The notes beneath the pieces were generated by a model. The model saw only the letters and a list, made by a program, of their open reading frames with translations, had not been told where the DNA came from and did not search any database. The translations under genes and the position numbers were made by a program. Shown here in pieces: positions 1-64,000 of a stretch of DNA of 64,000 bases (within the stretch, counting starts at the first letter, position 1; each line of letters opens with the position of its first letter). This stretch comes from Blautia sp. An249. GTDB lineage: Bacteria; Bacillota; Clostridia; Lachnospirales; Lachnospiraceae. The stretch lies in assembly GCF_002159835.1 (NCBI RefSeq), contig NZ_NFJL01000008.1:62001-126000 (forward strand), in the 5' to 3' direction.

Positions 1-153
1 CTGCAGATTCAAAACGTACAGACGGCACAGCTTTCAGACAGCGCAAGGGCAGTATACGATTTGGTAAAAGAGGCTACCGGAGTTTCCGGCATTGAGGAAG
101 ACGCCGGAGAGGATGAGCAGGAACAACAGACACAAGAACAGGACGTACAATAA
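1..153 (+). CDS. C-terminal end of an unidentified protein (partial)
   Basis: The window opens inside an open frame that ends with TAA at 151-153. The 50 visible residues end in a low-complexity acidic, glutamine-rich tail (many E, D and Q), which looks like a disordered extension. In Bacillus the gene before spoIIAA is dacF, a D-Ala-D-Ala carboxypeptidase, but nothing in this tail confirms that, so no function is assigned. A fully paired 12-bp hairpin follows at 170-213 and separates it from the spoIIA operon. Confidence 0.55.
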   Translation: MQIQNVQTAQLSDSARAVYDLVKEATGVSGIEEDAGEDEQEQQTQEQDVQ

Positions 154-169
154 CAGAAACCGTAAGTAA

Positions 170-213
170 GGGTTGCTGTGGAGATGAAAGAAAAAACATT
201 TCTGCGGCAGCCC
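170..213 (+). terminator. Probable terminator before the spoIIA operon
   Basis: Arms at 170-181 and 202-213 pair over 12 bp, including several G-U pairs, with a 20-nt A-rich loop. Only a short TTT run follows. It would end transcription of the upstream gene before spoIIAA. No clear sigma-H-type promoter was recognised between 213 and 285. Confidence 0.45.
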
Positions 214-284
214 TTTCCTGCATCATGCAGTGAAAGCAGCCGGCCGCAGGAAGGACAGACGGTTTATGAGAAAGGAGCAGGACA

Positions 285-653
285 ATGGATTCAGAAATGC
301 AGATTGCAGGAGCGCATCTGACCGTTCATCTTCCGCCGGAACTGGATCATCCCAATGCGGACAGAATCCGGGAGAAGACAGATGCCGTAATAAAAAAGCA
401 GTATATAAAGACAATTACCTTTGACTTTCAGGACACCGTTTTCATGGACAGCTCCGGCATCGGGCTGCTGATGGGCAGATATAAGGCGCTGGGCTTGCGA
501 GGGGGAAGTATCTATGCAGTGCATGTAAATGCGCATATATTTAAAATCCTGCATTTGTCAGGGGTTTACCGGTTCCTGGAAATCCAGAAGGAGGAACCGA
601 AATCAGGGGAGAGCAAAGAAGGGAGAGAATTATGGAGAACACCAATGAAATGA
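285..653 (+). CDS. spoIIAA: Anti-sigma F factor antagonist SpoIIAA
   Basis: STAS-domain protein of 122 residues that releases sigma F from the anti-sigma factor SpoIIAB in the forespore; its activity is set by serine phosphorylation. The motif MDSSGIGLLMGRYK at residues 54-67 holds the phosphorylation site; by comparison with Bacillus it is the second serine, Ser57. The start at 285 is preceded by AAAGGAG at 271-277. The 3' end overlaps spoIIAB by 22 bases, suggesting translational coupling. The C-terminal 15 or so residues are charged and extend past the usual STAS fold, probably because of this overlap. Confidence 0.95.
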   Translation: MDSEMQIAGAHLTVHLPPELDHPNADRIREKTDAVIKKQYIKTITFDFQDTVFMDSSGIGLLMGRYKALGLRGGSIYAVHVNAHIFKILHLSGVYRFLEIQKEEPKSGESKEGRELWRTPMK

Positions 654-1057
654 CAATTTCATTTGACAGCCGCACGTGTAATGAAGGGTTTATCCGTGTG
701 GCTGTGGCGGCCTTTTGCACACAGTTAAATCCTACTTTAGAAGAAGTGGCGGATATAAAAACCGCAGTCTCAGAAGCGGTAACCAACTGTATTATTCACG
801 GATATGAGGGAGAAGTACATAAGATAATCATACGCTGTAAAGCAGAGGGACAGTATTTTTACGTGGATGTGGAAGATACCGGAAGAGGAATCGAGGATAT
901 TGAAAAGGCCATGGAGCCTTTATTTACAACGAAACCAGAGCAGGATCGTTCCGGTATGGGATTTGCGTTTATGGAAGCTTTTATGGATGAAATACAGGTA
1001 GAATCAGAAGTGGATAAAGGAACGACTGTGCACATGAAAAAGAAGATTGGGAGGTAG
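632..1057 (+). CDS. spoIIAB: Anti-sigma F factor / serine kinase SpoIIAB
   Basis: GHKL-fold kinase of 141 residues. It binds and inhibits sigma F and phosphorylates SpoIIAA. The N box (SEAVTNCIIHGY, about residues 47-58), the G1 motif DTGRGI and the G2 motif GMGFAFM are all present, so ATP binding should be intact. It overlaps spoIIAA and is followed after 2 bases by sigF, the same gene order as in Bacillus subtilis. Confidence 0.96.
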   Translation: MENTNEMTISFDSRTCNEGFIRVAVAAFCTQLNPTLEEVADIKTAVSEAVTNCIIHGYEGEVHKIIIRCKAEGQYFYVDVEDTGRGIEDIEKAMEPLFTTKPEQDRSGMGFAFMEAFMDEIQVESEVDKGTTVHMKKKIGR

Positions 1058-1059
1058 CC

Positions 1060-1773
1060 ATGGAGCATACTCTTGCCCTTTTAGGGCTTGCACACCAGGG
1101 TGATAAAGAGGCAAGAGATACATTGTTTCAAGAAAATACAGGACTTATCTGGAGTATTGCAAAGCGGTTTCTGGGACGGGGCGTGGAGATGGAAGATCTG
1201 TTCCAGATAGGGAGTATCGGGCTTCTGAAGGCGGTAGATAAATTCGATCCTCAGTACGATGTGAAATTTTCCACCTATGCCGTTCCCATGATTACCGGGG
1301 AAATTAAGCGGTTTCTCAGGGATGACGGGATGATTAAAGTGAGCCGTTCTTTAAAAGAAACAGGAAGAAAAGCATATAAAGAAAAAGAAGAATTAGAGAA
1401 AAAACTGGGTCGGGAGCCCTATTTATGGGAACTGGCGAAAGAGATGGGAATTGACGAAGAGGAGCTGGTAATGTCCATGGAAGCCCAGGCGGAAGTGGAG
1501 TCTCTGCAGAAAACCATTTATCAGGGCGAGGGAAATGAAATCTCCCTGATGGAGAAGCTTCCTCAGAAAGAAAATGTACAGGATGCGGTCCTGGATAAAA
1601 TTTTGCTGGAAGAGATGCTGAATTATCTGGACGCCCGGGAGAGAAAATTAATCTATATGAGGTATTTTGAAGAGAAGACTCAGACAGAAATTGCAAAAGA
1701 AGTGGGTGTTTCACAGGTGCAGATTTCCAGAATGGAAAAAAAGATTTTAGAACGTTTGCGGGAAAAGCTATAG
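1060..1773 (+). CDS. sigF: RNA polymerase sigma factor SigF (SpoIIAC)
   Basis: Sporulation sigma factor of 237 residues that drives early forespore transcription. Region 2 includes DLFQIGSIGLLKAVDKFDP and the FSTYAVPMITGEIKRFLRDD stretch. Region 4 at the C terminus has the helix-turn-helix TQTEIAKEVGVSQVQISRME. It starts 2 bases after spoIIAB with the RBS GGGAGG inside the spoIIAB end. The stop codon lies in the loop of a hairpin at 1758-1784. Confidence 0.96.
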   Translation: MEHTLALLGLAHQGDKEARDTLFQENTGLIWSIAKRFLGRGVEMEDLFQIGSIGLLKAVDKFDPQYDVKFSTYAVPMITGEIKRFLRDDGMIKVSRSLKETGRKAYKEKEELEKKLGREPYLWELAKEMGIDEEELVMSMEAQAEVESLQKTIYQGEGNEISLMEKLPQKENVQDAVLDKILLEEMLNYLDARERKLIYMRYFEEKTQTEIAKEVGVSQVQISRMEKKILERLREKL

Positions 1774-1784
1774 GCTCTTCCCGC
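1758..1784 (+). terminator. Hairpin overlapping the sigF stop codon
   Basis: Arms at 1758-1768 and 1774-1784 match at 10 of 11 positions, with loop TATAG containing the sigF TAG stop. The following sequence ATTTTG is a weak U-tract. It probably limits read-through from spoIIA into spoVA, in keeping with a separate promoter just downstream. Confidence 0.6.
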
Positions 1785-1789
1785 ATTTT

Positions 1790-1818
1790 GCATAGTCCGG
1801 AAAAAACAAGACATACTA
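1790..1818 (+). promoter_or_regulatory. Sigma-G-type promoter of the spoVA operon
   Basis: GCATA at 1790-1794 and CATACTA at 1812-1818 are separated by 17 bases. This closely fits the forespore sigma-G pattern (GNATR, about 18 bases, CATNNTA). It lies 33 bases before the spoVAA start, and the B. subtilis spoVA operon is known to depend on sigma G. Confidence 0.7.
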
Positions 1819-1851
1819 AGGGGTAACAAAAGAATGAGAAAGGAGATTCTC

Positions 1852-2481
1852 ATGAGTAACACACTCTATATGCAGTTTGATAAAAATGTGGAAGTCCGTC
1901 ATCCTCATGTTTATCTGCAGGATGTGGCAGAGCTTTCCTGTACAGATCCGAAAGTGCTGGATCGGTGCCGGGTAATAAAAATCCTTCATCTGGATGAGAA
2001 AAAGCCCGGGCGTTATGTGGTATCTGTCAATGATATTTTAAAACTGCTGCTGGAAAAAGAAGAAAAACTGGATGTTACGGCTACCGGAGAGACCACCTTT
2101 GTTGTCACATACAGAAAAGAGCAGCAGGGAAGGATGACAAAGGCTCTGAAAGCAGCCTTTGTGTGCCTGATCACCTTTTTCGGAACAGCCTTTGCGATTA
2201 TGACTTTTAACAACGATGTAAGCGTAGAAGACTTATTTGCACAAATTTATCAGCAGGTAACCGGGGAAGTCTCCAATGGATTTACAGCGCTGGAAATTTC
2301 ATATTCTGCGGGGATAGGATTTGGGGTTCTGTTCTTCTTTAATCACTTCGGACGAAGAAAAATAACGGAAGATCCCACTCCCATGCAGGTGCAGATGCGG
2401 CTTTATGAGGACAATGTAAATAAAACCATAGTGGAGGATATAAACAGAAAGCAGGAGCAGAATAAGGGGAAAAAGGGATAA
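1852..2481 (+). CDS. spoVAA: Stage V sporulation protein AA
   Basis: Forespore inner-membrane protein linked to dipicolinic acid movement; 209 residues. The N-terminal half is a soluble beta-rich domain (VEVRHPHVYLQDVAELSC), followed by two membrane segments around VCLITFFGTAFAIM and SAGIGFGVLFFFNHFG and a basic tail. A start at 1834 is possible, but AAAGGAG at 1839-1845 is ideally placed for ATG 1852, so 1852 is preferred. First gene of a five-gene spoVA operon. Confidence 0.88.
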   Translation: MSNTLYMQFDKNVEVRHPHVYLQDVAELSCTDPKVLDRCRVIKILHLDEKKPGRYVVSVNDILKLLLEKEEKLDVTATGETTFVVTYRKEQQGRMTKALKAAFVCLITFFGTAFAIMTFNNDVSVEDLFAQIYQQVTGEVSNGFTALEISYSAGIGFGVLFFFNHFGRRKITEDPTPMQVQMRLYEDNVNKTIVEDINRKQEQNKGKKG

Positions 2482-2497
2482 GAAGGAGGAGTACAGA

Positions 2498-2920
2498 ATG
2501 TGGCAGCAAGTGTTTCTGAGTTTTATCGGTCTTTGCGCCGGATGGATTGTGGCCAGCGGGGCTGTGGGACTGCTGATTGGACTTGCCCTGGTACCCCGGT
2601 ACGCCGGGATCACCCATACCGGGGATAAGATTCTGCTTTACGAAGATGCAACCATGCTGGGGGCAATTCTGGGAAATCTGTTTTATCTTTTTCACTGGCA
2701 GATTCCGGCAGGAACTTTGGGACTGATTCTATACGGGGGATTTTCCGGGATTTTCCTGGGGGCCTGGATTTTAGCTCTGGCGGAGATGGCCAGTATTTTT
2801 CCCATTTTAACAAGGCGAATCAAATTTGAGAAAGGACTGCCCCTGGTCATTATCTGTGTGGCAGTCGGAAAAGCCGTCGGATCTTTATATTTTTTCTATA
2901 AAGGCTGGTGGAACGGATAG
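2498..2920 (+). CDS. spoVAB: Stage V sporulation protein AB
   Basis: Integral membrane protein of 140 residues with about four hydrophobic segments, starting with FIGLCAGWIVASGAVGLLIGLA. The LVPRYAGITHTGDKI region after the first segment is typical of SpoVAB. It is preceded by GAAGGAGGAG and sits 17 bases after spoVAA. It presumably acts with SpoVAA in the spore inner membrane. Confidence 0.9.
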   Translation: MWQQVFLSFIGLCAGWIVASGAVGLLIGLALVPRYAGITHTGDKILLYEDATMLGAILGNLFYLFHWQIPAGTLGLILYGGFSGIFLGAWILALAEMASIFPILTRRIKFEKGLPLVIICVAVGKAVGSLYFFYKGWWNG

Positions 2921-2929
2921 GAGGTTTCT

Positions 2930-3412
2930 ATGGTGGAACAGTTTCAGGACATAGCAAAGAAGAAAAAAGAAAAGGAGTACCAGAAATACGTTAAAAAAAT
3001 GACGCCCACCCATAATCTCGCACTGAATATGCTGAAAGCATTTCTGGTGGGAGGCCTGATCTGTACGCTGGGACAGGTGATCCTGCATACGGCAGAAGTG
3101 ATGGGAGCCGATGAGAAGACGGCGGGAAGCTGGTGTTCTCTGATACTGATATTTATCAGTGTGGTGCTGACGGGATTAAATATTTATCCCAGGATCGGCA
3201 AGTTTGCCGGAGCGGGCGCTCTGGTTCCTATCACCGGTTTTGCCAATTCCGTAGCTGCCTCGGCAATTGAATTTAAGAAAGAAGGACAGGTTTTCGGAAT
3301 CGGATGTAAGATTTTTACCATTGCGGGGCCGGTGATTTTGTACGGGATTCTCAGCTCCTGGGCGCTGGGAGTTATCTATTATATTCTTTTACAGTTAGGA
3401 GTGACAGGATGA
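2930..3412 (+). CDS. spoVAC: Stage V sporulation protein AC (DPA channel subunit)
   Basis: Membrane protein of 160 residues, a core part of the channel that moves calcium-dipicolinate into spores and releases it at germination. A charged N-terminal segment is followed by several membrane helices. The segments AFLVGGLICTLGQVIL and GAGALVPITGFANSVAASAIE are family signatures, also echoed in SpoVAE. The RBS AGGAGG lies at 2920-2925. The stop codon overlaps the spoVAD start (ATGA). Confidence 0.95.
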   Translation: MVEQFQDIAKKKKEKEYQKYVKKMTPTHNLALNMLKAFLVGGLICTLGQVILHTAEVMGADEKTAGSWCSLILIFISVVLTGLNIYPRIGKFAGAGALVPITGFANSVAASAIEFKKEGQVFGIGCKIFTIAGPVILYGILSSWALGVIYYILLQLGVTG

Positions 3413-4425
3413 AACAGTATGTGGGAAAACAAAGCATCGCATTTCAAAGCCCGGTCTGTATCCTGGCCGGGGCGTCCATTGCAGGAAAGAAAGAGGGGGA
3501 AGGCCCTCTGGGAGAACAGATTGATTTTATCTGCGAGGAACCTATGTTTGGAGCGGACACCTGGGAAGCGGCGGAGAGCACCATGCAAAAAGAGGCTCTG
3601 CAGACTGCCATCGGGAAGGCGGGGCTGACCAGGGAAGAAATCCGTATGATTTTTGCCGGAGATTTGCTGGCCCAGACCATTGCCTCCTCCTTTGGAATCC
3701 GGGATCTGGAAATTCCCTGTTATGGATTATACGGAGCCTGTTCCACCATGGGAGAAGCCCTTTCCCTGGGAGCGATGGCGGTGGCAGGAGGATATGGAGA
3801 ATATGTGGGAGCAGTTACTTCCAGTCACTTTGCCAGTGCGGAGAAGGAATTTCGCTTTCCCCTGGGATATGGGAATCAGCGGCCTCTGTCTGCTACCTGG
3901 ACGGTGACAGGAAGCGGCGCCTGCATTCTGGGGGAAACCGGGAGCAAAGTGGGGATAACCGGTATTACCACAGGGAAAATTGTGGATTACGGACTGAAGG
4001 ACTCCATGAATATGGGAGGCTGTATGGCTCCGGCCGCCTGTGACACCATCTATCAGAATCTGATGGATTTTAACCGTCAGCCGGAAGATTATGACCGGAT
4101 TGTAACCGGAGATCTGGGAGCGGTGGGGAAACAGATTTTACTGGATTTGCTGGCGGAAAGAGGATTTGACATCAGCAGACAGCATGATGACTGCGGTCTG
4201 TTAATTTATGACAATCAGAGGCAGGATACTCACTCGGGAGGAAGCGGCTGCGGCTGTGCGGCTGTGGTTTTCACTTCCCATCTTCTGCCGGCGGTGGAAG
4301 CGGGGAAATGGAAACGGATTCTCTTTGTTCCCACGGGAGCCATGCTCTCTAAGGTAAGCTTTAATGAAGGGCAGCCCATCCCGGGAATTGCTCAGGCCGT
4401 TGTGGTTGAAAATTTATCAGAATAA
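3409..4425 (+). CDS. spoVAD: Stage V sporulation protein AD
   Basis: Thiolase-fold protein of 338 residues that binds dipicolinic acid on the spore inner membrane and is required for its uptake. It shows the thiolase-like segment YGLYGACSTMGEALSLGAMAVAGG with the cysteine in the nucleophile region. It overlaps spoVAC by 4 bases, so the two are likely translated together. Length and motifs match the family. Confidence 0.95.
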   Translation: MKQYVGKQSIAFQSPVCILAGASIAGKKEGEGPLGEQIDFICEEPMFGADTWEAAESTMQKEALQTAIGKAGLTREEIRMIFAGDLLAQTIASSFGIRDLEIPCYGLYGACSTMGEALSLGAMAVAGGYGEYVGAVTSSHFASAEKEFRFPLGYGNQRPLSATWTVTGSGACILGETGSKVGITGITTGKIVDYGLKDSMNMGGCMAPAACDTIYQNLMDFNRQPEDYDRIVTGDLGAVGKQILLDLLAERGFDISRQHDDCGLLIYDNQRQDTHSGGSGCGCAAVVFTSHLLPAVEAGKWKRILFVPTGAMLSKVSFNEGQPIPGIAQAVVVENLSE

Positions 4426-4437
4426 GGAGGGAATGAA

Positions 4438-4794
4438 ATGGAATATGTCCGGGCTTTTCTGGTGGGAGGAATCATCTGTGCACTGGTTCAGATTCTGCTG
4501 GATCGAACGAAACTGATGCCGGGAAGAGTGATGGTACTTTTAGTCTGTTCGGGAGCTGTATTAAGCGCCGTGGGTCTTTATCGTCCCCTGTTTGATTTCG
4601 CAGGGGCAGGCGCCAGTGTGCCCCTTCTTGGGTTTGGTCATCTTTTGTGGAACGGAATGAAAGAAGCCATTCAGGAAAACGGGATTCTGGGGCTGTTTAT
4701 GGGAGGATTTACCGCCTGTGCCACAGGGGTGTCTGCTTCCCTGATCTTTTCTTATCTGGCCAGTCTGATTTTTAATCCGAAAATGAAAGAATAG
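4438..4794 (+). CDS. spoVAE: Stage V sporulation protein AE (SpoVAEb type)
   Basis: Small membrane protein of 118 residues with about four hydrophobic helices, homologous to SpoVAC (AFLVGGIICALVQILLD; GAGASVPLLGFGHLLWNG). It completes the SpoVAC-AD-AE core needed for DPA transport. RBS AAGGAGGG precedes the start. The soluble SpoVAEa and the SpoVAF gene found further along the B. subtilis operon are absent here; the next gene is unrelated. Confidence 0.92.
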   Translation: MEYVRAFLVGGIICALVQILLDRTKLMPGRVMVLLVCSGAVLSAVGLYRPLFDFAGAGASVPLLGFGHLLWNGMKEAIQENGILGLFMGGFTACATGVSASLIFSYLASLIFNPKMKE

Positions 4795-4799
4795 AAATC

Positions 4800-4828
4800 T
4801 GTACATTTTCTTTGCCAGATAGTATAAT
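4800..4828 (+). promoter_or_regulatory. Putative sigma-A promoter for tcdA
   Basis: TGTACA at 4800-4805 (four of six consensus bases) and a perfect TATAAT at 4823-4828 are separated by 17 bases. It lies 29 bases upstream of the chosen tcdA start. Confidence 0.55.
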
Positions 4829-4856
4829 AATCTATTATCGGCTGGGAGGACAGAAA

Positions 4857-5588
4857 ATGCAAAACGAATTTTCACGCATGGAAATGCTGGTGGGGGAAAA
4901 GGGAATGGAGATTCTTGCTTCTGCGAAGATTGCAGTTTTCGGTCTGGGAGGAGTAGGCTCCTACGTTGTGGAGGCGCTTGCCAGATGCGGCGTGGGGAGC
5001 CTGACTCTGGTAGATCATGATACGGTTTCTCTGACAAATATCAATCGTCAGATTTATGCACTGCATTCTACCCTGGGGAGAGCAAAAACACAGGTTGCAA
5101 AAGAGCGGATTCAGGATATTAATGAAAATATCCTGGTACATGTCTATGAAACTTTTTATAACAAAGATACCGCCTCTATGTTTGATTTCCACGGATATGA
5201 CTATATTATTGATGCCATTGATACGGTATCATCGAAACTTCTGCTGATTGAAGAGGCGAAAAGATGCGCCACTCCGATTATTTCCTGTATGGGAACGGGG
5301 AATAAGATGTTCCCTTCCGGATTTGAGATTGCAGATATATCCAAAACCAGCGTGTGTCCTCTGGCAAAGGTGATGAGGACGGAGCTGAGAAAAAGGGGAA
5401 TCAGGAAAGTAAAAGTTTTATATTCCCGGGAGAAGCCTGTGAAGGTGAAGGCCGCGCAGGAGACCAAAGGCTCTGCCGGGCGGCCGGTTCCGGGCAGTAT
5501 TTCCTTTGTGCCTGCAGCAGCAGGCCTGATGATTGCCGGGGAAGTGGTAAGAGATTTGCTGTCAAATCAATCAGGACTTTACAAATGA
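4857..5588 (+). CDS. tcdA: tRNA threonylcarbamoyladenosine dehydratase (ThiF/MoeB family)
   Basis: E1-like ATP-dependent enzyme of 243 residues that cyclises t6A37 in tRNAs to ct6A. The Rossmann glycine motif GLGGVGSYVVEALARCGVG, the SLTNINRQ segment and IDAIDTVSSKLLLI fit TcdA rather than the sulfur-carrier adenylyltransferases. An upstream TTG at 4812 keeps the frame open, but GGGAGGA at 4844-4850 selects ATG 4857, and the TTG lies within the promoter. Confidence 0.88.
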   Translation: MQNEFSRMEMLVGEKGMEILASAKIAVFGLGGVGSYVVEALARCGVGSLTLVDHDTVSLTNINRQIYALHSTLGRAKTQVAKERIQDINENILVHVYETFYNKDTASMFDFHGYDYIIDAIDTVSSKLLLIEEAKRCATPIISCMGTGNKMFPSGFEIADISKTSVCPLAKVMRTELRKRGIRKVKVLYSREKPVKVKAAQETKGSAGRPVPGSISFVPAAAGLMIAGEVVRDLLSNQSGLYK

Positions 5589-5644
5589 GTGAGAAATGAA
5601 TAAGATAGATAGGCAAAAGGAAAGTTTAAGGAGAGGATTGTAAA

Positions 5645-6556
5645 GTGAAAGAAGCAATAAAGAAAGCATTGGAAGAGATCGTAGGTCAGGACGCGGTCCT
5701 TGTGAATGAACCTATGGAAAAACACACCACATTTCGTGTAGGCGGGCCTGCAGATTATTTTGTATGTCCTTCCGATACCGAACAGGTACAGAAAGTTTTG
5801 AAATTCTGCAGAGAAAGTGAAACTCCTTACTTTATCCTGGGAAAGGGAAGCAACCTTCTGGTAAGTGACGAAGGATTCCGGGGCGTTATTCTTCAAATCG
5901 GAAAGAATATGAGCCGGATAGAAAGAGAAGGGAACCGTATCTGGGCTCAGGCAGGAACACCACTGGCGATCTTTGCCAAAGAGGCCGCAGACGGAGGACT
6001 GACAGGCGCGGAATTTGCGGCGGGTATCCCTGGAACCTTAGGCGGCGCAGTGGTTATGAATGCAGGCGCCTATGGGGGAGAGATGAAAGATATACTGAAA
6101 GAGGTCACGGTGGTATCTCAGGAGGGAGAGCTGATACGGATTCCGGCTCAAAAACTGGAAATGGGATACCGTACCAGTATCGTGAAGAAAGCAGGATATA
6201 TTGTCCTGGAAGCCACAGCAGAATTAGAGCCTGGAAAGGAAGAAGAGATTCGTGCCAGGATGAAGGAACTGGCGGACTTAAGGGTACAGAAACAGCCTCT
6301 GGATTATCCCAGCGCAGGCAGCACCTTTAAACGTCCGGAAGGCCACTTCGCAGGAAAGCTGATTATGGATGCAGGACTGAGAGGATACCGGGTGGGAAAC
6401 GCCCAGGTTTCCGAGAAACACTGCGGATTTGTGATTAACCTGGGAGGAGCCACAGCGAAAGACGTCTATCAGCTTATGCAGGACGTTGGCCGGATTGTGA
6501 AAGAGAAATATCAGATTGAACTGGAACCGGAAGTAAAAATGCTGGGGAAATTTTAA
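5645..6556 (+). CDS. murB: UDP-N-acetylenolpyruvoylglucosamine reductase
   Basis: FAD- and NADPH-dependent enzyme of 303 residues for the second committed step to UDP-MurNAc in peptidoglycan synthesis. FAD-binding signatures are GKGSNLLVSDEGFRG and AGIPGTLGGAVVMNAGAYGGE. The catalytic serine lies in YPSAGSTFKRP and the acidic residue in EPEVKMLG near the C terminus. The GTG start at 5645 follows AAGGAGAGG at 5628-5636. It leads the murB-rapZ-whiA-crh cluster. Confidence 0.95.
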   Translation: MKEAIKKALEEIVGQDAVLVNEPMEKHTTFRVGGPADYFVCPSDTEQVQKVLKFCRESETPYFILGKGSNLLVSDEGFRGVILQIGKNMSRIEREGNRIWAQAGTPLAIFAKEAADGGLTGAEFAAGIPGTLGGAVVMNAGAYGGEMKDILKEVTVVSQEGELIRIPAQKLEMGYRTSIVKKAGYIVLEATAELEPGKEEEIRARMKELADLRVQKQPLDYPSAGSTFKRPEGHFAGKLIMDAGLRGYRVGNAQVSEKHCGFVINLGGATAKDVYQLMQDVGRIVKEKYQIELEPEVKMLGKF

Positions 6557-6568
6557 CAGGAGATAACT

Positions 6569-7447
6569 ATGCGCTTTGTAATTGTAACCGGGGTTTCGGG
6601 AGCGGGAAAGACCACTGCCTTAAAAATACTGGAAGATTCCCATTATTTTTGTGTGGATAATCTGCCGATTCCTCTTATAGAAAAATTTGCTTCTATTGCG
6701 TTGGAGATGAATTCCGAAGAAGTACAGGATGTGGCCCTGGGAATCGACATCCGAAGCGGCCGGGCCCTGGATGAACTGGAACAGGTTCTGGATAAGATGA
6801 AGCATTTGGGGTATCATTTTGAAATCCTGTTTCTGGACGCAGACGATACTGTACTGATTAAGCGGTATAAGGAAACCAGACGGGCCCATCCTCTGGCTGC
6901 GTCGGGCCGTGTGGACGCCGGCCTGAAGCGGGAGAGGGAAATGCTGAAATTCCTGAAGCAGAAAGCGGATTACATTATTGATACTACATATCTTCTTACA
7001 AGAGAGTTAAAACAGGAGATGGAGCGGATTTTCGTAGAAAACCAGAAGTTTAAAAACCTGATGATCTCTGTGCTGTCTTTTGGATTTAAGTATGGAATTC
7101 CCAGTGATTCGGATCTGGTTTTCGATGTGCGTTTTCTTCCCAATCCCTATTATGTGGATGAGCTTCGGGCTCTGACCGGAGAAGACGAGGAAGTATATCA
7201 TTATGTCATGGATTCGCCCACAGCCTTAACCTTTGCCAGGAAGCTGGAGGATATGATTGAGTTTCTGATTCCCAATTATGAAAAAGAGGGAAAGACCAGT
7301 CTGGTTATCAGCATTGGATGTACGGGAGGCAAGCACCGTTCCGTCTCTATTGCCAGGGAACTGTACCGCAGGCTGAAGGACAAAACAGAATACGGACTGC
7401 GGATTGAACACCGGGATATAGAAAAGGACGCGGTACGGAAAAAATAG
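6569..7447 (+). CDS. rapZ: RNase adapter RapZ / YvcJ-family nucleotide-binding protein
   Basis: P-loop protein of 292 residues (Walker A GVSGAGKT, residues 8-15). In Enterobacteria RapZ guides RNase E to a glmS-regulating sRNA; in Firmicutes (YvcJ) the role is less clear. The C-terminal domain has the conserved ISIGCTGGKHRSVSIAREL motif near the end. It follows murB by 12 bases and precedes whiA by 17 bases, the usual Firmicute neighbourhood. Confidence 0.94.
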   Translation: MRFVIVTGVSGAGKTTALKILEDSHYFCVDNLPIPLIEKFASIALEMNSEEVQDVALGIDIRSGRALDELEQVLDKMKHLGYHFEILFLDADDTVLIKRYKETRRAHPLAASGRVDAGLKREREMLKFLKQKADYIIDTTYLLTRELKQEMERIFVENQKFKNLMISVLSFGFKYGIPSDSDLVFDVRFLPNPYYVDELRALTGEDEEVYHYVMDSPTALTFARKLEDMIEFLIPNYEKEGKTSLVISIGCTGGKHRSVSIARELYRRLKDKTEYGLRIEHRDIEKDAVRKK

Positions 7448-7464
7448 GGTAAGAGGTGAATGTG

Positions 7465-8430
7465 GTGTCTTTTTCATCAGAAGTAAAAGAAGAAATAGGG
7501 AAAAATATCAGCCCTGCCCGTCACTGTCAGATTGCAGAGCTTGCGGCTGTCTTAAGCGCCTGCGGCCGTCTGAAGCAGAATGAGAACGGGGAGCATTTTC
7601 TGCACTTCCAGACAGAAAATGAGGCTCTTGCCAGAAAGTGCTTTACATTATTGAAAAAAACATTTAATATAGATGTAGTGATGAAAACCGGAAAAAGCCC
7701 GTACCTGAAAAAAGGAAACATCTATGTAATTGAAGTTTCGGATCAGGAAAAGGTTCGCAAGGTGTTACAGGGAACAAAATTAGTGGACGAGGGAAGCCGC
7801 ATGTCAGAGCTGACCATGTTTTCAAAACCCATTGTTACACAGAAAGTCTGCTGTAAACGCGCTTTTATCAGAGGCGCTTTTCTGGCGGCCGGGTCCATCA
7901 GCGATCCGGAAAAAGGGTATCATTTTGAAATCGTGTGTGCAGAGAGAAGAAAGGCGGAACAAATCCAGGGATTGATTCAATGTTTTGATATTGATGCAAA
8001 AATTGTGGTGCGTAACAAGTCTCATGTGGTTTACGTGAAAGAGGGAGCTCAGATTGTGGAACTTTTGGCGGTAATGGAGGCAAACGTTTCCCTGATGAAT
8101 CTGGAGAATATCCGTATTGTGAAAGAAATGAGAAACAGTGTGAACCGGAAAGTGAACTGTGAAACGGCTAATATACATAAGACGGTGAATGCGGCGGTCA
8201 GACAGGTGGAAGACATCCGCCTGGTAGAAGAGAAAATAGGACTTGAAAATCTGAACGAGGGGCTGGCTGAGATCGCAGAGCTTCGTCTTAAATATCCGGA
8301 AGCTACGCTGAAAGAGCTGGGGATGATGCTGTGTCCTCAGGTGGGGAAATCCGGAGTGAATCATCGCTTGCGAAAGCTGAGTGAACTAGCGAAAGATTTG
8401 CGGAGGCGCAAGGAGGAGAATTTGTTATGA
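7465..8430 (+). CDS. whiA: DNA-binding protein WhiA
   Basis: WhiA of 321 residues: an N-terminal LAGLIDADG-like domain (RAFIRGAFLAAGSISDPEKGYHFE) and a C-terminal helix-turn-helix. In Gram-positives it affects chromosome segregation and cell division. In-frame GTG codons occur at 7456, 7462 and 7465. The family start MSFSSEVKEE and the purine-rich RBS AAGAGGTG at 7451-7458 favour 7465. The 3' end overlaps the next start by 4 bases. Confidence 0.93.
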   Translation: MSFSSEVKEEIGKNISPARHCQIAELAAVLSACGRLKQNENGEHFLHFQTENEALARKCFTLLKKTFNIDVVMKTGKSPYLKKGNIYVIEVSDQEKVRKVLQGTKLVDEGSRMSELTMFSKPIVTQKVCCKRAFIRGAFLAAGSISDPEKGYHFEIVCAERRKAEQIQGLIQCFDIDAKIVVRNKSHVVYVKEGAQIVELLAVMEANVSLMNLENIRIVKEMRNSVNRKVNCETANIHKTVNAAVRQVEDIRLVEEKIGLENLNEGLAEIAELRLKYPEATLKELGMMLCPQVGKSGVNHRLRKLSELAKDLRRRKEENLL

Positions 8431-8681
8431 TTAAAAGAACGGTAACGATTAATTTATCTACAGGGTTAGAGGCAAGACCTGTTGCACAGCTGGTACAAGT
8501 GGCAAGTCAGTTTACAAGTGAGATTTATGTAGAAATCGGCCGGAAAAAAGTAAATGCGAAAAGCATAATGGGAATGATGACACTGGGACTTGACACCGGA
8601 GAAGAAATCACTCTTTCAGCCAACGGACAGGATGAGCAGGATGCCATGGACAGCATGGAGAAATTTCTGCGGGTACAGTAA
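8427..8681 (+). CDS. Crh-like HPr paralogue with Glu at position 15
   Basis: HPr-fold protein of 84 residues. True HPr carries a phosphorylatable His15 in GLHARPA; here the site reads GLEARPV, so residue 15 is Glu and PTS phosphotransfer should be impossible. Ser46 (KSIMGMM), the target of HPr kinase, is kept. In B. subtilis the gene after whiA is crh, whose product has Gln15 and works only as a CcpA co-regulator through Ser46-P. This protein is probably the equivalent. Translationally coupled to whiA by an ATGA overlap. Confidence 0.88.
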   Translation: MIKRTVTINLSTGLEARPVAQLVQVASQFTSEIYVEIGRKKVNAKSIMGMMTLGLDTGEEITLSANGQDEQDAMDSMEKFLRVQ

Positions 8682-8715
8682 TCGGATTCCTTTCAAATAA
8701 AAGAGAGAACATAAG

Positions 8716-8752
8716 AAACAGGCTGCTGAGTTTTCAGCAGCCTGTTTTTTTT
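8716..8752. terminator. Shared terminator between crh-like and PAP2 genes
   Basis: A perfect 14-bp stem (8716-8729 with 8734-8747) around the loop GTTT is followed by further T residues to 8752. On the plus strand it ends the murB-crh unit. It also covers the stop codon of the convergent PAP2 gene (8734-8736). Confidence 0.88.
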
Positions 8753-9642
8753 CCAATTTTCCCCGGGGTAAACCGGGTGAACAAAGCCGGATAAAGACCC
8801 GTAATCCACAGAATCACCAGAAAATAACGAAAATAGTGGGAAATAAGGGCTGTTCCCAGGACAACCTTCAATCCCTCCTGAAGGAGAACGGTAACGGCAA
8901 TTCCCAAAAGGAAACGGAAAATCCGTCCTCTCACATCGCCTGGAAGAGAAAAACGAATCCAGGTTCGTTCCCAGTAAAAACCCAGGGCAAATCCGGCGCC
9001 CGCTCCCGCGGCCTTGATGCAGTCTTCGGCGTAAACAGTTTCCAATGTGCCGACAGAAAGCAGGAATACGGTATAAGCGACCAGAAGAAGGGACAGAACA
9101 ACCAGGAGAACGCCCAGAATTCGGTCCGGGAGAAAGAAGGTATCTTTCTCGTAGAAAAAACGGTAGAAAAACCAGGAAACAAAAAGAGCCAGCGCCATGG
9201 AAACAAGAACATCCCGGGGTGTATGGCAGCCCAGATACATACGGGAGAAGCCCACAAGGAGCACCAACAGGAAACAGAGAGTTTTCAGAAGTTTCCTGCC
9301 CAAAAAGAAGCCAAGGGTGGAAAATAAAGTAGTCCCGCTCTGGGTATGTCCGCTGGGAAAGGAATATCCGGTAGCGGCGTCTACAGCCGAGGAAACCGGA
9401 TGGAAAGAGGGATCCAGTATCCAGGGACGGGGAACACGGAAGGTGATTTTTAATCCCTGGGCGGCCAGACCGGAAACAAAGTAGGAAAAGCCAAGGGTGT
9501 AAGCCAGCTTTTTGTTCTGACACCAGTAGAGCCAGCAGATAACTGCAACCACAAAAAGTTCCTGTCCCAGATAAGTTACTGACTGAAAAAAGACGTTCAG
9601 AAAAGCACAGCGGTGCTGTTCCAGAAATATAAGAAAATCCAT
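8734..9642 (-). CDS. Membrane phosphatase of the PAP2 family
   Basis: Polytopic membrane protein of 302 residues with the PAP2 acid-phosphatase motifs: a KITFRVPRPW segment (motif 1-like), GYSFPSGHTQSG with the catalytic histidine (motif 2), and YLGCHTPRDVLVS (motif 3). Such enzymes remove phosphate from undecaprenyl pyrophosphate or phosphatidate; the substrate cannot be read from the sequence. The extra C-terminal hydrophobic region (about residues 170-300) makes it longer than minimal PAP2 proteins. RBS on the minus strand is ACAGGAGG. Confidence 0.87.
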   Translation of the reverse strand: MDFLIFLEQHRCAFLNVFFQSVTYLGQELFVVAVICWLYWCQNKKLAYTLGFSYFVSGLAAQGLKITFRVPRPWILDPSFHPVSSAVDAATGYSFPSGHTQSGTTLFSTLGFFLGRKLLKTLCFLLVLLVGFSRMYLGCHTPRDVLVSMALALFVSWFFYRFFYEKDTFFLPDRILGVLLVVLSLLLVAYTVFLLSVGTLETVYAEDCIKAAGAGAGFALGFYWERTWIRFSLPGDVRGRIFRFLLGIAVTVLLQEGLKVVLGTALISHYFRYFLVILWITGLYPALFTRFTPGKIGKKTGC

Positions 9643-9674
9643 TTGAAACCTCCTGTCACAATAGGAATAGATTT

Positions 9675-9703
9675 ATTATAAAGGCAGTTTTCAGGGAAAA
9701 CAA
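9675..9703 (-). promoter_or_regulatory. Sigma-A promoter of the PAP2 gene
   Basis: Read on the minus strand: TTGTTT (9703-9698), 17 bases, then perfect TATAAT (9680-9675), about 30 bases upstream of the PAP2 start. Confidence 0.65.
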
Positions 9704-9724
9704 GGAATAAATTGAAATTTAGAG

Positions 9725-9753
9725 TGTACAGAAAAGGATTTAAATGTTAAAAT
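9725..9753 (+). promoter_or_regulatory. Putative promoter of the signal-peptidase-like gene
   Basis: TGTACA at 9725-9730 and TAAAAT at 9748-9753, 17 bases apart. A small hairpin (CGTTC/GAACG) follows in the leader near 9760-9780. Confidence 0.45.
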
Positions 9754-9825
9754 AGAACCGTTCCTGAAAAAACAGAACGAATGGAAACATGAAAACAGAG
9801 AATACAAAAGCAAGGAGCGTCTGAG

Positions 9826-10902
9826 ATGTCAAGATTTTTGAAATTTATTGTTCACCTTGTAATTATATGTACCATTTTGGATGTGGTAGCGCTTGCAGTA
9901 CCGCCGTTTGTGGGCATTAAAACCAATGTGGTGGATGATTCTTATACGGAAAGCAACTTACCTACCGGATCGGTCACCTATTCCCAGAGTATGCAGGCCG
10001 GTGAAGTGCAGCCGGGAGACGCTATTCTGGTTCAGGAAGGGACGACCATATACCGCTATCAGGTAAAGGAGCTGAATCAGGAAGATGAGACTTATACAGT
10101 GGAAAACACGCTGACTTCCAGTGGGGAGACCACGGTGGTATCTTCCAAGGGCACCATTGAAAAAGTGATTATTACCATAGGGTATATCGGTTATCTGCTT
10201 GTGGCTGTTCAAAGTGTGGAAGGCATGATTGTCCTGGGACTGGGCATTCTGTTTCTGATTATTCTTTATGTGATTGCGGAGCTTTGGAGAAAAGAGCCGA
10301 AAGAGTCTGAAGAAGAGGAGGAGAAAACAGAAGAGACCGAAGAACTCCAGTTGAGTAAGAAAGAACGGAAGAAAAGAGAGAAAGAACAGGCACGTCTGGC
10401 AAAAGAAGAGAGCAAAAGAGAAAGAAAAGAAGAGAAAAACCGAAAGAAAGAAGAAAAGAAACATAAGAAGGTTAAGACGGGCGGATTCATTGATGAAATC
10501 TATGAAGAAGATCTGGATCTGGAACATGCTCCGGCTGCAGAAGTGGAGACACCGGTATATGAGCAGGCCGCAGCCAGCGAAGCCCATGAGGAACTGAAAA
10601 AAGAGATTGCGGCAGCAACCGCAGAAGAAACCGAAGAACCAGGACAGCCTGCAGCGCAGCCGGTATCCGGCGAGACGGCAGAAACATCCGGGGAAGTAAT
10701 GGAGAATGAGAAAGAGGCAGAACCGGAAATGGAAGAGACGGTAGAGATCAGAAAAATGGCAATTCCCCTGTACAGTAAAGAGGAACTTTCCAAAAAGGCA
10801 AAAGCCGAGGGAGACAATCCCGTCCTGATGGAAGATAAAGAACTGGGCGTAACACTTTTTGATTATTCAGAGATTATCGCCGGAAAGAAAGAAGAGGAAT
10901 AG
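9826..10902 (+). CDS. Signal peptidase I-like membrane protein, apparently inactive, with a long charged tail
   Basis: Protein of 358 residues with a membrane helix at about 6-27, an extracytoplasmic domain at 30-120 and a second helix at about 134-154. The domain follows the layout of SipW/ER-type signal peptidases (LPTGSVTYSQ..QPGDAILVQ..YRYQVKE..SSKGT..GYIGYLL). However, the catalytic SGSM serine motif and the usual His are missing, so it should not cut signal peptides. Residues 155-225 are a Lys/Glu-rich, probably helical cytoplasmic stretch, then an acidic disordered tail. Role unknown; a scaffold or pseudoenzyme is possible. RBS AAGGAG at 9812-9817. Confidence 0.7.
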   Translation: MSRFLKFIVHLVIICTILDVVALAVPPFVGIKTNVVDDSYTESNLPTGSVTYSQSMQAGEVQPGDAILVQEGTTIYRYQVKELNQEDETYTVENTLTSSGETTVVSSKGTIEKVIITIGYIGYLLVAVQSVEGMIVLGLGILFLIILYVIAELWRKEPKESEEEEEKTEETEELQLSKKERKKREKEQARLAKEESKRERKEEKNRKKEEKKHKKVKTGGFIDEIYEEDLDLEHAPAAEVETPVYEQAAASEAHEELKKEIAAATAEETEEPGQPAAQPVSGETAETSGEVMENEKEAEPEMEETVEIRKMAIPLYSKEELSKKAKAEGDNPVLMEDKELGVTLFDYSEIIAGKKEEE

Positions 10903-10928
10903 GAAGAATTCCTTCTATATTAATAGGA

Positions 10929-10957
10929 AGAGATGCTTCGTGGAGGCATCTCTTTTT
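10929..10957 (+). terminator. Rho-independent terminator after the signal-peptidase-like gene
   Basis: AGAGATGC/GCATCTCT arms extended by three more pairs around a GTG loop (10929-10953), followed by a run of T residues. Confidence 0.85.
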
Positions 10958-10958
10958 T

Positions 10959-11206
10959 ATGTAATAGGAAATTCCGTCGGATTTCCTATTACATAAAAAT
11001 CGCTCCGCTGTGGATGCGACCAGATGCATGTGGAATTATGACTGCCTGCGGCAGTCTGCATCTGGCGCGCAAAGAGTACAAGTCCCTCATGAGTGAGGGA
11101 TATAGGGAGTTGAAGAGGACTTGTCCTCTTTGTTCTATCATAGGATTAAGGTGTCAAAAGCCTCTTATGGAATTATGAAGCCCTTGCTGAACAGACACCT
11201 TAATCC
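10959..11206. repeat. Cluster of long inverted repeats, possible non-coding mobile repeat element
   Basis: Four hairpins lie in a row with no credible gene. A: 10959-10976 with 10978-10994 (14 bp perfect plus 3). B: 11020-11028 with 11057-11065, enclosing 11040-11046 with 11050-11056. C: 11071-11085 with 11117-11131, enclosing CCCTCA/TGAGGG. D: 11143-11155 with 11194-11206 (13 bp perfect). The 14-mer starting hairpin A recurs at 29527-29540, in both cases directly after a terminator T-run. This looks like a palindromic interspersed repeat or its remnant. Alternatively it could be a structured RNA. Confidence 0.6.
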
Positions 11207-11241
11207 GATTACGAAAAAAATACAAAAAGTAAAAAAAGTCC

Positions 11242-11270
11242 TTGCATTTCTGGAAAACTTTGTGTATACT
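11242..11270 (+). promoter_or_regulatory. Strong sigma-A promoter of the S10 operon
   Basis: TTGCAT at 11242-11247 and TATACT at 11265-11270 with a 17-base spacer. It drives the long ribosomal operon starting with rpsJ, leaving a leader of about 225 nt. Confidence 0.88.
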
Positions 11271-11276
11271 CTTAAG

Positions 11277-11490
11277 TGCTGTGGCATGATAGCAATGAAG
11301 CGTGAGGTTGCTGCCTGAAAATGGCAGGTTTTCCGTGGAGCGAATGTCAAGTTAGGAAACTGACGACAAGTCACTGTACAAGTTCATTAGAAACTGCTTT
11401 TGATAAGCAGGATGTGTGTAAGAGTTTAAGACACACACGGAGATGTGTACAGTCACCGCTTGTCGTACTGATAATTAGTGCGAAAAGGAG
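11277..11490 (+). promoter_or_regulatory. Structured 5' leader of the S10 operon (putative ribosomal-protein-responsive RNA)
   Basis: Hairpin CTGCC/GGCAG at 11311-11327, then a nested junction: ACGACAAG 11363-11370 with CTTGTCGT 11459-11466; ACTGTACA 11373-11380 with TGTACAGT 11446-11453. Inside it are CTGCTT 11394-11399 with AAGCAG 11405-11410 and TGTGTGT 11413-11419 with ACACACA 11431-11437. Such a fold before rpsJ is where autogenous control by a ribosomal protein is expected (L4 in E. coli). Ligand not proven. RBS AAGGAGG follows at 11485-11491. Confidence 0.75.
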
Positions 11491-11502
11491 GCGACTTTTT
11501 TT

Positions 11503-11820
11503 ATGGCAAGTCAAGTAATGAGAATTACACTGAAAGCGTATGATCATCAATTAGTAGATGCATCAGCAGCAAAGATTATTGAAACTGTAAAAAAGAACGG
11601 AGCAATGGTGAGCGGACCGGTACCTCTTCCTACTAAGAAGGAAGTAGTAACTATCTTAAGAGCGGTTCATAAATACAAAGACTCCAGAGAACAGTTTGAA
11701 CAGAGAACTCACAAGAGACTGATTGATATTTTAACACCAACCCAGAAAACAGTTGATGCATTATCCAGACTGGAAATGCCGGCAGGTGTTCATATCGACA
11801 TTAAAATGAAAACGAAATAA
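11503..11820 (+). CDS. rpsJ: 30S ribosomal protein S10 (uS10)
   Basis: S10 of 105 residues, a head protein of the 30S subunit that also acts in antitermination with NusB. The sequence [24 protein letters not shown] is characteristic. An in-frame ATG at 11518 exists, but the family usually begins near MASQ, so 11503 is kept despite a spacing of about 12 bases from AAGGAGG. First gene of the S10-spc-alpha supercluster. Confidence 0.97.
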
Positions 11821-11917
11821 ATTTGTGTAACAGGTTTTGCCTTGCCGAAAGGCGGGACGAAACTTCATATAACTATATGATTACCGACAGGTAATCCGCT
11901 ATAAGGAGGAAGAAAGA
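11821..11917 (+). other. rpsJ-rplC spacer with three hairpins
   Basis: The 97-base gap carries a GCC-rich hairpin near 11838-11857, CATAT/ATATG at about 11867-11880, and a perfect GATTACC/GGTAATC hairpin at about 11880-11897, just before the RBS AAGGAGGAAG. It is unusually structured for an intra-operon gap and may be a processing or translational control site. Confidence 0.45.
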
Positions 11918-12550
11918 ATGAAGAAAGCTATTTTAGCTACAAAAGTCGGAATGACCCAGATCTTCAATGAAGAAGGCGCGTTAATCCCTGTAACTGTACT
12001 GCAGGCCGGCCCATGTGTGGTAACTCAGGTAAAGACAGAAGAAAACGATGGATACAGCGCTGTACAGGTTGGTTTTGCTGACAAGAGAGAGAATCTTGTA
12101 AATAAACCGGAAAAAGGACATTTCGATAAAGCAGGCGTTGCTCCGAAGAGATATGTAAAAGAGTTCAGACTGGAAGACGCTGAAAGCTACGAAGTAGGAC
12201 AGGAAATTAAAGTAGACGCTTTTACAGCAGGCGATCACATTGATGCAACTGCTGTTTCCAAAGGTAAAGGATACCAGGGCGCGATTAAGAGACATGGCCA
12301 GTCCAGAGGACCTATGGCTCATGGTTCCAAATATCATCGTCATGCAGGTTCCAACGGCGCTGCATCCGATCCCAGCAAGGTATTTAAAGGAAAGAAAATG
12401 CCGGGACATATGGGACATGTGCAGGTAACTGTTCAGAATCTGGAAGTAGTAAAAGTAGACGCTGAAAACAACTTACTGTTAGTAAAAGGTGCTGTTCCAG
12501 GACCTAAGAAATCTTTAGTAACTATTAAAGAAACAGTAAAGTCCTTATAA
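11918..12550 (+). CDS. rplC: 50S ribosomal protein L3 (uL3)
   Basis: L3 of 210 residues, an early-assembling 50S protein near the peptidyl transferase centre. The family loop [19 protein letters not shown] and the KMPGHMGH segment are present. RBS AAGGAGGAAG directly upstream. It follows rpsJ across a hairpin-rich gap. Confidence 0.97.
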
Positions 12551-12571
12551 TAGGAAAGGAGGAGCACACAG

Positions 12572-13192
12572 ATGGCAAACGTATCTGTTTATAATATGGA
12601 AGGCAATGAAGTGGGCACCATGGAATTAAATGATGCCGTGTTCGGAGCTAAAATTAACGAACATTTGGTTCATCTGGCAGTTGTTCGCCAGCTGGCAAAC
12701 AAACGTCAGGGAACACAGAAAGCGAAAACCCGTTCTGAAGTAAGAGGCGGTGGAAGAAAACCATGGAGACAGAAAGGAACTGGTCATGCAAGACAGGGTT
12801 CTATCCGGGCTCCACAGTGGACAGGCGGCGGAGTTGTATTCGCACCGGTTCCGAGAGATTACGAAGTAAAGATGAATAAGAAAGAAAGAAGAGCTGCTCT
12901 TCGTTCCGTACTTACATCTAAAGTTCAGGATAACAAACTGGTAGTTGTAGACGAACTGAAACTGGATGCAATCAAGACAAAAGAAATGAAAAAAGTTCTG
13001 GAAAATCTGAAAGCAGAGAAAGCGCTTGTTGTTATGGCACAGGATGATCAGAATGTGATTATGTCTGCAAGAAACCTGGCAGGCGTTGAAACTGCAACTA
13101 CAAATACCATCAACGTATACGATGTTCTGAAGCACAGCACTCTGGTACTGACCAAAGACGCTGTTGCATCTATCGAGGAGGTGTACGCATAA
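12572..13192 (+). CDS. rplD: 50S ribosomal protein L4 (uL4)
   Basis: L4 of 206 residues, lining the nascent-chain exit tunnel. The extended loop [20 protein letters not shown] (about residues 51-70) is the tunnel-facing hairpin. In Gammaproteobacteria L4 binds its own operon leader, so it is a candidate for the regulator of the leader at 11277-11490. Its stop overlaps the rplW start by one base (TAATG). Confidence 0.97.
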
Positions 13193-13491
13193 TGGCAGAT
13201 ATTAAGTATTACGACGTGATTTTAAAACCGGTAATTACAGAAAAAAGTATGGACGCTATGAGCGACAAGAAATATACTTTCTTAGTACATCCGGAAGCAA
13301 ATAAAGCACAGATTAAAGAAGCTGTTGAAAAAATGTTCGAAGGAACAAAAGTAAAATCCGTAAACACCATGAACATGAATGGAAAGAAGAAAAGACGCGG
13401 TATGGTATACGGAAGAACAGCAAAAACCAAAAAAGCCATTGTTGCTTTAACAGAAGACAGCAAGGATATTGAAATCTTCGAGGGACTTTAA
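13192..13491 (+). CDS. rplW: 50S ribosomal protein L23 (uL23)
   Basis: L23 of 99 residues at the tunnel exit, where trigger factor and SRP dock. Signatures: [16 protein letters not shown] and [19 protein letters not shown]. Start overlaps the rplD stop by one base. Confidence 0.97.
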
Positions 13492-13568
13492 GATTCCCCA
13501 GTGGCGGTAAACCGCTGCGGATATATGCTGGAAAGCATGACAGATAATATTCGAAAGGAGAAACAAAA

Positions 13569-14417
13569 ATGGGAATTAAAACCTATAACCCATATACACC
13601 TTCCAGAAGACATATGACTGGTTCTGATTTTTCAGAAGTGACAAAATCAACTCCGGAAAAGTCTCTGGTGGTATCTTTAAAGAAGAACGCCGGCCGTAAC
13701 AATCAGGGTAAAATCACCGTGAGACACCGCGGAGGCGGAAGCAGAAGAAAATACAGAATCATTGATTTTAAAAGAAATAAAAAAGATGGTATTCCGGCAA
13801 CTGTTACAGCTATCGAATACGATCCGAACAGAACAGCAAACATTGCTCTGATCTGCTATGCAGACGGCGAGAAAGCTTATATCCTGGCTCCGGAAGGACT
13901 GAAAGTCGGCGCAAAAGTTATGAGCGGTGCAGAAGCAGAAGTAAGAGTTGGAAACTGCCTGCCTCTGTCAGAAATTCCGGTAGGTACTGTAATCCATAAT
14001 ATTGAACTGTATCCTGGAAAAGGCGGACAGCTGGTTCGTTCTGCAGGAAACGGCGCACAGTTAATGGCAAAAGAAGGTAAGTATGCAACCTTAAGACTTC
14101 CTTCCGGTGAAATGAGAATGGTTCCGATTGTTTGCCGTGCTTCCATCGGCGTTGTTGGAAACGGAGATCACAATCTGGTAAATATCGGTAAAGCAGGACG
14201 TAAACGTCACATGGGTATCCGTCCTACCGTTCGCGGTTCCGTTATGAACCCGAATGACCATCCACACGGTGGTGGTGAAGGAAAGACTGGTATCGGACGT
14301 CCGGGTCCATGTACTCCATGGGGTAAACCTGCTTTAGGTCTGAAGACCAGAAAGAAAAACAAACAGTCCAACAAGCTCATCGTAAGAAGACGCGATGGCA
14401 AAGCATTAGCGAAATAA
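13569..14417 (+). CDS. rplB: 50S ribosomal protein L2 (uL2)
   Basis: L2 of 282 residues, needed for subunit association and peptidyl transferase activity. The conserved [14 protein letters not shown] motif with the key histidine is intact near residues 219-232, followed by a basic C terminus. RBS AAAGGAG upstream. Two small hairpins (near 13508-13525 and 13526-13543) lie in the 77-base gap after rplW. Confidence 0.98.
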
Positions 14418-14432
14418 TAAGGAGGGTAAACA

Positions 14433-14711
14433 ATGGCTCGTTCACTGAAAAAAGGACCATTTGCAGATGCAAGCTTACTGAAAAAAGTAGATGCATTAAA
14501 CGCATCCAATGAAAAGACCGTAATCAAGACCTGGTCCCGTCGTTCCACAATCTTCCCGTCATTCGTTGGACATACCATCGCAGTTCATGACGGAAGAAAA
14601 CATGTGCCGGTATATATCACAGAAGATATGGTAGGCCATAAACTGGGTGAGTTCGTAGCAACAAGAACTTACAGAGGACATGGAAAAGACGAAAAGAAAT
14701 CAGGCCGCTAG
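14433..14711 (+). CDS. rpsS: 30S ribosomal protein S19 (uS19)
   Basis: S19 of 92 residues, an S13 partner in the 30S head. Signatures: [20 protein letters not shown] and [31 protein letters not shown] 15 bases after rplB. Confidence 0.97.
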
Positions 14712-14832
14712 AACTGAGACGAAAAAATAGATGCAAGGAGGCACCGCTGCCGCAGCTCTGACTGAAAGTCAGAATGTGGAGGAGGTGCGTATTCCTGCGA
14801 AAAGCAGTCACTATGAAAGGAGGAGCTTTCCG

Positions 14833-15222
14833 ATGGCAAAAGGACATAGAAGCCAGATAAAGAGAGCAAGAAATGAGAATAATAGAGAGACAAGACCATC
14901 TGCGAAATTATCTTACGCAAGAATCTCTGTACAGAAAGCCTGCTACGTATTAGATGTAATCCGTGGCAAAGACGTACAGACAGCGCTTGGTATCCTGACA
15001 TACAATCCCAGATATGCTTCCAGCGTATTAAAGAAACTTCTGGAATCTGCAATTGCAAACGCAGAAAATAACAATGGTATGAATCCGGAGAACCTTTACA
15101 TTGCAGAATGTTATGCAAACAAAGGACCGACAATGAAGAGAATTCAGCCAAGAGCTCAGGGCAGAGCTTACAGAATCGAAAAAAGAACAAGCCATATCAC
15201 GATTGTACTGGATGAAAGATAG
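14833..15222 (+). CDS. rplV: 50S ribosomal protein L22 (uL22)
   Basis: L22 of 129 residues, whose long hairpin reaches the exit tunnel. The frame is open upstream to 14731, but AAAGGAGGA at 14817-14825 and the family start MAKGHRSQIKRARNE select ATG 14833. The C-terminal KGPTMKRIQPRAQGRAYRI motif is typical. The 121-base gap after rpsS holds two extra SD-like runs and a small hairpin, possibly a decayed leader. Confidence 0.96.
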   Translation: MAKGHRSQIKRARNENNRETRPSAKLSYARISVQKACYVLDVIRGKDVQTALGILTYNPRYASSVLKKLLESAIANAENNNGMNPENLYIAECYANKGPTMKRIQPRAQGRAYRIEKRTSHITIVLDER

Positions 15223-15232
15223 GAGGTAGAAC

Positions 15233-15889
15233 ATGGGACAGAAAGTTAACCCACATGGTCTTAGAGTCGGAGTTATTAAAGACTGGGACTCCAAGTGGTA
15301 TGCAGAAGGCGACTTCGCAGACTATTTAGTAGAAGATTACAACATCAGAACTTTCTTAAAGAAGAAATTATACAGCGCAGGTGTTTCCAAGATTGAAATC
15401 GAAAGAGCATCTGATCGTGTGAAAGTGATTATTTATACAGCAAAACCGGGTATCGTTATTGGTAAAGGCGGTTCCGAAATTGAAAAAGTAAAAGCAGAAT
15501 TACAGAAATACACAGACAAAAAACTGATCGTAGACATCAAAGAAGTAAAGAGACCGGACAGAGACGCTCAGTTAGTAGCAGAAAATATTGCACTTCAGCT
15601 TGAAAACCGTATTTCTTTCCGTCGTGCAATGAAATCCACCATGTCCAGAACCATGAAAGCAGGAGCAAAAGGTATTAAGACTGCAGTATCCGGACGTCTG
15701 GGCGGTGCAGATATGGCGCGTACAGAATTTTACAGTGAAGGAAACATCCCTCTGCAGACACTCCGCGCAGATATTGATTATGGTTTCGCTGAAGCAGATA
15801 CCACCTATGGCAAGGTTGGTGTAAAAGCGTGGATCTATAATGGTGAAGTACTTCCAACAAAAGGAGCTAAGGAAGGGAGCGATAAATAA
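15233..15889 (+). CDS. rpsC: 30S ribosomal protein S3 (uS3)
   Basis: S3 of 218 residues at the mRNA entry site with helicase function. The KH domain contains the loop [13 protein letters not shown]. The C-terminal domain shows [13 protein letters not shown]. Its TAA stop overlaps the rplP ATG by one base. Confidence 0.97.
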
Positions 15890-16326
15890 TGTTAATGCCA
15901 AAAAGAGTAAAACGTCGTAAACAATTCCGTGGATCCATGAGAGGAAAAGCTTTAAGAGGCAATAAAATCAACTATGGTGAGTACGGTCTTGTTGCAGCAG
16001 AGCCATGCTGGATTAAATCAAATCAGATTGAAGCAGCACGTATTGCAATGACCCGTTATATCAAACGTGGCGGAAAAGTTTGGATTAAAATATTCCCAGA
16101 TAAACCAGTTACAGCAAAACCGGCAGAAACACGTATGGGTTCCGGTAAAGGTACTTTAGAGTACTGGGTAGCAGTAGTAAAACCGGGACGCGTAATGTTC
16201 GAAATCGCAGGTGTTCCCGAAGCAACCGCACGCGAAGCTTTACGTCTTGCAATGCATAAGTTACCCTGCAAATGTAAAATCGTTTCTCGTGCAGACTTAG
16301 AAGGCGGTGATAACAGTGAAAATTAA
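15889..16326 (+). CDS. rplP: 50S ribosomal protein L16 (uL16)
   Basis: L16 of 145 residues, located by the A-site tRNA elbow. Signatures: [15 protein letters not shown] and [21 protein letters not shown]. The 3' end overlaps the rpmC start by 11 bases. Confidence 0.97.
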
Positions 16327-16519
16327 TAAATTTGTAGAAGATTTAAGAAGCAAATCAGCTACAGAATTGAATCAGGAATTAGTAGCTGCTAAAAAGGAAC
16401 TCTTTAATTTGAGATTTCAGAATGCAACCAACCAGTTGGACAATACCAGCAGAATCAAAGAGGTTCGTAAAAATATTGCCAGAATTCAGACCGTAATCGC
16501 TCAAAAAGCTGCTGAATAA
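16316..16519 (+). CDS. rpmC: 50S ribosomal protein L29 (uL29)
   Basis: L29 of 67 residues, a helical hairpin near the tunnel exit. GTG codons at 16307 and 16316 are both in frame. AAGGCGGTG at 16301-16309 fits GTG 16316, giving the usual short N terminus ([17 protein letters not shown]). It begins inside rplP, which suggests coupling. Confidence 0.92.
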
Positions 16520-16575
16520 AAAAGCTGGCAAAGGCAGGAAAGTATGCCGGAAAATATCATAAGGAGGCAAATCTC

Positions 16576-16830
16576 GTGGAAAGAAATCTGAGAAAAACCC
16601 GTGTGGGTAAGGTAGTCAGCAATAAAATGGAAAAAACCATCGTTGTTGCCATTGAAGACCATGTAAAGCATCCTCTTTACAAGAAAATCGTAAAGAGAAC
16701 GTATAAATTAAAAGCTCATGATGAAAACAATGAGTGCAATATTGGTGATACCGTAAAAGTTATGGAGACAAGACCTTTATCCAAAGACAAGAGATGGAGA
16801 CTTGTAGAAGTTGTAGAGAAAGTGAAATAA
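16576..16830 (+). CDS. rpsQ: 30S ribosomal protein S17 (uS17)
   Basis: S17 of 84 residues, OB-fold, a primary 16S rRNA binder. GTG start at 16576 after AAGGAGG. Signatures: [20 protein letters not shown] and [17 protein letters not shown]. Confidence 0.96.
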
Positions 16831-16843
16831 GGAGGAAACCAGT

Positions 16844-17212
16844 ATGATTCAGCAGGAAACGAGACTGAAAGTTGCCGACAACACTGGTGCAAAAGAAATC
16901 CTTTGTATTCGTGTTATGGGCGGCTCTACAAGAAGATATGCAAGCATTGGCGATACCATCGTTGCTACTGTTAAAGATGCAACACCAGGAGGCGTTGTAA
17001 AAAAAGGCGACGTTGTAAAGGCAGTTGTTGTACGTACAGTAAAGGGAACACGCCGTAAAGACGGTTCTTACATCAAATTTGATGAGAATGCTGCCGTTAT
17101 CATAAAAGACGACTTAACTCCGAGAGGAACACGTATCTTTGGACCAGTTGCCAGAGAGCTTCGTGAAAAGAAATTCATGAAAATCGTGTCCTTAGCTCCG
17201 GAAGTATTATAG
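16844..17212 (+). CDS. rplN: 50S ribosomal protein L14 (uL14)
   Basis: L14 of 122 residues at the subunit interface (bridge B8). Signatures: [19 protein letters not shown] and [30 protein letters not shown]. Confidence 0.97.
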
Positions 17213-17222
17213 GAGGGTGCGT

Positions 17223-17534
17223 ATGTCAGCTATGAAAATTAAAAAAGGCGATACTGTAAAAGTAATTGCCGGTAAAGATAAAGGCAAGGAAGGAAAAGTT
17301 CTTGCTGTAAACAAGAAAGACAATACCGTTCTTGTGGAAAACGTAAACATGATTACCAAACATACAAAACCATCTGTTGCCAACCAGCAGGGCGGAATCG
17401 TGAACAAGGAAGCTCCGATTCATGCATCCAACGTAATGTATGTTTACAAAGGAAAGGCAACCAGAGTCGGATTTAAAATGGATGGAGACAAGAAAGTCCG
17501 CATCGCAAAATCCACTGGTGACGTTATCGATTAA
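17223..17534 (+). CDS. rplX: 50S ribosomal protein L24 (uL24)
   Basis: L24 of 103 residues, an assembly initiator with a KOW motif ([21 protein letters not shown]). GTG 17217 is in frame but lies inside the RBS AGGAGGG at 17211-17217, so ATG 17223 is chosen. Confidence 0.95.
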
Positions 17535-17555
17535 TTAAGAGAGGAGGCATGACAA

Positions 17556-18095
17556 ATGAGCAGATTAAAAGATCTTTATAAAAACGAAATCATGGATGCC
17601 ATGACAAAGAAATTTGGATATAAAAACGTAATGGAAGTGCCAAAACTCGAAAAAATCGTTGTCAACATGGGTGTTGGTGAGGCAAAAGAAAATGCAAAAC
17701 TTCTGGATGCCGCCATTGCAGATATGGAATTGATTACAGGACAGAAGGCAGTTGCCACAAAAGCAAAGAAATCTGTGGCAAACTTCAAAATCCGTGAAGG
17801 TATGCCAATCGGCTGTAAGGTCACATTAAGAGGCGAGAAAATGTATGAGTTTGCGGATCGCCTGATCAACCTGGCTCTTCCGCGTGTACGTGACTTCCGC
17901 GGCGTAAATCCAAACGCATTTGATGGAAGAGGAAACTATGCTCTGGGTATTAAAGAGCAGTTAATTTTCCCGGAAGTAGAGTATGACAAGGTAGACAAAG
18001 TAAGAGGTATGGATATTATTTTCGTAACTACTGCTAAGACAGATGAAGAAGCCCGTGAGTTACTGAAATTATTCAACATGCCGTTTGCGAAATAA
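17556..18095 (+). CDS. rplE: 50S ribosomal protein L5 (uL5)
   Basis: L5 of 179 residues, binding 5S rRNA and the P-site tRNA. Signatures: [34 protein letters not shown] and [20 protein letters not shown]. Confidence 0.97.
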
Positions 18096-18110
18096 TAGGA
18101 GGAATGATTC

Positions 18111-18296
18111 ATGGCTAAAACAGCAATGAAAATCAAACAGCAGCGTAAAGCGAAATTCTCCACAAGAGAATACAACCGCTGCAGAATCTGTGGCCGTCCA
18201 CATGCTTATTTAAGAAAATACGGAATCTGCAGAATTTGTTTCCGTGAATTAGCATATAAGGGACAGATCCCTGGTGTGAAAAAAGCAAGTTGGTAA
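18111..18296 (+). CDS. rpsZ: 30S ribosomal protein S14, zinc-binding type (uS14)
   Basis: Short S14 of 61 residues with a zinc knuckle: [20 protein letters not shown] provides two CXXC pairs about 16 residues apart. This is the type Z (C+) form, so its incorporation depends on zinc; no zinc-free copy is seen here. Confidence 0.97.
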
Positions 18297-18319
18297 GATA
18301 AGGAAGGAGGCAAACTGAT

Positions 18320-18721
18320 ATGACAATGAGTGATCCGATTGCAGATATGCTTACAAGAATCCGTAACGCGAACACTGCAAAACACGATACCGTAGATGTA
18401 CCGGCTTCTAAAATGAAAATTGCGATTGCAGACATTCTTTTAGATGAAGGATATATTGCAAAATACGATCTGGTAGAAGATGGAAGCTTTAAAAATATCC
18501 ATATTACATTAAAATATGGTGAAGATAAAAACGAAAAAATTATCACAGGCCTGAAGAGAATTTCCAAACCGGGTCTGCGTGTATACGCCGGAAAAGACGA
18601 ACTGCCGAAGGTTCTCGGAGGACTGGGCGTGGCTATCATTTCCACAAACAAAGGCGTAATCACAGATAAAGAAGCCAGAAAACAGCAGGTAGGCGGAGAA
18701 GTATTAGCTTTCGTTTGGTAA
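18320..18721 (+). CDS. rpsH: 30S ribosomal protein S8 (uS8)
   Basis: S8 of 133 residues, central-domain assembly protein. In E. coli it represses the spc operon. Signatures: [14 protein letters not shown] and the C-terminal [22 protein letters not shown]. The 78-base gap to rplF carries a GAGAGGAA/TTCCTCTC hairpin at about 18751-18771. Confidence 0.97.
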
Positions 18722-18799
18722 AGCCAGACAACCTGCAATCACTGAAAACAGAGAGGAAGCCTATTCCTCTCCGACAATCTAAGTAAGGAGGACAATCTT

Positions 18800-19339
18800 A
18801 TGTCACGAATCGGCAGACTGCCAATCGAAGTTCCTGCAGGAGTAACTGTAGACATTAAAGATGGCAATTTAGTAACCGTTAAGGGACCAAAAGGAACCTT
18901 AGAGAAAGCTCTTCCAACAGAGATGGAAATCAAGATGGAAGACGGTCATGTGGTAGTAACAAGACCAAACGATTTAAAGAAAATGAAATCCCTGCATGGT
19001 TTAACCAGAAGCCTTCTGCACAACATGGTTGTTGGCGTAAGCGAAGGATATACAAAAACTCTGGAAGTAAACGGTGTAGGTTACAGAGCTCAGAAACAGG
19101 GCAAGAAATTAGTATTATCCTTAGGTTATTCCCATCCGGTAGAAATGGAAGATCCAGAAGGACTGGAATCCAAAGTAGAAGGAAATCAGATCATTGTTTC
19201 TGGTATTGACAAAGAAAAAGTAGGACAGTTCGCTGCTGAAATCAGAGACAAGAGAAGACCTGAGCCATATAAGGGCAAAGGTATTAAATATGCGGATGAA
19301 GTTATCAGACGTAAAGTTGGTAAAACTGGTAAGAAATAA
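18800..19339 (+). CDS. rplF: 50S ribosomal protein L6 (uL6)
   Basis: L6 of 179 residues, a duplicated fold near the GTPase-associated centre. Signatures: [15 protein letters not shown] and the C-terminal [21 protein letters not shown]. Confidence 0.97.
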
Positions 19340-19356
19340 ATAAGGAGAGTGTGAAA

Positions 19357-19725
19357 ATGATAAAGAAAGCATGTAAGGCAGATATTCGCCGTAATAAGCA
19401 TAGAAGATTACGTCATCATTTAAGCGGCACCGCACAGTGCCCGCGTCTGGCTGTATTCAGAAGCGACAAGCATATGTACGCCCAGATTATTGATGACACA
19501 GTTGGCAAGACTTTAGTATCAGCTTCTACTCTTCAGAAAGACGTAAAAGCAGAATTAGAGCATACCAACGATGTAAAAGCAGCAGCATATCTGGGAACTG
19601 TAATCGGAAAGAAAGCAGTAGAAGCAGGTATTTCCCAGGTTGTTTTTGACAGAGGCGGCTTTATATATCACGGAAAAGTGAAAGCACTGGCAGACGCAGC
19701 AAGAGAAGCTGGACTGGATTTCTAA
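19357..19725 (+). CDS. rplR: 50S ribosomal protein L18 (uL18)
   Basis: L18 of 122 residues, binding 5S rRNA. GTG 19351 is in frame, but AAGGAGAG at 19342-19349 is too close to it and fits ATG 19357. Signatures: [18 protein letters not shown] and [24 protein letters not shown]. Confidence 0.95.
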
Positions 19726-19745
19726 GAAAGGGAGGACGCAAACGC

Positions 19746-20255
19746 ATGAAACGTAATCTTATTGATGCTAGTCAGTTAGAATTAGAAGATAAAGTAGTAT
19801 CAATTAAGCGTGTTACCAAGGTTGTTAAAGGTGGTCGTAACTTCCGTTTCACAGCTTTAGTTGTTGTGGGAGACGGCAATGGCCATGTTGGTGCAGGCTT
19901 AGGAAAAGCAACTGAAATTCCGGAAGCAATCCGCAAAGGAAAAGAAGATGCAATGAAGAAACTGGTTACTGTAGCAAGAGATGAAAACGGAAGTATTACC
20001 CATGACTTTATCGGTAAATTCGGAAGCGCTCAGATGCTTCTGAAACGTGCCCCGGAAGGTACCGGTGTTATCGCCGGAGGTCCTGCCCGTGCCGTAATCG
20101 AATTAGCAGGTATTAAAAACATCCGTACAAAATGCATGGGTTCCAGAAATAAGCAGAACGTAGTACTTGCAACCATCGAAGGATTAAAGCAGTTAAAGAC
20201 TCCGGAAGAAGTAGCAAAACTTCGCGGAAAATCTGTTGAAGAGATTTTTGCTTAA
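19746..20255 (+). CDS. rpsE: 30S ribosomal protein S5 (uS5)
   Basis: S5 of 169 residues, part of the mRNA entry and fidelity region. Signatures: [20 protein letters not shown] and the decoding-side loop [20 protein letters not shown]. Confidence 0.97.
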
Positions 20256-20268
20256 GGAGGAAAAGAAG

Positions 20269-20448
20269 ATGGCAGACTTAAAAGTAACATTAGTAAAATC
20301 TACAATCGGAGCTGTTCCGAAACATAAAAAAACGGTAGAAGCAATGGGGCTGAAGAAAACCAATAAAAGTGTTATCATGCCGGACAATGCAGCTACCAGA
20401 GGTATGATTAAACAGGTTCAGCATTTAGTGAAAGTAGAAGAAGCTTAA
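20269..20448 (+). CDS. rpmD: 50S ribosomal protein L30 (uL30)
   Basis: L30 of 59 residues. The frame extends up into rpsE (20236), but TTAAGGAGG directly after the rpsE stop and the family start MADLKVTLVKSTIG select ATG 20269. Confidence 0.95.
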   Translation: MADLKVTLVKSTIGAVPKHKKTVEAMGLKKTNKSVIMPDNAATRGMIKQVQHLVKVEEA

Positions 20449-20487
20449 AACAGATATACAGATAGCAGATTAAAAGGAGGTGCCCAC

Positions 20488-20928
20488 ATGGATTTATCAA
20501 ACTTAAGACCGGCAGAAGGTTCTAAGCACAGCAATAATTTCAGAAGAGGCCGTGGCCATGGTTCCGGTAACGGAAAGACCGCTGGTAAAGGACATAAAGG
20601 ACAGTTAGCACGTTCCGGCGCTAAGAAGGCAGGATTTGAAGGCGGTCAGATGCCTTTATACAGACGTATCCCGAAGAGAGGTTTCACAAACCGCAACTCC
20701 AAGGATATTGTTGCAATTAACGTCAGCGTGCTGGAGAGATTTGAAGACGGAACAGAAGTAACTGTAGAAAAACTTCTGGAAAGCGGAGCAATCTCTCATG
20801 CAAGAGATGGTGTTAAGATCCTCGGAAACGGTGATCTGACAAAGAAGCTGAATGTGAAAGTAAACGCCTTCAGCGAAAGTGCGAAAGCAAAAATTGAAGC
20901 AGCGGGTGGAACAGTTGAGGTGATTTAA
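20488..20928 (+). CDS. rplO: 50S ribosomal protein L15 (uL15)
   Basis: L15 of 146 residues. The basic, glycine-rich N-terminal extension ([21 protein letters not shown]) threads into 23S rRNA. The stop overlaps the secY start by one base, giving tight coupling. Confidence 0.97.
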
Positions 20929-22244
20929 TGTTTGAGACTCTTCAGAACGTAGTTAAATTAAAAGACATTCGCCGAAAACTGTTGTATGTAGTCTGGATGA
21001 TTCTGGTGATCCGTATCGGTTCCAATATGCCGATTCCGGGAGTTGACACTTCCGAAATCCAGAACTGGTTTGCAAGCCAGTCCTCGGATGCATTTAACTT
21101 TTTTGATGCATTCACCGGCGGATCTTTCACCCAGATGTCCATACTGGCATTAAACATCACGCCATACATTACATCTTCCATCATTATGCAGCTTTTAACC
21201 ATTGCTATTCCCAAACTGGAAGAGCTGCATAAAGACGGCGAAGAAGGCAGAAAGAAAATTACAGCAATTACCCGTTACCTGACAATTGGTCTTTCTCTGT
21301 TTGAGTCTACCGCAATGTGCATCGGATTCGGACGCTCCAATTTAATTCCGGATATGAACTTCGGAAAAGGAATTGTAGTTGTTGCCTGCCTGACAGCAGG
21401 TTCCGGATTCCTGATGTGGATGGGCGAACGTATTACAGAAAAAGGAATCGGAAACGGTACATCCATTGTTCTGACTATCAACATTGTTTCCAGAATTCCA
21501 AACGACTTTGTACGTTTATATGAAAACTTTGTACAGGGAAAAACCATTGCCAAAGGAACTCTGGCAGCCGTCATTATTATTGCAGTTGTAATTTTAGTAA
21601 CTGTTTTTGTATTAATTCTCAACGGCGCACAGAGAAAAATTCCGGTACAGTATTCCAAGAAGATGGTAGGCCGTAAGATGATGGGAGGGCAGTCCAGCTC
21701 TATTCCGTTAAAAGTGAATACAGCAGGCGTTATTCCTATTATTTTTGCTTCATCCATTATGTCTTTCCCTACGATTATTGCAACATTTATGGGAAAAACA
21801 GGAGGAACCGGTATTGGAGGAGAGATTTTAAACACGCTGTCTTCCAGCAACTGGTGTGATCCAAGCAGGCCTGTTTATTCACTGGGACTTTTGATTTATG
21901 TGGTACTGGTAGTATTCTTTGCATATTTTTATACTTCCATTACCTTTAACCCGCTGGAAATTGCTGATAATATCAAAAAGCAGGGAGGCTTTATTCCGGG
22001 AATCCGTCCTGGAAAACCAACCAGCGATTATTTGACAAAAATCTTAAATTATATTATTTTTATAGGTGCTACAGGTCTTATCATTGTAGCCGTAATTCCA
22101 TTTTTCTTTAATGGAGTATTCGGTGCGGACGTATCATTTGGAGGAACTTCCCTCATCATTATTGTAGGGGTTATTCTGGATACAATTAAACAGATTGAAT
22201 CTCAGATGCTGGTTCGCAACTACAAGGGATTCCTGAACAGCTAA
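20928..22244 (+). CDS. secY: Protein translocase subunit SecY
   Basis: Central channel of the Sec translocon, 438 residues with ten predicted membrane helices. Signatures: the plug/TM2 region TQMSILALNITPYITSSIIMQ and the cytoplasmic loop ADNIKKQGGFIPGIRPGKPT between TM8 and TM9. Coupled to rplO by a one-base overlap. Confidence 0.98.
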   Translation: MFETLQNVVKLKDIRRKLLYVVWMILVIRIGSNMPIPGVDTSEIQNWFASQSSDAFNFFDAFTGGSFTQMSILALNITPYITSSIIMQLLTIAIPKLEELHKDGEEGRKKITAITRYLTIGLSLFESTAMCIGFGRSNLIPDMNFGKGIVVVACLTAGSGFLMWMGERITEKGIGNGTSIVLTINIVSRIPNDFVRLYENFVQGKTIAKGTLAAVIIIAVVILVTVFVLILNGAQRKIPVQYSKKMVGRKMMGGQSSSIPLKVNTAGVIPIIFASSIMSFPTIIATFMGKTGGTGIGGEILNTLSSSNWCDPSRPVYSLGLLIYVVLVVFFAYFYTSITFNPLEIADNIKKQGGFIPGIRPGKPTSDYLTKILNYIIFIGATGLIIVAVIPFFFNGVFGADVSFGGTSLIIIVGVILDTIKQIESQMLVRNYKGFLNS

Positions 22245-22260
22245 GGAAACAGTCTAGGAT

Positions 22261-22982
<722 letters not shown>

Positions 22983-23030
22983 CAGGAAAAGTCAGATTAT
23001 AAGCGTAAATGGCAGGATGGAGTGAAAGAA

Positions 23031-23789
23031 ATGTCGGTGTCGATAAAAACAGAAAAAGAAATAGAGCTTATGAGAAAAGCCGGTGAACTGCTGGAACAGG
23101 TGCACAATGAACTGGCTCAGTATATTAAACCGGGAGTTTCTACCTGGGAAGTAAACAAGGTGGGAGAGAAGCTGATTCGGGAATTAGGATGCATTCCCAA
23201 TTTTCTGAATTACAACGGATTTCCGGCATCTTTTTGTATCAGTTTAAATGATGAAGTGGTTCATGGAATTCCTTCCAAGGAGAAGATTATCCGCGACGGA
23301 GATCTGGTGAAAGTGGATGCAGGCCTGATTTATAAAGGTTACCATTCCGATGCAGCCAGAACTTATGCGGTAGGCGAGGTAACTCCGGAAGCGAAACAGC
23401 TTATGGATGTGACCAGACAGTGCTTCTTTGAAGGTTTAAAATATGCAAAAGCAGGAAATCATTTAAATGATATTTCTTCTGCGATTGGCGCTTATGCAGA
23501 GAAATTCGGATATGGAGTTGTCCGCGATCTGGTTGGACATGGAATCGGCACCCATCTCCATGAAGATCCGCAGATCCCCAATTTCGCACAGAAACGCAGA
23601 GGGATTCGTCTGATGGCAGGCATGACCTTTGCCATTGAGCCTATGATCAACATCGGGCGTCCCGATGTGGCATGGCTGGATGATGACTGGACCGTTGTAA
23701 CAGAAGATGGTTCTCTTTCAGCTCATTACGAGAATACCGTTTTGATAACAGACGGGGAACCGGAGCTCTTAACGCTCAGCAGTAAATAG
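23031..23789 (+). CDS. map: Methionine aminopeptidase, type I
   Basis: Removes initiator methionine; 252 residues with the pita-bread fold. Metal ligands are recognisable in VKVDAGLIYKGYHSDAART (two Asp), GHGIGTHLHE (His), FAIEPM (Glu) and the final HYENTVLI Glu. GTG 23022 is in frame, but ATG 23031 after AGGATGGAG is preferred. Confidence 0.95.
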   Translation: MSVSIKTEKEIELMRKAGELLEQVHNELAQYIKPGVSTWEVNKVGEKLIRELGCIPNFLNYNGFPASFCISLNDEVVHGIPSKEKIIRDGDLVKVDAGLIYKGYHSDAARTYAVGEVTPEAKQLMDVTRQCFFEGLKYAKAGNHLNDISSAIGAYAEKFGYGVVRDLVGHGIGTHLHEDPQIPNFAQKRRGIRLMAGMTFAIEPMINIGRPDVAWLDDDWTVVTEDGSLSAHYENTVLITDGEPELLTLSSK

Positions 23790-23814
23790 TTAGCAGAGAC
23801 ATTGGAGGTTAAAT

Positions 23815-24033
23815 ATGTCGAAAGCAGATGTAATAGAAGTGGAAGGCACGGTATTGGAGAAACTGCCAAATGCCATGTTTAGAGTAGAACTGGAAAATAA
23901 ACATGTGGTACTGGCACATATCAGCGGAAAACTTCGTATGAATTTTATCCGTATCCTGCCAGGAGATAAGGTTACCATTGAACTTTCTCCCTACGATTTG
24001 ACAAAAGGCAGAATTATCTGGCGTGATAAATAA
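23815..24033 (+). CDS. infA: Translation initiation factor IF-1
   Basis: OB-fold protein of 72 residues that occupies the 30S A site during initiation. Signatures: [20 protein letters not shown] and the C-terminal [23 protein letters not shown]. It directly follows map; no KOW/L14e-like gene lies between, unlike some related genomes. Confidence 0.97.
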
Positions 24034-24056
24034 AGAAGAAAAATGTAAAAAGATAC

Positions 24057-24106
24057 TTGCAATTTCTGCGCGTAAATGCTAGAATATAATCCGAGCGTTT
24101 ACGCGT
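24057..24106 (+). promoter_or_regulatory. Promoter before rpmJ overlapped by an inverted repeat
   Basis: TTGCAA at 24057-24062 and TAGAAT at 24080-24085 with a 17-base spacer form a second promoter within the supercluster. An 11-of-12 inverted repeat (CGCGTAAATGCT at about 24070-24080, AGCGTTTACGCG at about 24094-24105) brackets the -10 region. It could be a repressor operator or a promoter-proximal RNA hairpin. Confidence 0.65.
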
Positions 24107-24141
24107 AGCATTTTGATTCAGGAATGGAAGGAGGATTTCCA

Positions 24142-24255
24142 GTGAAAGTAAGGTCATCTGTAAAACCGATTTGCGAAAAATGCAAAATTATCAAAAGAAA
24201 AGGAAGTATCAGAGTAATCTGTGAAAATCCGAAACACAAACAGCGTCAGGGTTAA
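24142..24255 (+). CDS. rpmJ: 50S ribosomal protein L36 (bL36), zinc-binding type
   Basis: Protein of 37 residues starting with GTG at 24142 after AAGGAGG. Cysteines in ICEKCK plus a later ICENPKHKQ provide the C3H zinc site. It is shorter than most gene finders' limits but unambiguous in sequence and position between infA and rpsM. Confidence 0.96.
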
Positions 24256-24370
24256 GAACCATCCGGCTGTTTGGAACAGAAACGTGCGGCTGCAGTGCGG
24301 AACACCAGGAAACGTTGTTCCGGACTGTTTAAAATAATGTAAGAGGAGAAATCTTCTTATTTTATAAGAT

Positions 24371-24551
24371 ATTGCCTAATACCGAGAGGGCAATGACTGG
24401 CCTCTGGCCAACAGATAGCGCAGCTATCGCTCGGAAAGGCCGGATTTTCCGGCTGGGTGTTTACCGAGACACCCCAATTAGGAACAATATTAACGAAGGC
24501 CAAAGAAGAGAGATACCCCATTTCACCGCGTGCTTTTTGCACCGTGGTATC
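24371..24551 (+). promoter_or_regulatory. Multi-hairpin leader RNA between rpmJ and rpsM
   Basis: Six consecutive hairpins: ATTGCC 24371-24376/GGCAAT 24389-24394; TGGCC/GGCCA 24398-24410; GATAGC/GCTATC 24414-24428; GCCGG/CCGGC 24439-24453; GGGTGT 24455-24460/ACACCC 24469-24474; GATACC 24512-24517/GGTATC 24546-24551 enclosing GTGC/GCAC. The loops of the first and fifth both contain ACCGAG, complementary to the linker CTCGG at 24430-24434, so pseudoknots are possible. Not recognised as a named RNA. Probably controls rpsM and following genes. Confidence 0.65.
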
Positions 24552-24593
24552 CGAATCGGGCGGCTTTCTGCAGAAAATGGAGGAAATAATTAC

Positions 24594-24962
24594 ATGGCTC
24601 GTATCGCTGGTGTAGACTTACCAAGAGACAAACGTGTAGAAATCGGTCTTACCTATATCTATGGAATTGGAAGATCAAGCGCAACAAAGATTGTGGAACA
24701 GGCTGGAGTAAATCCAGATACCCGTGTCAGAGATCTGACTGACGAAGAAGTTAATAAAATGCGTGAAATTATTGATGAAACCATGATGGTGGAAGGTGAT
24801 TTAAGAAGAGAAATCGCTCTGAACATCAAGAGACTTCAGGAAATTGGATGCTATCGCGGAATCCGTCACAGAAAAGGACTTCCTGTTCGTGGACAGAAGA
24901 CAAAGACAAACGCAAGAACACGCAAAGGTCCTAAGAGAACGGTAGCGAATAAGAAAAAATAA
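24594..24962 (+). CDS. rpsM: 30S ribosomal protein S13 (uS13)
   Basis: S13 of 122 residues, contacting L5 and P-site tRNA. Starts at ATG 24594 ([20 protein letters not shown]) after TGGAGG. The open frame continues upstream to 24372, but that stretch is the hairpin-rich leader and has no resemblance to S13. C-terminal [16 protein letters not shown] motif intact. Confidence 0.97.
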
Positions 24963-25007
24963 GTAACTTAAAATTCGATTAAAAGGAAAGTGTAGGTTAG
25001 TTTTAAA

Positions 25008-25400
25008 ATGGCAAAAGTGACTAAGAAAACGACAAAACGTCGTGTCAAGAAAAACGTTGAACGCGGACAGGCACATATCCAGTCTTCTTTTAACAATACC
25101 ATTGTTACATTGACAGATACAGAAGGAAACGCTCTTTCATGGGCAAGTGCCGGTGGTCTGGGATTTAGAGGTTCAAGGAAATCTACTCCTTATGCAGCAC
25201 AGATGGCAGCAGAGACAGCAACAAAGGCTGCATTAGTGCATGGCTTAAAAACAGTTGATGTTATGGTAAAGGGACCTGGTTCCGGACGTGAAGCAGCAAT
25301 TCGTGCCCTTCAGGCATGCGGTCTTGAAGTAACCAGTATCCGTGACGTAACTCCGGTTCCGCATAACGGATGTCGTCCACCAAAACGTAGAAGAGTTTAA
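25008..25400 (+). CDS. rpsK: 30S ribosomal protein S11 (uS11)
   Basis: S11 of 130 residues on the 30S platform. Signatures: [19 protein letters not shown] and [18 protein letters not shown] at the C terminus. Confidence 0.97.
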
Positions 25401-25417
25401 TTAGGAGGTAGCTTACC

Positions 25418-26011
25418 ATGGCAGTAAATAGAGTGCCTGTTCTGAAAAGATGCAGATCTCTTGGTCTGGATCCGATCTATTTAGGAATTGATAAAAAGTC
25501 CACAAGACAGTTAAAACGTGCGAACCGTAAAGTATCTGAATACGGACTTCAGTTAAGAGAAAAACAGAAAGCAAAATTCATTTACGGAGTACTGGAAAAA
25601 CCTTTCCGTAACTACTATAAGAAAGCCGACAGAATGAAAGGCCAGACAGGTGAAAACCTGATGGTTATGCTGGAAACCCGTCTGGACAACGTAGTATTCC
25701 GTATGGGATTCGCAAGAACCAGAAGAGAAGCAAGACAGATCGTTGACCACAAACATGTAATGGTAAACGGAAAATGTGTAAACATTCCGTCTTACCTGAT
25801 CAAAGCCGGCGATGTGATCGAAATCAAAGAAAAATGCAAAGGTTCTGAAAGATATAAGAGCATTCTGGAAACCACCGGCGGAAGATTAGTTCCGGAATGG
25901 CTGGATGTGGATCAGGAAGCTTTAAGAGGAACTGTAAAAGAACTTCCAACCAGAGAAATGATTGATGTACCAGTAGACGAAATGCTTATCGTCGAATTGT
26001 ATTCTAAATAA
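25418..26011 (+). CDS. rpsD: 30S ribosomal protein S4 (uS4), zinc-free type
   Basis: S4 of 197 residues, primary binder of the 16S 5' domain. The N terminus ([16 protein letters not shown]) lacks the cysteine cluster of the zinc form, so this is the C-minus type. The S4 RNA-binding domain is seen at [30 protein letters not shown]. Confidence 0.96.
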
Positions 26012-26077
26012 TTTCATCTAATTTAAAGAATAGATACCCTCAAACAATGATGAACCCAGAAGGAGGGAAACTAATAA

Positions 26078-27037
26078 GTGTTTGATTTTAATAAACCTAA
26101 AATTGAGATCACTGAAATTTCTGATGATAAAAGATATGGCAGGTTTGTCGTAGAACCTCTGGAAAGAGGTTATGGTACTACTCTGGGCAACTCCCTGAGA
26201 AGAATCATGCTTTCTTCTCTTCCGGGAGCAGCCGTAAGCCAGGTGAAAATTGACGGAGTGCTTCATGAGTTCAGTTCAATCCCTGGTGTAAAAGAAGATG
26301 TAACAGAAATTATTATGAATCTGAAAAGCCTGGCAATTAAGAATCACAGCAGTGACAACGAGCCGAAGACCGCATACATTGAATGCGAAGGCAAGGGAGT
26401 TGTAACGGCTGCTGATATTCAGGCGGATCAGGATATAGAGATTATGAATCCGGATCAGGTAATTGCCACATTAAACGGCGGAAAAGACTGCCGTCTTACT
26501 ATGGAACTGACAATTACCAAAGGACGCGGCTACGTAAGTGCAGACAAGGGAAAATCAGACGACATGCCAATCGGCGTTATCGCTGTGGACGCTATCTACA
26601 CACCGGTTGACCGTGTGAATCTTACGGTTGAGAACACCCGTGTGGGACAGATTACCGATTACGATAAACTGACTCTGGATGTTTACACCAACGGTACTCT
26701 GGATCCGGACGAGGCAGTCAGCCTTGCGGCAAAGGTATTAAGCGAGCATTTAAGCCTGTTTATCGACCTTTCCGAAAATGCGAAGACTGCGGAAGTTATG
26801 ATTGAGAAAGAGGACAATGAGAAAGAAAAAGTTCTGGAAATGAGCATCGATGAACTGGAACTTTCCGTTCGTTCTTATAACTGTCTGAAGAGAGCCGGAA
26901 TTAATACTGTGGAAGAACTTTGCAACCGTACTTCCGACGATATGATGAAGGTTCGTAACTTAGGACGGAAATCCTTAGAAGAAGTTCTTGCAAAATTAAA
27001 AGAACTGGGGCTTCAGTTACAGCCTACAGAAGAATAA
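26078..27037 (+). CDS. rpoA: DNA-directed RNA polymerase subunit alpha
   Basis: Alpha subunit of 319 residues. The N-terminal assembly domain includes [20 protein letters not shown]; the C-terminal domain (about residues 255-315) has [19 protein letters not shown] and [17 protein letters not shown], which bind UP elements and activators. GTG start at 26078 after AAGGAGGG. Confidence 0.98.
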
Positions 27038-27141
27038 TGCCACGGGCAGACTGCCTGTGAGAATGAGGGTGGGGCGCCAAAGCAGACTGGCAGTAAGACC
27101 GAACAAGCATGTCAGCCTGTCCCACAGATGGAGGAAAAATC

Positions 27142-27678
27142 ATGGCAAAATATAGAAAATTAAGCAGAACATCTGCACAGAGAAAAGCTTTATTAAGAAG
27201 CCAGGTAACAGCTCTTTTATACCATGGAAAGATTGTTACTACAGAAGCAAAAGCAAAAGAAATCCGTAAAATCGCTGACGGCGTAATCGCTATGGCAGTT
27301 CGCGAGATGGACAACTTTGAAACAGTAACCGTAACTGCAAAAGTTCCGAAAAAGGACGCAGACGGAAAAAGAGTAAAAGAAGTTGTTGACGGAAAGAAGA
27401 AAACGGTATATGATGAAGTACAGAAGGAAATCAAAAAAGACGCTCCTTCCAGACTTCATGCAAGACGTCAGATGATGAAAATTTTCTATCCGGTGAAAGA
27501 AGTACCTGCAAAAGGCGCCGGAAGAAAGAAAAACACCAAAGACGTTGATATGGTTAAGAAAATGTTTGAAGAAGTTGCACCGAAATATGTGGGACGTAAC
27601 GGCGGTTATACCAGAATCGTAAAGATTGGACCACGTAAAGGCGATGCAGCTATGGAAGTATTAGTTGAATTAGTTTAA
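27142..27678 (+). CDS. rplQ: 50S ribosomal protein L17 (bL17) with a large central insertion
   Basis: L17 of 178 residues, last gene of the supercluster. The N-terminal part (KLSRTSAQRKALLRSQVTAL) and C-terminal part (APKYVGRNGGYTRIVKIGPRKGDAA) match the family. About 50-65 extra, lysine-rich residues lie roughly between 58 and 125 compared with the usual 115-130 residue protein. Start ATG 27142 after TGGAGG; the frame opens at 27109. Confidence 0.95.
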   Translation: MAKYRKLSRTSAQRKALLRSQVTALLYHGKIVTTEAKAKEIRKIADGVIAMAVREMDNFETVTVTAKVPKKDADGKRVKEVVDGKKKTVYDEVQKEIKKDAPSRLHARRQMMKIFYPVKEVPAKGAGRKKNTKDVDMVKKMFEEVAPKYVGRNGGYTRIVKIGPRKGDAAMEVLVELV

Positions 27679-27686
27679 GGGCCCAG

Positions 27687-27715
27687 GGGGACTGTCCATG
27701 TGACGGTTCCCTTTT
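27687..27715 (+). terminator. Terminator of the ribosomal supercluster
   Basis: Ten-base arms at 27687-27696 and 27702-27711 pair completely (two G-U pairs) around the loop CATGT, followed by TTTT. Confidence 0.75.
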
Positions 27716-27796
27716 AATATTACAGGGAAATCCCGGAGGACAGTCCGGCTGTAAGGGAGATAAGCCATAAATATATTGTAGTAGGAGGAATATTGG

Positions 27797-29047
27797 ATGG
27801 TTAGTAAAGAATTTCATGCCTCAAGACGGGCGAAATACAAAGAACTGTTAAAGGATAATTCTGTGGGGTTCCTTTTTTCCGGAATTGAGAAGGAAGATCG
27901 GGGAGATCAGCTTTTCCCCTTTACGCCCTATGCCAACTTTTATTACTTAACGGGCTTTTCCTATCCGAAAGCCATATTTATGGCCGTGAAAGTCGGCGGC
28001 AGATACAGAGAAACCTTATTTATTGACCATCCCGATGAGACGAAGGCCAGATGGCTGGGAGTGGTATATACCAAAGAAAGCGTCAGAGAAGAGACAGGGA
28101 TTGAATGTGTAGAATATCTGGAACGGTTTGAGGAGAGTCTTCCTTTTGCAGGAAGAAGAAATGAGATTGAGAATCTGTATGTGGATATTGCAAACTGGGA
28201 AGAGCCTCTGGGAAACAATCAGGCTCAGAAATTTGCAGCGAAGGTTTTAAAGAGCTACCCTTACCTCCATGTGTACAACACTTTTCAGAAACTGGCTTTG
28301 ATTCGTCAGGTGAAATCAAAAGAAGAGATTGCTCTTCACAGAAAAGCATGTGAAATTACCCGAAAAGGCGTGGAAAATATTCTGAGTCATCTGGAGCCGG
28401 GGATGCATGAATACGAAGCGGAAGCGTATTTTGATTATACCCTGAAGGCAAACCACGCCCGCCACGCCTTCCCAACCATAGCCGCATCAGGAAAAAACGC
28501 ATGCATTATGCATTATGTTGCAAACGACAGGAAGATGAAAGATGAGGATCTGATTCTCTTTGACCTGGGGGCAGAATGGGGCTATTATGCTTCAGACGTA
28601 AGCCGTACCTATCCGGTGGGCGGAACCTTTACCTCCCTGCAGAAGAAGCTGTATAATGTGGTTTTAAAAGGACTGGAGGCGGCCATCGCCCACACAAGGC
28701 CGGGACAGCCGAAAAACGAACTGCAGAATATCAGCAAAAGGGTCATGGCAGAAGAATTGATAAAAATCGGCATGATTCAGAAACCGGAAGAGATTCAGAA
28801 GTATTATTTCCACAGCTCCGGACATTATATCGGTCTTTATACCCATGACGTGGGCAACGATGAGGCCGCATTAGAGCCGGATATGATGTTTACGCTGGAG
28901 CCGGGACTTTATTTTGATGAACTGGGAATCGGAATTCGTATAGAAGATACGATTCTGGTAACAGAAGACGGCTGCGAGGTACTGACTGCCTCAATTCCAA
29001 AGACCATTGAGGAGATCGAAGCCTTCCTGAAAAAAAAGAAAAAATAA
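27797..29047 (+). CDS. Xaa-Pro aminopeptidase (M24B family)
   Basis: Metallopeptidase of 416 residues predicted to remove N-terminal residues preceding proline. An N-terminal creatinase-like domain (about 1-170) is followed by the pita-bread catalytic domain. Metal ligands lie in LFDLGAEWGYYASDVSRTYP, HSSGHYIGLYTHD, LEPGLYF and RIEDTILV. RBS TAGGAGGA. Single gene between the rplQ terminator and an XRE regulator. Confidence 0.92.
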   Translation: MVSKEFHASRRAKYKELLKDNSVGFLFSGIEKEDRGDQLFPFTPYANFYYLTGFSYPKAIFMAVKVGGRYRETLFIDHPDETKARWLGVVYTKESVREETGIECVEYLERFEESLPFAGRRNEIENLYVDIANWEEPLGNNQAQKFAAKVLKSYPYLHVYNTFQKLALIRQVKSKEEIALHRKACEITRKGVENILSHLEPGMHEYEAEAYFDYTLKANHARHAFPTIAASGKNACIMHYVANDRKMKDEDLILFDLGAEWGYYASDVSRTYPVGGTFTSLQKKLYNVVLKGLEAAIAHTRPGQPKNELQNISKRVMAEELIKIGMIQKPEEIQKYYFHSSGHYIGLYTHDVGNDEAALEPDMMFTLEPGLYFDELGIGIRIEDTILVTEDGCEVLTASIPKTIEEIEAFLKKKKK

Positions 29048-29135
29048 TTTGAAATTTTTTGTAATTTTTCCCTGTGTATTACGTTTACTATATATAAGTA
29101 AGAAAATGAGGAAATCGAAAAGCGGGGGAAATCAG

Positions 29136-29429
29136 GTGTATGATTCAAAAATCATAGGAGAACGTATTCAGACTCTGTGTCAGGATGGAAGCATAAGTTA
29201 CTATACCTTGTCTTACCGTGCCGCGATTCCCATTTCTACGCTGATGCGAATCATAAATGGTACTACGGAAAATCCGGGGATCTTTACTGTTGCAAAAATC
29301 TGTTCCGGGTTGAAGGTATCGCTGAGTGAATTTTTCAATACGCAGGAATTTGAAGAAATACGGGAGAGGGAAAAATATAACAGAATTTACGGACTGGGAC
29401 AGAAAAAGGAAGACTCCCTTTGCAATTAA
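29136..29429 (+). CDS. Small XRE-family HTH regulator
   Basis: Predicted DNA-binding protein of 97 residues with a Cro/CI-type helix-turn-helix (TLSYRAAIPISTLMRIINGTTENPGIFTVAKI) and SLSEFF, a common end to this fold. The open frame begins at 29049, but GGGGG at 29123-29127 and the usual start of the fold favour GTG 29136. No partner gene; target unknown. Ends before a strong terminator. Confidence 0.78.
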   Translation: MYDSKIIGERIQTLCQDGSISYYTLSYRAAIPISTLMRIINGTTENPGIFTVAKICSGLKVSLSEFFNTQEFEEIREREKYNRIYGLGQKKEDSLCN

Positions 29430-29446
29430 AAGTTTCACGAAACAGA

Positions 29447-29525
29447 AGCGCCAGTGGACAAAAAACCTTTCAGGCCATATAATTTTAGTAACCTGAAAGG
29501 AGTGACTGTCTGCCGGCGCTTTTTT
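29447..29525 (+). terminator. Large two-tier terminator hairpin
   Basis: Outer arms AGCGCC 29447-29452 and GGCGCT 29515-29520; inner perfect 9-bp stem CCTTTCAGG 29466-29474 with CCTGAAAGG 29492-29500; followed by TTTTT. It also separates the convergent SDR gene. Confidence 0.8.
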
Positions 29526-29526
29526 G

Positions 29527-29540
29527 TGTAATAGGAAATT
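29527..29540. repeat. 14-bp copy of the end of the 10959 repeat element
   Basis: TGTAATAGGAAATT is identical to 10960-10973, the left arm of hairpin A. As there, it sits directly after a terminator T-run. Probably the end of a truncated or partly deleted copy of the same element. Confidence 0.45.
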
Positions 29541-29546
29541 GTTCAA

Positions 29547-30281
29547 TCAGAACCATCCCCCGTCAATCTGTACAATCTGGCCGGTGAGGTAGGTCTGCTC
29601 TGCCACGAGGGTGTAGACCAGGGCAGCGATTTCCTCCGGCTTCGCCAGACGTCCATAGGGAATTTCCTCTTTAAGCAGATCCAGGGTTTCCTGGCTGAGA
29701 CAGCGACTCATATCGGTATCCACGGCTCCGCAGGCCACGGCATTTACCCGGATATGGCTGGGAGCCAGTTCTTTGGCCAGGGAACGGGTAAAACCGTTAA
29801 TTCCCCCTTTACTGGCGGAATAAATGGTTTCGCAGGCGCTTCCCACATTTCCCCAGATAGAAGAAACATTTACAATGGCGCCCTGATGATTTTTCAGAAA
29901 ATGGGGAACGGCCTGGCGGGAACACAGGAAGACGGAAGTTAAATTGGTCTGAATCACCCGGTTCCACTCTGCGGCAGTAACATCCTGCAGAAGTCCGTAG
30001 GAGGCGATTCCCGCATTATTTACCAGGGCGTTCAGAGTTATCCCCTGTTCTTCTATCATTTGAAAAAGAGCTTTTACATAAGATTCTTCTCCCACATCTC
30101 CCAGAGAGGTAAAGCAGGAGACAGAATACTGTTCTTCTAATTCTGTTTTTAAAGTTTCCAGAAGATCCTTTCTTTCCAGACAATTGGCAATGACATTCCA
30201 GCCCCGGGAAGCGAAACAGCAGGCGCAGGCCCGGCCGATGCCCCGGGAGGCCCCGGTAATCAAAACATATTTCTGAGTCAT
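29547..30281 (-). CDS. SDR-family oxidoreductase (FabG-like; possibly EF-P 5-aminopentanone reductase)
   Basis: Short-chain dehydrogenase of 244 residues. NAD(P)-binding TGASRGIGRA at the N terminus, NNAG, the catalytic Ser (NVSSIWG), YSASKGG (Tyr-Lys) and the C-terminal TGQIVQIDGGWF are all present, so it should be active. No fatty-acid synthesis genes are nearby. A lone SDR of this size in Firmicutes may be YmfI, which reduces 5-aminopentanone on elongation factor P; that is only a possibility. Minus-strand RBS GAAGGAGG. Confidence 0.82.
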   Translation of the reverse strand: MTQKYVLITGASRGIGRACACCFASRGWNVIANCLERKDLLETLKTELEEQYSVSCFTSLGDVGEESYVKALFQMIEEQGITLNALVNNAGIASYGLLQDVTAAEWNRVIQTNLTSVFLCSRQAVPHFLKNHQGAIVNVSSIWGNVGSACETIYSASKGGINGFTRSLAKELAPSHIRVNAVACGAVDTDMSRCLSQETLDLLKEEIPYGRLAKPEEIAALVYTLVAEQTYLTGQIVQIDGGWF

Positions 30282-30376
30282 AGTAATTCCTCCTTCTATC
30301 CAGAACTTTCCTTAGTATACAGGAGAGAAAACGGGAGCACAAGGGCTTTTAAGGAAAAGGGGCTGCAAGTTTTTTC

Positions 30377-30405
30377 TTGCGTCATTGGTGGCGCCGTAGT
30401 AAAAT
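30377..30405 (+). promoter_or_regulatory. Sigma-A promoter of the lipid kinase gene
   Basis: TTGCGT at 30377-30382 and TAAAAT at 30400-30405, 17-base spacer, about 40 bases before the start codon. Confidence 0.65.
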
Positions 30406-30444
30406 AAAAGGAAATATGCAATCATTTGTCGTGGGAGGTTTCAT

Positions 30445-31350
30445 ATGAGTAAACGGCTTTTGTTTCTGTTTAATCCCAGATCCGGCAAAGGGCTGATAAA
30501 AAATAAGCTGATGGATATTGTGGATATTTTTGTCAAACACGAATATGAGGTAATTGTTTATCCGACACAGAAAGCCCAGGATGCCTATGAAAAGGCAAAG
30601 GAGTATATTAATCAGGTGGATTTGATTGTCTGCAGCGGCGGAGACGGCACGCTGGACGAGGTAGTCACCGGCATTGCGGAGATGGAAAGCGAGAAGCCAA
30701 TTGGGTATATTCCCGCCGGAAGTACCAATGATTTCGCCCACAGTCTGTTTATCCCCAAGAATATGATAAAGGCTGCGGAAATGATCATGGAGGAAAATTT
30801 ATACCACTGTGATATAGGGAAGTTTAATACCCAGACCTTTGCGTATATTGCCGCTTTCGGACTGTTTACGGACGTAGCTTATCAAACGGATCAGGATCTG
30901 AAAAATATTCTGGGGCATGTGGCCTATGTACTGGAAGGAATGAAACGGATCTTTGAAATCAAATCTTATCATATGCTGGTCTATGTGGAGGATCAGGTCA
31001 TAGAGGATGATTTTATCTATGGAATGATTACCAATTCCCGTTCCGTGGGAGGATTTAAACATCTGACCGGAAAGAATGTGGATATGAACGACGGCTTATT
31101 TGAGGTGACTCTGATTACCAGACCGAAGAATCCTCTGGAACTGCAGGAAATGCTTGCTTCTGTTTTAAAAGCGGAAGACCATACAGACCGGATCCATTCT
31201 TTTAAGGCAAGCAAACTGAGAATTGAGGCTCAGGAAAGCGTCCCCTGGACGCTGGACGGAGAATACGGAGGAGAACATCAGAACGTTCAGATTGAAAACC
31301 GTCACCGGGCCTTAAATATTTATTTAGGAAAGAAACAAAAAGGAATATAA
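30445..31350 (+). CDS. YegS/BmrU-family lipid kinase (diacylglycerol kinase-like)
   Basis: Protein of 301 residues with a DAGK catalytic domain: NPRSGKG near the N terminus, the SGGDGTLDEVVTG nucleotide motif and IPAGSTNDFAHSL. The C-terminal half has WTLDGEYGG, typical of the family. It probably phosphorylates diacylglycerol or a related lipid at the membrane; the substrate cannot be told. It precedes glnN by 24 bases. Confidence 0.87.
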   Translation: MSKRLLFLFNPRSGKGLIKNKLMDIVDIFVKHEYEVIVYPTQKAQDAYEKAKEYINQVDLIVCSGGDGTLDEVVTGIAEMESEKPIGYIPAGSTNDFAHSLFIPKNMIKAAEMIMEENLYHCDIGKFNTQTFAYIAAFGLFTDVAYQTDQDLKNILGHVAYVLEGMKRIFEIKSYHMLVYVEDQVIEDDFIYGMITNSRSVGGFKHLTGKNVDMNDGLFEVTLITRPKNPLELQEMLASVLKAEDHTDRIHSFKASKLRIEAQESVPWTLDGEYGGEHQNVQIENRHRALNIYLGKKQKGI

Positions 31351-31374
31351 AACCAAGGGAAAAAGGAGATTATT

Positions 31375-33489
31375 ATGAGTGAATACGTAAATGTTGCTGA
31401 AATTTTCGGATGTGACGTTTTTAACGATTCGGTGATGCAGGAGCGTCTTCCCAAGAAGACTTACAAAGAACTGAAAAAAACCATTGAAGAAGGAAGAGAA
31501 CTGTCTTTGGAAGTGGCAGATGTTGTGGCTCATGAAATGAAAGAGTGGGCAATCGAAAAGGGAGCTACCCATTATTCTCACTGGTTCCAGCCATTAACCG
31601 GAGTTACGGCAGAAAAGCATGACGCATTTATCTCGGCTCCTATGGAGAACGGCAAGGTTCTCATGTCTTTTTCCGGCAAAGAATTAATTAAGGGAGAATC
31701 GGATGCTTCCTCTTTTCCCTCCGGGGGCTTAAGAGCCACCTTTGAAGCCAGAGGATATACAGCCTGGGACTGTACGTCACCGGCTTTCGTACGCCACGAT
31801 GCGGCAGGAGGAATCCTGTGTATCCCCACAGCTTTCTGTTCTTATACCGGAGAGGCTCTGGATCAGAAAACCCCTCTGCTGCGTTCCATGGAGGCCATTA
31901 ATACCCAGGCCCTCCGTCTGATCCGCCTGTTTGGAAATACCACTTCCAAAAAAGTAACCCCGTCTGTGGGTTCCGAACAGGAATACTTTTTAATCAGCAA
32001 AGAAAAATGGCTTCAGAGAAAAGACCTGATTTATACAGGCAGAACTCTGTTCGGCGCCATGCCGCCCAAGGGCCAGGAGATGGATGACCATTACATGGGA
32101 GCTGTCCGTCAGCATGTGGGCGCCTATATGAAGGATGTCAATGAAGAGCTGTGGAGACTGGGGGTTTCCGCAAAGACGCAGCACAACGAAGTAGCGCCGT
32201 CCCAGCATGAGCTGGCGCCTATTTATTCCCAGGCCAATATTGCCGTGGACCACAACCAGATTACCATGCGGATCCTAAAGAAGGTGGCCAGCCGCCACAA
32301 TATGCACTGCCTCCTTCACGAAAAACCTTTTGCGGGCGTCAACGGTTCCGGTAAACACAACAACTGGTCTCTGACAACCGACGACGGGATTAATCTTCTG
32401 GATCCGGGAGAAACTCCTCATCAGAATATCCAGTTCCTTCTGGTTCTGACCTGTCTGTTAAAAGCAGTGGATCGTCATGCGGATTTATTAAGAGAATCCG
32501 CCTCCGACGTGGGCAATGACCACCGGCTGGGCGGACATGAAGCGCCCCCTGCAATTATCTCTGTATTTTTAGGGGAACAGTTAGAAGACGTGCTGGAACA
32601 GCTGATTCGTACCGGAATGGCCACCAGAAGCAAACAGGAGACGCCTTTGTCCACCAGAGTAAAGACCATACCGGAAATTATGAAAGACGTTACCGACAGG
32701 AACCGGACTTCACCTTTTGCATTTACAGGAAATAAATTCGAGTTCCGTATGGTGGGTTCCCAGGATTCCATTGCGCCCTGCAACATTGTATTAAATACCA
32801 TGGCGGCAGAGGCATTTAAAGAAGCCTGTGATATTCTGGAAAAGGCAGACGACTTTGAAATGGCGGTTCATGACCTGATTAAAGATTATGCCATTGATCA
32901 TCAGAGAATCGTATTTAACGGAAATGCATACGCACCGGAGTGGGAAAAAGAGGCGAAGCGCAGAGGACTGCCCAATCTTCCCACCATGGTAGATGCGATT
33001 CCGGCTCTCACCACGGAAAAAGCAGTGAAACTCTTTGAAACTTTCGGGGTATTTACCAAAGCAGAACTGGAATCCCGTGCAGAAATTCAGTATGAAATTT
33101 ATGCCAAGGAAATGAACATTGAGGCCAGAACCATGATTGATATGGCTACGAAGCAGATTATTCCTGCAGTTATTCATTATACGACAGTACTTGCAAAATC
33201 CATTAACGAGATCCGTGCGGTGGGCGTGTACGATGTGAGCGTGCAGACAGATCTTCTGCAGCAGTGTACCAAGTATCTGAAAGCTGCAAAAACGGCCATG
33301 AACAAGCTGAAAAAACTGGCAGACCAGGCTTCTGCCATGGAAGAAGGAAGAGACAGAGCTGTTTTCTATAAAGAGAAAATCCGGCCGGCAATGGATGAAC
33401 TGAGAAAACCGGTGGATGAACTGGAAATGATTGTAGATAAGGAGATGTGGCCGATGCCTTCTTACGGAGATTTGATTTTTGAAGGATAA
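31375..33489 (+). CDS. glnN: Glutamine synthetase type III
   Basis: Large GlnN-type enzyme of 704 residues making glutamine from glutamate, ammonia and ATP. Catalytic signatures: [30 protein letters not shown] and [17 protein letters not shown]. Type III enzymes are about 700 residues and form dodecamers; they are common in gut anaerobes. RBS AAAGGAG. Regulation by an upstream RNA was not seen. Confidence 0.96.
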
Positions 33490-33518
33490 TGAGAGGCCGT
33501 CATAGACTGAAAAAGAAA

Positions 33519-33542
33519 TAGCGCCGGTGTATACCGGCGCTA
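33519..33542. other. Perfect GC-rich hairpin after glnN
   Basis: TAGCGCCGGT and ACCGGCGCTA pair over 10 bases around GTAT. No T-run follows, so it is not a classical terminator; it may stabilise the glnN 3' end or act with another factor. Confidence 0.5.
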
Positions 33543-33574
33543 TACAGCGTTTCGGCAATAGAAGGGAGTAAATC

Positions 33575-34495
33575 ATGAAAGAAGAATTGCTTTTTTTGAA
33601 AGAACAAGACGTGGATGCCGGTCTGATTGAAGCTGTGGAAGAGTTTTCCGGGAAATATCCTGTGCCGGAGCAGGCGGCCGGCAGAATTGTAAAACCGGCC
33701 ATTCCTTTTTACGGAAAAGAGATTCTGGAGATGGCCATCGCTGCTTTGCTGAAAGGGGAGAATCTTTTGTTGGCAGGCCCAAAGGCCACAGGAAAAAATA
33801 TTTTAGCGGAAAATCTGGCCTATATTTTCCACAGACCTACCTATAATGTATCTTTTCATGTAAATACCAACAGCGGCGACCTGATTGGAACAGACACCTT
33901 CCGCAACAACGAGGTGGAACTGAGAAAGGGAAGTATTTATCAGTGCGCAGAAAACGGCGGTTTTGGTATTCTGGATGAGATTAACATGGCCAAAAACGAT
34001 GCCGTCTCCGTTTTGCATGCCACTTTGGATTACCGGCGGTCCATTGATGTGCCGGGATACGAGAAAATTGAACTTCACCCGGCGGCGCGTTTTATCGGGA
34101 CAATGAATTACGGTTATGCGGGAACGAAAGAGTTAAACGAAGCCCTTGTTTCCCGGTTCCTGGTCATAGATATGCCGTCCCAGAGTGAGGAAACGCTCCG
34201 GTTTATTTTTGACAAAATGTTCCCCAACGCCAGAAAAGAGGCAGTGGATCAGTTTATCGGTCTGTTTCTGGATCTGCAGTTAAAAGCCGAAAACAGCGAG
34301 ATTTCGACCAAGTCTCTGGATCTTCGGGGACTTCTGGCGGCCATGAGAATTGTGGAGACAGGGCTTAGCCCGCTGGCGGCTGTACGCATGGGGATTGTAA
34401 ATAAAACCTTTGATGTGTTTGAGAAAGAAATTATTGAAGATGTGGTAATGACCCGGATTCCGGAAAACTGGACAAAGGATGAAGTTTATGCATAA
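33575..34495 (+). CDS. MoxR/CbbQ-type AAA+ ATPase
   Basis: AAA+ protein of 306 residues related to NorQ/CbbQ chaperones. Walker A reads AGPKATGKN, with Asn where Ser/Thr is usual; Walker B is FGILDEINM; sensor 1 lies in FIGTMNYGYAGTKELNEAL with the arginine finger region VSRF. It overlaps the next gene, a VWA protein, by 8 bases. Such pairs remodel or insert metals into target complexes. No norCB or RuBisCO genes are nearby, so the client is unknown. Confidence 0.85.
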   Translation: MKEELLFLKEQDVDAGLIEAVEEFSGKYPVPEQAAGRIVKPAIPFYGKEILEMAIAALLKGENLLLAGPKATGKNILAENLAYIFHRPTYNVSFHVNTNSGDLIGTDTFRNNEVELRKGSIYQCAENGGFGILDEINMAKNDAVSVLHATLDYRRSIDVPGYEKIELHPAARFIGTMNYGYAGTKELNEALVSRFLVIDMPSQSEETLRFIFDKMFPNARKEAVDQFIGLFLDLQLKAENSEISTKSLDLRGLLAAMRIVETGLSPLAAVRMGIVNKTFDVFEKEIIEDVVMTRIPENWTKDEVYA

Positions 34496-36308
34496 GCCCA
34501 GAGAACTGTATGGAAACGGAGGGATAGAGCCCCCCGAAGAAGGGTTCCGGGAAGATTATGAACTGGAACTGCAGAATCGTATGAAAAATCTCCTCTGGAC
34601 AGTCAGCGGAGATTATAAACTGGAGATGAAAGCGGATTTGGCGGCTTTTCGCCGTTCCAAATACATTGCCCTGTATGACAGCATAAAACAGGGAGCCTTT
34701 GCCAGGTATTACGACAAAGAGCTGATGGGGCTGTATCTGGTAAAGAAAGTTTTTCTCCAGGCGGACGAGGTCAGTCTGACTGCCCTGGCCCAGCTCTGTA
34801 TTGAAGAAGCGGTGGGAGGAAAACTGGAGCAGGAACGCCCGGGAGTAAGAAACGTCCGGAACAAAGCCTTAAGAGATCTGATGGATCTGGAGTTTGAAAG
34901 AATGTCCATGACCACACTTGGCAGGCTGCGGGCGGCTGTTTTCCAGGAAGCGCTCAGGGGTACGTATCCGGTGGAAAAGCGGATTGACAACTGGCGCAGA
35001 CAGGTGTATCAGTGCCGGGAAACAGAAGATACCATGGAACTGATCCGAATCATAGATTCGCTGTATAATCAGATTATAGATCCGAAATTCGAACAGGTTC
35101 ACGGCGGACTAAAGAGCGTGCTGGCCGTGACTATGCAGGAGCTGGCAGAATATGACTGGCAGGATTTTCTTACAGAGGAACTGTATGAGGAGGCTCTGGA
35201 AGAATATGTGAAGCAGCTCACAGAGAGAATGACGGATCTGGATGATAAAGCCGGGAAAGAAGAGGAGAAAAAAGAGCAGCAGGTACAGAAAAAAATTACG
35301 GTCATCTCCCCTGAGCTTCTGGAAAAGTCCCATACCTATGTGGAACTGAATTATGGGAAAAGCTACCTTTCTCCCACAGAGGAAAAGCGGCTGAATCATC
35401 TGCTGTGCAGGGATATTCACAGCGACTGCAGTCTTTACTTTACCGAAGGAATTCTGAAAAATCCGGTAAAAAGAAATTATCAGTTAGAATATGCCAAACG
35501 TTTAAAAAGCAAGAACATCTTTCTCTATCATGATAAGCACCGGATTGTAAAAAGAAATATCTATGTTCTGACAGAGATTCTGAGAAAAGCCATGGTGTTG
35601 AGAAATGAGACAGTGGAAGTGCTGTCAGATTCGGGAAACATCGTGCCTTCCCGGCTCTGGAGAGTGGGAAGAAGTCAGGACGCCCGGCTTTTTACCAGGG
35701 AACTGAAAGGGGATACGGCAGACTTCGTAGTGGATGTGCTCATTGACGCCAGCGGTTCCCAGATGAGCCGCCAGGGAGATGTGGCCCTGCAGGGATATAT
35801 CATCAGCGAGGCTCTCAGCAATGTGGAGATTCCCCACCGGGTAATGAGCTTTTGTACCTTCTGGGATTATACCATCTTACAGCGTTTCCGGGAATATGAC
35901 GATGACAGAAAGGAAAACGCCAATCTGTTTAATTATGTAACTTCTTCCAATAACCGGGACGGACTGGCCATTAAGGCGACGGGTTACGGGCTGCTGCAAA
36001 GGGAAGAAGAAAAGAAGATTCTGATCGTCTTAAGCGACGGAAGGCCCTATGATGTCATTGTAAACCGACCCAACGCCAGAAATCCCAAACCCTATCAGGG
36101 GGAGTATGCCGTCCGGGATACGGGGCATGAAATCAGGAAACTGAGAAACCTGGGCGTAAGCGTTCTGGGAGTCTTTGCAGGAGAAGAAAAAGATCTGAAA
36201 ACAGAGAAAAAAATCTTTGGAAAGGACTTTGCCTATATCCGGGACATTGCCGGTTTTTCCAGGATTGTGGGGAGGTACCTGACAAAACAATTAGAAGAAG
36301 ACGTCTGA
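34488..36308 (+). CDS. VWA-domain protein partnered with the MoxR ATPase (NorD/CobT-like)
   Basis: Protein of 606 residues. A long helical N-terminal region (to about 400) includes a charged linker (DDKAGKEEEKKEQQ). The C-terminal von Willebrand A domain carries an intact MIDAS start, DVLIDASGSQMSRQGD, so it should bind a divalent metal. ATG 34479 is also possible, but AAAGGA at 34474-34479 fits 34488. It forms an operon with the AAA+ gene. Confidence 0.82.
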   Translation: MHKPRELYGNGGIEPPEEGFREDYELELQNRMKNLLWTVSGDYKLEMKADLAAFRRSKYIALYDSIKQGAFARYYDKELMGLYLVKKVFLQADEVSLTALAQLCIEEAVGGKLEQERPGVRNVRNKALRDLMDLEFERMSMTTLGRLRAAVFQEALRGTYPVEKRIDNWRRQVYQCRETEDTMELIRIIDSLYNQIIDPKFEQVHGGLKSVLAVTMQELAEYDWQDFLTEELYEEALEEYVKQLTERMTDLDDKAGKEEEKKEQQVQKKITVISPELLEKSHTYVELNYGKSYLSPTEEKRLNHLLCRDIHSDCSLYFTEGILKNPVKRNYQLEYAKRLKSKNIFLYHDKHRIVKRNIYVLTEILRKAMVLRNETVEVLSDSGNIVPSRLWRVGRSQDARLFTRELKGDTADFVVDVLIDASGSQMSRQGDVALQGYIISEALSNVEIPHRVMSFCTFWDYTILQRFREYDDDRKENANLFNYVTSSNNRDGLAIKATGYGLLQREEEKKILIVLSDGRPYDVIVNRPNARNPKPYQGEYAVRDTGHEIRKLRNLGVSVLGVFAGEEKDLKTEKKIFGKDFAYIRDIAGFSRIVGRYLTKQLEEDV

Positions 36309-36349
36309 AGACAGATAAGAAAAAGACATATCTTTGTAAAAAATGGGAG

Positions 36350-36377
36350 AAAACTCACATATTTTTGTGAGTTTTTT
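36350..36377 (+). terminator. Terminator after the MoxR-VWA operon
   Basis: AAAACTCAC and GTGAGTTTT arms around an AT-rich loop, followed by further T residues. The rest of the 187-base gap to 36496 shows no convincing promoter by eye. Confidence 0.75.
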
Positions 36378-36495
36378 CTCTTTTCCTCTTTCATTTTTGG
36401 GCACTTTGTATTAAAATAACATTGGGTATGTAACTTTTTATGGGGGAAAAGAAAGAGAAACATATACTTAACATTGAGAAGGGATTGAGAAGAGG

Positions 36496-37584
36496 ATGAT
36501 ATCAAACCAGGTATTGCAAAATACACTAGAAGGCCTTAAGGAAATATCCAGAACAGAGTTTTGTGTTATTGATACAGAAGGTAAGGTGCTTGCCTCCACC
36601 TTCACGGATGCAGTTATGAACCCGTCAGACGTACAGGCATTCGCAGAATCACAGGCAGACAGTCAGGTGATTAAGGGCTATCAGTACTTTAAAGTATGCG
36701 ACGACTATCAGCTGGAATACATTCTTGTGGTACACGGAGAAGATGAAGATACCTACATGGTGGGCAAACTGGCTGCTTTTCAGATTCAGAATTTAATCAT
36801 TGCTTATAAAGAACGATTTGACAAAGACAGCTTTATCAAAAATCTGTTATTGGACAATCTTCTTTTGGTTGATATTTATAACCGGGCCAAAAAGCTTCAC
36901 ATTGAGGCAGACGTACGCCGCACTGTTCTGATTCTGGAAACTCAGCAGGAAAAAGATTATAACTCCATAGAAAGTGTAAAAGCGCTGTTTGGAGGAAAGA
37001 GCAAAGACTTCATTACGGCCGTAGATGAAAAAAGCATTATTATCGTAAAAGAAATGGCAGAGGGCGAGAGCTATGAAGAGCTGGATAAACTGGCTCATAC
37101 CATTTTAGATACTCTGGGTCTGGATCACCAGGCAGGGGTGCATATTGCATACGGAACCATTGTTCAGGAGTTAAAGGAAGTGTCCCGTTCTTATAAAGAG
37201 GCCAGAATGGCTCTGGATGTGGGCAAGATTTTCTTTGGAGAAAGGGAAGTCATCGCATACAGTTCCCTGGGAATCGGCCGTCTGATTTACCAGCTTCCCA
37301 TACCGCTGTGTAAGATGTTTATCAAAGAAATCTTTGAGAACAAATCTCCCGATGATTTTGATGAGGAGACACTGGTTACCATTGATAAATTTTTTGAGAA
37401 CAGCTTAAATGTTTCTGAGACTTCCAGGCAATTGTATATTCACAGAAATACACTGGTATACAGACTGGATAAGCTGCAGAAGAGCACAGGACTGGATTTG
37501 CGTGTGTTCGAGGATGCAATCACCTTTAAGATTGCCCTGATGGTAGTACGCTATATGAAATATATGGAAACTCTGGAGTATTAA
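36496..37584 (+). CDS. CdaR/PucR-family transcriptional regulator
   Basis: Protein of 362 residues. The N-terminal part (about 1-130) resembles a sugar-diacid or small-ligand sensing domain. The C-terminal part has a PucR-type helix-turn-helix: LNVSETSRQLYIHRNTLVYRLDKLQKSTG near residues 310-340. These regulators often act on catabolic genes, but no neighbouring catabolic operon is present. Followed by a strong terminator. Confidence 0.84.
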   Translation: MISNQVLQNTLEGLKEISRTEFCVIDTEGKVLASTFTDAVMNPSDVQAFAESQADSQVIKGYQYFKVCDDYQLEYILVVHGEDEDTYMVGKLAAFQIQNLIIAYKERFDKDSFIKNLLLDNLLLVDIYNRAKKLHIEADVRRTVLILETQQEKDYNSIESVKALFGGKSKDFITAVDEKSIIIVKEMAEGESYEELDKLAHTILDTLGLDHQAGVHIAYGTIVQELKEVSRSYKEARMALDVGKIFFGEREVIAYSSLGIGRLIYQLPIPLCKMFIKEIFENKSPDDFDEETLVTIDKFFENSLNVSETSRQLYIHRNTLVYRLDKLQKSTGLDLRVFEDAITFKIALMVVRYMKYMETLEY

Positions 37585-37596
37585 GAAAAAGAATCG

Positions 37597-37629
37597 CCAG
37601 TACGGCAGCCATGCTGTACTGGTTTTTTT
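37597..37629 (+). terminator. Terminator after the CdaR-like gene
   Basis: CCAGTACGGC and GCTGTACTGG pair at nine of ten positions around GCCAT-containing loop bases, followed by TTTTTTT. Confidence 0.88.
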
Positions 37630-37648
37630 CTGCTGCTTCAGAAAGGTG

Positions 37649-37676
37649 TTGCATTTCTGAAAAAATATGTTACAAT
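37649..37676 (+). promoter_or_regulatory. Sigma-A promoter of ftsEX
   Basis: TTGCAT at 37649-37654 and TACAAT at 37671-37676, 16-base spacer, about 60 bases before ftsE. Confidence 0.65.
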
Positions 37677-37737
37677 ATTGTTACGTAAAAATTAAAAAGT
37701 AAAAACGCAACCGATGAGATAGATAGAGGAGGATACT

Positions 37738-38424
37738 ATGATTGATTTAGAAAATGTCAGCATGGCATATACAGATAAGGGAATGCCGGCTGTCAGCCAT
37801 GCCAATCTCCATGTGAATAAAGGCGAGTTTATTTTCGTAGTGGGAAGCAGCGGATCCGGAAAATCCACCCTGATTAAACTGCTTCTAAAGGAACTGGATT
37901 CCACAGCCGGAAAAATCACAGTAAACGGACAGGTTCTGGAAGGGATGAAACACCGTAAAGTAGCCAAATACCGCCGTAAGATCGGCGTGGTATTCCAGGA
38001 TTTCCGTCTTCTGAAAGACAGAAACGTATATGAAAATGTGGCGTTTGCCCAGCGTGTAATAGGAAGACCCACCAGAGTTATTAAAAAACGGGTACCGGAA
38101 GTTTTAATGGAAGTAGGTCTGGGAGGCAAGTATAAAAAACGGGTAACAGAGCTCTCCGGCGGAGAGCAGCAGAGAGTGGCCCTGGCCCGCGCCCTGGTCA
38201 ACCGTCCGGACATTTTGCTAGCAGACGAGCCTACCGGTAACCTGGATCCTCATACTTCTCAGGAAATTATGAAGCTTTTAGAGCAGATTAATAACCGGGG
38301 AACTACCGTCTTAGTTGTTACCCATGACCGGGAAATCGTAAATTCTATGAAGAAGCGGGTAGTAACCATGAAAGACGGCTCCATAGTAAACGACGAGAAG
38401 GAAGGGGAATATTATGAGAATTAG
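37738..38424 (+). CDS. ftsE: Cell division ATP-binding protein FtsE
   Basis: ABC ATPase of 228 residues. Walker [11 protein letters not shown], signature LSGGEQQRVALARA and Walker B ILLADEPTGNLDP are intact. With FtsX it controls peptidoglycan hydrolases at division or elongation. RBS GAGGAGG. It overlaps ftsX by 11 bases. Confidence 0.96.
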   Translation: MIDLENVSMAYTDKGMPAVSHANLHVNKGEFIFVVGSSGSGKSTLIKLLLKELDSTAGKITVNGQVLEGMKHRKVAKYRRKIGVVFQDFRLLKDRNVYENVAFAQRVIGRPTRVIKKRVPEVLMEVGLGGKYKKRVTELSGGEQQRVALARALVNRPDILLADEPTGNLDPHTSQEIMKLLEQINNRGTTVLVVTHDREIVNSMKKRVVTMKDGSIVNDEKEGEYYEN

Positions 38425-39319
38425 TACGATTTGGTATACATTTAAGCAGGGATTTAAAAATATTAAAAGGAACTGGACCTTTTCCCTGGCTTCTGTGATT
38501 ACCATGGCCGCCTGCATTTTTTTATTCGGAATCTTTTATTCCATTATTAACAATGTGAATCACATTGCCCAGAGAATCGAGCAGGACGTACCGGTAACGG
38601 TATTCTTTGAAGAGGGAACCACAGAGGAGCAGATGCAGCAGACAGGAGCCGAGATTGAACAGAGGCCGGAGGTGGCCCGTACAGAGTTCATCTCTGCAGA
38701 CGCAGCCTGGGAGGAATTTAAAGACTTATATTTCCAGGGTTCCGAGGCGGCGGAAGGATTTAAAGATGACAACCCGCTGGCCAATTCCGCCAGTTACCGG
38801 GTCTATGTGAATGAGATTGAAAAACAGGCGGAGCTTGTGGAATACATAGAGACACTGCCGAATGTACGATCTGTGGAGCAGTCGGAAACGGCGGCCCAGA
38901 CCCTGGGATCTTTCAATAAACTGGTGTCTTACGTATCCATCGCGATTATTGTGATCTTACTGATTGTTTCTGTTTTCTTAATCGGAAATACGGTTTCTAT
39001 GGGTATTTCCGTAAGGAAAGAAGAAATCGCGATTATGAAGATGATTGGAGCTACGGATTTCTTCGTCCGGGCGCCGTTCCTTCTGGAAGGAATGATTCTG
39101 GGATTCATCGGAGCTGCCATTCCTCTGGTGGGACTGTACTTCGGCTACGGAAAAGCTGTGGAATATGTGCTGAACAAATTTAATGTTTTAACAGGTGTTG
39201 TGGATTTTATTCCGGTAGGTGAGATATATATGGTATTAGTGCCTGTAGGACTGATTCTGGCCATGGGCATCGGTCTGCTGGGAAGTACGGTAATCGTGCG
39301 GAAGCACCTGCGTGTGTAA
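38414..39319 (+). CDS. ftsX: Cell division protein FtsX
   Basis: Permease-like subunit of 301 residues: a cytoplasmic N terminus, TM1 (about 22-45), an extracellular domain to about 170, then three more helices in the FtsX domain (VSMGISVRKEEIAIMKMIGATDFFVRAPFLLEG). The family's extracellular loop usually binds a hydrolase. Ends before a terminator at 39326-39367. Confidence 0.95.
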   Translation: MRISTIWYTFKQGFKNIKRNWTFSLASVITMAACIFLFGIFYSIINNVNHIAQRIEQDVPVTVFFEEGTTEEQMQQTGAEIEQRPEVARTEFISADAAWEEFKDLYFQGSEAAEGFKDDNPLANSASYRVYVNEIEKQAELVEYIETLPNVRSVEQSETAAQTLGSFNKLVSYVSIAIIVILLIVSVFLIGNTVSMGISVRKEEIAIMKMIGATDFFVRAPFLLEGMILGFIGAAIPLVGLYFGYGKAVEYVLNKFNVLTGVVDFIPVGEIYMVLVPVGLILAMGIGLLGSTVIVRKHLRV

Positions 39320-39325
39320 ACTTTT

Positions 39326-39370
39326 AAGGCGTCTGGCCGTCCCCGGGTTCGGGGAGGCAGGCGCCTTTTA
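39326..39370 (+). terminator. Terminator after ftsX
   Basis: Imperfect GC-rich stem: AAGGCG..CTG..CCCC pairs with GGGG..CAG.CGCCTT (39326-39367), followed by TTTATT. Confidence 0.75.
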
Positions 39371-39407
39371 TTGTAATAACCGTCGGAATGAGGCTGTTTT
39401 CAGAGGA

Positions 39408-39436
39408 TTGCATTATTTTAAGCGGGCGTGTATACT
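39408..39436 (+). promoter_or_regulatory. Sigma-A promoter of the S41 protease gene
   Basis: TTGCAT at 39408-39413 and TATACT at 39431-39436 with a 17-base spacer, the same two hexamers as the rpsJ promoter. Confidence 0.78.
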
Positions 39437-39468
39437 TTATATCATTATAAAGCAGCAAAGGAGAGACT

Positions 39469-40686
39469 ATGGACGATTTCAAGAAGAAACCACAGCAGAG
39501 GAAAGGATTCTGGCGCGGCTTCCTGACCGGGGCGGTTGTGATTGCGCTGGCAGGGGGGCTGTTCTCACAGGCCAGGGCCACAGGATTCTTTGGTCTGACA
39601 GAAACCAATGTGTTAAGTGATCCCAGACACCAGGAGAAGCTTAAGACTCTGGAAGGGATGATTGATAAGTATTATCTGGAAGAGAAGGAAGAGGAAGAGC
39701 TGGCGGAAGGAATTTATACTGGTTTGATTTACGGCCTGGATGATCCCTATTCCCGATACTATACAGCCGAGGAGTTTGAAGAGGCAATGAAAGAGACTCA
39801 GGGAAGCTATGTGGGAATCGGAGCCCTGATGTCTCAGAGTAAAGACGGCGTTGTTACCATAAACGAATGTTATGAAGGCTCCACCGCAAAGGAGGCAGGG
39901 GTGCAGGCCGGCGATCTCCTGCTGAAAGTAGACGGGCAGGATGTACAGGAGATGGAACTTACTCAGATTGTTGCCCTGATTCGGGAGAAAGAAGATCAGA
40001 CAGTTCTGCTGACCATTGAACGGGATGGGAAGGAGCAGGAAATTCCGGTGCCGGTATCGGAGGTGGAACTGACCTATGTAACCGGAGAGATGCTGCAGGA
40101 TCAGACAGGATATGTAAAAATCACGGAGTTTGCCGATGTCTCATATAAACAGTATGAGAAAGTAATGGAGACATTAAAAGAACAGGGAATGAAACGGCTG
40201 ATTATCGATCTCCGGGATAATCCCGGCGGACTGATGACCTCTGTCTGCGATATATTAAATGAGATTCTTCCCAAAGGACTGATTGTCTATACAGAAGACA
40301 AATACGGAAACCGGGAAGAGGAATGGGCAGACGGGGAAAATTCCTTTGACTATCCCCTGGCGGTTCTGGTCAATGAAAACAGCGCAAGTGCCTCTGAGAT
40401 ATTCGCAGGAGCCGTCAAAGACTACCAGGTGGGAACCCTTGTGGGCACCACCACCTATGGAAAGGGAATCGTACAGGAAACCAGACAGTTAGAAGACGGC
40501 AGCGCAATCAAACTTACCACCGCCAAATATTATACTCCAAATGGAAATAATATTCATGAAGTGGGTATTCAGCCGGATGTTGTATCAGAGCTTTCTGAAG
40601 AAGCCCGGGAGCAGGCGGAGCTTACGAAAGAAGATACTCAGCTTCAGAAAGCGATTGAAATTCTGCTTGCAGATCCGAAAGGATAA
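39469..40686 (+). CDS. S41-family C-terminal processing peptidase (CtpA/CtpB-like)
   Basis: Protease of 405 residues. It has a membrane anchor near residues 16-38, a PDZ domain (YVGIGALMSQ..GDLLLKVDGQDV, about 105-190) and a catalytic domain with Ser in NENSASASEIFAGA and Lys in TTYGKGIVQ. It acts outside the membrane on the C termini of protein substrates. The ftsE-ftsX-ctp neighbourhood is also seen in Bacillus, so a link to cell wall or sporulation control is plausible. Confidence 0.92.
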   Translation: MDDFKKKPQQRKGFWRGFLTGAVVIALAGGLFSQARATGFFGLTETNVLSDPRHQEKLKTLEGMIDKYYLEEKEEEELAEGIYTGLIYGLDDPYSRYYTAEEFEEAMKETQGSYVGIGALMSQSKDGVVTINECYEGSTAKEAGVQAGDLLLKVDGQDVQEMELTQIVALIREKEDQTVLLTIERDGKEQEIPVPVSEVELTYVTGEMLQDQTGYVKITEFADVSYKQYEKVMETLKEQGMKRLIIDLRDNPGGLMTSVCDILNEILPKGLIVYTEDKYGNREEEWADGENSFDYPLAVLVNENSASASEIFAGAVKDYQVGTLVGTTTYGKGIVQETRQLEDGSAIKLTTAKYYTPNGNNIHEVGIQPDVVSELSEEAREQAELTKEDTQLQKAIEILLADPKG

Positions 40687-40766
40687 AGGTATACTAAGGT
40701 TATGATTTGTATGATTAAAACAATCACAAATAGTAATCAATACGAGATGAGGCGGGTGTGTTGACT

Positions 40767-41636
40767 ATGAGAAAATACGTAATTACAACAGATAACAATT
40801 CTGATTTACCAGACGCTTATATGCAGGAACACGGAGTCGGATGCAGTTATTTAAGTTATGCCATGGACGGGGTAAATTACACCCATGACAATTTCCTTCC
40901 TGTGGAAGAATTCTATGCCAGGATGAGGCAGGGCTCAATGCCTACCACAGCCCAGGTAAATCCGGAAAATGCCAAAAACCTGATGGAACCCTATTTAAAA
41001 GAGGGGGCAGATATTCTCCATATTGCCTTTTCTTCGGGACTGAGCGGAAGCTACAACAGCTGTAAAATTGCTGCAGAAGAGCTGGCAGAGGAATATCCTC
41101 AGAGAAAGATTATTGTAATAGATTCCCTGGCGGCATCTCTGGGACAGGGACTGCTGGTTCACCTGGCTGTACAGAAAAAAGAAGCCGGAGAAGAGATGGA
41201 ACAGGTTGCCCGGTGGGTAGAAGAAAACAAAAATAAAATAGTCCATGCGTTTACCGTGGATGATTTGAATCATTTGTACCGGGGCGGAAGAGTATCGAAA
41301 ACAACGGCTGTTTTAGGCGGTATGCTGAATATTAAACCGGTTCTGAAAGTAGACGATGAAGGGAAGCTGGTTCCGGTCGGGAAAGTAAGAGGAAGAAAGA
41401 AATCTCTGGCGGCTCTGGTGGACGCCATGGATGAGAAAATCGGAAAATACAAAGACAGCTGTGATACCGTCTTTATGAGCCATGGAGACTGTATTGATGA
41501 CGTCAATTATGTACTGGAGAAAATCAAGGCCAAATATCCGGTAAAAACAATCCTGGTAAATCACGTGGGCGCTACCATCGGAGCCCATTCAGGACCGGGA
41601 ACCGTGGCGTTGTTTTTCCTGGGTGAACATCGGTAG
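40767..41636 (+). CDS. DegV-family fatty-acid-binding protein
   Basis: Protein of 289 residues. DegV proteins bind fatty acids for the FakA/FakB kinase or similar roles. Signatures: ITTDNNSDLP at the N terminus, TTAQVNPE, FSSGLSGSYNSCKIAAEE and FTVDDLNHLYRGGRVS, and HVGATIGAHSGPGTVALFF at the C terminus. ATG 40767 is preferred over GTG 40758 and TTG 40761 because GAGGCGGG lies at 40749-40756. The end overlaps the next gene by 14 bases. Confidence 0.92.
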   Translation: MRKYVITTDNNSDLPDAYMQEHGVGCSYLSYAMDGVNYTHDNFLPVEEFYARMRQGSMPTTAQVNPENAKNLMEPYLKEGADILHIAFSSGLSGSYNSCKIAAEELAEEYPQRKIIVIDSLAASLGQGLLVHLAVQKKEAGEEMEQVARWVEENKNKIVHAFTVDDLNHLYRGGRVSKTTAVLGGMLNIKPVLKVDDEGKLVPVGKVRGRKKSLAALVDAMDEKIGKYKDSCDTVFMSHGDCIDDVNYVLEKIKAKYPVKTILVNHVGATIGAHSGPGTVALFFLGEHR

Positions 41637-42567
41637 AAGAGCGGCCGGAACCCTTACCCGTCCCGCGGTAGTGGCGGTTCTGGCTCTCATATGCTGTGGT
41701 TTATGGGGAAGCGCGTTTCCCTGTATAAAAATCGGATACCGGCTGTTTCAGATCCCTGCGGAGGATGCGGGAGCCCAGATTGTCTTTGCCGGCTGCCGCT
41801 TTTTTCTGGCGGGAATCTTAGCGCTTCTTTTAGGAAGTCTGCTGGAAAAAAGAATCCTGCTGCCTCCAAAGGCTGCAGCAGGAAAAATTGTAAAACTGTC
41901 TATGATGCAGACAGTATTCCAGTATCTTTTTTTCTATCTGGGGCTGGCTCATACCACAGGGGTAAAAGGAGCCATTATCGTAGGGAGCAACAGTCTGGTT
42001 ACGATTTTAATCGCCGCCTGTCTGTTTCGCCAGGAGCAACTGACCGGACGCAAACTGGCCGGATGTCTGGCAGGCCTGGCAGGAGTGGTGGCTGCCAATC
42101 TGGCTCAGGGCGGCCTGTCCTTCTCTTTTACTTTTAACGGAGAGGGCTTCGTATTTTTATCCGTTATATCTTACGGATTTTCTTCTGTGTTTCTGAAGAA
42201 ATATTCCCGTGATTATGATCCCGTTTTATTAAGCGGCTGGCAGTTTGTGCTGGGAGGCGGGATTCTGGCGCTGATGGGCGCCCTTATGGGCGGCAGACTG
42301 GAGTACCTGACCTGGCAGGGAATCCTGATGCTTCTTTATCTGGGATTTCTCTCGGCAGTGGCCTATTCCCTGTGGGGAATTCTGCTGAAATACAATCCTG
42401 TGTCCAAAGTTGCCATCTACGGATTTTCCAATCCGGTGATGGGGGTATTTCTCTCGGCCTTACTTCTGGGAGAAGGAGGTCAGGCGTTTTGTCTGCAAAA
42501 TGTGATTGCCCTTTGTTTAGTCAGCGGCGGAATCTTCCTCGTGAACTACCGGAGCAAGCCGGTATAA
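41623..42567 (+). CDS. DMT-superfamily (EamA) transporter
   Basis: Membrane protein of 314 residues with about ten hydrophobic helices in two repeated EamA domains. The N-terminal segment ICCGLWGSAFPCIKIGY and the later SVISYGFSSVFLKKYSRD are typical of drug/metabolite exporters. Substrate unknown. GTG start at 41623 lies within degV (14-base overlap). Its last 51 bases overlap the end of the convergent nitrilase gene. Confidence 0.85.
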   Translation: MNIGRRAAGTLTRPAVVAVLALICCGLWGSAFPCIKIGYRLFQIPAEDAGAQIVFAGCRFFLAGILALLLGSLLEKRILLPPKAAAGKIVKLSMMQTVFQYLFFYLGLAHTTGVKGAIIVGSNSLVTILIAACLFRQEQLTGRKLAGCLAGLAGVVAANLAQGGLSFSFTFNGEGFVFLSVISYGFSSVFLKKYSRDYDPVLLSGWQFVLGGGILALMGALMGGRLEYLTWQGILMLLYLGFLSAVAYSLWGILLKYNPVSKVAIYGFSNPVMGVFLSALLLGEGGQAFCLQNVIALCLVSGGIFLVNYRSKPV

Positions 42568-43368
42568 ATCCGTTCTCCGGTGACAAAGAAGGGGAAGCTG
42601 GCTGCGAATCCGGTCAATGAGATCCAGATCCAGTACGGAAATGGTCATTCCCTCCTGTTCGTCCATCTGAGAGAGGACGCTGCCCCAGGGGTCGGTAATA
42701 ATTGAGTGGCCCCAGGAATGATAAGAGGCGGACAGATCCCTGGCAGGAGCGGTACCTATGGAAAAGACCTGATTATTAACGGACTGGGAACGAAACATCA
42801 GCTCCCAGTGAGCCGGTCCGGTGGACAGATTAAAAGCGGCAGGGACAAGAAGAATCTGTGCCCCTTCCAGAGCCATCAGCCGCGCCAGTTCAGGAAAGCG
42901 GAAGTCGTAGCAGATACACAGTCCCATGGTTCCGAACTCTGTGGGAAAGACCGTGACCTGATCTCCCGGGGAAAGGGTATCGGATTCTTTAAAATGCTGT
43001 CCCCCTTCGATCTGGATGTCGAAGAGGTGCATTTTCCGGTGCTTTGCGATTTGTTTTCCTTCCCGGTCAAAGACATAGGCAGTGTTGTAAATCCGTCCGG
43101 CCTCATCCCTTTCGGGTATGGAACCGGCGGAGAGATAGATCTGATACTTTTCGGCCAGCCGGGCACAGAAGCTGTAAGCTTCGCCCCCTGTTTCTTCCGC
43201 ATAAACAGGAAAGCGTTCTGTTTCATAGGGACAGCAGAACATTTCAGGAAGGGTGATGAGATCCGCCTTTTCTTTACAGGCTTTTTCCAGGAGAACCTCC
43301 AGTTTCTGAAGGTTCTCTTTTTTTGAGTCACAGACCCTGGTCTGAAGCTGTGCTACGTTAAGATGCAT
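42517..43368 (-). CDS. Nitrilase-superfamily amidohydrolase (omega-amidase-like)
   Basis: Protein of 283 residues with the Glu-Lys-Cys triad: Glu42 (LPEMFCCPYE), Lys111 (KHRKMHLFD) and Cys152 (LCICYDFRFPEL). The pattern matches Nit2/omega-amidases, which hydrolyse alpha-ketoglutaramate or ketosuccinamate left by glutamine or asparagine transaminases. It lies 16 bases downstream of an aminotransferase gene on the same strand, which supports such a role. RBS GAAAGGAGG on the minus strand. Confidence 0.87.
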   Translation of the reverse strand: MHLNVAQLQTRVCDSKKENLQKLEVLLEKACKEKADLITLPEMFCCPYETERFPVYAEETGGEAYSFCARLAEKYQIYLSAGSIPERDEAGRIYNTAYVFDREGKQIAKHRKMHLFDIQIEGGQHFKESDTLSPGDQVTVFPTEFGTMGLCICYDFRFPELARLMALEGAQILLVPAAFNLSTGPAHWELMFRSQSVNNQVFSIGTAPARDLSASYHSWGHSIITDPWGSVLSQMDEQEGMTISVLDLDLIDRIRSQLPLLCHRRTDLYRLAPVVHEEDSAAD

Positions 43369-43384
43369 AAGATCGCCCTCCTTT

Positions 43385-44485
43385 CTAATCTTTCAGAAGC
43401 TGTGCAAATGCAGCCAGGAGAAGATCGTTTTGTTCCGGAAGCATAATACAGAAGCGGATATAACTTTCATCCAGGAAGGGGAAAGTGGAACAGTTTCGTA
43501 TCATCAGTCCCTGTTTTATACAGTGTTCAAACAGAAGCTGAGCCGTAATTTCCGGTTTCAGGATTTTCATTAAAATAAAATTGGCCTTGGGAGGATACAA
43601 TTTTACCGTTTGCCAGGAGGACAGTTCCTTCCACATACGTTCCCGCTCTCTGAAAATCAGCTCCCGGGTCTGCCGGATATAGTCCTTATCCTGAAACATG
43701 ATTTTTCCGGCTACCTCCGCCAGGCTATTGGTGGTCCAGGGATCTTTTTTCCCATGAATTTCCAGTAAAAGCTCCTGGTTTCCGGTGACGGCGTAGCCCA
43801 GGCGCAGACCGGGAGAAGCGAAAAATTTGGACGTGCCTCTTAAGATAAACAGATTATTATAGTCGTGGGTCAGGGGAACGGAGGATACCTTCTCTTCTTC
43901 ATGGGTAAATTCCACATAAGTTTCGTCTATCATCACAAAGATACCGTGAAGCAGACAGGTATCCAGGATTTTTCGCATATCTGGTCTGGAGATTGCGGAA
44001 GAAGTGGGATTATTGGGGTTACACAGAATCAGCATATCCAGTCCTTCATAGAGTTTGCGGCACAGATCTTCCACATTCAGTTCAAACTGCTCCGTCTCTT
44101 TAAGAGGATAATAGAGACAATTCCCCCCTTCCAGTGAGACGTAACGTTCATATTCCGAATACGTAGGCCCCAGGATTAAGACTTTACGGGGGCGCTTCGT
44201 CTGTATCAGAAGAGAAATTAATTCCGTGGCTCCGTTGCCCACCAGAATATGCTCCTTCCGGGTGCTGCAGTAAGAGGCAATACAGGTGCGAAGCCGGGTG
44301 TATTCCCGATCCGGATACTGGGTAATAACATCCACATGACCGGACAGTTCCTCTTTTAAACGCTGAGAAATGCCAAGGGGATTTACATTTGCAGAAAAAC
44401 TGATGATTTTTTCTTTGGGAATCCCATAATACTGCTCGATTTTTTCCAAATCACTTCCGTGAAAATGATCTTTGTGCCTTAACAT
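43385..44485 (-). CDS. PLP-dependent class I/II aminotransferase (HisC/CobD-like)
   Basis: Protein of 366 residues of the histidinol-phosphate aminotransferase / threonine-phosphate decarboxylase group. ANVNPLG near the N terminus, CNPNNPT, VMIDETYVEF and the PLP lysine in RGTSKFFASPGLRLGY are present. No his or cob genes are nearby; with the omega-amidase gene downstream, a glutamine-dependent transaminase is possible. The frame extends to 44602, but AAAGGAGGTG precedes ATG 44485. Confidence 0.85.
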   Translation of the reverse strand: MLRHKDHFHGSDLEKIEQYYGIPKEKIISFSANVNPLGISQRLKEELSGHVDVITQYPDREYTRLRTCIASYCSTRKEHILVGNGATELISLLIQTKRPRKVLILGPTYSEYERYVSLEGGNCLYYPLKETEQFELNVEDLCRKLYEGLDMLILCNPNNPTSSAISRPDMRKILDTCLLHGIFVMIDETYVEFTHEEEKVSSVPLTHDYNNLFILRGTSKFFASPGLRLGYAVTGNQELLLEIHGKKDPWTTNSLAEVAGKIMFQDKDYIRQTRELIFRERERMWKELSSWQTVKLYPPKANFILMKILKPEITAQLLFEHCIKQGLMIRNCSTFPFLDESYIRFCIMLPEQNDLLLAAFAQLLKD

Positions 44486-44502
44486 GACCGCACCTCCTTT
44501 AG

Positions 44503-44531
44503 TTGCGTTGCGTTTATTTGTAGTGTATAAT
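44503..44531 (+). promoter_or_regulatory. Sigma-A promoter of the DUF5717/Hsp70-like operon
   Basis: TTGCGT at 44503-44508 and perfect TATAAT at 44526-44531 with a 17-base spacer. Transcription would start near 44538, almost on the ATG at 44540, which argues for the downstream GTG at 44573. It lies in the leader of the divergent aminotransferase gene. Confidence 0.75.
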
Positions 44532-44572
44532 TCATTATAATGAACCAAAGGAATATTAGTCAAGGACAATGG

Positions 44573-47500
44573 GTGACGGATTTGAGAAGAAAAATAGAAC
44601 AACTGATAAATGGAAAATTTGAATACGAAATGCCCGAACTGATTCTTTCAGAGAAAGAAATCCGTATCAGGACAGCAGAGGGAAAGAACTGTCAGGGAAT
44701 CCTGTATCTGGGAACAGAGAACAACCGGAATATAAAAGGTTATGTAAGTTCGGATCATCCCAGGATTCTCCCGGGGATTGAGAAGTTTTCGGACAGCGCC
44801 GTTCAGATTCCCTATGGAATCGATGTAAAAGGATTGAAAAGTAAGGAAGAAATTCAGGGAGCGCTGACTTTGCTGACGGATATAGGAGAATTTCAGATCC
44901 CTGTTTTTGTACAGATAGAAGAGAAAAAAATAACCAGCTCAGAAGGGGAAATCCAGGATCTTCAGGGATTTGCAAAACTGGCGCAAACGGACTTCATGGA
45001 AGCCTTCCGTTTATTTAACAGAGAGAGTTTCCAGAAGATTATTCAGAAGGAAAGCCCCAGAATTCAGGCCTTTTACAAAGGGGCTTTGCAGAATCCTGTT
45101 ACATATCAGAATTTAGAAGAATTTTTAATCGGATCCGGGCTGAAAAAGGAAGTAACCATTTCCTTAAAAGAGCAGGAAGCTGTCTTTTACCAGTGCAGGG
45201 AGACCCGACAGGAGACTGTGGAAATACAGAAACACGGATGGGGTCACCTCCGCCTGGAGATTGAAACCCAGGGGGACTTTCTGGAGGTCAATAAGAAGGT
45301 GATCACAGAAGAAGACTTTATCGGAAGTGTTTACCGCCTGGAATATGTGATTCGCAGAAGGAGAAGAGGCAAGGGCAAACATTTCGGGCGGATCTGGATT
45401 AAGAGTCCTTATCAGAAACTGGGCTTTCTGGTGGTGGCCTCTGCGGAAAGCCAGACCCCCGTTGATATGAAACTTTTTGAGAAGAAAAAAAGAGCCGCTC
45501 TGGTAAGGGTGTATCTGGATTACCGGACCGGAAAATTACAAAAAGAAGCCTGGCTGTCCCAGTCGGAAGAAATCCTGCGCCAGCTTCGGCAGGAAGGATG
45601 CGGCTACCCGGAATATCAGATGTATCAGGCCTTTCTGGAGTATCAGAAAAAGAATGTGGAAAAGGCCGGGGAACTGATCCAGGGGTATCAGAAACGGAAT
45701 TTCGGCCGCCAGGATGCAGAGCTGATGGGAATGTATCTGTATCTGGCCCATCTTACAGGCTCCTATCCGGACAGGGAAAAGGGGGTCCGTCGTCTGCGGG
45801 AGCTGTACCGGAAGAAAGAAGAGAGCTGTCTTCTTTTAAATCTGATTCTGAGGATGGATGCATCTCTGTCTCCTTCCAGGGCTGTTTTTATGATGGAGGA
45901 ACAGTTTGAGAAAGGCTGCAGAAGTCCTCTTTTGTATCTGGAAGCCTATGAACGGTTAAAGAAGGATAAAAATCTTCTGCACCGTCTGACGCCCTTCTGG
46001 ACCCAGGTGCTGGCCTTTGCCGGAAAAGAGGGACAGATGGATGAGGAAATGTGCATGCGGATTGGTTATTTATCCGGCTATGCCAAAGAGTTTCGCCAAA
46101 GTCTTTACCGGGTTCTGGAGATGGCCTATGAGGCCTGCCCTTCAGAAGATTTGCTCAATGCCATCTGCAGATATATTATGAAAGGAAATCCCAGAAAGCA
46201 GAAATATTTCCCCTGGTTTGAAAAAGCGGTGGAACAGGGCCTGCGGCTGACCCGCCTCTATGAATACTATATGGAAACTGTGGATACCAGCTATCAGAGA
46301 GAACTGCCTAAAACTCTGCTGCTTTATTTTGCCTTTAACAGCAGTACCCTGGGAGATACCAGAAAAGCGTATATTTACGCCAGTGTGGTGAACCATAAGA
46401 AGAAGCAGCCGCAGATTTTCGAAAGCTATCGGGACGTGATTGGGAAGTTTACCGAAAGGAAACTGGCAGAAGGAGCCATGAATGAGGATTATGCCGTTTT
46501 GTACCAGGAATTCAGCCGGGAACCTCAAAACCTGAAAGAAGCGGAAGAAATCGGTAAGATGCTTTTTACCTACCGTCTTTACTGTGACGATCCTAAGATC
46601 CGAAGCGTAATTGTACGGCATCATCAGCTCGGAAAGGAAGAAGAGTATCCCTGCATCAGAGGCATTGCCTATATCCGGCTTTATACAAAAGACGCGGCCG
46701 TCTTATTTAAAGACGAGCAGCAGCGCAGATATACTTCCACAGTGGATTATAATGTAAAAAAACTGATGGATGAAAATGAAATTCTGCCCCGCTGCCTGCA
46801 GGCAGGATGCCAGAATCCGGGACTTCTGCTGTCCTACTGTGAAAATCATAAAATAGAAGAAAACAATCTGACCGTTTATCAGCAGATGGTGAGATCCAAA
46901 GGATTTACCGGAGAGTATAAAAGGCAGATTCGCAAAGAGATTTTAAATTACTGCCTGAAGGCTGTAAAAGAAGATAAAGAGCTGCACCTGAACCAGATGG
47001 AATTTCGCAGCTTTGCGGCTGTGGATAAAAAGGCTCTGCTGGAAATTATTGTGGAGAAAGGCATGTTTGCCCGGGCTTTTGAGATTCTGGAAGAATTCGG
47101 GACCGAGCAGGTGGATCCGGGTGTTTTGCTTCGTATCTGCAGCTATATGATAGAAGCCCGGGGACAGGAGTATTCAGAAGAGCTGCTGGCTTTGACAGAA
47201 CAGACGTACCGTCTGGGAAAATACAATGTGACGGCGCTGAACTATCTGCTGAGATATTACAGAGGAACCATGGACGAGGCTTTTCGTATATGGAAAAGCG
47301 CCGTGGGATTCCAGCTGGATACCTATGAATTTGAGGAGCGGATTCTCTGCCTTTTAATGTTTACGGAAAATTACCGGGAAGACGGCTGGCAGGTACTGGA
47401 ATCCTATGTGGAAAACCGGGGCAGGGAGAAGGTCATTGCCGGTTACCTGACTTTTGTTTCTTACGGATACTTTATGAAAGGGAAACCTTTCCCGGACTTT

Positions 47501-48112
47501 GTGCAGCAGTGCCTTACTTCAGCGGTACAAAGGGAGTGGAAGCTGGATCGCATCTGTCGTTTCAGCCTTCTTCAGAAGCTGACGGAGCAAAAGGAGAGAA
47601 GCGAGGCAGAGGAAAGGATTATAGAGAGTATTCTGGAAGAGTGCGGAAAGGAGAATCTGTTTTTTGCATTTTTGCAGAGGCTTCCGGCATCCATGCTCAG
47701 CCCTTATCAGTTAGACGATAAAACCTTCGTGGAATACCGGACCGATCCCGGAGCGAAGGTTACCCTCTGTTATGCGCTGGATACCGGACTGGGGAATGCT
47801 CTGGAATATACCCAGGAACCTCTGCACCGGATCTATGAAGGTGTGTTTGCCAAAGGATTTACTTTGTTTTACGGTGAAACCCTGCATTATTATTTTGTAA
47901 TAGAGAAAGATAAGGAAAAGATGAAATTACCCGAACAGAGGATAGCCATGAACCGGGTAGATATGGAAAACGACAGTAAATACCAGCTTCTGAATCAGAT
48001 GCTGGCTGCCTGCCATCTGGAAAAGGAAGAAGAAGTCAAAAAGAAGATGGAGCAGTATCTCAGACAGGAGCGGTATGTAAAAACCATGTTTACAATAGAA
48101 AAGGAAGCATAA
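44573..48112 (+). CDS. Giant DUF5717-like solenoid protein
   Basis: About 1179 residues (1190 if ATG 44540 is used); GTG 44573 is preferred because AAGGA lies at 44562-44566 and the mapped promoter leaves no leader for 44540. The N-terminal third is beta-rich (two or more immunoglobulin-like stretches up to about 310). The centre is a long alpha-helical repeat array resembling TPR/HEAT solenoids. The last 110 residues are again beta-rich. No signal peptide or membrane helix is seen. I recognise the DUF5717 type, known mainly from Lachnospiraceae, with no known function. It lies one base from an Hsp70-like gene. Confidence 0.82.
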   Translation: MTDLRRKIEQLINGKFEYEMPELILSEKEIRIRTAEGKNCQGILYLGTENNRNIKGYVSSDHPRILPGIEKFSDSAVQIPYGIDVKGLKSKEEIQGALTLLTDIGEFQIPVFVQIEEKKITSSEGEIQDLQGFAKLAQTDFMEAFRLFNRESFQKIIQKESPRIQAFYKGALQNPVTYQNLEEFLIGSGLKKEVTISLKEQEAVFYQCRETRQETVEIQKHGWGHLRLEIETQGDFLEVNKKVITEEDFIGSVYRLEYVIRRRRRGKGKHFGRIWIKSPYQKLGFLVVASAESQTPVDMKLFEKKKRAALVRVYLDYRTGKLQKEAWLSQSEEILRQLRQEGCGYPEYQMYQAFLEYQKKNVEKAGELIQGYQKRNFGRQDAELMGMYLYLAHLTGSYPDREKGVRRLRELYRKKEESCLLLNLILRMDASLSPSRAVFMMEEQFEKGCRSPLLYLEAYERLKKDKNLLHRLTPFWTQVLAFAGKEGQMDEEMCMRIGYLSGYAKEFRQSLYRVLEMAYEACPSEDLLNAICRYIMKGNPRKQKYFPWFEKAVEQGLRLTRLYEYYMETVDTSYQRELPKTLLLYFAFNSSTLGDTRKAYIYASVVNHKKKQPQIFESYRDVIGKFTERKLAEGAMNEDYAVLYQEFSREPQNLKEAEEIGKMLFTYRLYCDDPKIRSVIVRHHQLGKEEEYPCIRGIAYIRLYTKDAAVLFKDEQQRRYTSTVDYNVKKLMDENEILPRCLQAGCQNPGLLLSYCENHKIEENNLTVYQQMVRSKGFTGEYKRQIRKEILNYCLKAVKEDKELHLNQMEFRSFAAVDKKALLEIIVEKGMFARAFEILEEFGTEQVDPGVLLRICSYMIEARGQEYSEELLALTEQTYRLGKYNVTALNYLLRYYRGTMDEAFRIWKSAVGFQLDTYEFEERILCLLMFTENYREDGWQVLESYVENRGREKVIAGYLTFVSYGYFMKGKPFPDFVQQCLTSAVQREWKLDRICRFSLLQKLTEQKERSEAEERIIESILEECGKENLFFAFLQRLPASMLSPYQLDDKTFVEYRTDPGAKVTLCYALDTGLGNALEYTQEPLHRIYEGVFAKGFTLFYGETLHYYFVIEKDKEKMKLPEQRIAMNRVDMENDSKYQLLNQMLAACHLEKEEEVKKKMEQYLRQERYVKTMFTIEKEA

Positions 48113-48113
48113 T

Positions 48114-49361
48114 ATGAACGAAATTAGAGAACTTCTGGTAGGAATTGATCTGGGGAAAGAATTTTCCCAGATCTGCTACTATGACAGAAAAGCCGACGAA
48201 CCAATGTCCATTTCTATGAAAGCCGGAACCAGCCATTACGAGGCGCCGTCCTGCCTTTGCAGGAAAGCGGAAAACGGGGAATGGAACGTGGGAATTGAAG
48301 CGGAATACTTCGCCAGAGAAAGAGGCGGTTTTCTGGTAAAGGATCTCCTTGCTGTAGGAAACCGGAAAGAAAAGATTCCGGTGGGGGAGGAATCCTTTGC
48401 CCCGGAAGAGCTGCTGGCGGAATTCTTAAGAGGGATGCTGAAATTTCTGGGCATTGCGGAAATTACAAAAAATATGAAATGTCTGGTCATCACAGTAGAG
48501 GAACTGACCTCGCAGATTGTGAAGAATCTCCAGAGCGCTTTAAAAAGTCTGGGATTCAGGCATTCCCAGACCCTTTTAATGGATTATGGAGAAAGTTTTT
48601 ATTATTATGCTCTGGGGCAGAAGAAAGAAACCTGGAACAGAAATGTGGGCTGGTATGCATTTGCAGGAAATCAGGTGAAATTCAGAAAGCTTACCATGAA
48701 TGTCAGCACAAAACCTGTTTTAGTGGAGCTGAAGCCTCCGGTGGAAATCTTTCTGGAGGAAGAAGAAGGGAAACGGGACGATCAGTACTGCGAATTTATT
48801 AATGAAACCATAGGGAACGACTTGTATTCCAGTATTCTTCTGACCGGAGAGGGCTTTGACCAGAAATGGGCAGTGAAATCCACGGGGGCCCTGTGCCGGC
48901 AGAAGCGGAAAGTGTTCTGGGGAAATAATTTATTTGCCAAGGGAGCCTGCTACGGAGCCAAGGAAAAGCTGGAAAATAAAAAATTAAAAGGTTATCTCTA
49001 TCTCAGCAACGCCCTGGTCCAGACCAATATCGGCATGGAGATGATGATTATGGGCTCCCCGGCCTATTATCCGCTGATTGAAGCAGGAAATAACTGGTAT
49101 GAATGCAAGGCGGAGTGCGAATTTTTGCTGGATGAGAAAAGAGAACTGGTATTCCTTGTAAGCCGTATGGGGGAAAAGGGGAAGAAAAAAGTGGCAATGT
49201 CTCTTCCCGGACTGCCCGTCCGCCCTGCCAAGGCTACGAGAATCCGGTTAAAACTGGAATATGTATCCCGGGAAGAGTGCATCATTCAGGCAGAAGATCT
49301 GGGATTTGGGGAGATGTTTTTGTCCGGCCGGAAAGTCTGGACAGAGACAATGAGATGGTAA
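48114..49361 (+). CDS. Hsp70/actin-fold protein with degenerate phosphate-2 motif (DUF5716-like)
   Basis: Protein of 415 residues. The N terminus GIDLGKEFSQICYYD (10-24) matches the Hsp70 phosphate-1 loop; LVITVEELTSQIVKNLQSALKSLG followed by DYGESFYYYAL matches Hsp70 subdomain IA, and SSILLTGEGFDQKW the adenosine motif. The DLGGGT phosphate-2 loop is replaced by WYAFAGNQVKF, so ATP hydrolysis may be weak or lost. No substrate-binding domain; the end is a short beta-rich region with EDLGFGEMF. Operon with the giant solenoid and a TPR protein. Confidence 0.78.
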   Translation: MNEIRELLVGIDLGKEFSQICYYDRKADEPMSISMKAGTSHYEAPSCLCRKAENGEWNVGIEAEYFARERGGFLVKDLLAVGNRKEKIPVGEESFAPEELLAEFLRGMLKFLGIAEITKNMKCLVITVEELTSQIVKNLQSALKSLGFRHSQTLLMDYGESFYYYALGQKKETWNRNVGWYAFAGNQVKFRKLTMNVSTKPVLVELKPPVEIFLEEEEGKRDDQYCEFINETIGNDLYSSILLTGEGFDQKWAVKSTGALCRQKRKVFWGNNLFAKGACYGAKEKLENKKLKGYLYLSNALVQTNIGMEMMIMGSPAYYPLIEAGNNWYECKAECEFLLDEKRELVFLVSRMGEKGKKKVAMSLPGLPVRPAKATRIRLKLEYVSREECIIQAEDLGFGEMFLSGRKVWTETMRW

Positions 49362-49374
49362 GGAGGCACAAAAG

Positions 49375-50163
49375 ATGAGCGGATATATATTATGTCAGAG
49401 AGAACAGGCGAGATCGCCGTATTTTATTGAGGCCATCCATACAAATATCTATTCTATAGAAGAATTATGTTACTATCTGTATCACAACCTGGAGCTGGCA
49501 GATGAAACCCTGTTTAATGAAGGACTGTGCACCTGGATTCAGGAGGAACTGGGAATGGGAGAGCTGGCCGCCCGGCTGAGGACGCGTCTGGGAAAAGGAC
49601 AGGCTCTGGAAGAGAAGATTTATCCGGTCTTTAAGTCCATTAATTATTTATCCTATGACGAGCTGAAAAAGCTGAACGTCCATCTGAAAAAGCTGGAACA
49701 GGAGACCTGGGAAATGCGCTGCAAGATGCGCGGAGACTGTTTCATGGAAAACAGAATGTACGGAAATGCCATTCACGCCTACCAGAAGGTTCTGGAGAAG
49801 ATGGAAGAAAAGGAAGAACCAAAGGACGCAGGCAAAAGGGGACGGGTATGGAACAATCTGGGCTGTGCCTACAGCTACCTGTTTCAGAAAGAAAAGGCGG
49901 CAGAGTGTTTCGGAAAAGCCTATGAATGTCTGAAAGATAAGAAATCTCTGCAGACGTATCTCTGCGCCCTTTACTGGAGCCTTCCCCGGGAAGAGTTTGA
50001 AAAACGGCAGCAGGAGCTGAGGGCGGAGGAAGAGCTGGGAAAAGAAGTCCTGGAAAAGATGAAAGCCATTGCCGGGCAGCCGGCGCAGAAAGTGGAAATC
50101 GGAGAGATAAACGGTCTGTTGGAAGAGATGATTCGGGAATATCATCGAAATACCGGATTTTGA
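49375..50163 (+). CDS. TPR-containing protein of the Hsp70-like operon
   Basis: Soluble, largely helical protein of 262 residues. TPR-like repeats are visible at about 117-145 (MRGDCFMENRMYGNAIHAYQKVLEK) and 160-190 (VWNNLGCAYSYLFQKEKAAECFGKAYE). The N-terminal 100 residues include SPYFIEAIHTNIYSIEELCYYLYHN, which I do not recognise by name. RBS AAGGAGG, 13 bases after the Hsp70-like gene. Likely a co-chaperone-like partner of that protein; inference from context. Confidence 0.75.
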   Translation: MSGYILCQREQARSPYFIEAIHTNIYSIEELCYYLYHNLELADETLFNEGLCTWIQEELGMGELAARLRTRLGKGQALEEKIYPVFKSINYLSYDELKKLNVHLKKLEQETWEMRCKMRGDCFMENRMYGNAIHAYQKVLEKMEEKEEPKDAGKRGRVWNNLGCAYSYLFQKEKAAECFGKAYECLKDKKSLQTYLCALYWSLPREEFEKRQQELRAEEELGKEVLEKMKAIAGQPAQKVEIGEINGLLEEMIREYHRNTGF

Positions 50164-50175
50164 GAAGGAAGAAAC

Positions 50176-50204
50176 TTGACAGCAGGGTTCTGCTATGGTA
50201 GTAT
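50176..50204 (+). promoter_or_regulatory. Sigma-A promoter of the amino acid ABC transporter
   Basis: Perfect TTGACA at 50176-50181 and TAGTAT at 50199-50204, 17-base spacer, leaving a leader of about 65 nt. Confidence 0.82.
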
Positions 50205-50275
50205 GAACCTGTACTTTCACGTGGTAGAGTGACTGAGTGATAAAAAGACAGAATACAGATAAGGAGAATAGAGAA

Positions 50276-51148
50276 ATGAAGAGAAAAGCATTGGCATTGA
50301 TCTTAACTGTTGTAATGGCAGGAAGCTCTTTCCTGCTGGCAGGCTGTTCCGGTTCAGAAGAGGCTGCTGACAGCGCAGCAGAAGAAACAGGCGGTGAGGA
50401 AGCTGCAGAGGAAGAGACCGCTTCCGAAGATTCGGACAGCCGTACCACCTTTGTGGTAGGATTTGACGCAGAATACCCGCCCTTCGGATATATGGATGAC
50501 GACGGAGAATATGTGGGATTTGATTTGGATTTAGCTCAGCTTGTCTGTGAAAACCTGGGATGGGAACTGGAAAAGAAACCTATTAACTGGGATTCCAAAG
50601 ATATGGAATTAAATTCCGGAACCATCGACTGTATCTGGAACGGATTTACCATCAACGGCCGGGAAGACGATTATACCTGGAGCGAGCCTTATCTGAACAA
50701 TGAACAGGTGATGGTAGTGGGAGCAGATTCCGGAATCGAATCTCTGGCTGATTTAAGTGGTAAGAATGTTGTGGTACAGGCTGCTTCCGCAGCGTTGGAC
50801 GCATTGAACAGCGATGACAACAAAGAACTGACTGCAAGCTTTGCTTCCCTGACAGAGAACCCGGATTATAATACTGCCTTTATGAATATTGATTCCGGAG
50901 CGGCAGATGCAGTTGCTGTGGATATTGGAGTTGCAAACTATCAGTTGGCACAGAGGGAAGAAGGCAAATATGTGATTCTGGACGAGCCGATTCAGAGCGA
51001 GCAGTATGGAATTGGATTTAAAAAAGGCAATGAAGAGCTGAGAGATACTGTATGGGCCGAGGTCTTAAAGCTGAATGAAAGCGGAAAAGTAAAAGAGCTG
51101 GCTGATAAATATGACATCGACGAGAGCATGCTCTGTATTGAGGAATAA
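50276..51148 (+). CDS. Amino acid ABC transporter substrate-binding lipoprotein
   Basis: Family 3 (polar amino acid) binding protein of 290 residues. A signal peptide ends in the lipobox LLAGC, giving a membrane-anchored lipoprotein; an acidic Glu/Ala-rich linker follows. Binding-domain signatures: FVVGFDAEYPPFGYMDDDGEYVGFDLD and NSGTIDCIWNGFTI. The frame opens at 50237, but AAGGAG at 50261-50266 selects ATG 50276. Confidence 0.93.
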   Translation: MKRKALALILTVVMAGSSFLLAGCSGSEEAADSAAEETGGEEAAEEETASEDSDSRTTFVVGFDAEYPPFGYMDDDGEYVGFDLDLAQLVCENLGWELEKKPINWDSKDMELNSGTIDCIWNGFTINGREDDYTWSEPYLNNEQVMVVGADSGIESLADLSGKNVVVQAASAALDALNSDDNKELTASFASLTENPDYNTAFMNIDSGAADAVAVDIGVANYQLAQREEGKYVILDEPIQSEQYGIGFKKGNEELRDTVWAEVLKLNESGKVKELADKYDIDESMLCIEE

Positions 51149-51163
51149 TCAAATAAGAGAAAA

Positions 51164-51195
51164 CGGACTGTTACAAATTTTTGCGACAGTCCCTT
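51164..51195 (+). terminator. Partial terminator between the binding protein and permease genes
   Basis: GGACTGT and ACAGTCC arms around a 14-base AT-rich loop, followed by CTTTCTTT. A leaky stop here would give more binding protein than membrane components, a common arrangement. Confidence 0.55.
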
Positions 51196-51219
51196 TCTTT
51201 GCGTTTAGGAGGATATAAG

Positions 51220-51870
51220 ATGAACTTAAATGTAATGATTAGCCAGCTGGCGTCCGGAATGGTGGTGTCCATTGAAATTTTCTTTGTTACACTGATTTTT
51301 TCCCTCCCTCTGGGACTTCTGATCTGCTTTGGCAGAATGGCAAAGAACCCGGTTATTAAATGGATTACCAGCGCCTATATTTCCATTATGCGCGGAACGC
51401 CTCTGATGCTGCAGTTAATGGTAGTTTATTTCGGACCCTATTTTCTCTTTGGAATTCAGATTTCCAAGACCTACAGTCTGATAGCGGTATTTATCGGATT
51501 TTCCATCAATTATGCCGCTTATTTTGCGGAAATTTACCGGGGCGGTATTGAATCCATGGCTGTGGGACAGTATGAAGCGGCGAAGATTCTGGGATATAAT
51601 AAAGTACAGACCTTCGTGCATATTATTCTGCCCCAGGTGATTAAACGGATTCTTCCTTCTGTTACCAATGAGATTATTACTCTGGTGAAGGACACCTCCC
51701 TTGCCTTCGTGCTGGCTGTTTCGGAAATGTTTACCATTGCAAAGCAGATTGCAAGTTCCCAGACAACCATGATGCCTTTCGTAGTAGCAGCCATTTTCTA
51801 CTATGTATTTAATCTGTTGGTGGCAGTGGTTATGGATAAAGTGGAAAAGAAACTGAACTACTACCGTTAG
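51220..51870 (+). CDS. Amino acid ABC transporter permease
   Basis: HisM/GlnP-type permease of 216 residues with about five membrane helices and the EAA loop motif ([28 protein letters not shown]). ATG 51220 is chosen after TAGGAGG; the open frame runs to 51181 in the attenuator. Confidence 0.93.
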
Positions 51871-51881
51871 GAGGAAAAAAG

Positions 51882-52577
51882 ATGCAGTTATTTGAAATGA
51901 AAGATATTAAGAAAAGCTTTGGAGATCTGGATGTTTTGAAAGGGATTTCCCTGACGGTGGAAGAGGGAGAGGTTCTTAGTATCATCGGCCCTTCCGGTTC
52001 AGGAAAATCCACCCTGTTAAGATGCGCCACCCATCTGGAGACGCCGGATTCCGGAGAGATTAAACAATCGGGAGAGGTTGGGCTGGTATTCCAGAATTTC
52101 AATCTGTTTCCCCATTTTTCGGTTATGAAAAATCTGACGGACGCCCCCATACGGGTACAGAAAAGAAAGAAAGAAGAAGTCTTTCGGCAGGCCAGAGAAC
52201 TGTTAAAGAAAATGGGTCTGGAAGATAAGGAGAAAGCATATCCCTACCAGCTTTCCGGAGGACAGCAGCAGAGGGTTTCCATTGCAAGAGCGCTTTGTAT
52301 GAATCCGAAAATCCTGTTTTTTGACGAGCCTACCAGCGCCCTGGATCCGGAGCTGACCGGAGAAATTCTGAAAGTAATTAAAGATTTGGCTGCAGAGCAT
52401 ATTACCATGGTAATTGTTACCCATGAAATGAACTTTGCAAAAGAAATTTCGGATCGTGTTATTTTCATGGATCAGGGAGTGATTGCCGTAGAGGGAACGC
52501 CGGAAGTGGTTTTCTCTTCGGAAAATGCAAGAATGAAAGAATTCCTGGGGAAATTCCATCAGGGAATGTCAGATTAA
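51882..52577 (+). CDS. Amino acid ABC transporter ATP-binding protein
   Basis: GlnQ-type ATPase of 231 residues. Walker [13 protein letters not shown], signature [15 protein letters not shown] and Walker [15 protein letters not shown] are intact. RBS TAGGAGG, 11 bases after the permease. It is slightly shorter than the usual 240 because the segment after the Q-loop region is compact. Confidence 0.94.
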
Positions 52578-52597
52578 GAGAAGTTTCGCGTTTTTTA

Positions 52598-52627
52598 TTG
52601 CTTTTTATGCAGAGAGTGTTATATAAT
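52598..52627 (+). promoter_or_regulatory. Putative promoter of purB-purA
   Basis: TTGCTT at 52598-52603 and perfect TATAAT at 52622-52627, 18-base spacer. No PurR box or purine riboswitch was recognised in the short leader. Confidence 0.6.
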
Positions 52628-52673
52628 GCACCTGTAAAAATATGATTAGAAGAAAATGAGATGAGGTGTTTTA

Positions 52674-54107
52674 ATGAGTACAGATAGATACCAGAGTCCC
52701 CTGTCAGAGCGTTATGCAAGTGAGGAAATGCAGTACATTTTTTCACCGGATATGAAATTCCGAACCTGGAGAAAACTGTGGATTGCCCTTGCAGAGACGG
52801 AGAAGGAGCTGGGACTTCCCATTACCCAGGAACAGATTGACGAACTGAAAGCCCATGCAGAAGACATTAATTATGAAGTGGCCAAAGAGCGGGAACGCCA
52901 GGTACGTCATGATGTCATGTCCCATGTATACGCTTACGGAGTGCAGTGCCCCAAGGCGAAGGGAATTATTCATCTGGGAGCGACTTCCTGTTATGTGGGC
53001 GATAATACGGATATGATTGTGATGAGAGAGGCTCTGGAGCTGGTTCGCCGGAAACTGGTGAACGTGATTGCCGAACTGGCCAAGTTTGCAGATTCCTATA
53101 AGGAACAGCCCACCCTGGCATTTACCCATTTCCAGCCGGCCCAGCCTACAACGGTAGGAAAGAGAGCTACCCTCTGGACCCAGGAATTTTTAATGGATCT
53201 GGAAGATCTGGAATATGTGTTAAGTACTCTGAAGCTGTTGGGATCCAAGGGCACAACAGGAACGCAGGCCAGCTTTCTGGAGCTGTTTGACGGGGATCAG
53301 GAGACCATTGACAAGATTGATCCGATGATTGCCGAGAAGATGGGATTCAAAGACTGCTATCCGGTATCGGGACAGACATATTCCCGTAAGGTAGATACCA
53401 GAGTGCTGAATGTACTGGCAGGAATTGCCGCCAGCGCCCATAAGATGTCCAACGACATCCGCCTTCTGCAGCATTTGAAAGAAGTAGAGGAGCCTTTTGA
53501 AAAGAGCCAGATCGGTTCTTCGGCCATGGCTTATAAAAGAAATCCCATGCGGAGCGAGAGAATTGCCTCTCTGTCCCGTTATGTGATGGTAGACGCTTTA
53601 AATCCGGCCATTACTTCTGCGACACAGTGGTTCGAGAGAACACTGGATGATTCCGCCAATAAGCGTCTGAGTATTCCGGAAGGGTTCCTGGCCATTGACG
53701 GAATTCTGGATCTGTGCCTGAACGTGGTAGACGGACTGGTGGTTTACCCGAAAGTAATTGAGAAACATATGATGGCAGAACTGCCCTTTATGGCAACGGA
53801 AAACATTATGATGGATGCGGTAAAGGCAGGGGGCGACCGTCAGGAACTCCATGAGAGAATCCGGGAACTGTCCATGGAAGCAGGAAAGACGGTGAAGGCA
53901 GAGGGAAAAGACAATAACCTTCTGGAACTGATTGCACAGGATCCGGCATTTAATCTCACACTCGACGAGCTGAAAAAGGCGATGGATCCTTCCAGATATG
54001 TGGGACGTGCCCCCATTCAGGTAGAAAAGTTCCTGAAAAATGTGGTTTCTCCGGTACTGGAGGAGCATAAAGAGCTGTTGGGTGTAAAAGCAGAAATCTT
54101 TGTCTGA
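52674..54107 (+). CDS. purB: Adenylosuccinate lyase
   Basis: Homotetrameric fumarase-superfamily enzyme of 477 residues acting twice in purine synthesis (SAICAR to AICAR; adenylosuccinate to AMP). The signature GSSAMAYKRNPMRSERI (mobile loop with catalytic Ser) and THFQPAQPTTVGKRA are present. RBS GATGAGGTG. It precedes purA by 52 bases. Confidence 0.96.
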   Translation: MSTDRYQSPLSERYASEEMQYIFSPDMKFRTWRKLWIALAETEKELGLPITQEQIDELKAHAEDINYEVAKERERQVRHDVMSHVYAYGVQCPKAKGIIHLGATSCYVGDNTDMIVMREALELVRRKLVNVIAELAKFADSYKEQPTLAFTHFQPAQPTTVGKRATLWTQEFLMDLEDLEYVLSTLKLLGSKGTTGTQASFLELFDGDQETIDKIDPMIAEKMGFKDCYPVSGQTYSRKVDTRVLNVLAGIAASAHKMSNDIRLLQHLKEVEEPFEKSQIGSSAMAYKRNPMRSERIASLSRYVMVDALNPAITSATQWFERTLDDSANKRLSIPEGFLAIDGILDLCLNVVDGLVVYPKVIEKHMMAELPFMATENIMMDAVKAGGDRQELHERIRELSMEAGKTVKAEGKDNNLLELIAQDPAFNLTLDELKKAMDPSRYVGRAPIQVEKFLKNVVSPVLEEHKELLGVKAEIFV

Positions 54108-54159
54108 CAGACAAATAGAATACAGTTTGACAGAGTATAAACACAAGGAGGAAAAGTGT

Positions 54160-55434
54160 ATGATTAAAGCAGTAGTTGGAGCAAACTGGGGAGATGAGGG
54201 AAAAGGAAAGATTACGGACATGCTGGCACAGGAAGCAGACATTATTGTCCGGTTTCAGGGAGGTGCAAATGCAGGACATACCATCGTCAATGATTATGGG
54301 AAGTTCGCACTTCATACTCTGCCGTCCGGTGTGTTTTACAATCATACAACCAGCGTAATCGGAAACGGTGTGGCGCTGAATATCCCTGTGTTTTTTAAAG
54401 AGTATCAGGAAGTGGTTGACCGCGGTGTTCCGGCGCCGAAGATTAAAATTTCTGACCGTGCCCAGATTGTAATGCCTTATCACATTCTGTTTGACCAGTA
54501 TGAAGAGGAACGTCTGGCCGGGAAATCCTTCGGATCCACCAAGTCGGGAATTGCGCCCTTTTATTCTGATAAATATGCGAAAATCGGATTCCAGGTCAGC
54601 GAGCTGTTTGAGACAGAAGCTTTAAAAGAGAAAATCAACCGGGTCTGCGAGACTAAGAACGTACTGTTAGAACACTTGTATCATAAACCCCTGTTAAATC
54701 CTGATGAGATTTTCCAGGAAATGATGAAATATAAAGAGATGGTGGCTCCTTATGTATGCGACGTTTCTCTGTATCTGTGGAACGCCTTAAAAGAAGGAAA
54801 AGAGATCCTGCTGGAAGGCCAGCTCGGCTCTTTAAAAGATCCGGATCACGGTATTTATCCTATGGTTACGTCTTCTTCCACCCTGGCTGCTTATGGGGCT
54901 ATCGGAGCAGGCGTGCCGCCATATGAAATTAAGAAAATCATTACGGTATGCAAAGCCTATTCCAGCGCAGTGGGAGCCGGAGCTTTTGTATCTGAAATTT
55001 TCGGAGAAGAGGCAGACGAGCTTCGCCGCCGGGGAGGCGACGGAGGCGAATACGGCGCTACCACCGGACGTCCCAGACGTATGGGCTGGTTTGACTGTGT
55101 AGCATCCAAATACGGCTGCCGTATGCAGGGAACCACAGACGTAGCGTTTACCGTGCTGGATGTGCTGGGCTATCTGGAAGAGATTCCTGTTTGTGTGGGA
55201 TATGAAATTGACGGAGAAGTTACCACGGAATTCCCGACCACAGGAAAACTGGAGAAAGCGAAACCGGTGCTGGAAGTGCTTCCGGGATGGAAAGAAGACA
55301 TCCGCGGTATCCGTAAATATGAAGATCTTCCGGAGAACTGCCGTAAGTATGTGGAGTTTGTGGAGAAACAGATTGGTTTCCCGATTACCATGGTATCCAA
55401 TGGACCGGGAAGAGACGATATTATTTATCGCTAA
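54160..55434 (+). CDS. purA: Adenylosuccinate synthetase
   Basis: GTP-dependent enzyme of 424 residues converting IMP and aspartate to adenylosuccinate; PurB then makes AMP. N-terminal VVGANWGDEGKGKITDMLAQ contains the catalytic Asp and P-loop. FQGGANAGHTIV holds the catalytic His. The frame opens at 54100, but CAAGGAGG selects ATG 54160. Confidence 0.96.
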   Translation: MIKAVVGANWGDEGKGKITDMLAQEADIIVRFQGGANAGHTIVNDYGKFALHTLPSGVFYNHTTSVIGNGVALNIPVFFKEYQEVVDRGVPAPKIKISDRAQIVMPYHILFDQYEEERLAGKSFGSTKSGIAPFYSDKYAKIGFQVSELFETEALKEKINRVCETKNVLLEHLYHKPLLNPDEIFQEMMKYKEMVAPYVCDVSLYLWNALKEGKEILLEGQLGSLKDPDHGIYPMVTSSSTLAAYGAIGAGVPPYEIKKIITVCKAYSSAVGAGAFVSEIFGEEADELRRRGGDGGEYGATTGRPRRMGWFDCVASKYGCRMQGTTDVAFTVLDVLGYLEEIPVCVGYEIDGEVTTEFPTTGKLEKAKPVLEVLPGWKEDIRGIRKYEDLPENCRKYVEFVEKQIGFPITMVSNGPGRDDIIYR

Positions 55435-55441
55435 AGAGCAG

Positions 55442-55477
55442 ACCGCTGCAGAAAAGAAACCTTCTGCAGCGGTTTTA
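55442..55477 (+). terminator. Terminator after purA
   Basis: Perfect 12-bp stem ACCGCTGCAGAA with TTCTGCAGCGGT (55442-55473), then TTTATT. Confidence 0.88.
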
Positions 55478-55501
55478 TTCAATTCTTAAAGGAGGAAGCA
55501 G

Positions 55502-56326
55502 ATGAGAGGAAAACGGGAGCGGATGTTCGCTCTGGCCGGCGTGGTGTTTTTGATCCTGGGGGCTCTTAGCACCCTTATTTTTGCAGTGACTGACGATCCG
55601 GCCACTATGACGAAATTTAAAATTTCTCTGGCCTTTATGATTGTGGTGCCGGTGGTGTTTTATGCATTTATTTTAGCCGAGCGCAGATGGGGCAGGAACA
55701 GAGAGGAAGCAGTACCCGCAGGAGAAATCCGGTCAGTGATTTTCGATGTGGGGATGGTACTGGTGGATTTTGACTGGAGAGGCTATCTGAAACAGCAGGG
55801 CTTTGAAAAAGAGAAAGAAGAGAAGCTGGCTGCGGCAATTTTTGAAAGTCCGGTCTGGGAAGAGCGGGATCAGGGACTGCTGGAAAATGAGGAATACGAG
55901 GAGAAATTTGTACAGAATGCCCCCGAGTATGAAAGGGACATACGGCGTATTTTAAGAGAAGACGGAAAGACGATCCGGGTGTTTGACTATGCCCAAAGCT
56001 GGGTGAAGTATCTGAAATCGAAAGGGTACCGGCTGTACATTCTGTCTAATTTCAGTGATAATATGTTAAGACAGGTCAGAAAGGATATGACCTTCCTGGA
56101 GTATATGGACGGGATTGTTTTTTCCTGTGAAGTAAAAGAAGTAAAACCAAAAGAGGAAATCTACCGGATTCTGCTGGATACTTATGGAATCCGGCCGTCT
56201 CAGGCCGTTTTCCTGGATGACCGCAGGGAAAATATCCAGGCGGCAGAAAAACTGGGAATCCACGGCATTTGTTTTAAGAACTTTAAGCAGGCCGTAAAAG
56301 AACTGGAGAAATTAGGAGTAAAATAA
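55502..56326 (+). CDS. HAD-family hydrolase with an N-terminal membrane anchor
   Basis: Protein of 274 residues. Two hydrophobic helices (about 9-29 and 41-60) precede a HAD-IA domain: motif I IFDVGMVLVDFDW (nucleophile about Asp82), motif II ILSNFS, motif III lysine in EVKPKEE and motif IV VFLDDRREN. The Gly two places after the nucleophile resembles the YihX glucose-1-phosphatase subgroup. The membrane tether is unusual for this class. Substrate unknown. Confidence 0.82.
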   Translation: MRGKRERMFALAGVVFLILGALSTLIFAVTDDPATMTKFKISLAFMIVVPVVFYAFILAERRWGRNREEAVPAGEIRSVIFDVGMVLVDFDWRGYLKQQGFEKEKEEKLAAAIFESPVWEERDQGLLENEEYEEKFVQNAPEYERDIRRILREDGKTIRVFDYAQSWVKYLKSKGYRLYILSNFSDNMLRQVRKDMTFLEYMDGIVFSCEVKEVKPKEEIYRILLDTYGIRPSQAVFLDDRRENIQAAEKLGIHGICFKNFKQAVKELEKLGVK

Positions 56327-56334
56327 CAGAACGC

Positions 56335-57477
56335 CTATAAAGGCAGGCGTTCCGTATGTTCCAGGAAATAGTCACGGATCAGAGTAACCCCTCCCAGTAA
56401 AATAGCGGTATCCTGCAGTCTGGAGGGAACCAGGCGGCAGTGCTTCTTCATGGAATTGGCCAGACAGTCGGTAATCTGCTGACACAACTGGGGAAAGTAC
56501 ATGGTAAAGGCGCTGTTTATAACAATCATTTCCGGATTTAATATCTGAAGGATATTATTAACGCCCACGGACAGATAGGTAACGAAATCATCGGCAGTGG
56601 AAAGGGCGTCAGCATCTTTTTTCTGATAGAGAACGGCAAACTCTTCAATGGAGATCTGCCGTCCTTTTTTTTGGGATAATTCCTTTAAAAGGGCGGTTTC
56701 CGAAGCATATTGTTCCAGACATCCCCGATTTCCGCAGGGACACTGCCGTCCCCGGATCTGGATAATGGAATGGCCGAACTCCCCGGCGTAGCCGTCCTGA
56801 CCCTTTAAAAGCTGACCCTTCATATAAATACCCAGTCCGATTCCTGCATGGACACTGATATTGACCAGGTTCTCACAGGAAAAGGCAAAGGCGTGTTCGC
56901 CCAATACAGAGAGATTGGCTTCGTTTTCCAATTGAACCGGGCAGTGAAATTTCTCCTGCAGTGCAGCGGCAAAGTCAATTCCACTGTAGGGAGAATAGGG
57001 GATGAAGACGGGACGGTTTTCATGAACCACTCCGTGAAGCCCCAGACTGATTCCCACCAGGCCGTAAGGGGAGGGCGGAAGTACCGCCAGGGACTGAGTA
57101 ATCAGGGAAATCAGACGGGGGAGAATCGTTTCCCGATCCGTATGGTTTTCCGTGCGTTTTAAAGCGCAGTGCTCCCCGGCCAGATTAGAGGTCAGAAGGG
57201 TAATGTATTCCGGAGACAAATCAATGGACAAAATATGCCCGCAGTCGGCGTTCAGCTTCAGCAAGATGGGTTTACGCCCTTTTTTTGTCTGTTCGTTTCC
57301 GATTTCTATGAGAAGGCCGGCGTCCAGAAGAGACTGTACAATAGAAGAGATGGTCGCCTTGGTCAGTCCTACCCTGGAGGCAAGAGCCGCCCGGGAAATG
57401 GGGCCTTCCTTCAGAACCGTCCGGATCACAAGCCTGGTATTTAAATTGCGGATTAATTCTTTACTTCCTGTAATCAT
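56335..57477 (-). CDS. ROK-family transcriptional repressor (XylR-like)
   Basis: Protein of 380 residues with an N-terminal winged helix (GPISRAALASRVGLTKATISSIVQSLLDAGLL) and a ROK sugar-sensing domain with the zinc motif CPCGNRGCLEQYAS. It is divergent from an isomerase and a xylulokinase gene, with AGTTTA-type operator sites between, so it probably represses both and itself. Minus-strand RBS AAAAGGAG. A match to XylR by context; the actual inducer is not known. Confidence 0.87.
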   Translation of the reverse strand: MITGSKELIRNLNTRLVIRTVLKEGPISRAALASRVGLTKATISSIVQSLLDAGLLIEIGNEQTKKGRKPILLKLNADCGHILSIDLSPEYITLLTSNLAGEHCALKRTENHTDRETILPRLISLITQSLAVLPPSPYGLVGISLGLHGVVHENRPVFIPYSPYSGIDFAAALQEKFHCPVQLENEANLSVLGEHAFAFSCENLVNISVHAGIGLGIYMKGQLLKGQDGYAGEFGHSIIQIRGRQCPCGNRGCLEQYASETALLKELSQKKGRQISIEEFAVLYQKKDADALSTADDFVTYLSVGVNNILQILNPEMIVINSAFTMYFPQLCQQITDCLANSMKKHCRLVPSRLQDTAILLGGVTLIRDYFLEHTERLPL

Positions 57478-57506
57478 GGTTTTCTCCTTTTCCTGTAGTA
57501 TACCAC

Positions 57507-57530
57507 AATTAGTTTAATAAATAAACAAAT
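57507..57530. promoter_or_regulatory. Operator-like site 1 (ROK/XylR type)
   Basis: GTTTA at 57512-57516 and TAAAC at 57522-57526 form a perfect inverted repeat with five bases between, inside TTAGTTT..AAACAAA, similar to XylR operators. It lies just upstream of the regulator's own -10 (TATACT on the minus strand, 57502-57497). Confidence 0.6.
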
Positions 57531-57545
57531 AAAATTGAAAAGGGG

Positions 57546-57573
57546 TTGAAATATTTGAAATAAGTGGTAAAAT
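57546..57573 (+). promoter_or_regulatory. Promoter of the isomerase-xylulokinase operon
   Basis: TTGAAA at 57546-57551 and TAAAAT at 57568-57573 with a 16-base spacer. Operator-like sites lie on both sides. Confidence 0.65.
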
Positions 57574-57581
57574 AAGCATAA

Positions 57582-57602
57582 AGTTTAATGACTGAACTAA
57601 TT
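57582..57602. promoter_or_regulatory. Operator-like site 2 (ROK/XylR type)
   Basis: AGTTTAATGACTGAACT has inverted AGTT/AACT ends and continues into AACTAATT, related to site 1. Placed just after the -10 element, it would block transcription when bound. Confidence 0.5.
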
Positions 57603-57631
57603 AAAAAGTATGAGAAAAAGGAGAAAACGCG

Positions 57632-59098
57632 ATGAGTAATATGCCGGAAATCAAACTGGGAATTGTAGCTGTAAGCAGAGACTGTTTTCCAAAGGAACTG
57701 TCCGAAAACAGAAGAAAGGCCGTAGCCGCTGCATACAAAGGAGAACTGTATGAATGTCCTACTGTCGTGGAAAGCGAAGTGGATATGCAGAAAGCTTTAA
57801 AAGAAGTTCGTGAAGCCGGATGCAATGCCTTAGTTGTCTATCTTGGAAACTTCGGACCGGAAACAGCAGAAACACTTATGGTGAAATATTTCCATGGTCC
57901 CTGCATGGTTGTTGCCGCAGCAGAGGAAACAGGAGACAATCTGGTACAGGGCCGGGGAGACGCTTACTGCGGAATGCTCAATGCCAGCTATAACCTGAAA
58001 CTGAGAAATCTGAAAGCGTATATACCGGAATACCCGGTGGGAACAGCAGAAGAAGTGGCTCAGATGATGGAAGAATTCCTTCCTGTTGCAAGAGCGATTG
58101 TGGCCATTAAGAATCTGAAAGTCATCAGCTTCGGACCACGCCCCCAGGATTTCCTGGCATGCAACGCACCCATTAAACGTCTCTACGATCTGGGAATTGA
58201 AATTGAAGAAAATTCAGAGCTGGATTTATTCGAAGCCTACCACAAACACGACGGAGATCCCAGAATTCCTGAAGTTGTGGCCGATATGGAAAAAGAGCTG
58301 GGAGAAGGCAATCAGAAACCGCAGATTCTGCCGAAACTGGCTCAGTATGAACTGACCTTGTTAGACTGGGTAGAACAGCACAAAGGTTCCAGAAAATATG
58401 TGACCATTGCCGGAAAGTGCTGGCCGGCCTTCCAGACTCAGTTCGGATTTGTTCCCTGTTATGTAAACAGCCGCCTGACGGCAAAGGGAATCCCGGTTTC
58501 CTGTGAAGTGGACATCTGGGGAGCAGTCAGTGAATTTATCGGAACGGTAGTCAGCCGGGATACAGTGACCTTACTGGATATTAACAACTCTGTACCGGCC
58601 GATATGTATGAGTCCGAAATCAAAGGGAAATTTAATTACACCTTAAAAGATACCTTTATGGGATTCCACTGCGGAAACACAGCGTCCGGAAAACTTTCTT
58701 TCTGCTCCATGAAATATCAGATGATCATGGCCAGAACCCTGCCGGAAGAAGTGACCCAGGGAACCTTAGAGGGAGATATTATTCCGGGAGATATTACCTT
58801 CTTCCGCCTTCAGAGTACTTCCGACGCAAAACTGAGAGCTTACATCGCTCAGGGCGAAGTTCTGCCGGTGGCTACCCGTTCCTTCGGAGCTATTGGAATC
58901 TTTGCAATTCCGGAGATGGGACGTTTCTACCGTCATGTTCTGGTAGAGAAAAACTATCCCCATCACGGAGCAGTGGCCTTCGGCCATTTCGGAAAAGAGC
59001 TTTACGAAGTATTTAAATACATAGGAATTGAAGTAGAAGAAATTAATTATAATCAGCCAAAAGAAGTTCGTTATCCGACGGAAAATCCGTTTGCTTAA
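57632..59098 (+). CDS. L-fucose/L-arabinose isomerase-fold protein
   Basis: Protein of 488 residues resembling the L-fucose/L-arabinose isomerase superfamily, with the C-terminal fucose-isomerase-like domain (YTLKDTFMGFHCGNTASGKLSFC). Such enzymes interconvert aldoses and ketoses using a divalent metal. With a xylulokinase next door, the product may be xylulose or ribulose, but the substrate cannot be set by eye. No classical xylA is present in the window. RBS AAAAAGGAG. Confidence 0.8.
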   Translation: MSNMPEIKLGIVAVSRDCFPKELSENRRKAVAAAYKGELYECPTVVESEVDMQKALKEVREAGCNALVVYLGNFGPETAETLMVKYFHGPCMVVAAAEETGDNLVQGRGDAYCGMLNASYNLKLRNLKAYIPEYPVGTAEEVAQMMEEFLPVARAIVAIKNLKVISFGPRPQDFLACNAPIKRLYDLGIEIEENSELDLFEAYHKHDGDPRIPEVVADMEKELGEGNQKPQILPKLAQYELTLLDWVEQHKGSRKYVTIAGKCWPAFQTQFGFVPCYVNSRLTAKGIPVSCEVDIWGAVSEFIGTVVSRDTVTLLDINNSVPADMYESEIKGKFNYTLKDTFMGFHCGNTASGKLSFCSMKYQMIMARTLPEEVTQGTLEGDIIPGDITFFRLQSTSDAKLRAYIAQGEVLPVATRSFGAIGIFAIPEMGRFYRHVLVEKNYPHHGAVAFGHFGKELYEVFKYIGIEVEEINYNQPKEVRYPTENPFA

Positions 59099-59115
59099 GC
59101 AGAAAGGGGAAGGCT

Positions 59116-60573
59116 ATGTATTACATCGGCGTAGATTTGGGCACCTCTGCCGTGAAACTTCTGTTGATGAAAGAGGACGGGAAAATTGAAAATGTGGTTT
59201 CCGAAGAGTATCCCCTGTATTTTCCCCGGGAGGGATGGTCCCAGCAGAATCCCCGGGACTGGTGGGAACAGACGGTTCTGGGAATCCGTAAGCTGACGGA
59301 AGGATTTGATAAAAGTCAGGTGGCCGGAATCAGTTTCGGAGGACAGATGCACGGGCTGGTGGTTCTGGATGAGAACGACCAGGTTATCCGTCCGGCCATT
59401 CTCTGGAATGACGGCAGAACCCAGGAAGAAACCGAATATCTGAACCGGGAGATAGGAAAAGAAAATCTGTCTGCGTATACTGCCAATATTGCTTTTGCCG
59501 GATTTACAGCGCCTAAGTTGCTGTGGATGAGAAAGCAGGAACCGGAAAATTTCTCAAAAATAGCAAAGATCATGCTGCCCAAAGACTATCTGGCTTACCG
59601 GATGACAGGGGTTCACAGCACCGATTATTCCGATGCGTCCGGGATGCTTTTGCTGGATGTGAAGAACAGGCGCTGGTCTGAGCCGATGATGGAAATCTGC
59701 GGAATCAGCAGAGAACAGCTTCCGGATTTATATGAAAGCTATGAGGTTACCGGAACTCTTACAAAGGAAGCGGCAAAGGAGCTGGATCTGCCAAAGACCT
59801 GTAAGGTAGCGGCCGGGGCGGGAGACAACGCCGCCGCTGCTGTGGGAACCGGAACCGTGGGAGAAGGAAAATGCAATGTCTCTCTGGGAACCAGCGGAAC
59901 CATCTTTATTTCCAGCAGAGAGTTTCAGGTGGACAGTCATAACGCCCTCCATGCCTTTGCCCATGCGGACGGCCATTACCATTTAATGGGATGTATGTTA
60001 AGCGCAGCTTCCTGCAACAAATGGTGGATGGATGAGATTATCCGGACCAAAGAATATGGGAAAGAACAGGAAAAGATTCAGGAACTGGGGAACAATCATG
60101 TGTATTTCCTCCCTTATCTGATGGGAGAGCGTTCCCCCCATAACGATCCGAAGGTGAGAAGCATGTTCCTTGGAATGTCTATGGATACTACCAGGGAGGA
60201 TATGACCCAGGCGGTACTGGAAGGGGTTGCCTTTGCTATCCGGGATTCTCTGGAAGTGGCGAAAGCCCTGGGAATTGCCGTAACCCGTACCAATATCTGC
60301 GGCGGGGGAGCAAAAAGCCCTCTCTGGAAAAAAATCATGGCAAATGTCTTAAGGATACCGGTGGATATTGTAAAAGAGGAAGAAGGGCCGGCTCTTGGCG
60401 GGGCCATGCTTGCAGCCGTAGCCTGTAAAGAGTACGCGACTGTAGAAGAAGCAGCGCAAAAAATCGTAAAGATTGTCGATACCGTATACCCGGATCCGGA
60501 ATTGATGGAACGTTATGAGAAAAGATACCAAAGTTTTGTCCGGTTATATCCGGCTGTACGGGGACTTTTCTGA
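59116..60573 (+). CDS. xylB: Xylulokinase (FGGY family)
   Basis: Sugar kinase of 485 residues that phosphorylates D-xylulose to xylulose 5-phosphate. N-terminal YIGVDLGTSAVKLLLM (phosphate 1), GISFGGQMHGLVVLDE, LWNDGRTQEE and the C-terminal adenosine motif ICGGGAKSPLWKKIMAN are typical of XylB. It follows the isomerase by 17 bases with GAAAGGGGA as RBS. Confidence 0.9.
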   Translation: MYYIGVDLGTSAVKLLLMKEDGKIENVVSEEYPLYFPREGWSQQNPRDWWEQTVLGIRKLTEGFDKSQVAGISFGGQMHGLVVLDENDQVIRPAILWNDGRTQEETEYLNREIGKENLSAYTANIAFAGFTAPKLLWMRKQEPENFSKIAKIMLPKDYLAYRMTGVHSTDYSDASGMLLLDVKNRRWSEPMMEICGISREQLPDLYESYEVTGTLTKEAAKELDLPKTCKVAAGAGDNAAAAVGTGTVGEGKCNVSLGTSGTIFISSREFQVDSHNALHAFAHADGHYHLMGCMLSAASCNKWWMDEIIRTKEYGKEQEKIQELGNNHVYFLPYLMGERSPHNDPKVRSMFLGMSMDTTREDMTQAVLEGVAFAIRDSLEVAKALGIAVTRTNICGGGAKSPLWKKIMANVLRIPVDIVKEEEGPALGGAMLAAVACKEYATVEEAAQKIVKIVDTVYPDPELMERYEKRYQSFVRLYPAVRGLF

Positions 60574-60599
60574 ATAAAAAAGTAATTAAAACGGAAAAA

Positions 60600-60640
60600 A
60601 CAAAAGCACAATCAGAATTTGGTTGTGCTTTTGTCTTTTT
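60600..60640. terminator. Bidirectional terminator between xylB and the small XRE gene
   Basis: ACAAAAGCACAA 60600-60611 and TTGTGCTTTTGT 60623-60634 form a perfect 12-bp stem. T-runs on the plus strand and A-runs before it would serve both convergent genes. Confidence 0.85.
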
Positions 60641-60656
60641 CTATTTAAAATAATGG

Positions 60657-60869
60657 TTAGAAAGGTTCTCGGCGATTGGTACGTCCTACCAGATAATCCA
60701 CAGAAGTATGATAATAATTGGCAAGGCGTATCATAGTTTCAATAGGAATATTGCGAGTACCGTTTTCATAGTGAGAATATGTCCGTTGAGAAATATGAAG
60801 GTATTCACTGATTTCCTTCTGAGTAAGATCAGCGTCTTCTCTTAGATTTTTCAAACGTTCATATTTCAT
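60657..60869 (-). CDS. Small XRE-family HTH repressor
   Basis: Cro/CI-like protein of 70 residues, almost only the DNA-binding domain: DLTQKEISEYLHISQRTYSHYENGTRNIPIETMIRLANYYHTSVDYLVGRT. It is divergent from a 58-residue gene across a perfect 15-bp palindrome. This suggests it represses itself and that gene. Minus-strand RBS GAGGTGAGG. Confidence 0.88.
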   Translation of the reverse strand: MKYERLKNLREDADLTQKEISEYLHISQRTYSHYENGTRNIPIETMIRLANYYHTSVDYLVGRTNRREPF

Positions 60870-60897
60870 AACCTCACCTCATGAAAGAGTATATCCC

Positions 60898-60912
60898 AGA
60901 ACAATTTGTTCT
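60898..60912. promoter_or_regulatory. Perfect palindromic operator AGAACAA-T-TTGTTCT
   Basis: A 15-bp palindrome centred on 60905 between divergent genes. A weaker related site (GGAACAAAATGGTCT) lies at 60923-60937, overlapping the plus-strand promoter. Likely bound by the XRE repressor. Confidence 0.72.
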
Positions 60913-60913
60913 A

Positions 60914-60942
60914 TTGCGAATTGGAACAAAATGGTCTAAAAT
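60914..60942 (+). promoter_or_regulatory. Promoter of the 58-residue protein gene
   Basis: TTGCGA at 60914-60919 and TAAAAT at 60937-60942 with a 17-base spacer; the -35 adjoins the palindrome at 60898-60912. Confidence 0.65.
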
Positions 60943-60963
60943 GGAAGGAAGGAGGAAGAATTC

Positions 60964-61140
60964 ATGAAAGAAAAGGATTTTGTACAGGAGCTCTATCAGG
61001 TTTTAAACCGTACCAGAAGAATTCACATTGAGACTTTAATTATTGACGACAGAACAGAAATTCCGGATCTGCTGGTGGAATTAAGCTCCGGTGAAAAATT
61101 TTCAATTAGTGTTAAAAAGCTTGAGAATATTATATTTTAG
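60964..61140 (+). CDS. Small protein of unknown function, 58 residues
   Basis: Starts at ATG 60964 after GGAAGGAGG and ends with TAG at 61138-61140. It has an acidic/basic, probably helical N terminus (MKEKDFVQELYQVLNRTRRI) and beta-prone remainder with no membrane segment. No known domain recognised. Codon use resembles the neighbours and the RBS is excellent, so it is probably real. Under apparent control of the divergent XRE repressor. Confidence 0.75.
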   Translation: MKEKDFVQELYQVLNRTRRIHIETLIIDDRTEIPDLLVELSSGEKFSISVKKLENIIF

Positions 61141-61235
61141 TTAATTCTTATCTTATTTCTGAAATTCCGGACTTTCGTCCCCAAGATCCCATGAAGCTGC
61201 TTGAAAATTGAATAGAAAACAGAAAGGAAAATGGA

Positions 61236-62756
61236 ATGTTTAGTAAAGTATTATCTGCATCCATTCTGGGGATGGAAGTTTGCCCTGTCCAGGTGGAAGC
61301 AGACATCAGCAACGGCCTTCCTTCTTTTATCATGGTCGGATATGTATCAAGTCAGGTAAAAGAAGCCCAGGACCGGGTGAAAACCGCGTTAAAAAACACG
61401 GGCATCTATCTCCCGCCCAAAAAGATTACGGTAAACTTTTCCCCCTCTAATATAAAGAAAGAAGGCGCCGGCTTTGATCTCCCTGTGGCCGCCGCTGTAC
61501 TGGCCGCCGCCCAGCTCTATCCGGGCCAGAGGCTGGAGGGGATGTTTCTGGCCGGGGAGCTGAGTTTAAGCGGAAAGGTCAACGGCATATGGGGAATCCT
61601 GCCCATGGTTGCCAAAGCCAGAGAACTGGGCTGCCATACCTGTCTCATTCCCCGGGAAAATGTAAAAGAAGGGAGAATGATAGAAGGCATTCGGGTTATC
61701 GGCATTTCTTCGGTAAAAGAAATGCTGGACTATCTGAGAGGAAAAGAGATTCCCAGTGTCCCTTTGCAAAAGGAAAAGGCCCCTGAAGAGACATACCGGG
61801 AGGATTTCTCCCACATTCAGGGACAGGCAGCGGCGAAAAGAGCGCTGGAAATTGCAGTCAGCGGGTTTCACAATCTGCTTCTGGTGGGGCCTCCCGGCTG
61901 CGGAAAAAGTATGATGGCCCGCTGTGTGCCGTCCGTCTTTCCTCCCTTAAGCCGGGAAGAATCTCTGGAGCTTACAAGAATCTACAGTATTGCAGGCCTT
62001 TTGTCCGCCGAAAATCCTGTGATGAGGAACCGTCCTTTTCGGGCGCCTCATCATACGGCTTCGCCTCAGGCCATGGCCGGAGGCGGAAGAATTCCCAGAC
62101 CGGGAGAGATCACCCTTGCCCACAGAGGCGTCCTCTTTTTAGACGAGATGCCGGAATTTTCCAGAGGGAGTCTGGAGATTCTCAGACAGCCTCTGGAAGA
62201 GAAGAAAATCCGGCTTTCCAGAGCCAGCGGGACCTATACGTTTCCCGCGGACTTTCTGCTTCTGGCTGCCATGAATCCCTGCCCCTGCGGGCATTATCCG
62301 GACGTGGAGCGGTGCAGCTGCACCCGGCAGGAAATCGAAAGGTATACAAAGAAAATCAGTCATTCCCTGTTAGAGCGCATGGATTTATGTGTGGAGACAA
62401 TGCCTGTGAAGTTTCAGGAGGCGGCCGCAGGAAGAAAAGAGGAGACGTCCCGGGAAATCCGAAAGAGGGTGGAGCGGGTGCATCAGATTCAAAGTGAGAG
62501 ATACAAGGATAGGAGTATCCGGTTTAACGGGGAGCTGTCTGCAGCGGATATTTCCAGGTACTGCAGTCTGTCGGCAGAAGGAAAAATCCTGATGGAGCAG
62601 GCCTATGAGAGTCTGCATCTGAGCGTACGCTCCTATCACAGAGTCTTAAAAACAGCCAGAACCATTGCCGACATGGAGGAGAGAGAAGAGATTGGCGTAA
62701 GCCATTTAACAGAGGCGCTGACGTACCGGATGTCCGGCTTTAGGAGCTGGGAGTAG
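61236..62756 (+). CDS. comM: YifB-family Mg chelatase-like AAA ATPase (ComM-like)
   Basis: Protein of 506 residues. An N-terminal Lon-protease-like domain (about 1-170) is followed by an AAA+ domain: Walker A LLVGPPGCGKSMMAR, Walker B VLFLDEMPEF, and a C-terminal part with AMNPCPCGHYPD and CSCTRQEIERY cysteines. ComM is a branch-migration helicase aiding integration of transformed DNA in Vibrio; it is next to dprA here. RBS GAAAGGA. Confidence 0.92.
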   Translation: MFSKVLSASILGMEVCPVQVEADISNGLPSFIMVGYVSSQVKEAQDRVKTALKNTGIYLPPKKITVNFSPSNIKKEGAGFDLPVAAAVLAAAQLYPGQRLEGMFLAGELSLSGKVNGIWGILPMVAKARELGCHTCLIPRENVKEGRMIEGIRVIGISSVKEMLDYLRGKEIPSVPLQKEKAPEETYREDFSHIQGQAAAKRALEIAVSGFHNLLLVGPPGCGKSMMARCVPSVFPPLSREESLELTRIYSIAGLLSAENPVMRNRPFRAPHHTASPQAMAGGGRIPRPGEITLAHRGVLFLDEMPEFSRGSLEILRQPLEEKKIRLSRASGTYTFPADFLLLAAMNPCPCGHYPDVERCSCTRQEIERYTKKISHSLLERMDLCVETMPVKFQEAAAGRKEETSREIRKRVERVHQIQSERYKDRSIRFNGELSAADISRYCSLSAEGKILMEQAYESLHLSVRSYHRVLKTARTIADMEEREEIGVSHLTEALTYRMSGFRSWE

Positions 62757-62778
62757 GAAAGAGGAGGATGAGAATAAT

Positions 62779-63663
62779 ATGGAAGAAATGCAGAGCAGAC
62801 GCATAGAATGTATTACCCGCCGGGACCGGAGATACCCGGAGAGAATGAGAGAATTGCCGGACATGCCCGAGAGAATCTATGTTCTGGGAAATCTTCCCCG
62901 GGACGATGTTCCCTCCATTGCCATTATCGGAGCCAGAAAATCCAGTTACTATGGAAGATCCCAGGCGTCTGCCTACGCCCGGTACTTCAGCAGTCTGGGG
63001 ATCCAGGTAATCAGCGGTATGGCTCTGGGGATTGACGGAGAAGCACATCGGGGCGCTCTGGAGGCCGGGACTCCCACCTATGCAGTATTGGGATGCGGGG
63101 TGGATGTCTGCTATCCCCGATCCAATGAGATACTTTACCAAAAGATCCAACAGAAGGGAGGAATCATCAGTGAACAGCCGCCCGGACAGGGAGCCAGACC
63201 CGGATTTTTTCCCCTGCGCAACCGAATCATCAGCGCCCTGGCCGATGTGATCTTAGTGATCGAGGCAAGAGAAAAAAGCGGTTCCTCCATTACGGTCAAC
63301 TATGCCCTGGAACAGGGAAAGGCAGTGTATGCCCTGCCGGGGCCGGTGGGGAAGGAGCTGAGCGTGGGGTGCCACAGGCTGATCGACGAGGGTGCAGGGA
63401 TTGCCTACACTCCGGAAATTATCCTGAGAGAATGGGAACATAAGACGAAAAAAGAAGAAAACCCTCTGAAAAAAAAGAAGATAGGACTTGCAGGAGATAG
63501 GGATTTGGTGTATAGTGTACTCGATTTACAACCCAAAAGTCTGAATGAACTGGCCAAAAAGTCTCAGATGTCTTTACAGAAAACAGCGCAGGCCTTAATA
63601 GAGCTGGAACTTTTGGGCATGATAACTGAAGTTGGCAAAAATTATTATAGAAGGAATCCGTAA
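62779..63663 (+). CDS. dprA: DNA processing protein DprA
   Basis: Protein of 294 residues that loads RecA on incoming single-stranded DNA. Rossmann-fold signatures: [29 protein letters not shown] and [28 protein letters not shown]-terminal winged helix is visible ([27 protein letters not shown]). Compared with longer DprA proteins, the N-terminal SAM-like region is short. It forms a group with yifB and topA. Confidence 0.94.
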
Positions 63664-63721
63664 GAATGAGAAGAAAAGCTGGAAACAGCTTTGTAGATTC
63701 CATGATTACAGGAGAGGTAAC

Positions 63722-64000
63722 ATGGCAAAATATCTGGTAATCGTTGAGTCACCGGCTAAGGTGAAAACAATTAAGAAGTTTTTAGGAAGTAATTATGAGG
63801 TGGAAGCCTCTAACGGGCATGTAAGAGATTTGCCCAAAAGTCAGTTGGGAATTGATATTGAAAATGATTATGAACCGAAATATATTACAATCCGGGGAAA
63901 GGGAGAACTTCTGGCAAAGCTGCGTAAATCAGCAAAAAAGGCCGATAAAATCTACCTGGCCACCGACCCTGACCGGGAGGGAGAGGCGATCTCCTGGCAT
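63722..64000 (+). CDS. topA: DNA topoisomerase I, N-terminal part (runs off the window)
   Basis: The first 93 residues of type IA topoisomerase: [20 protein letters not shown] (Toprim start with the catalytic Glu9), [11 protein letters not shown] and [14 protein letters not shown] with the acidic triad. It relaxes negative supercoils. RBS AGGAGAGG. The gene continues past 64000. Confidence 0.96.

Follow-up and report, generated by a model that had tools for sequence, protein, structure and literature searches.

The 64,000-nucleotide stretch of the Blautia sp. An249 genome analysed here (the window) carries a compact operon encoding a giant DUF5717 protein (P1), a degenerate Hsp70 relative (P2) and a TPR protein (P3), and we lean towards reading this trio as a dedicated Hsp70 machine of its order reduced to a non-catalytic core, in which an Ssz1-like pseudo-Hsp70 scaffold would hold polypeptide. 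The operon is near-universal and fast evolving in a major gut family, the Lachnospiraceae, and no role is assigned to it in the open-licence literature searched. Functionless Pfam names were all that was already known, and the Hsp70 kinship and a larger operon in sister families are new here. This link to a larger operon, together with the retention of a degenerate Hsp70 where no catalytic one is left, makes the role of the near-universal trio testable, and the coupled absence of a GrpE-domain gene and of a stretch of lobe II would offer a natural experiment in the passage from Hsp70 to pseudo-enzyme scaffold.

Distribution and conservation of the operon

P1, P2 and P3 are three same-strand open reading frames at 44573–48112, 48114–49361 and 49375–50163 (+), separated by 1 and 13 bases, and the tightly packed genes described in an earlier, sequence-only reading were thus reproduced. 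Profile searches matched P1 in 147 and P2 in 145 of 150 Lachnospiraceae genomes, with a single P2 match in 143 of the 145. P2 lies directly behind P1 in 138 of the 142 genomes in which both are among the matches listed (counted from the 144 of the 147 genomes whose P1 is among the matches listed), and a frequent separation of the genes, which would have spoken against the earlier reading, was not seen. Of 40 genus-level regions selected from the P1 matches in Lachnospiraceae genomes, 39 show the same arrangement, and in 5 of the 40 P2 and P3 are fused into one gene; a second collection (the best 80 of 567 tblastn hits obtained with the window's P2, among the matches listed) shows the arrangement in 79 of its 80 loci, which bears out the trio as one conserved unit. 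In one genome, G039, P1 sits on a separate contig, well away from the contig ends. A search with PF18984 in 291 genomes of the class returned 10 matches from the family and one weak match, and PF18983 in 299 genomes of the phylum returned 4 from the family and one weak match. The trio diverges fast, with 20–46% identity to the window proteins within the family. A viral origin was rejected, no relative of the trio being found among 79 candidate viral-contig stretches, and a sporulation link was dropped because SpoIVA showed no association, occurring in 47 of the 62 genomes that carry DUF5717 and in 43 of the 54 that do not.

Properties of the three proteins

P1 (44582..48112, +) matches Pfam DUF5717_N (E 7.5e-246) and DUF5717 (E 9e-92), and the DUF5716/DUF5717 profiles score 337.9, 818.6 and 307.9 bits with the window proteins, all well over the curated cut-off. 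Its AF2 model (pLDDT 88.6, pTM 0.66) comprises two PapD/ASH-like beta-sandwiches, at residues 22–117 (GTG numbering; 44636..44923, +) and 193–295 (45149..45457, +; VIA-align rows, with model strands at 195–290), then an alpha-solenoid by DSSP at residues 299–1045 (45467..47707, +) with a beta insertion at about 666–730, and a C-terminal beta domain at residues 1050–1125 (47720..47947, +) inside Pfam DUF5717. Pfam, model and DSSP together confirm the earlier view of a giant DUF5717-type repeat protein, and the long solenoid makes the suggested scaffold role plausible. By Foldseek the solenoid weakly resembles scaffolds such as Ctr9, Ski3 and Naa15, and a PDB sequence search with P1 gave no match at E 1.

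P2 (48114..49361, +; 415 aa; DUF5716_C, E 5.5e-101) combines a degenerate, actin-like nucleotide-binding domain with an SBD-beta. Its best structural matches are Hsp70s including their SBD-beta, Ssz1 among them, which upholds the proposed Hsp70 kinship; the model aligns to DnaK 2–503, a span covering SBD-beta, and full-length DnaK alignments extend to P2 residue 415. The DnaK linker maps to residue 294, from which an SBD-beta-like domain runs to about residue 415 (48993..49358, +), with a conserved D-x-G-F-G motif in which D395, G397 and G399 are invariant across an alignment of 33 P2 proteins. The sequence-only reading had P2 without a substrate-binding domain, and this has to be corrected, since the lid alone is missing: in alignment with the genome's own DnaK, residues 496–623 of the DnaK tail have no SBD-alpha counterpart in P2. 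In sequence the kinship is faint, with no Pfam HSP70 (PF00012) match at E 1, none at P2 in the genome-wide search, and three DnaK chains at E 0.013–0.1 in a PDB sequence search.

The active site has decayed. Both phosphate loops (DxGTT, DxGGGT) and the K70 site are lost, as judged from the 103 P2 rows (102 distinct) and 19 sister DUF5716 rows of a motif alignment. Of the P2 rows, 81% still have the phosphate-1 Asp, and a G and an F of the adenosine motif do not vary; P2 may bind nucleotide despite the lost loops. After residue ~195 (48696..48701, +) lies the site of a lobe-II deletion, residues 183–246 of the own DnaK, around subdomain IIB, having no counterpart; accordingly the distance from the phosphate-2 to the adenosine motif is 59 aa (48–67) in P2 vs 132 in DnaK and 133 (121–141) in the sister orthologues. 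GrpE grips DnaK at lobe II, around this same subdomain. Unlike bacterial DnaK, P2 therefore lacks the lid, the catalytic loops, K70, the lobe-II stretch and a PF00012 match, and because the loops, K70 and the lobe-II stretch are gone, the ATP cycle of a normal Hsp70 is beyond it; on motifs, the identity of an active Hsp70 is rejected. That the trio is as a whole an active ATP-cycling machine, the strong form of the earlier reading, is very improbable: the Hsp70 fold with SBD-beta and the active-looking Hsp70s and GrpE-domain proteins of the sister operons speak for it, whereas the losses in P2 and the absence of any J-domain or GrpE Pfam family match in the trio speak against it.

P3 (49375..50163, +; 262 aa) matches TPR_2 (E 1.7e-9) and has a conserved N-terminal segment, IYSIEELCYY, in an alignment of 33; this match and the fused P2–P3 genes agree with its proposed part as a TPR partner. 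The TPRs of CHIP and STI1 are among its weaker matches, and the orthologues in sister families are longer (382–413 aa). An EEVD tail is the Hsp70 feature for pairing with eukaryotic TPR co-chaperones. A TPR protein beside an Hsp70-like protein recalls HOP and CHIP, but no P2 protein in the alignment of 33 has EEVD at its C-terminus and the TPR similarity of P3 is generic, leaving a co-chaperone pairing of the eukaryotic type without basis.

A larger operon in sister families

The operon of the sister families runs P1N–P1C–Hsp70–GrpE-domain protein–P2 orthologue–Hsp70–Hsp70/VWA–P3 orthologue, the same order as the trio. It holds a GrpE-domain protein and three Hsp70s whose active-site motifs look intact, one of the three being fused to VWA, and a sister P2 orthologue, unlike the window's P2, matches PF00012 (1.4e-17). 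The catalytic Hsp70s and the GrpE gene are absent from the Lachnospiraceae operon. The suspected chaperone link becomes much stronger because of these three Hsp70s and the GrpE-domain protein.

From the sequences, the Lachnospiraceae trio looks like a stripped-down remainder of the larger operon, and an unrooted tree read with parsimony suggests loss rather than gain of the Hsp70s and the GrpE gene. On these grounds we put forward, tentatively and short of even confidence, that a multi-Hsp70 machine arose in one order and that one dominant family dropped the ATPases and the exchange-factor gene; the pseudo-Hsp70 and scaffold that it kept would form a near-obligatory complex handling polypeptides independently of ATP.

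The sister loci themselves vary, and the full operon is not shown at several of them, which counts against the direction of loss. The 20 extended regions were drawn from the genomes of 36 regions, two of these from outside the order. P1N and P1C lie on two contigs with no matched Hsp70 beside them in one genome (L166/L192, G520); P1N is separate from P1C in another (L179/L180, G483); no Hsp70s follow P1C at L172 (G528), a DUF5716 relative lies directly behind it at L191 (G451), and L187 (G536) has only a weak P1N match. At L170, L171 and L190 an Hsp70 follows P1C and later genes are only partly matched, and L161, L162, L176 and L177 show a partial operon near a contig or region end. Among the 20 extended regions, L206 stops after Hsp70b, L201 has a fragmented Hsp70c and P3, no P3 was matched in L209 and L212, and no DUF5716 in L209. 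The sister-solenoid profile returned 10 matches from the family and 8 weak short ones in 283 genomes of the class. In 149 genomes of the phylum the Hsp70a profile gave at most 240 bits among the matches listed, with no true Hsp70a scored alongside, and we read these matches as ordinary DnaK.

Proposed mechanism and comparison with known systems

The reading that we favour, a reduced non-catalytic core, would work as follows. P1, with its paired sandwiches, solenoid and C-terminal beta domain, would serve as the scaffold; P2, keeping the fold of the nucleotide-binding domain and SBD-beta without lid or intact ATPase site, and with its deletion around the lobe gripped by GrpE, would be the pseudo-Hsp70; and P3 would be a TPR adaptor tied to P2. 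Together the three would make up a stable complex in the cytosol. From the fold we infer that P2 would use its SBD-beta to hold a peptide stretch, either of a client or of one of its partners P1 and P3, with low affinity and no ATP cycle, much as has been described for Ssz1 of yeast. Where active refolding is needed, the complex could pass clients to the cell's ordinary DnaK, of which a genome search found one in the window's genome; the scanned proteins of the trio and sister operons have no J-domain Pfam match, which counts against this hand-over.

Yeast Ssz1, of the RAC, resembles P2 in lacking a lid, keeping SBD-beta and having no canonical ATP cycle expected (PMC7083937). An unlikely alternative is that the trio regulates or feeds the cellular DnaK, possibly at ribosomes as does Ssz1 in RAC, with P2 presenting or receiving nascent chains. 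The lidless Ssz1, which does not hydrolyse ATP (PMC7083937), its place among the structural matches of P2 and the single ordinary DnaK all fit. Ssz1, however, binds ATP and has the J-protein Zuo1, whereas no Zuo1-like J-domain partner was found by Pfam among the scanned operon proteins and no ribosome-binding feature was identified; the kinship of Ssz1 and P2 extends to the Hsp70 fold only.

GAP1-N2 systems offer a second comparison. According to PMC7159879, the second theme of these systems combines HSP70, GrpE, a second HSP70 without a peptide-binding domain, and FNIII fused to TPR/DnaJ, and vWA occurs in other themes, so that HSP70, GrpE, an HSP70 variant and TPR are shared with the operons described above. 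This parallel in parts list would cast the trio as a conflict (defence) system related to the GTPase-centric ones, a reading to which its fast divergence lends itself and which we consider very doubtful. PADLOC candidate models partly match sister Hsp70b (PDC-M61B, 8.7e-11), Hsp70c (4.4e-7) and TPR protein (4e-6), matches that we read as generic Hsp70/TPR similarity; P1–P3 match none of the PADLOC models at E 1. No GAP1-like or GTPase Pfam match was found in the scanned operon proteins, and unlike GAP1-N2 systems the trio and sister operons are confined to one order in the sampled genomes. The near-universal presence in the family, mostly as a single P2 match, and the lack of relatives in viral-contig stretches also run counter to a role in conflict.

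Other resources are silent on function. The Pfam families matched by the window proteins (DUF5717_N, PF18984; DUF5717, PF18983; DUF5716_C, PF18980) are names without function, NCBIfam has nothing for P1–P3, and PHROGs gives weak matches only (best 0.0016, P3). The open-licence literature yielded no description of the trio or sister operon, no role for DUF5717 or DUF5716 (a passing DUF5716 mention is unrelated by title) and no work on Hsp70 in Lachnospiraceae.

A fourth gene, whose product has a coiled coil and what look like membrane helices, has a strong match in 64 of 150 Lachnospiraceae genomes (about 4 in 10) and no match in the window's own genome; where present, it may tether the complex. 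These helices, the actin/Hsp70 superfamily fold and PapD/ASH-like domains, known from ciliary and centrosomal proteins, could instead indicate a cytoskeletal or envelope structure, with P2 as an actin-like filament former and P1 as a membrane linker. Such a cytoskeletal machine, also entertained earlier, gained no positive support and is most improbable, the best structural matches of P2 being Hsp70s including SBD-beta and its nucleotide site being degenerate.

Probable promoter and start codon

A likely operon promoter lies at 44503..44531 (+), with TTGCGT, a 17-base spacer and TATAAT. The -10 is perfect and the -35 fits at 3/6 positions, which is why a consensus promoter scan called no + strand site at 44503–44531. 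When the window was aligned with 18 selected related loci, 14 of the 19 rows contained TGTATAAT, 13 of those 14 with TTGC upstream, and this conservation together with the perfect -10 makes the promoter likely; of the 'single strong promoter' proposed earlier, the position is probably right, and 'strong' goes further than these results.

The same 19 rows point to TTG 44582, rather than GTG 44573, as the conserved start of P1, with GGGTGA (44571..44576, +), overlapping the GTG, as its probable ribosome-binding site. The product would then have 1176 aa; the roughly 1179 residues first reported are correct for the GTG. The consensus scan also called a promoter-like site at 50176–50204, which would belong to the next gene downstream.

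Conservation and linkage of the trio

The trio operon is real and conserved. The three open reading frames (ORFs) proposed by the sequence-only reading are present in the window with the claimed gaps of 1 and 13 bases, and Pfam identifies P1 as a full DUF5717 protein, P2 as a DUF5716_C protein and P3 as a TPR protein. Among 150 Lachnospiraceae genomes, PF18984 (P1) matched 147 and PF18980 (P2) 145; among the 126 that are ≥90% complete and ≤5% contaminated, the counts were 124 and 123. In these profile searches of the 150 genomes, P1 and P2 were both absent from G029 and G091, which offer a handle on what else goes missing with the operon; these genomes are fairly complete (93 and 98%).

The sequence-only reading had proposed a survey of whether the genes always co-occur. 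Of the 142 genomes with both P1 and P2 among the matches listed, 138 carry P2 no more than 4 kb behind P1 and in the same orientation, and four carry them on different contigs. At least one of these four, G039, is a true separation, with P2, P3 and a fourth gene together and P1 elsewhere. P1, P2 and P3 were three separate genes in 34 of 40 fetched regions, and P2 and P3 were fused into a single ORF of 684–723 aa in five. All three genes occur at 79 of 80 named-genome loci (the best 80 of 567 matches to P2), which include Blautia, Eisenbergiella, Fusicatenibacter and many Lachnospiraceae; the sole exception, L080, has other ORFs at the expected P1 position. At L080 the P2–P3 pair is intact, P1 is missing upstream of 8436, and a 356 aa ORF there appears integrase-like by eye. 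P3 carries a long acidic low-complexity insert at L116:10121-11953 and L055:11758-12900.

The fourth gene encodes a protein of about 400 aa (for example L041:12926-14119) that, judged by eye, contains a coiled coil and what look like two membrane helices; Pfam returned DUF6594 alone for it, below threshold. It matched strongly in 64 of the 150 genomes, and in 63 of these it has a same-strand start 730–1247 bases beyond the P2 match (behind P3 where both were seen). Matches also occur at 6 of 20 sister loci; the window's genome gave none.

Start and upstream region

Comparison with 18 chosen related loci makes TTG 44582 a likelier P1 start than the GTG at 44573 claimed earlier. Within the promoter proposed upstream, TGTATAAT is present in 14 of 19 aligned rows (the window plus the 18 loci), 13 of them with TTGC upstream, and was not listed by a consensus scan. 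A class I/II aminotransferase gene (43388-44485, minus strand, PF00155) lies divergently upstream of P1. This family was found in 18 of 41 neighbourhoods, 17 times divergent and 16 times ≤350 bases from P1. Similar ORFs, also divergent, occur at sister loci L160 and L175. The two genes may thus be controlled from a common region.

Relation to a multi-Hsp70 operon

P2 is an Hsp70 relative that lacks the catalytic apparatus and whose gene is linked to those of a TPR protein and a scaffold. PF00012 gave one full-length match (DnaK) and three partial ones in the window's genome, and none at P2. PF18984 also matched 62 of 116 sampled Lachnospirales genomes, 11 of them Lachnospiraceae. In 20 chosen sister regions, P1C is followed, with exceptions, by Hsp70a (~558 aa; Pfam 5.1e-76), a GrpE-like protein (279–645 aa; 20/20 regions; Pfam GrpE 1.2e-10 to 3e-13 in 4/4 scanned), the DUF5716 orthologue (19/20), Hsp70b (~546 aa; 2.2e-60), Hsp70c (~690–735 aa; intact in 18 regions and fragmented in one; 4.5e-96, plus a VWA domain, in the one protein scanned) and the P3 orthologue (intact in 16 regions, fragmented in one). 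The trio descends from, or is related to, an operon whose Hsp70s look functional.

In the P1 tree, L157 adjoins Lachnospiraceae with 100/100 support, and this locus (L157/L201) retains Hsp70a, GrpE, DUF5716 and Hsp70b, with Hsp70c and P3 in pieces. The simplest history would be that the operon dropped its catalytic parts on the route to Lachnospiraceae, a direction we only infer because the tree is unrooted. The trio would then be a pseudo-Hsp70 scaffold left over from a multi-Hsp70 operon, and as such a remnant would tell more than the sequence-only reading supposed.

No function of the trio was described in the open-licence literature searched. P1, P2 and P3 may form a stable complex in which the SBD-beta of P2 would hold a client, and clients could be passed on to DnaK. 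The nearest working analogue is Ssz1, which, according to PMC7083937, has no lid, retains SBD-beta, and binds ATP without hydrolysing it. GAP1-N2 systems are the nearest published gene-cluster theme (PMC7159879); unlike them, the operon proteins scanned gave no GTPase match.

Distant matches and reduced loci

Searches found no or weak matches in sampled class and phylum genomes beyond the order, and no relatives on viral contigs (79 candidate stretches). The sister-solenoid profile gave eight weak short matches outside the order (E 1e-9 to 1e-3; G298, G172, G293, G194 and four others), seven on about the same profile part (459-649); these are either remote relatives or generic repeats. At other sister loci the operon is partial or scattered, hinting that it shrank independently more than once; reduced or scattered forms include L191 (G451), L172 (G528), L166/L192 (G520) and L179/L180 (G483). 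Visual inspection also suggests CRISPR-like ORFs downstream at L193 (557, 394 and 521 aa, below 6000).
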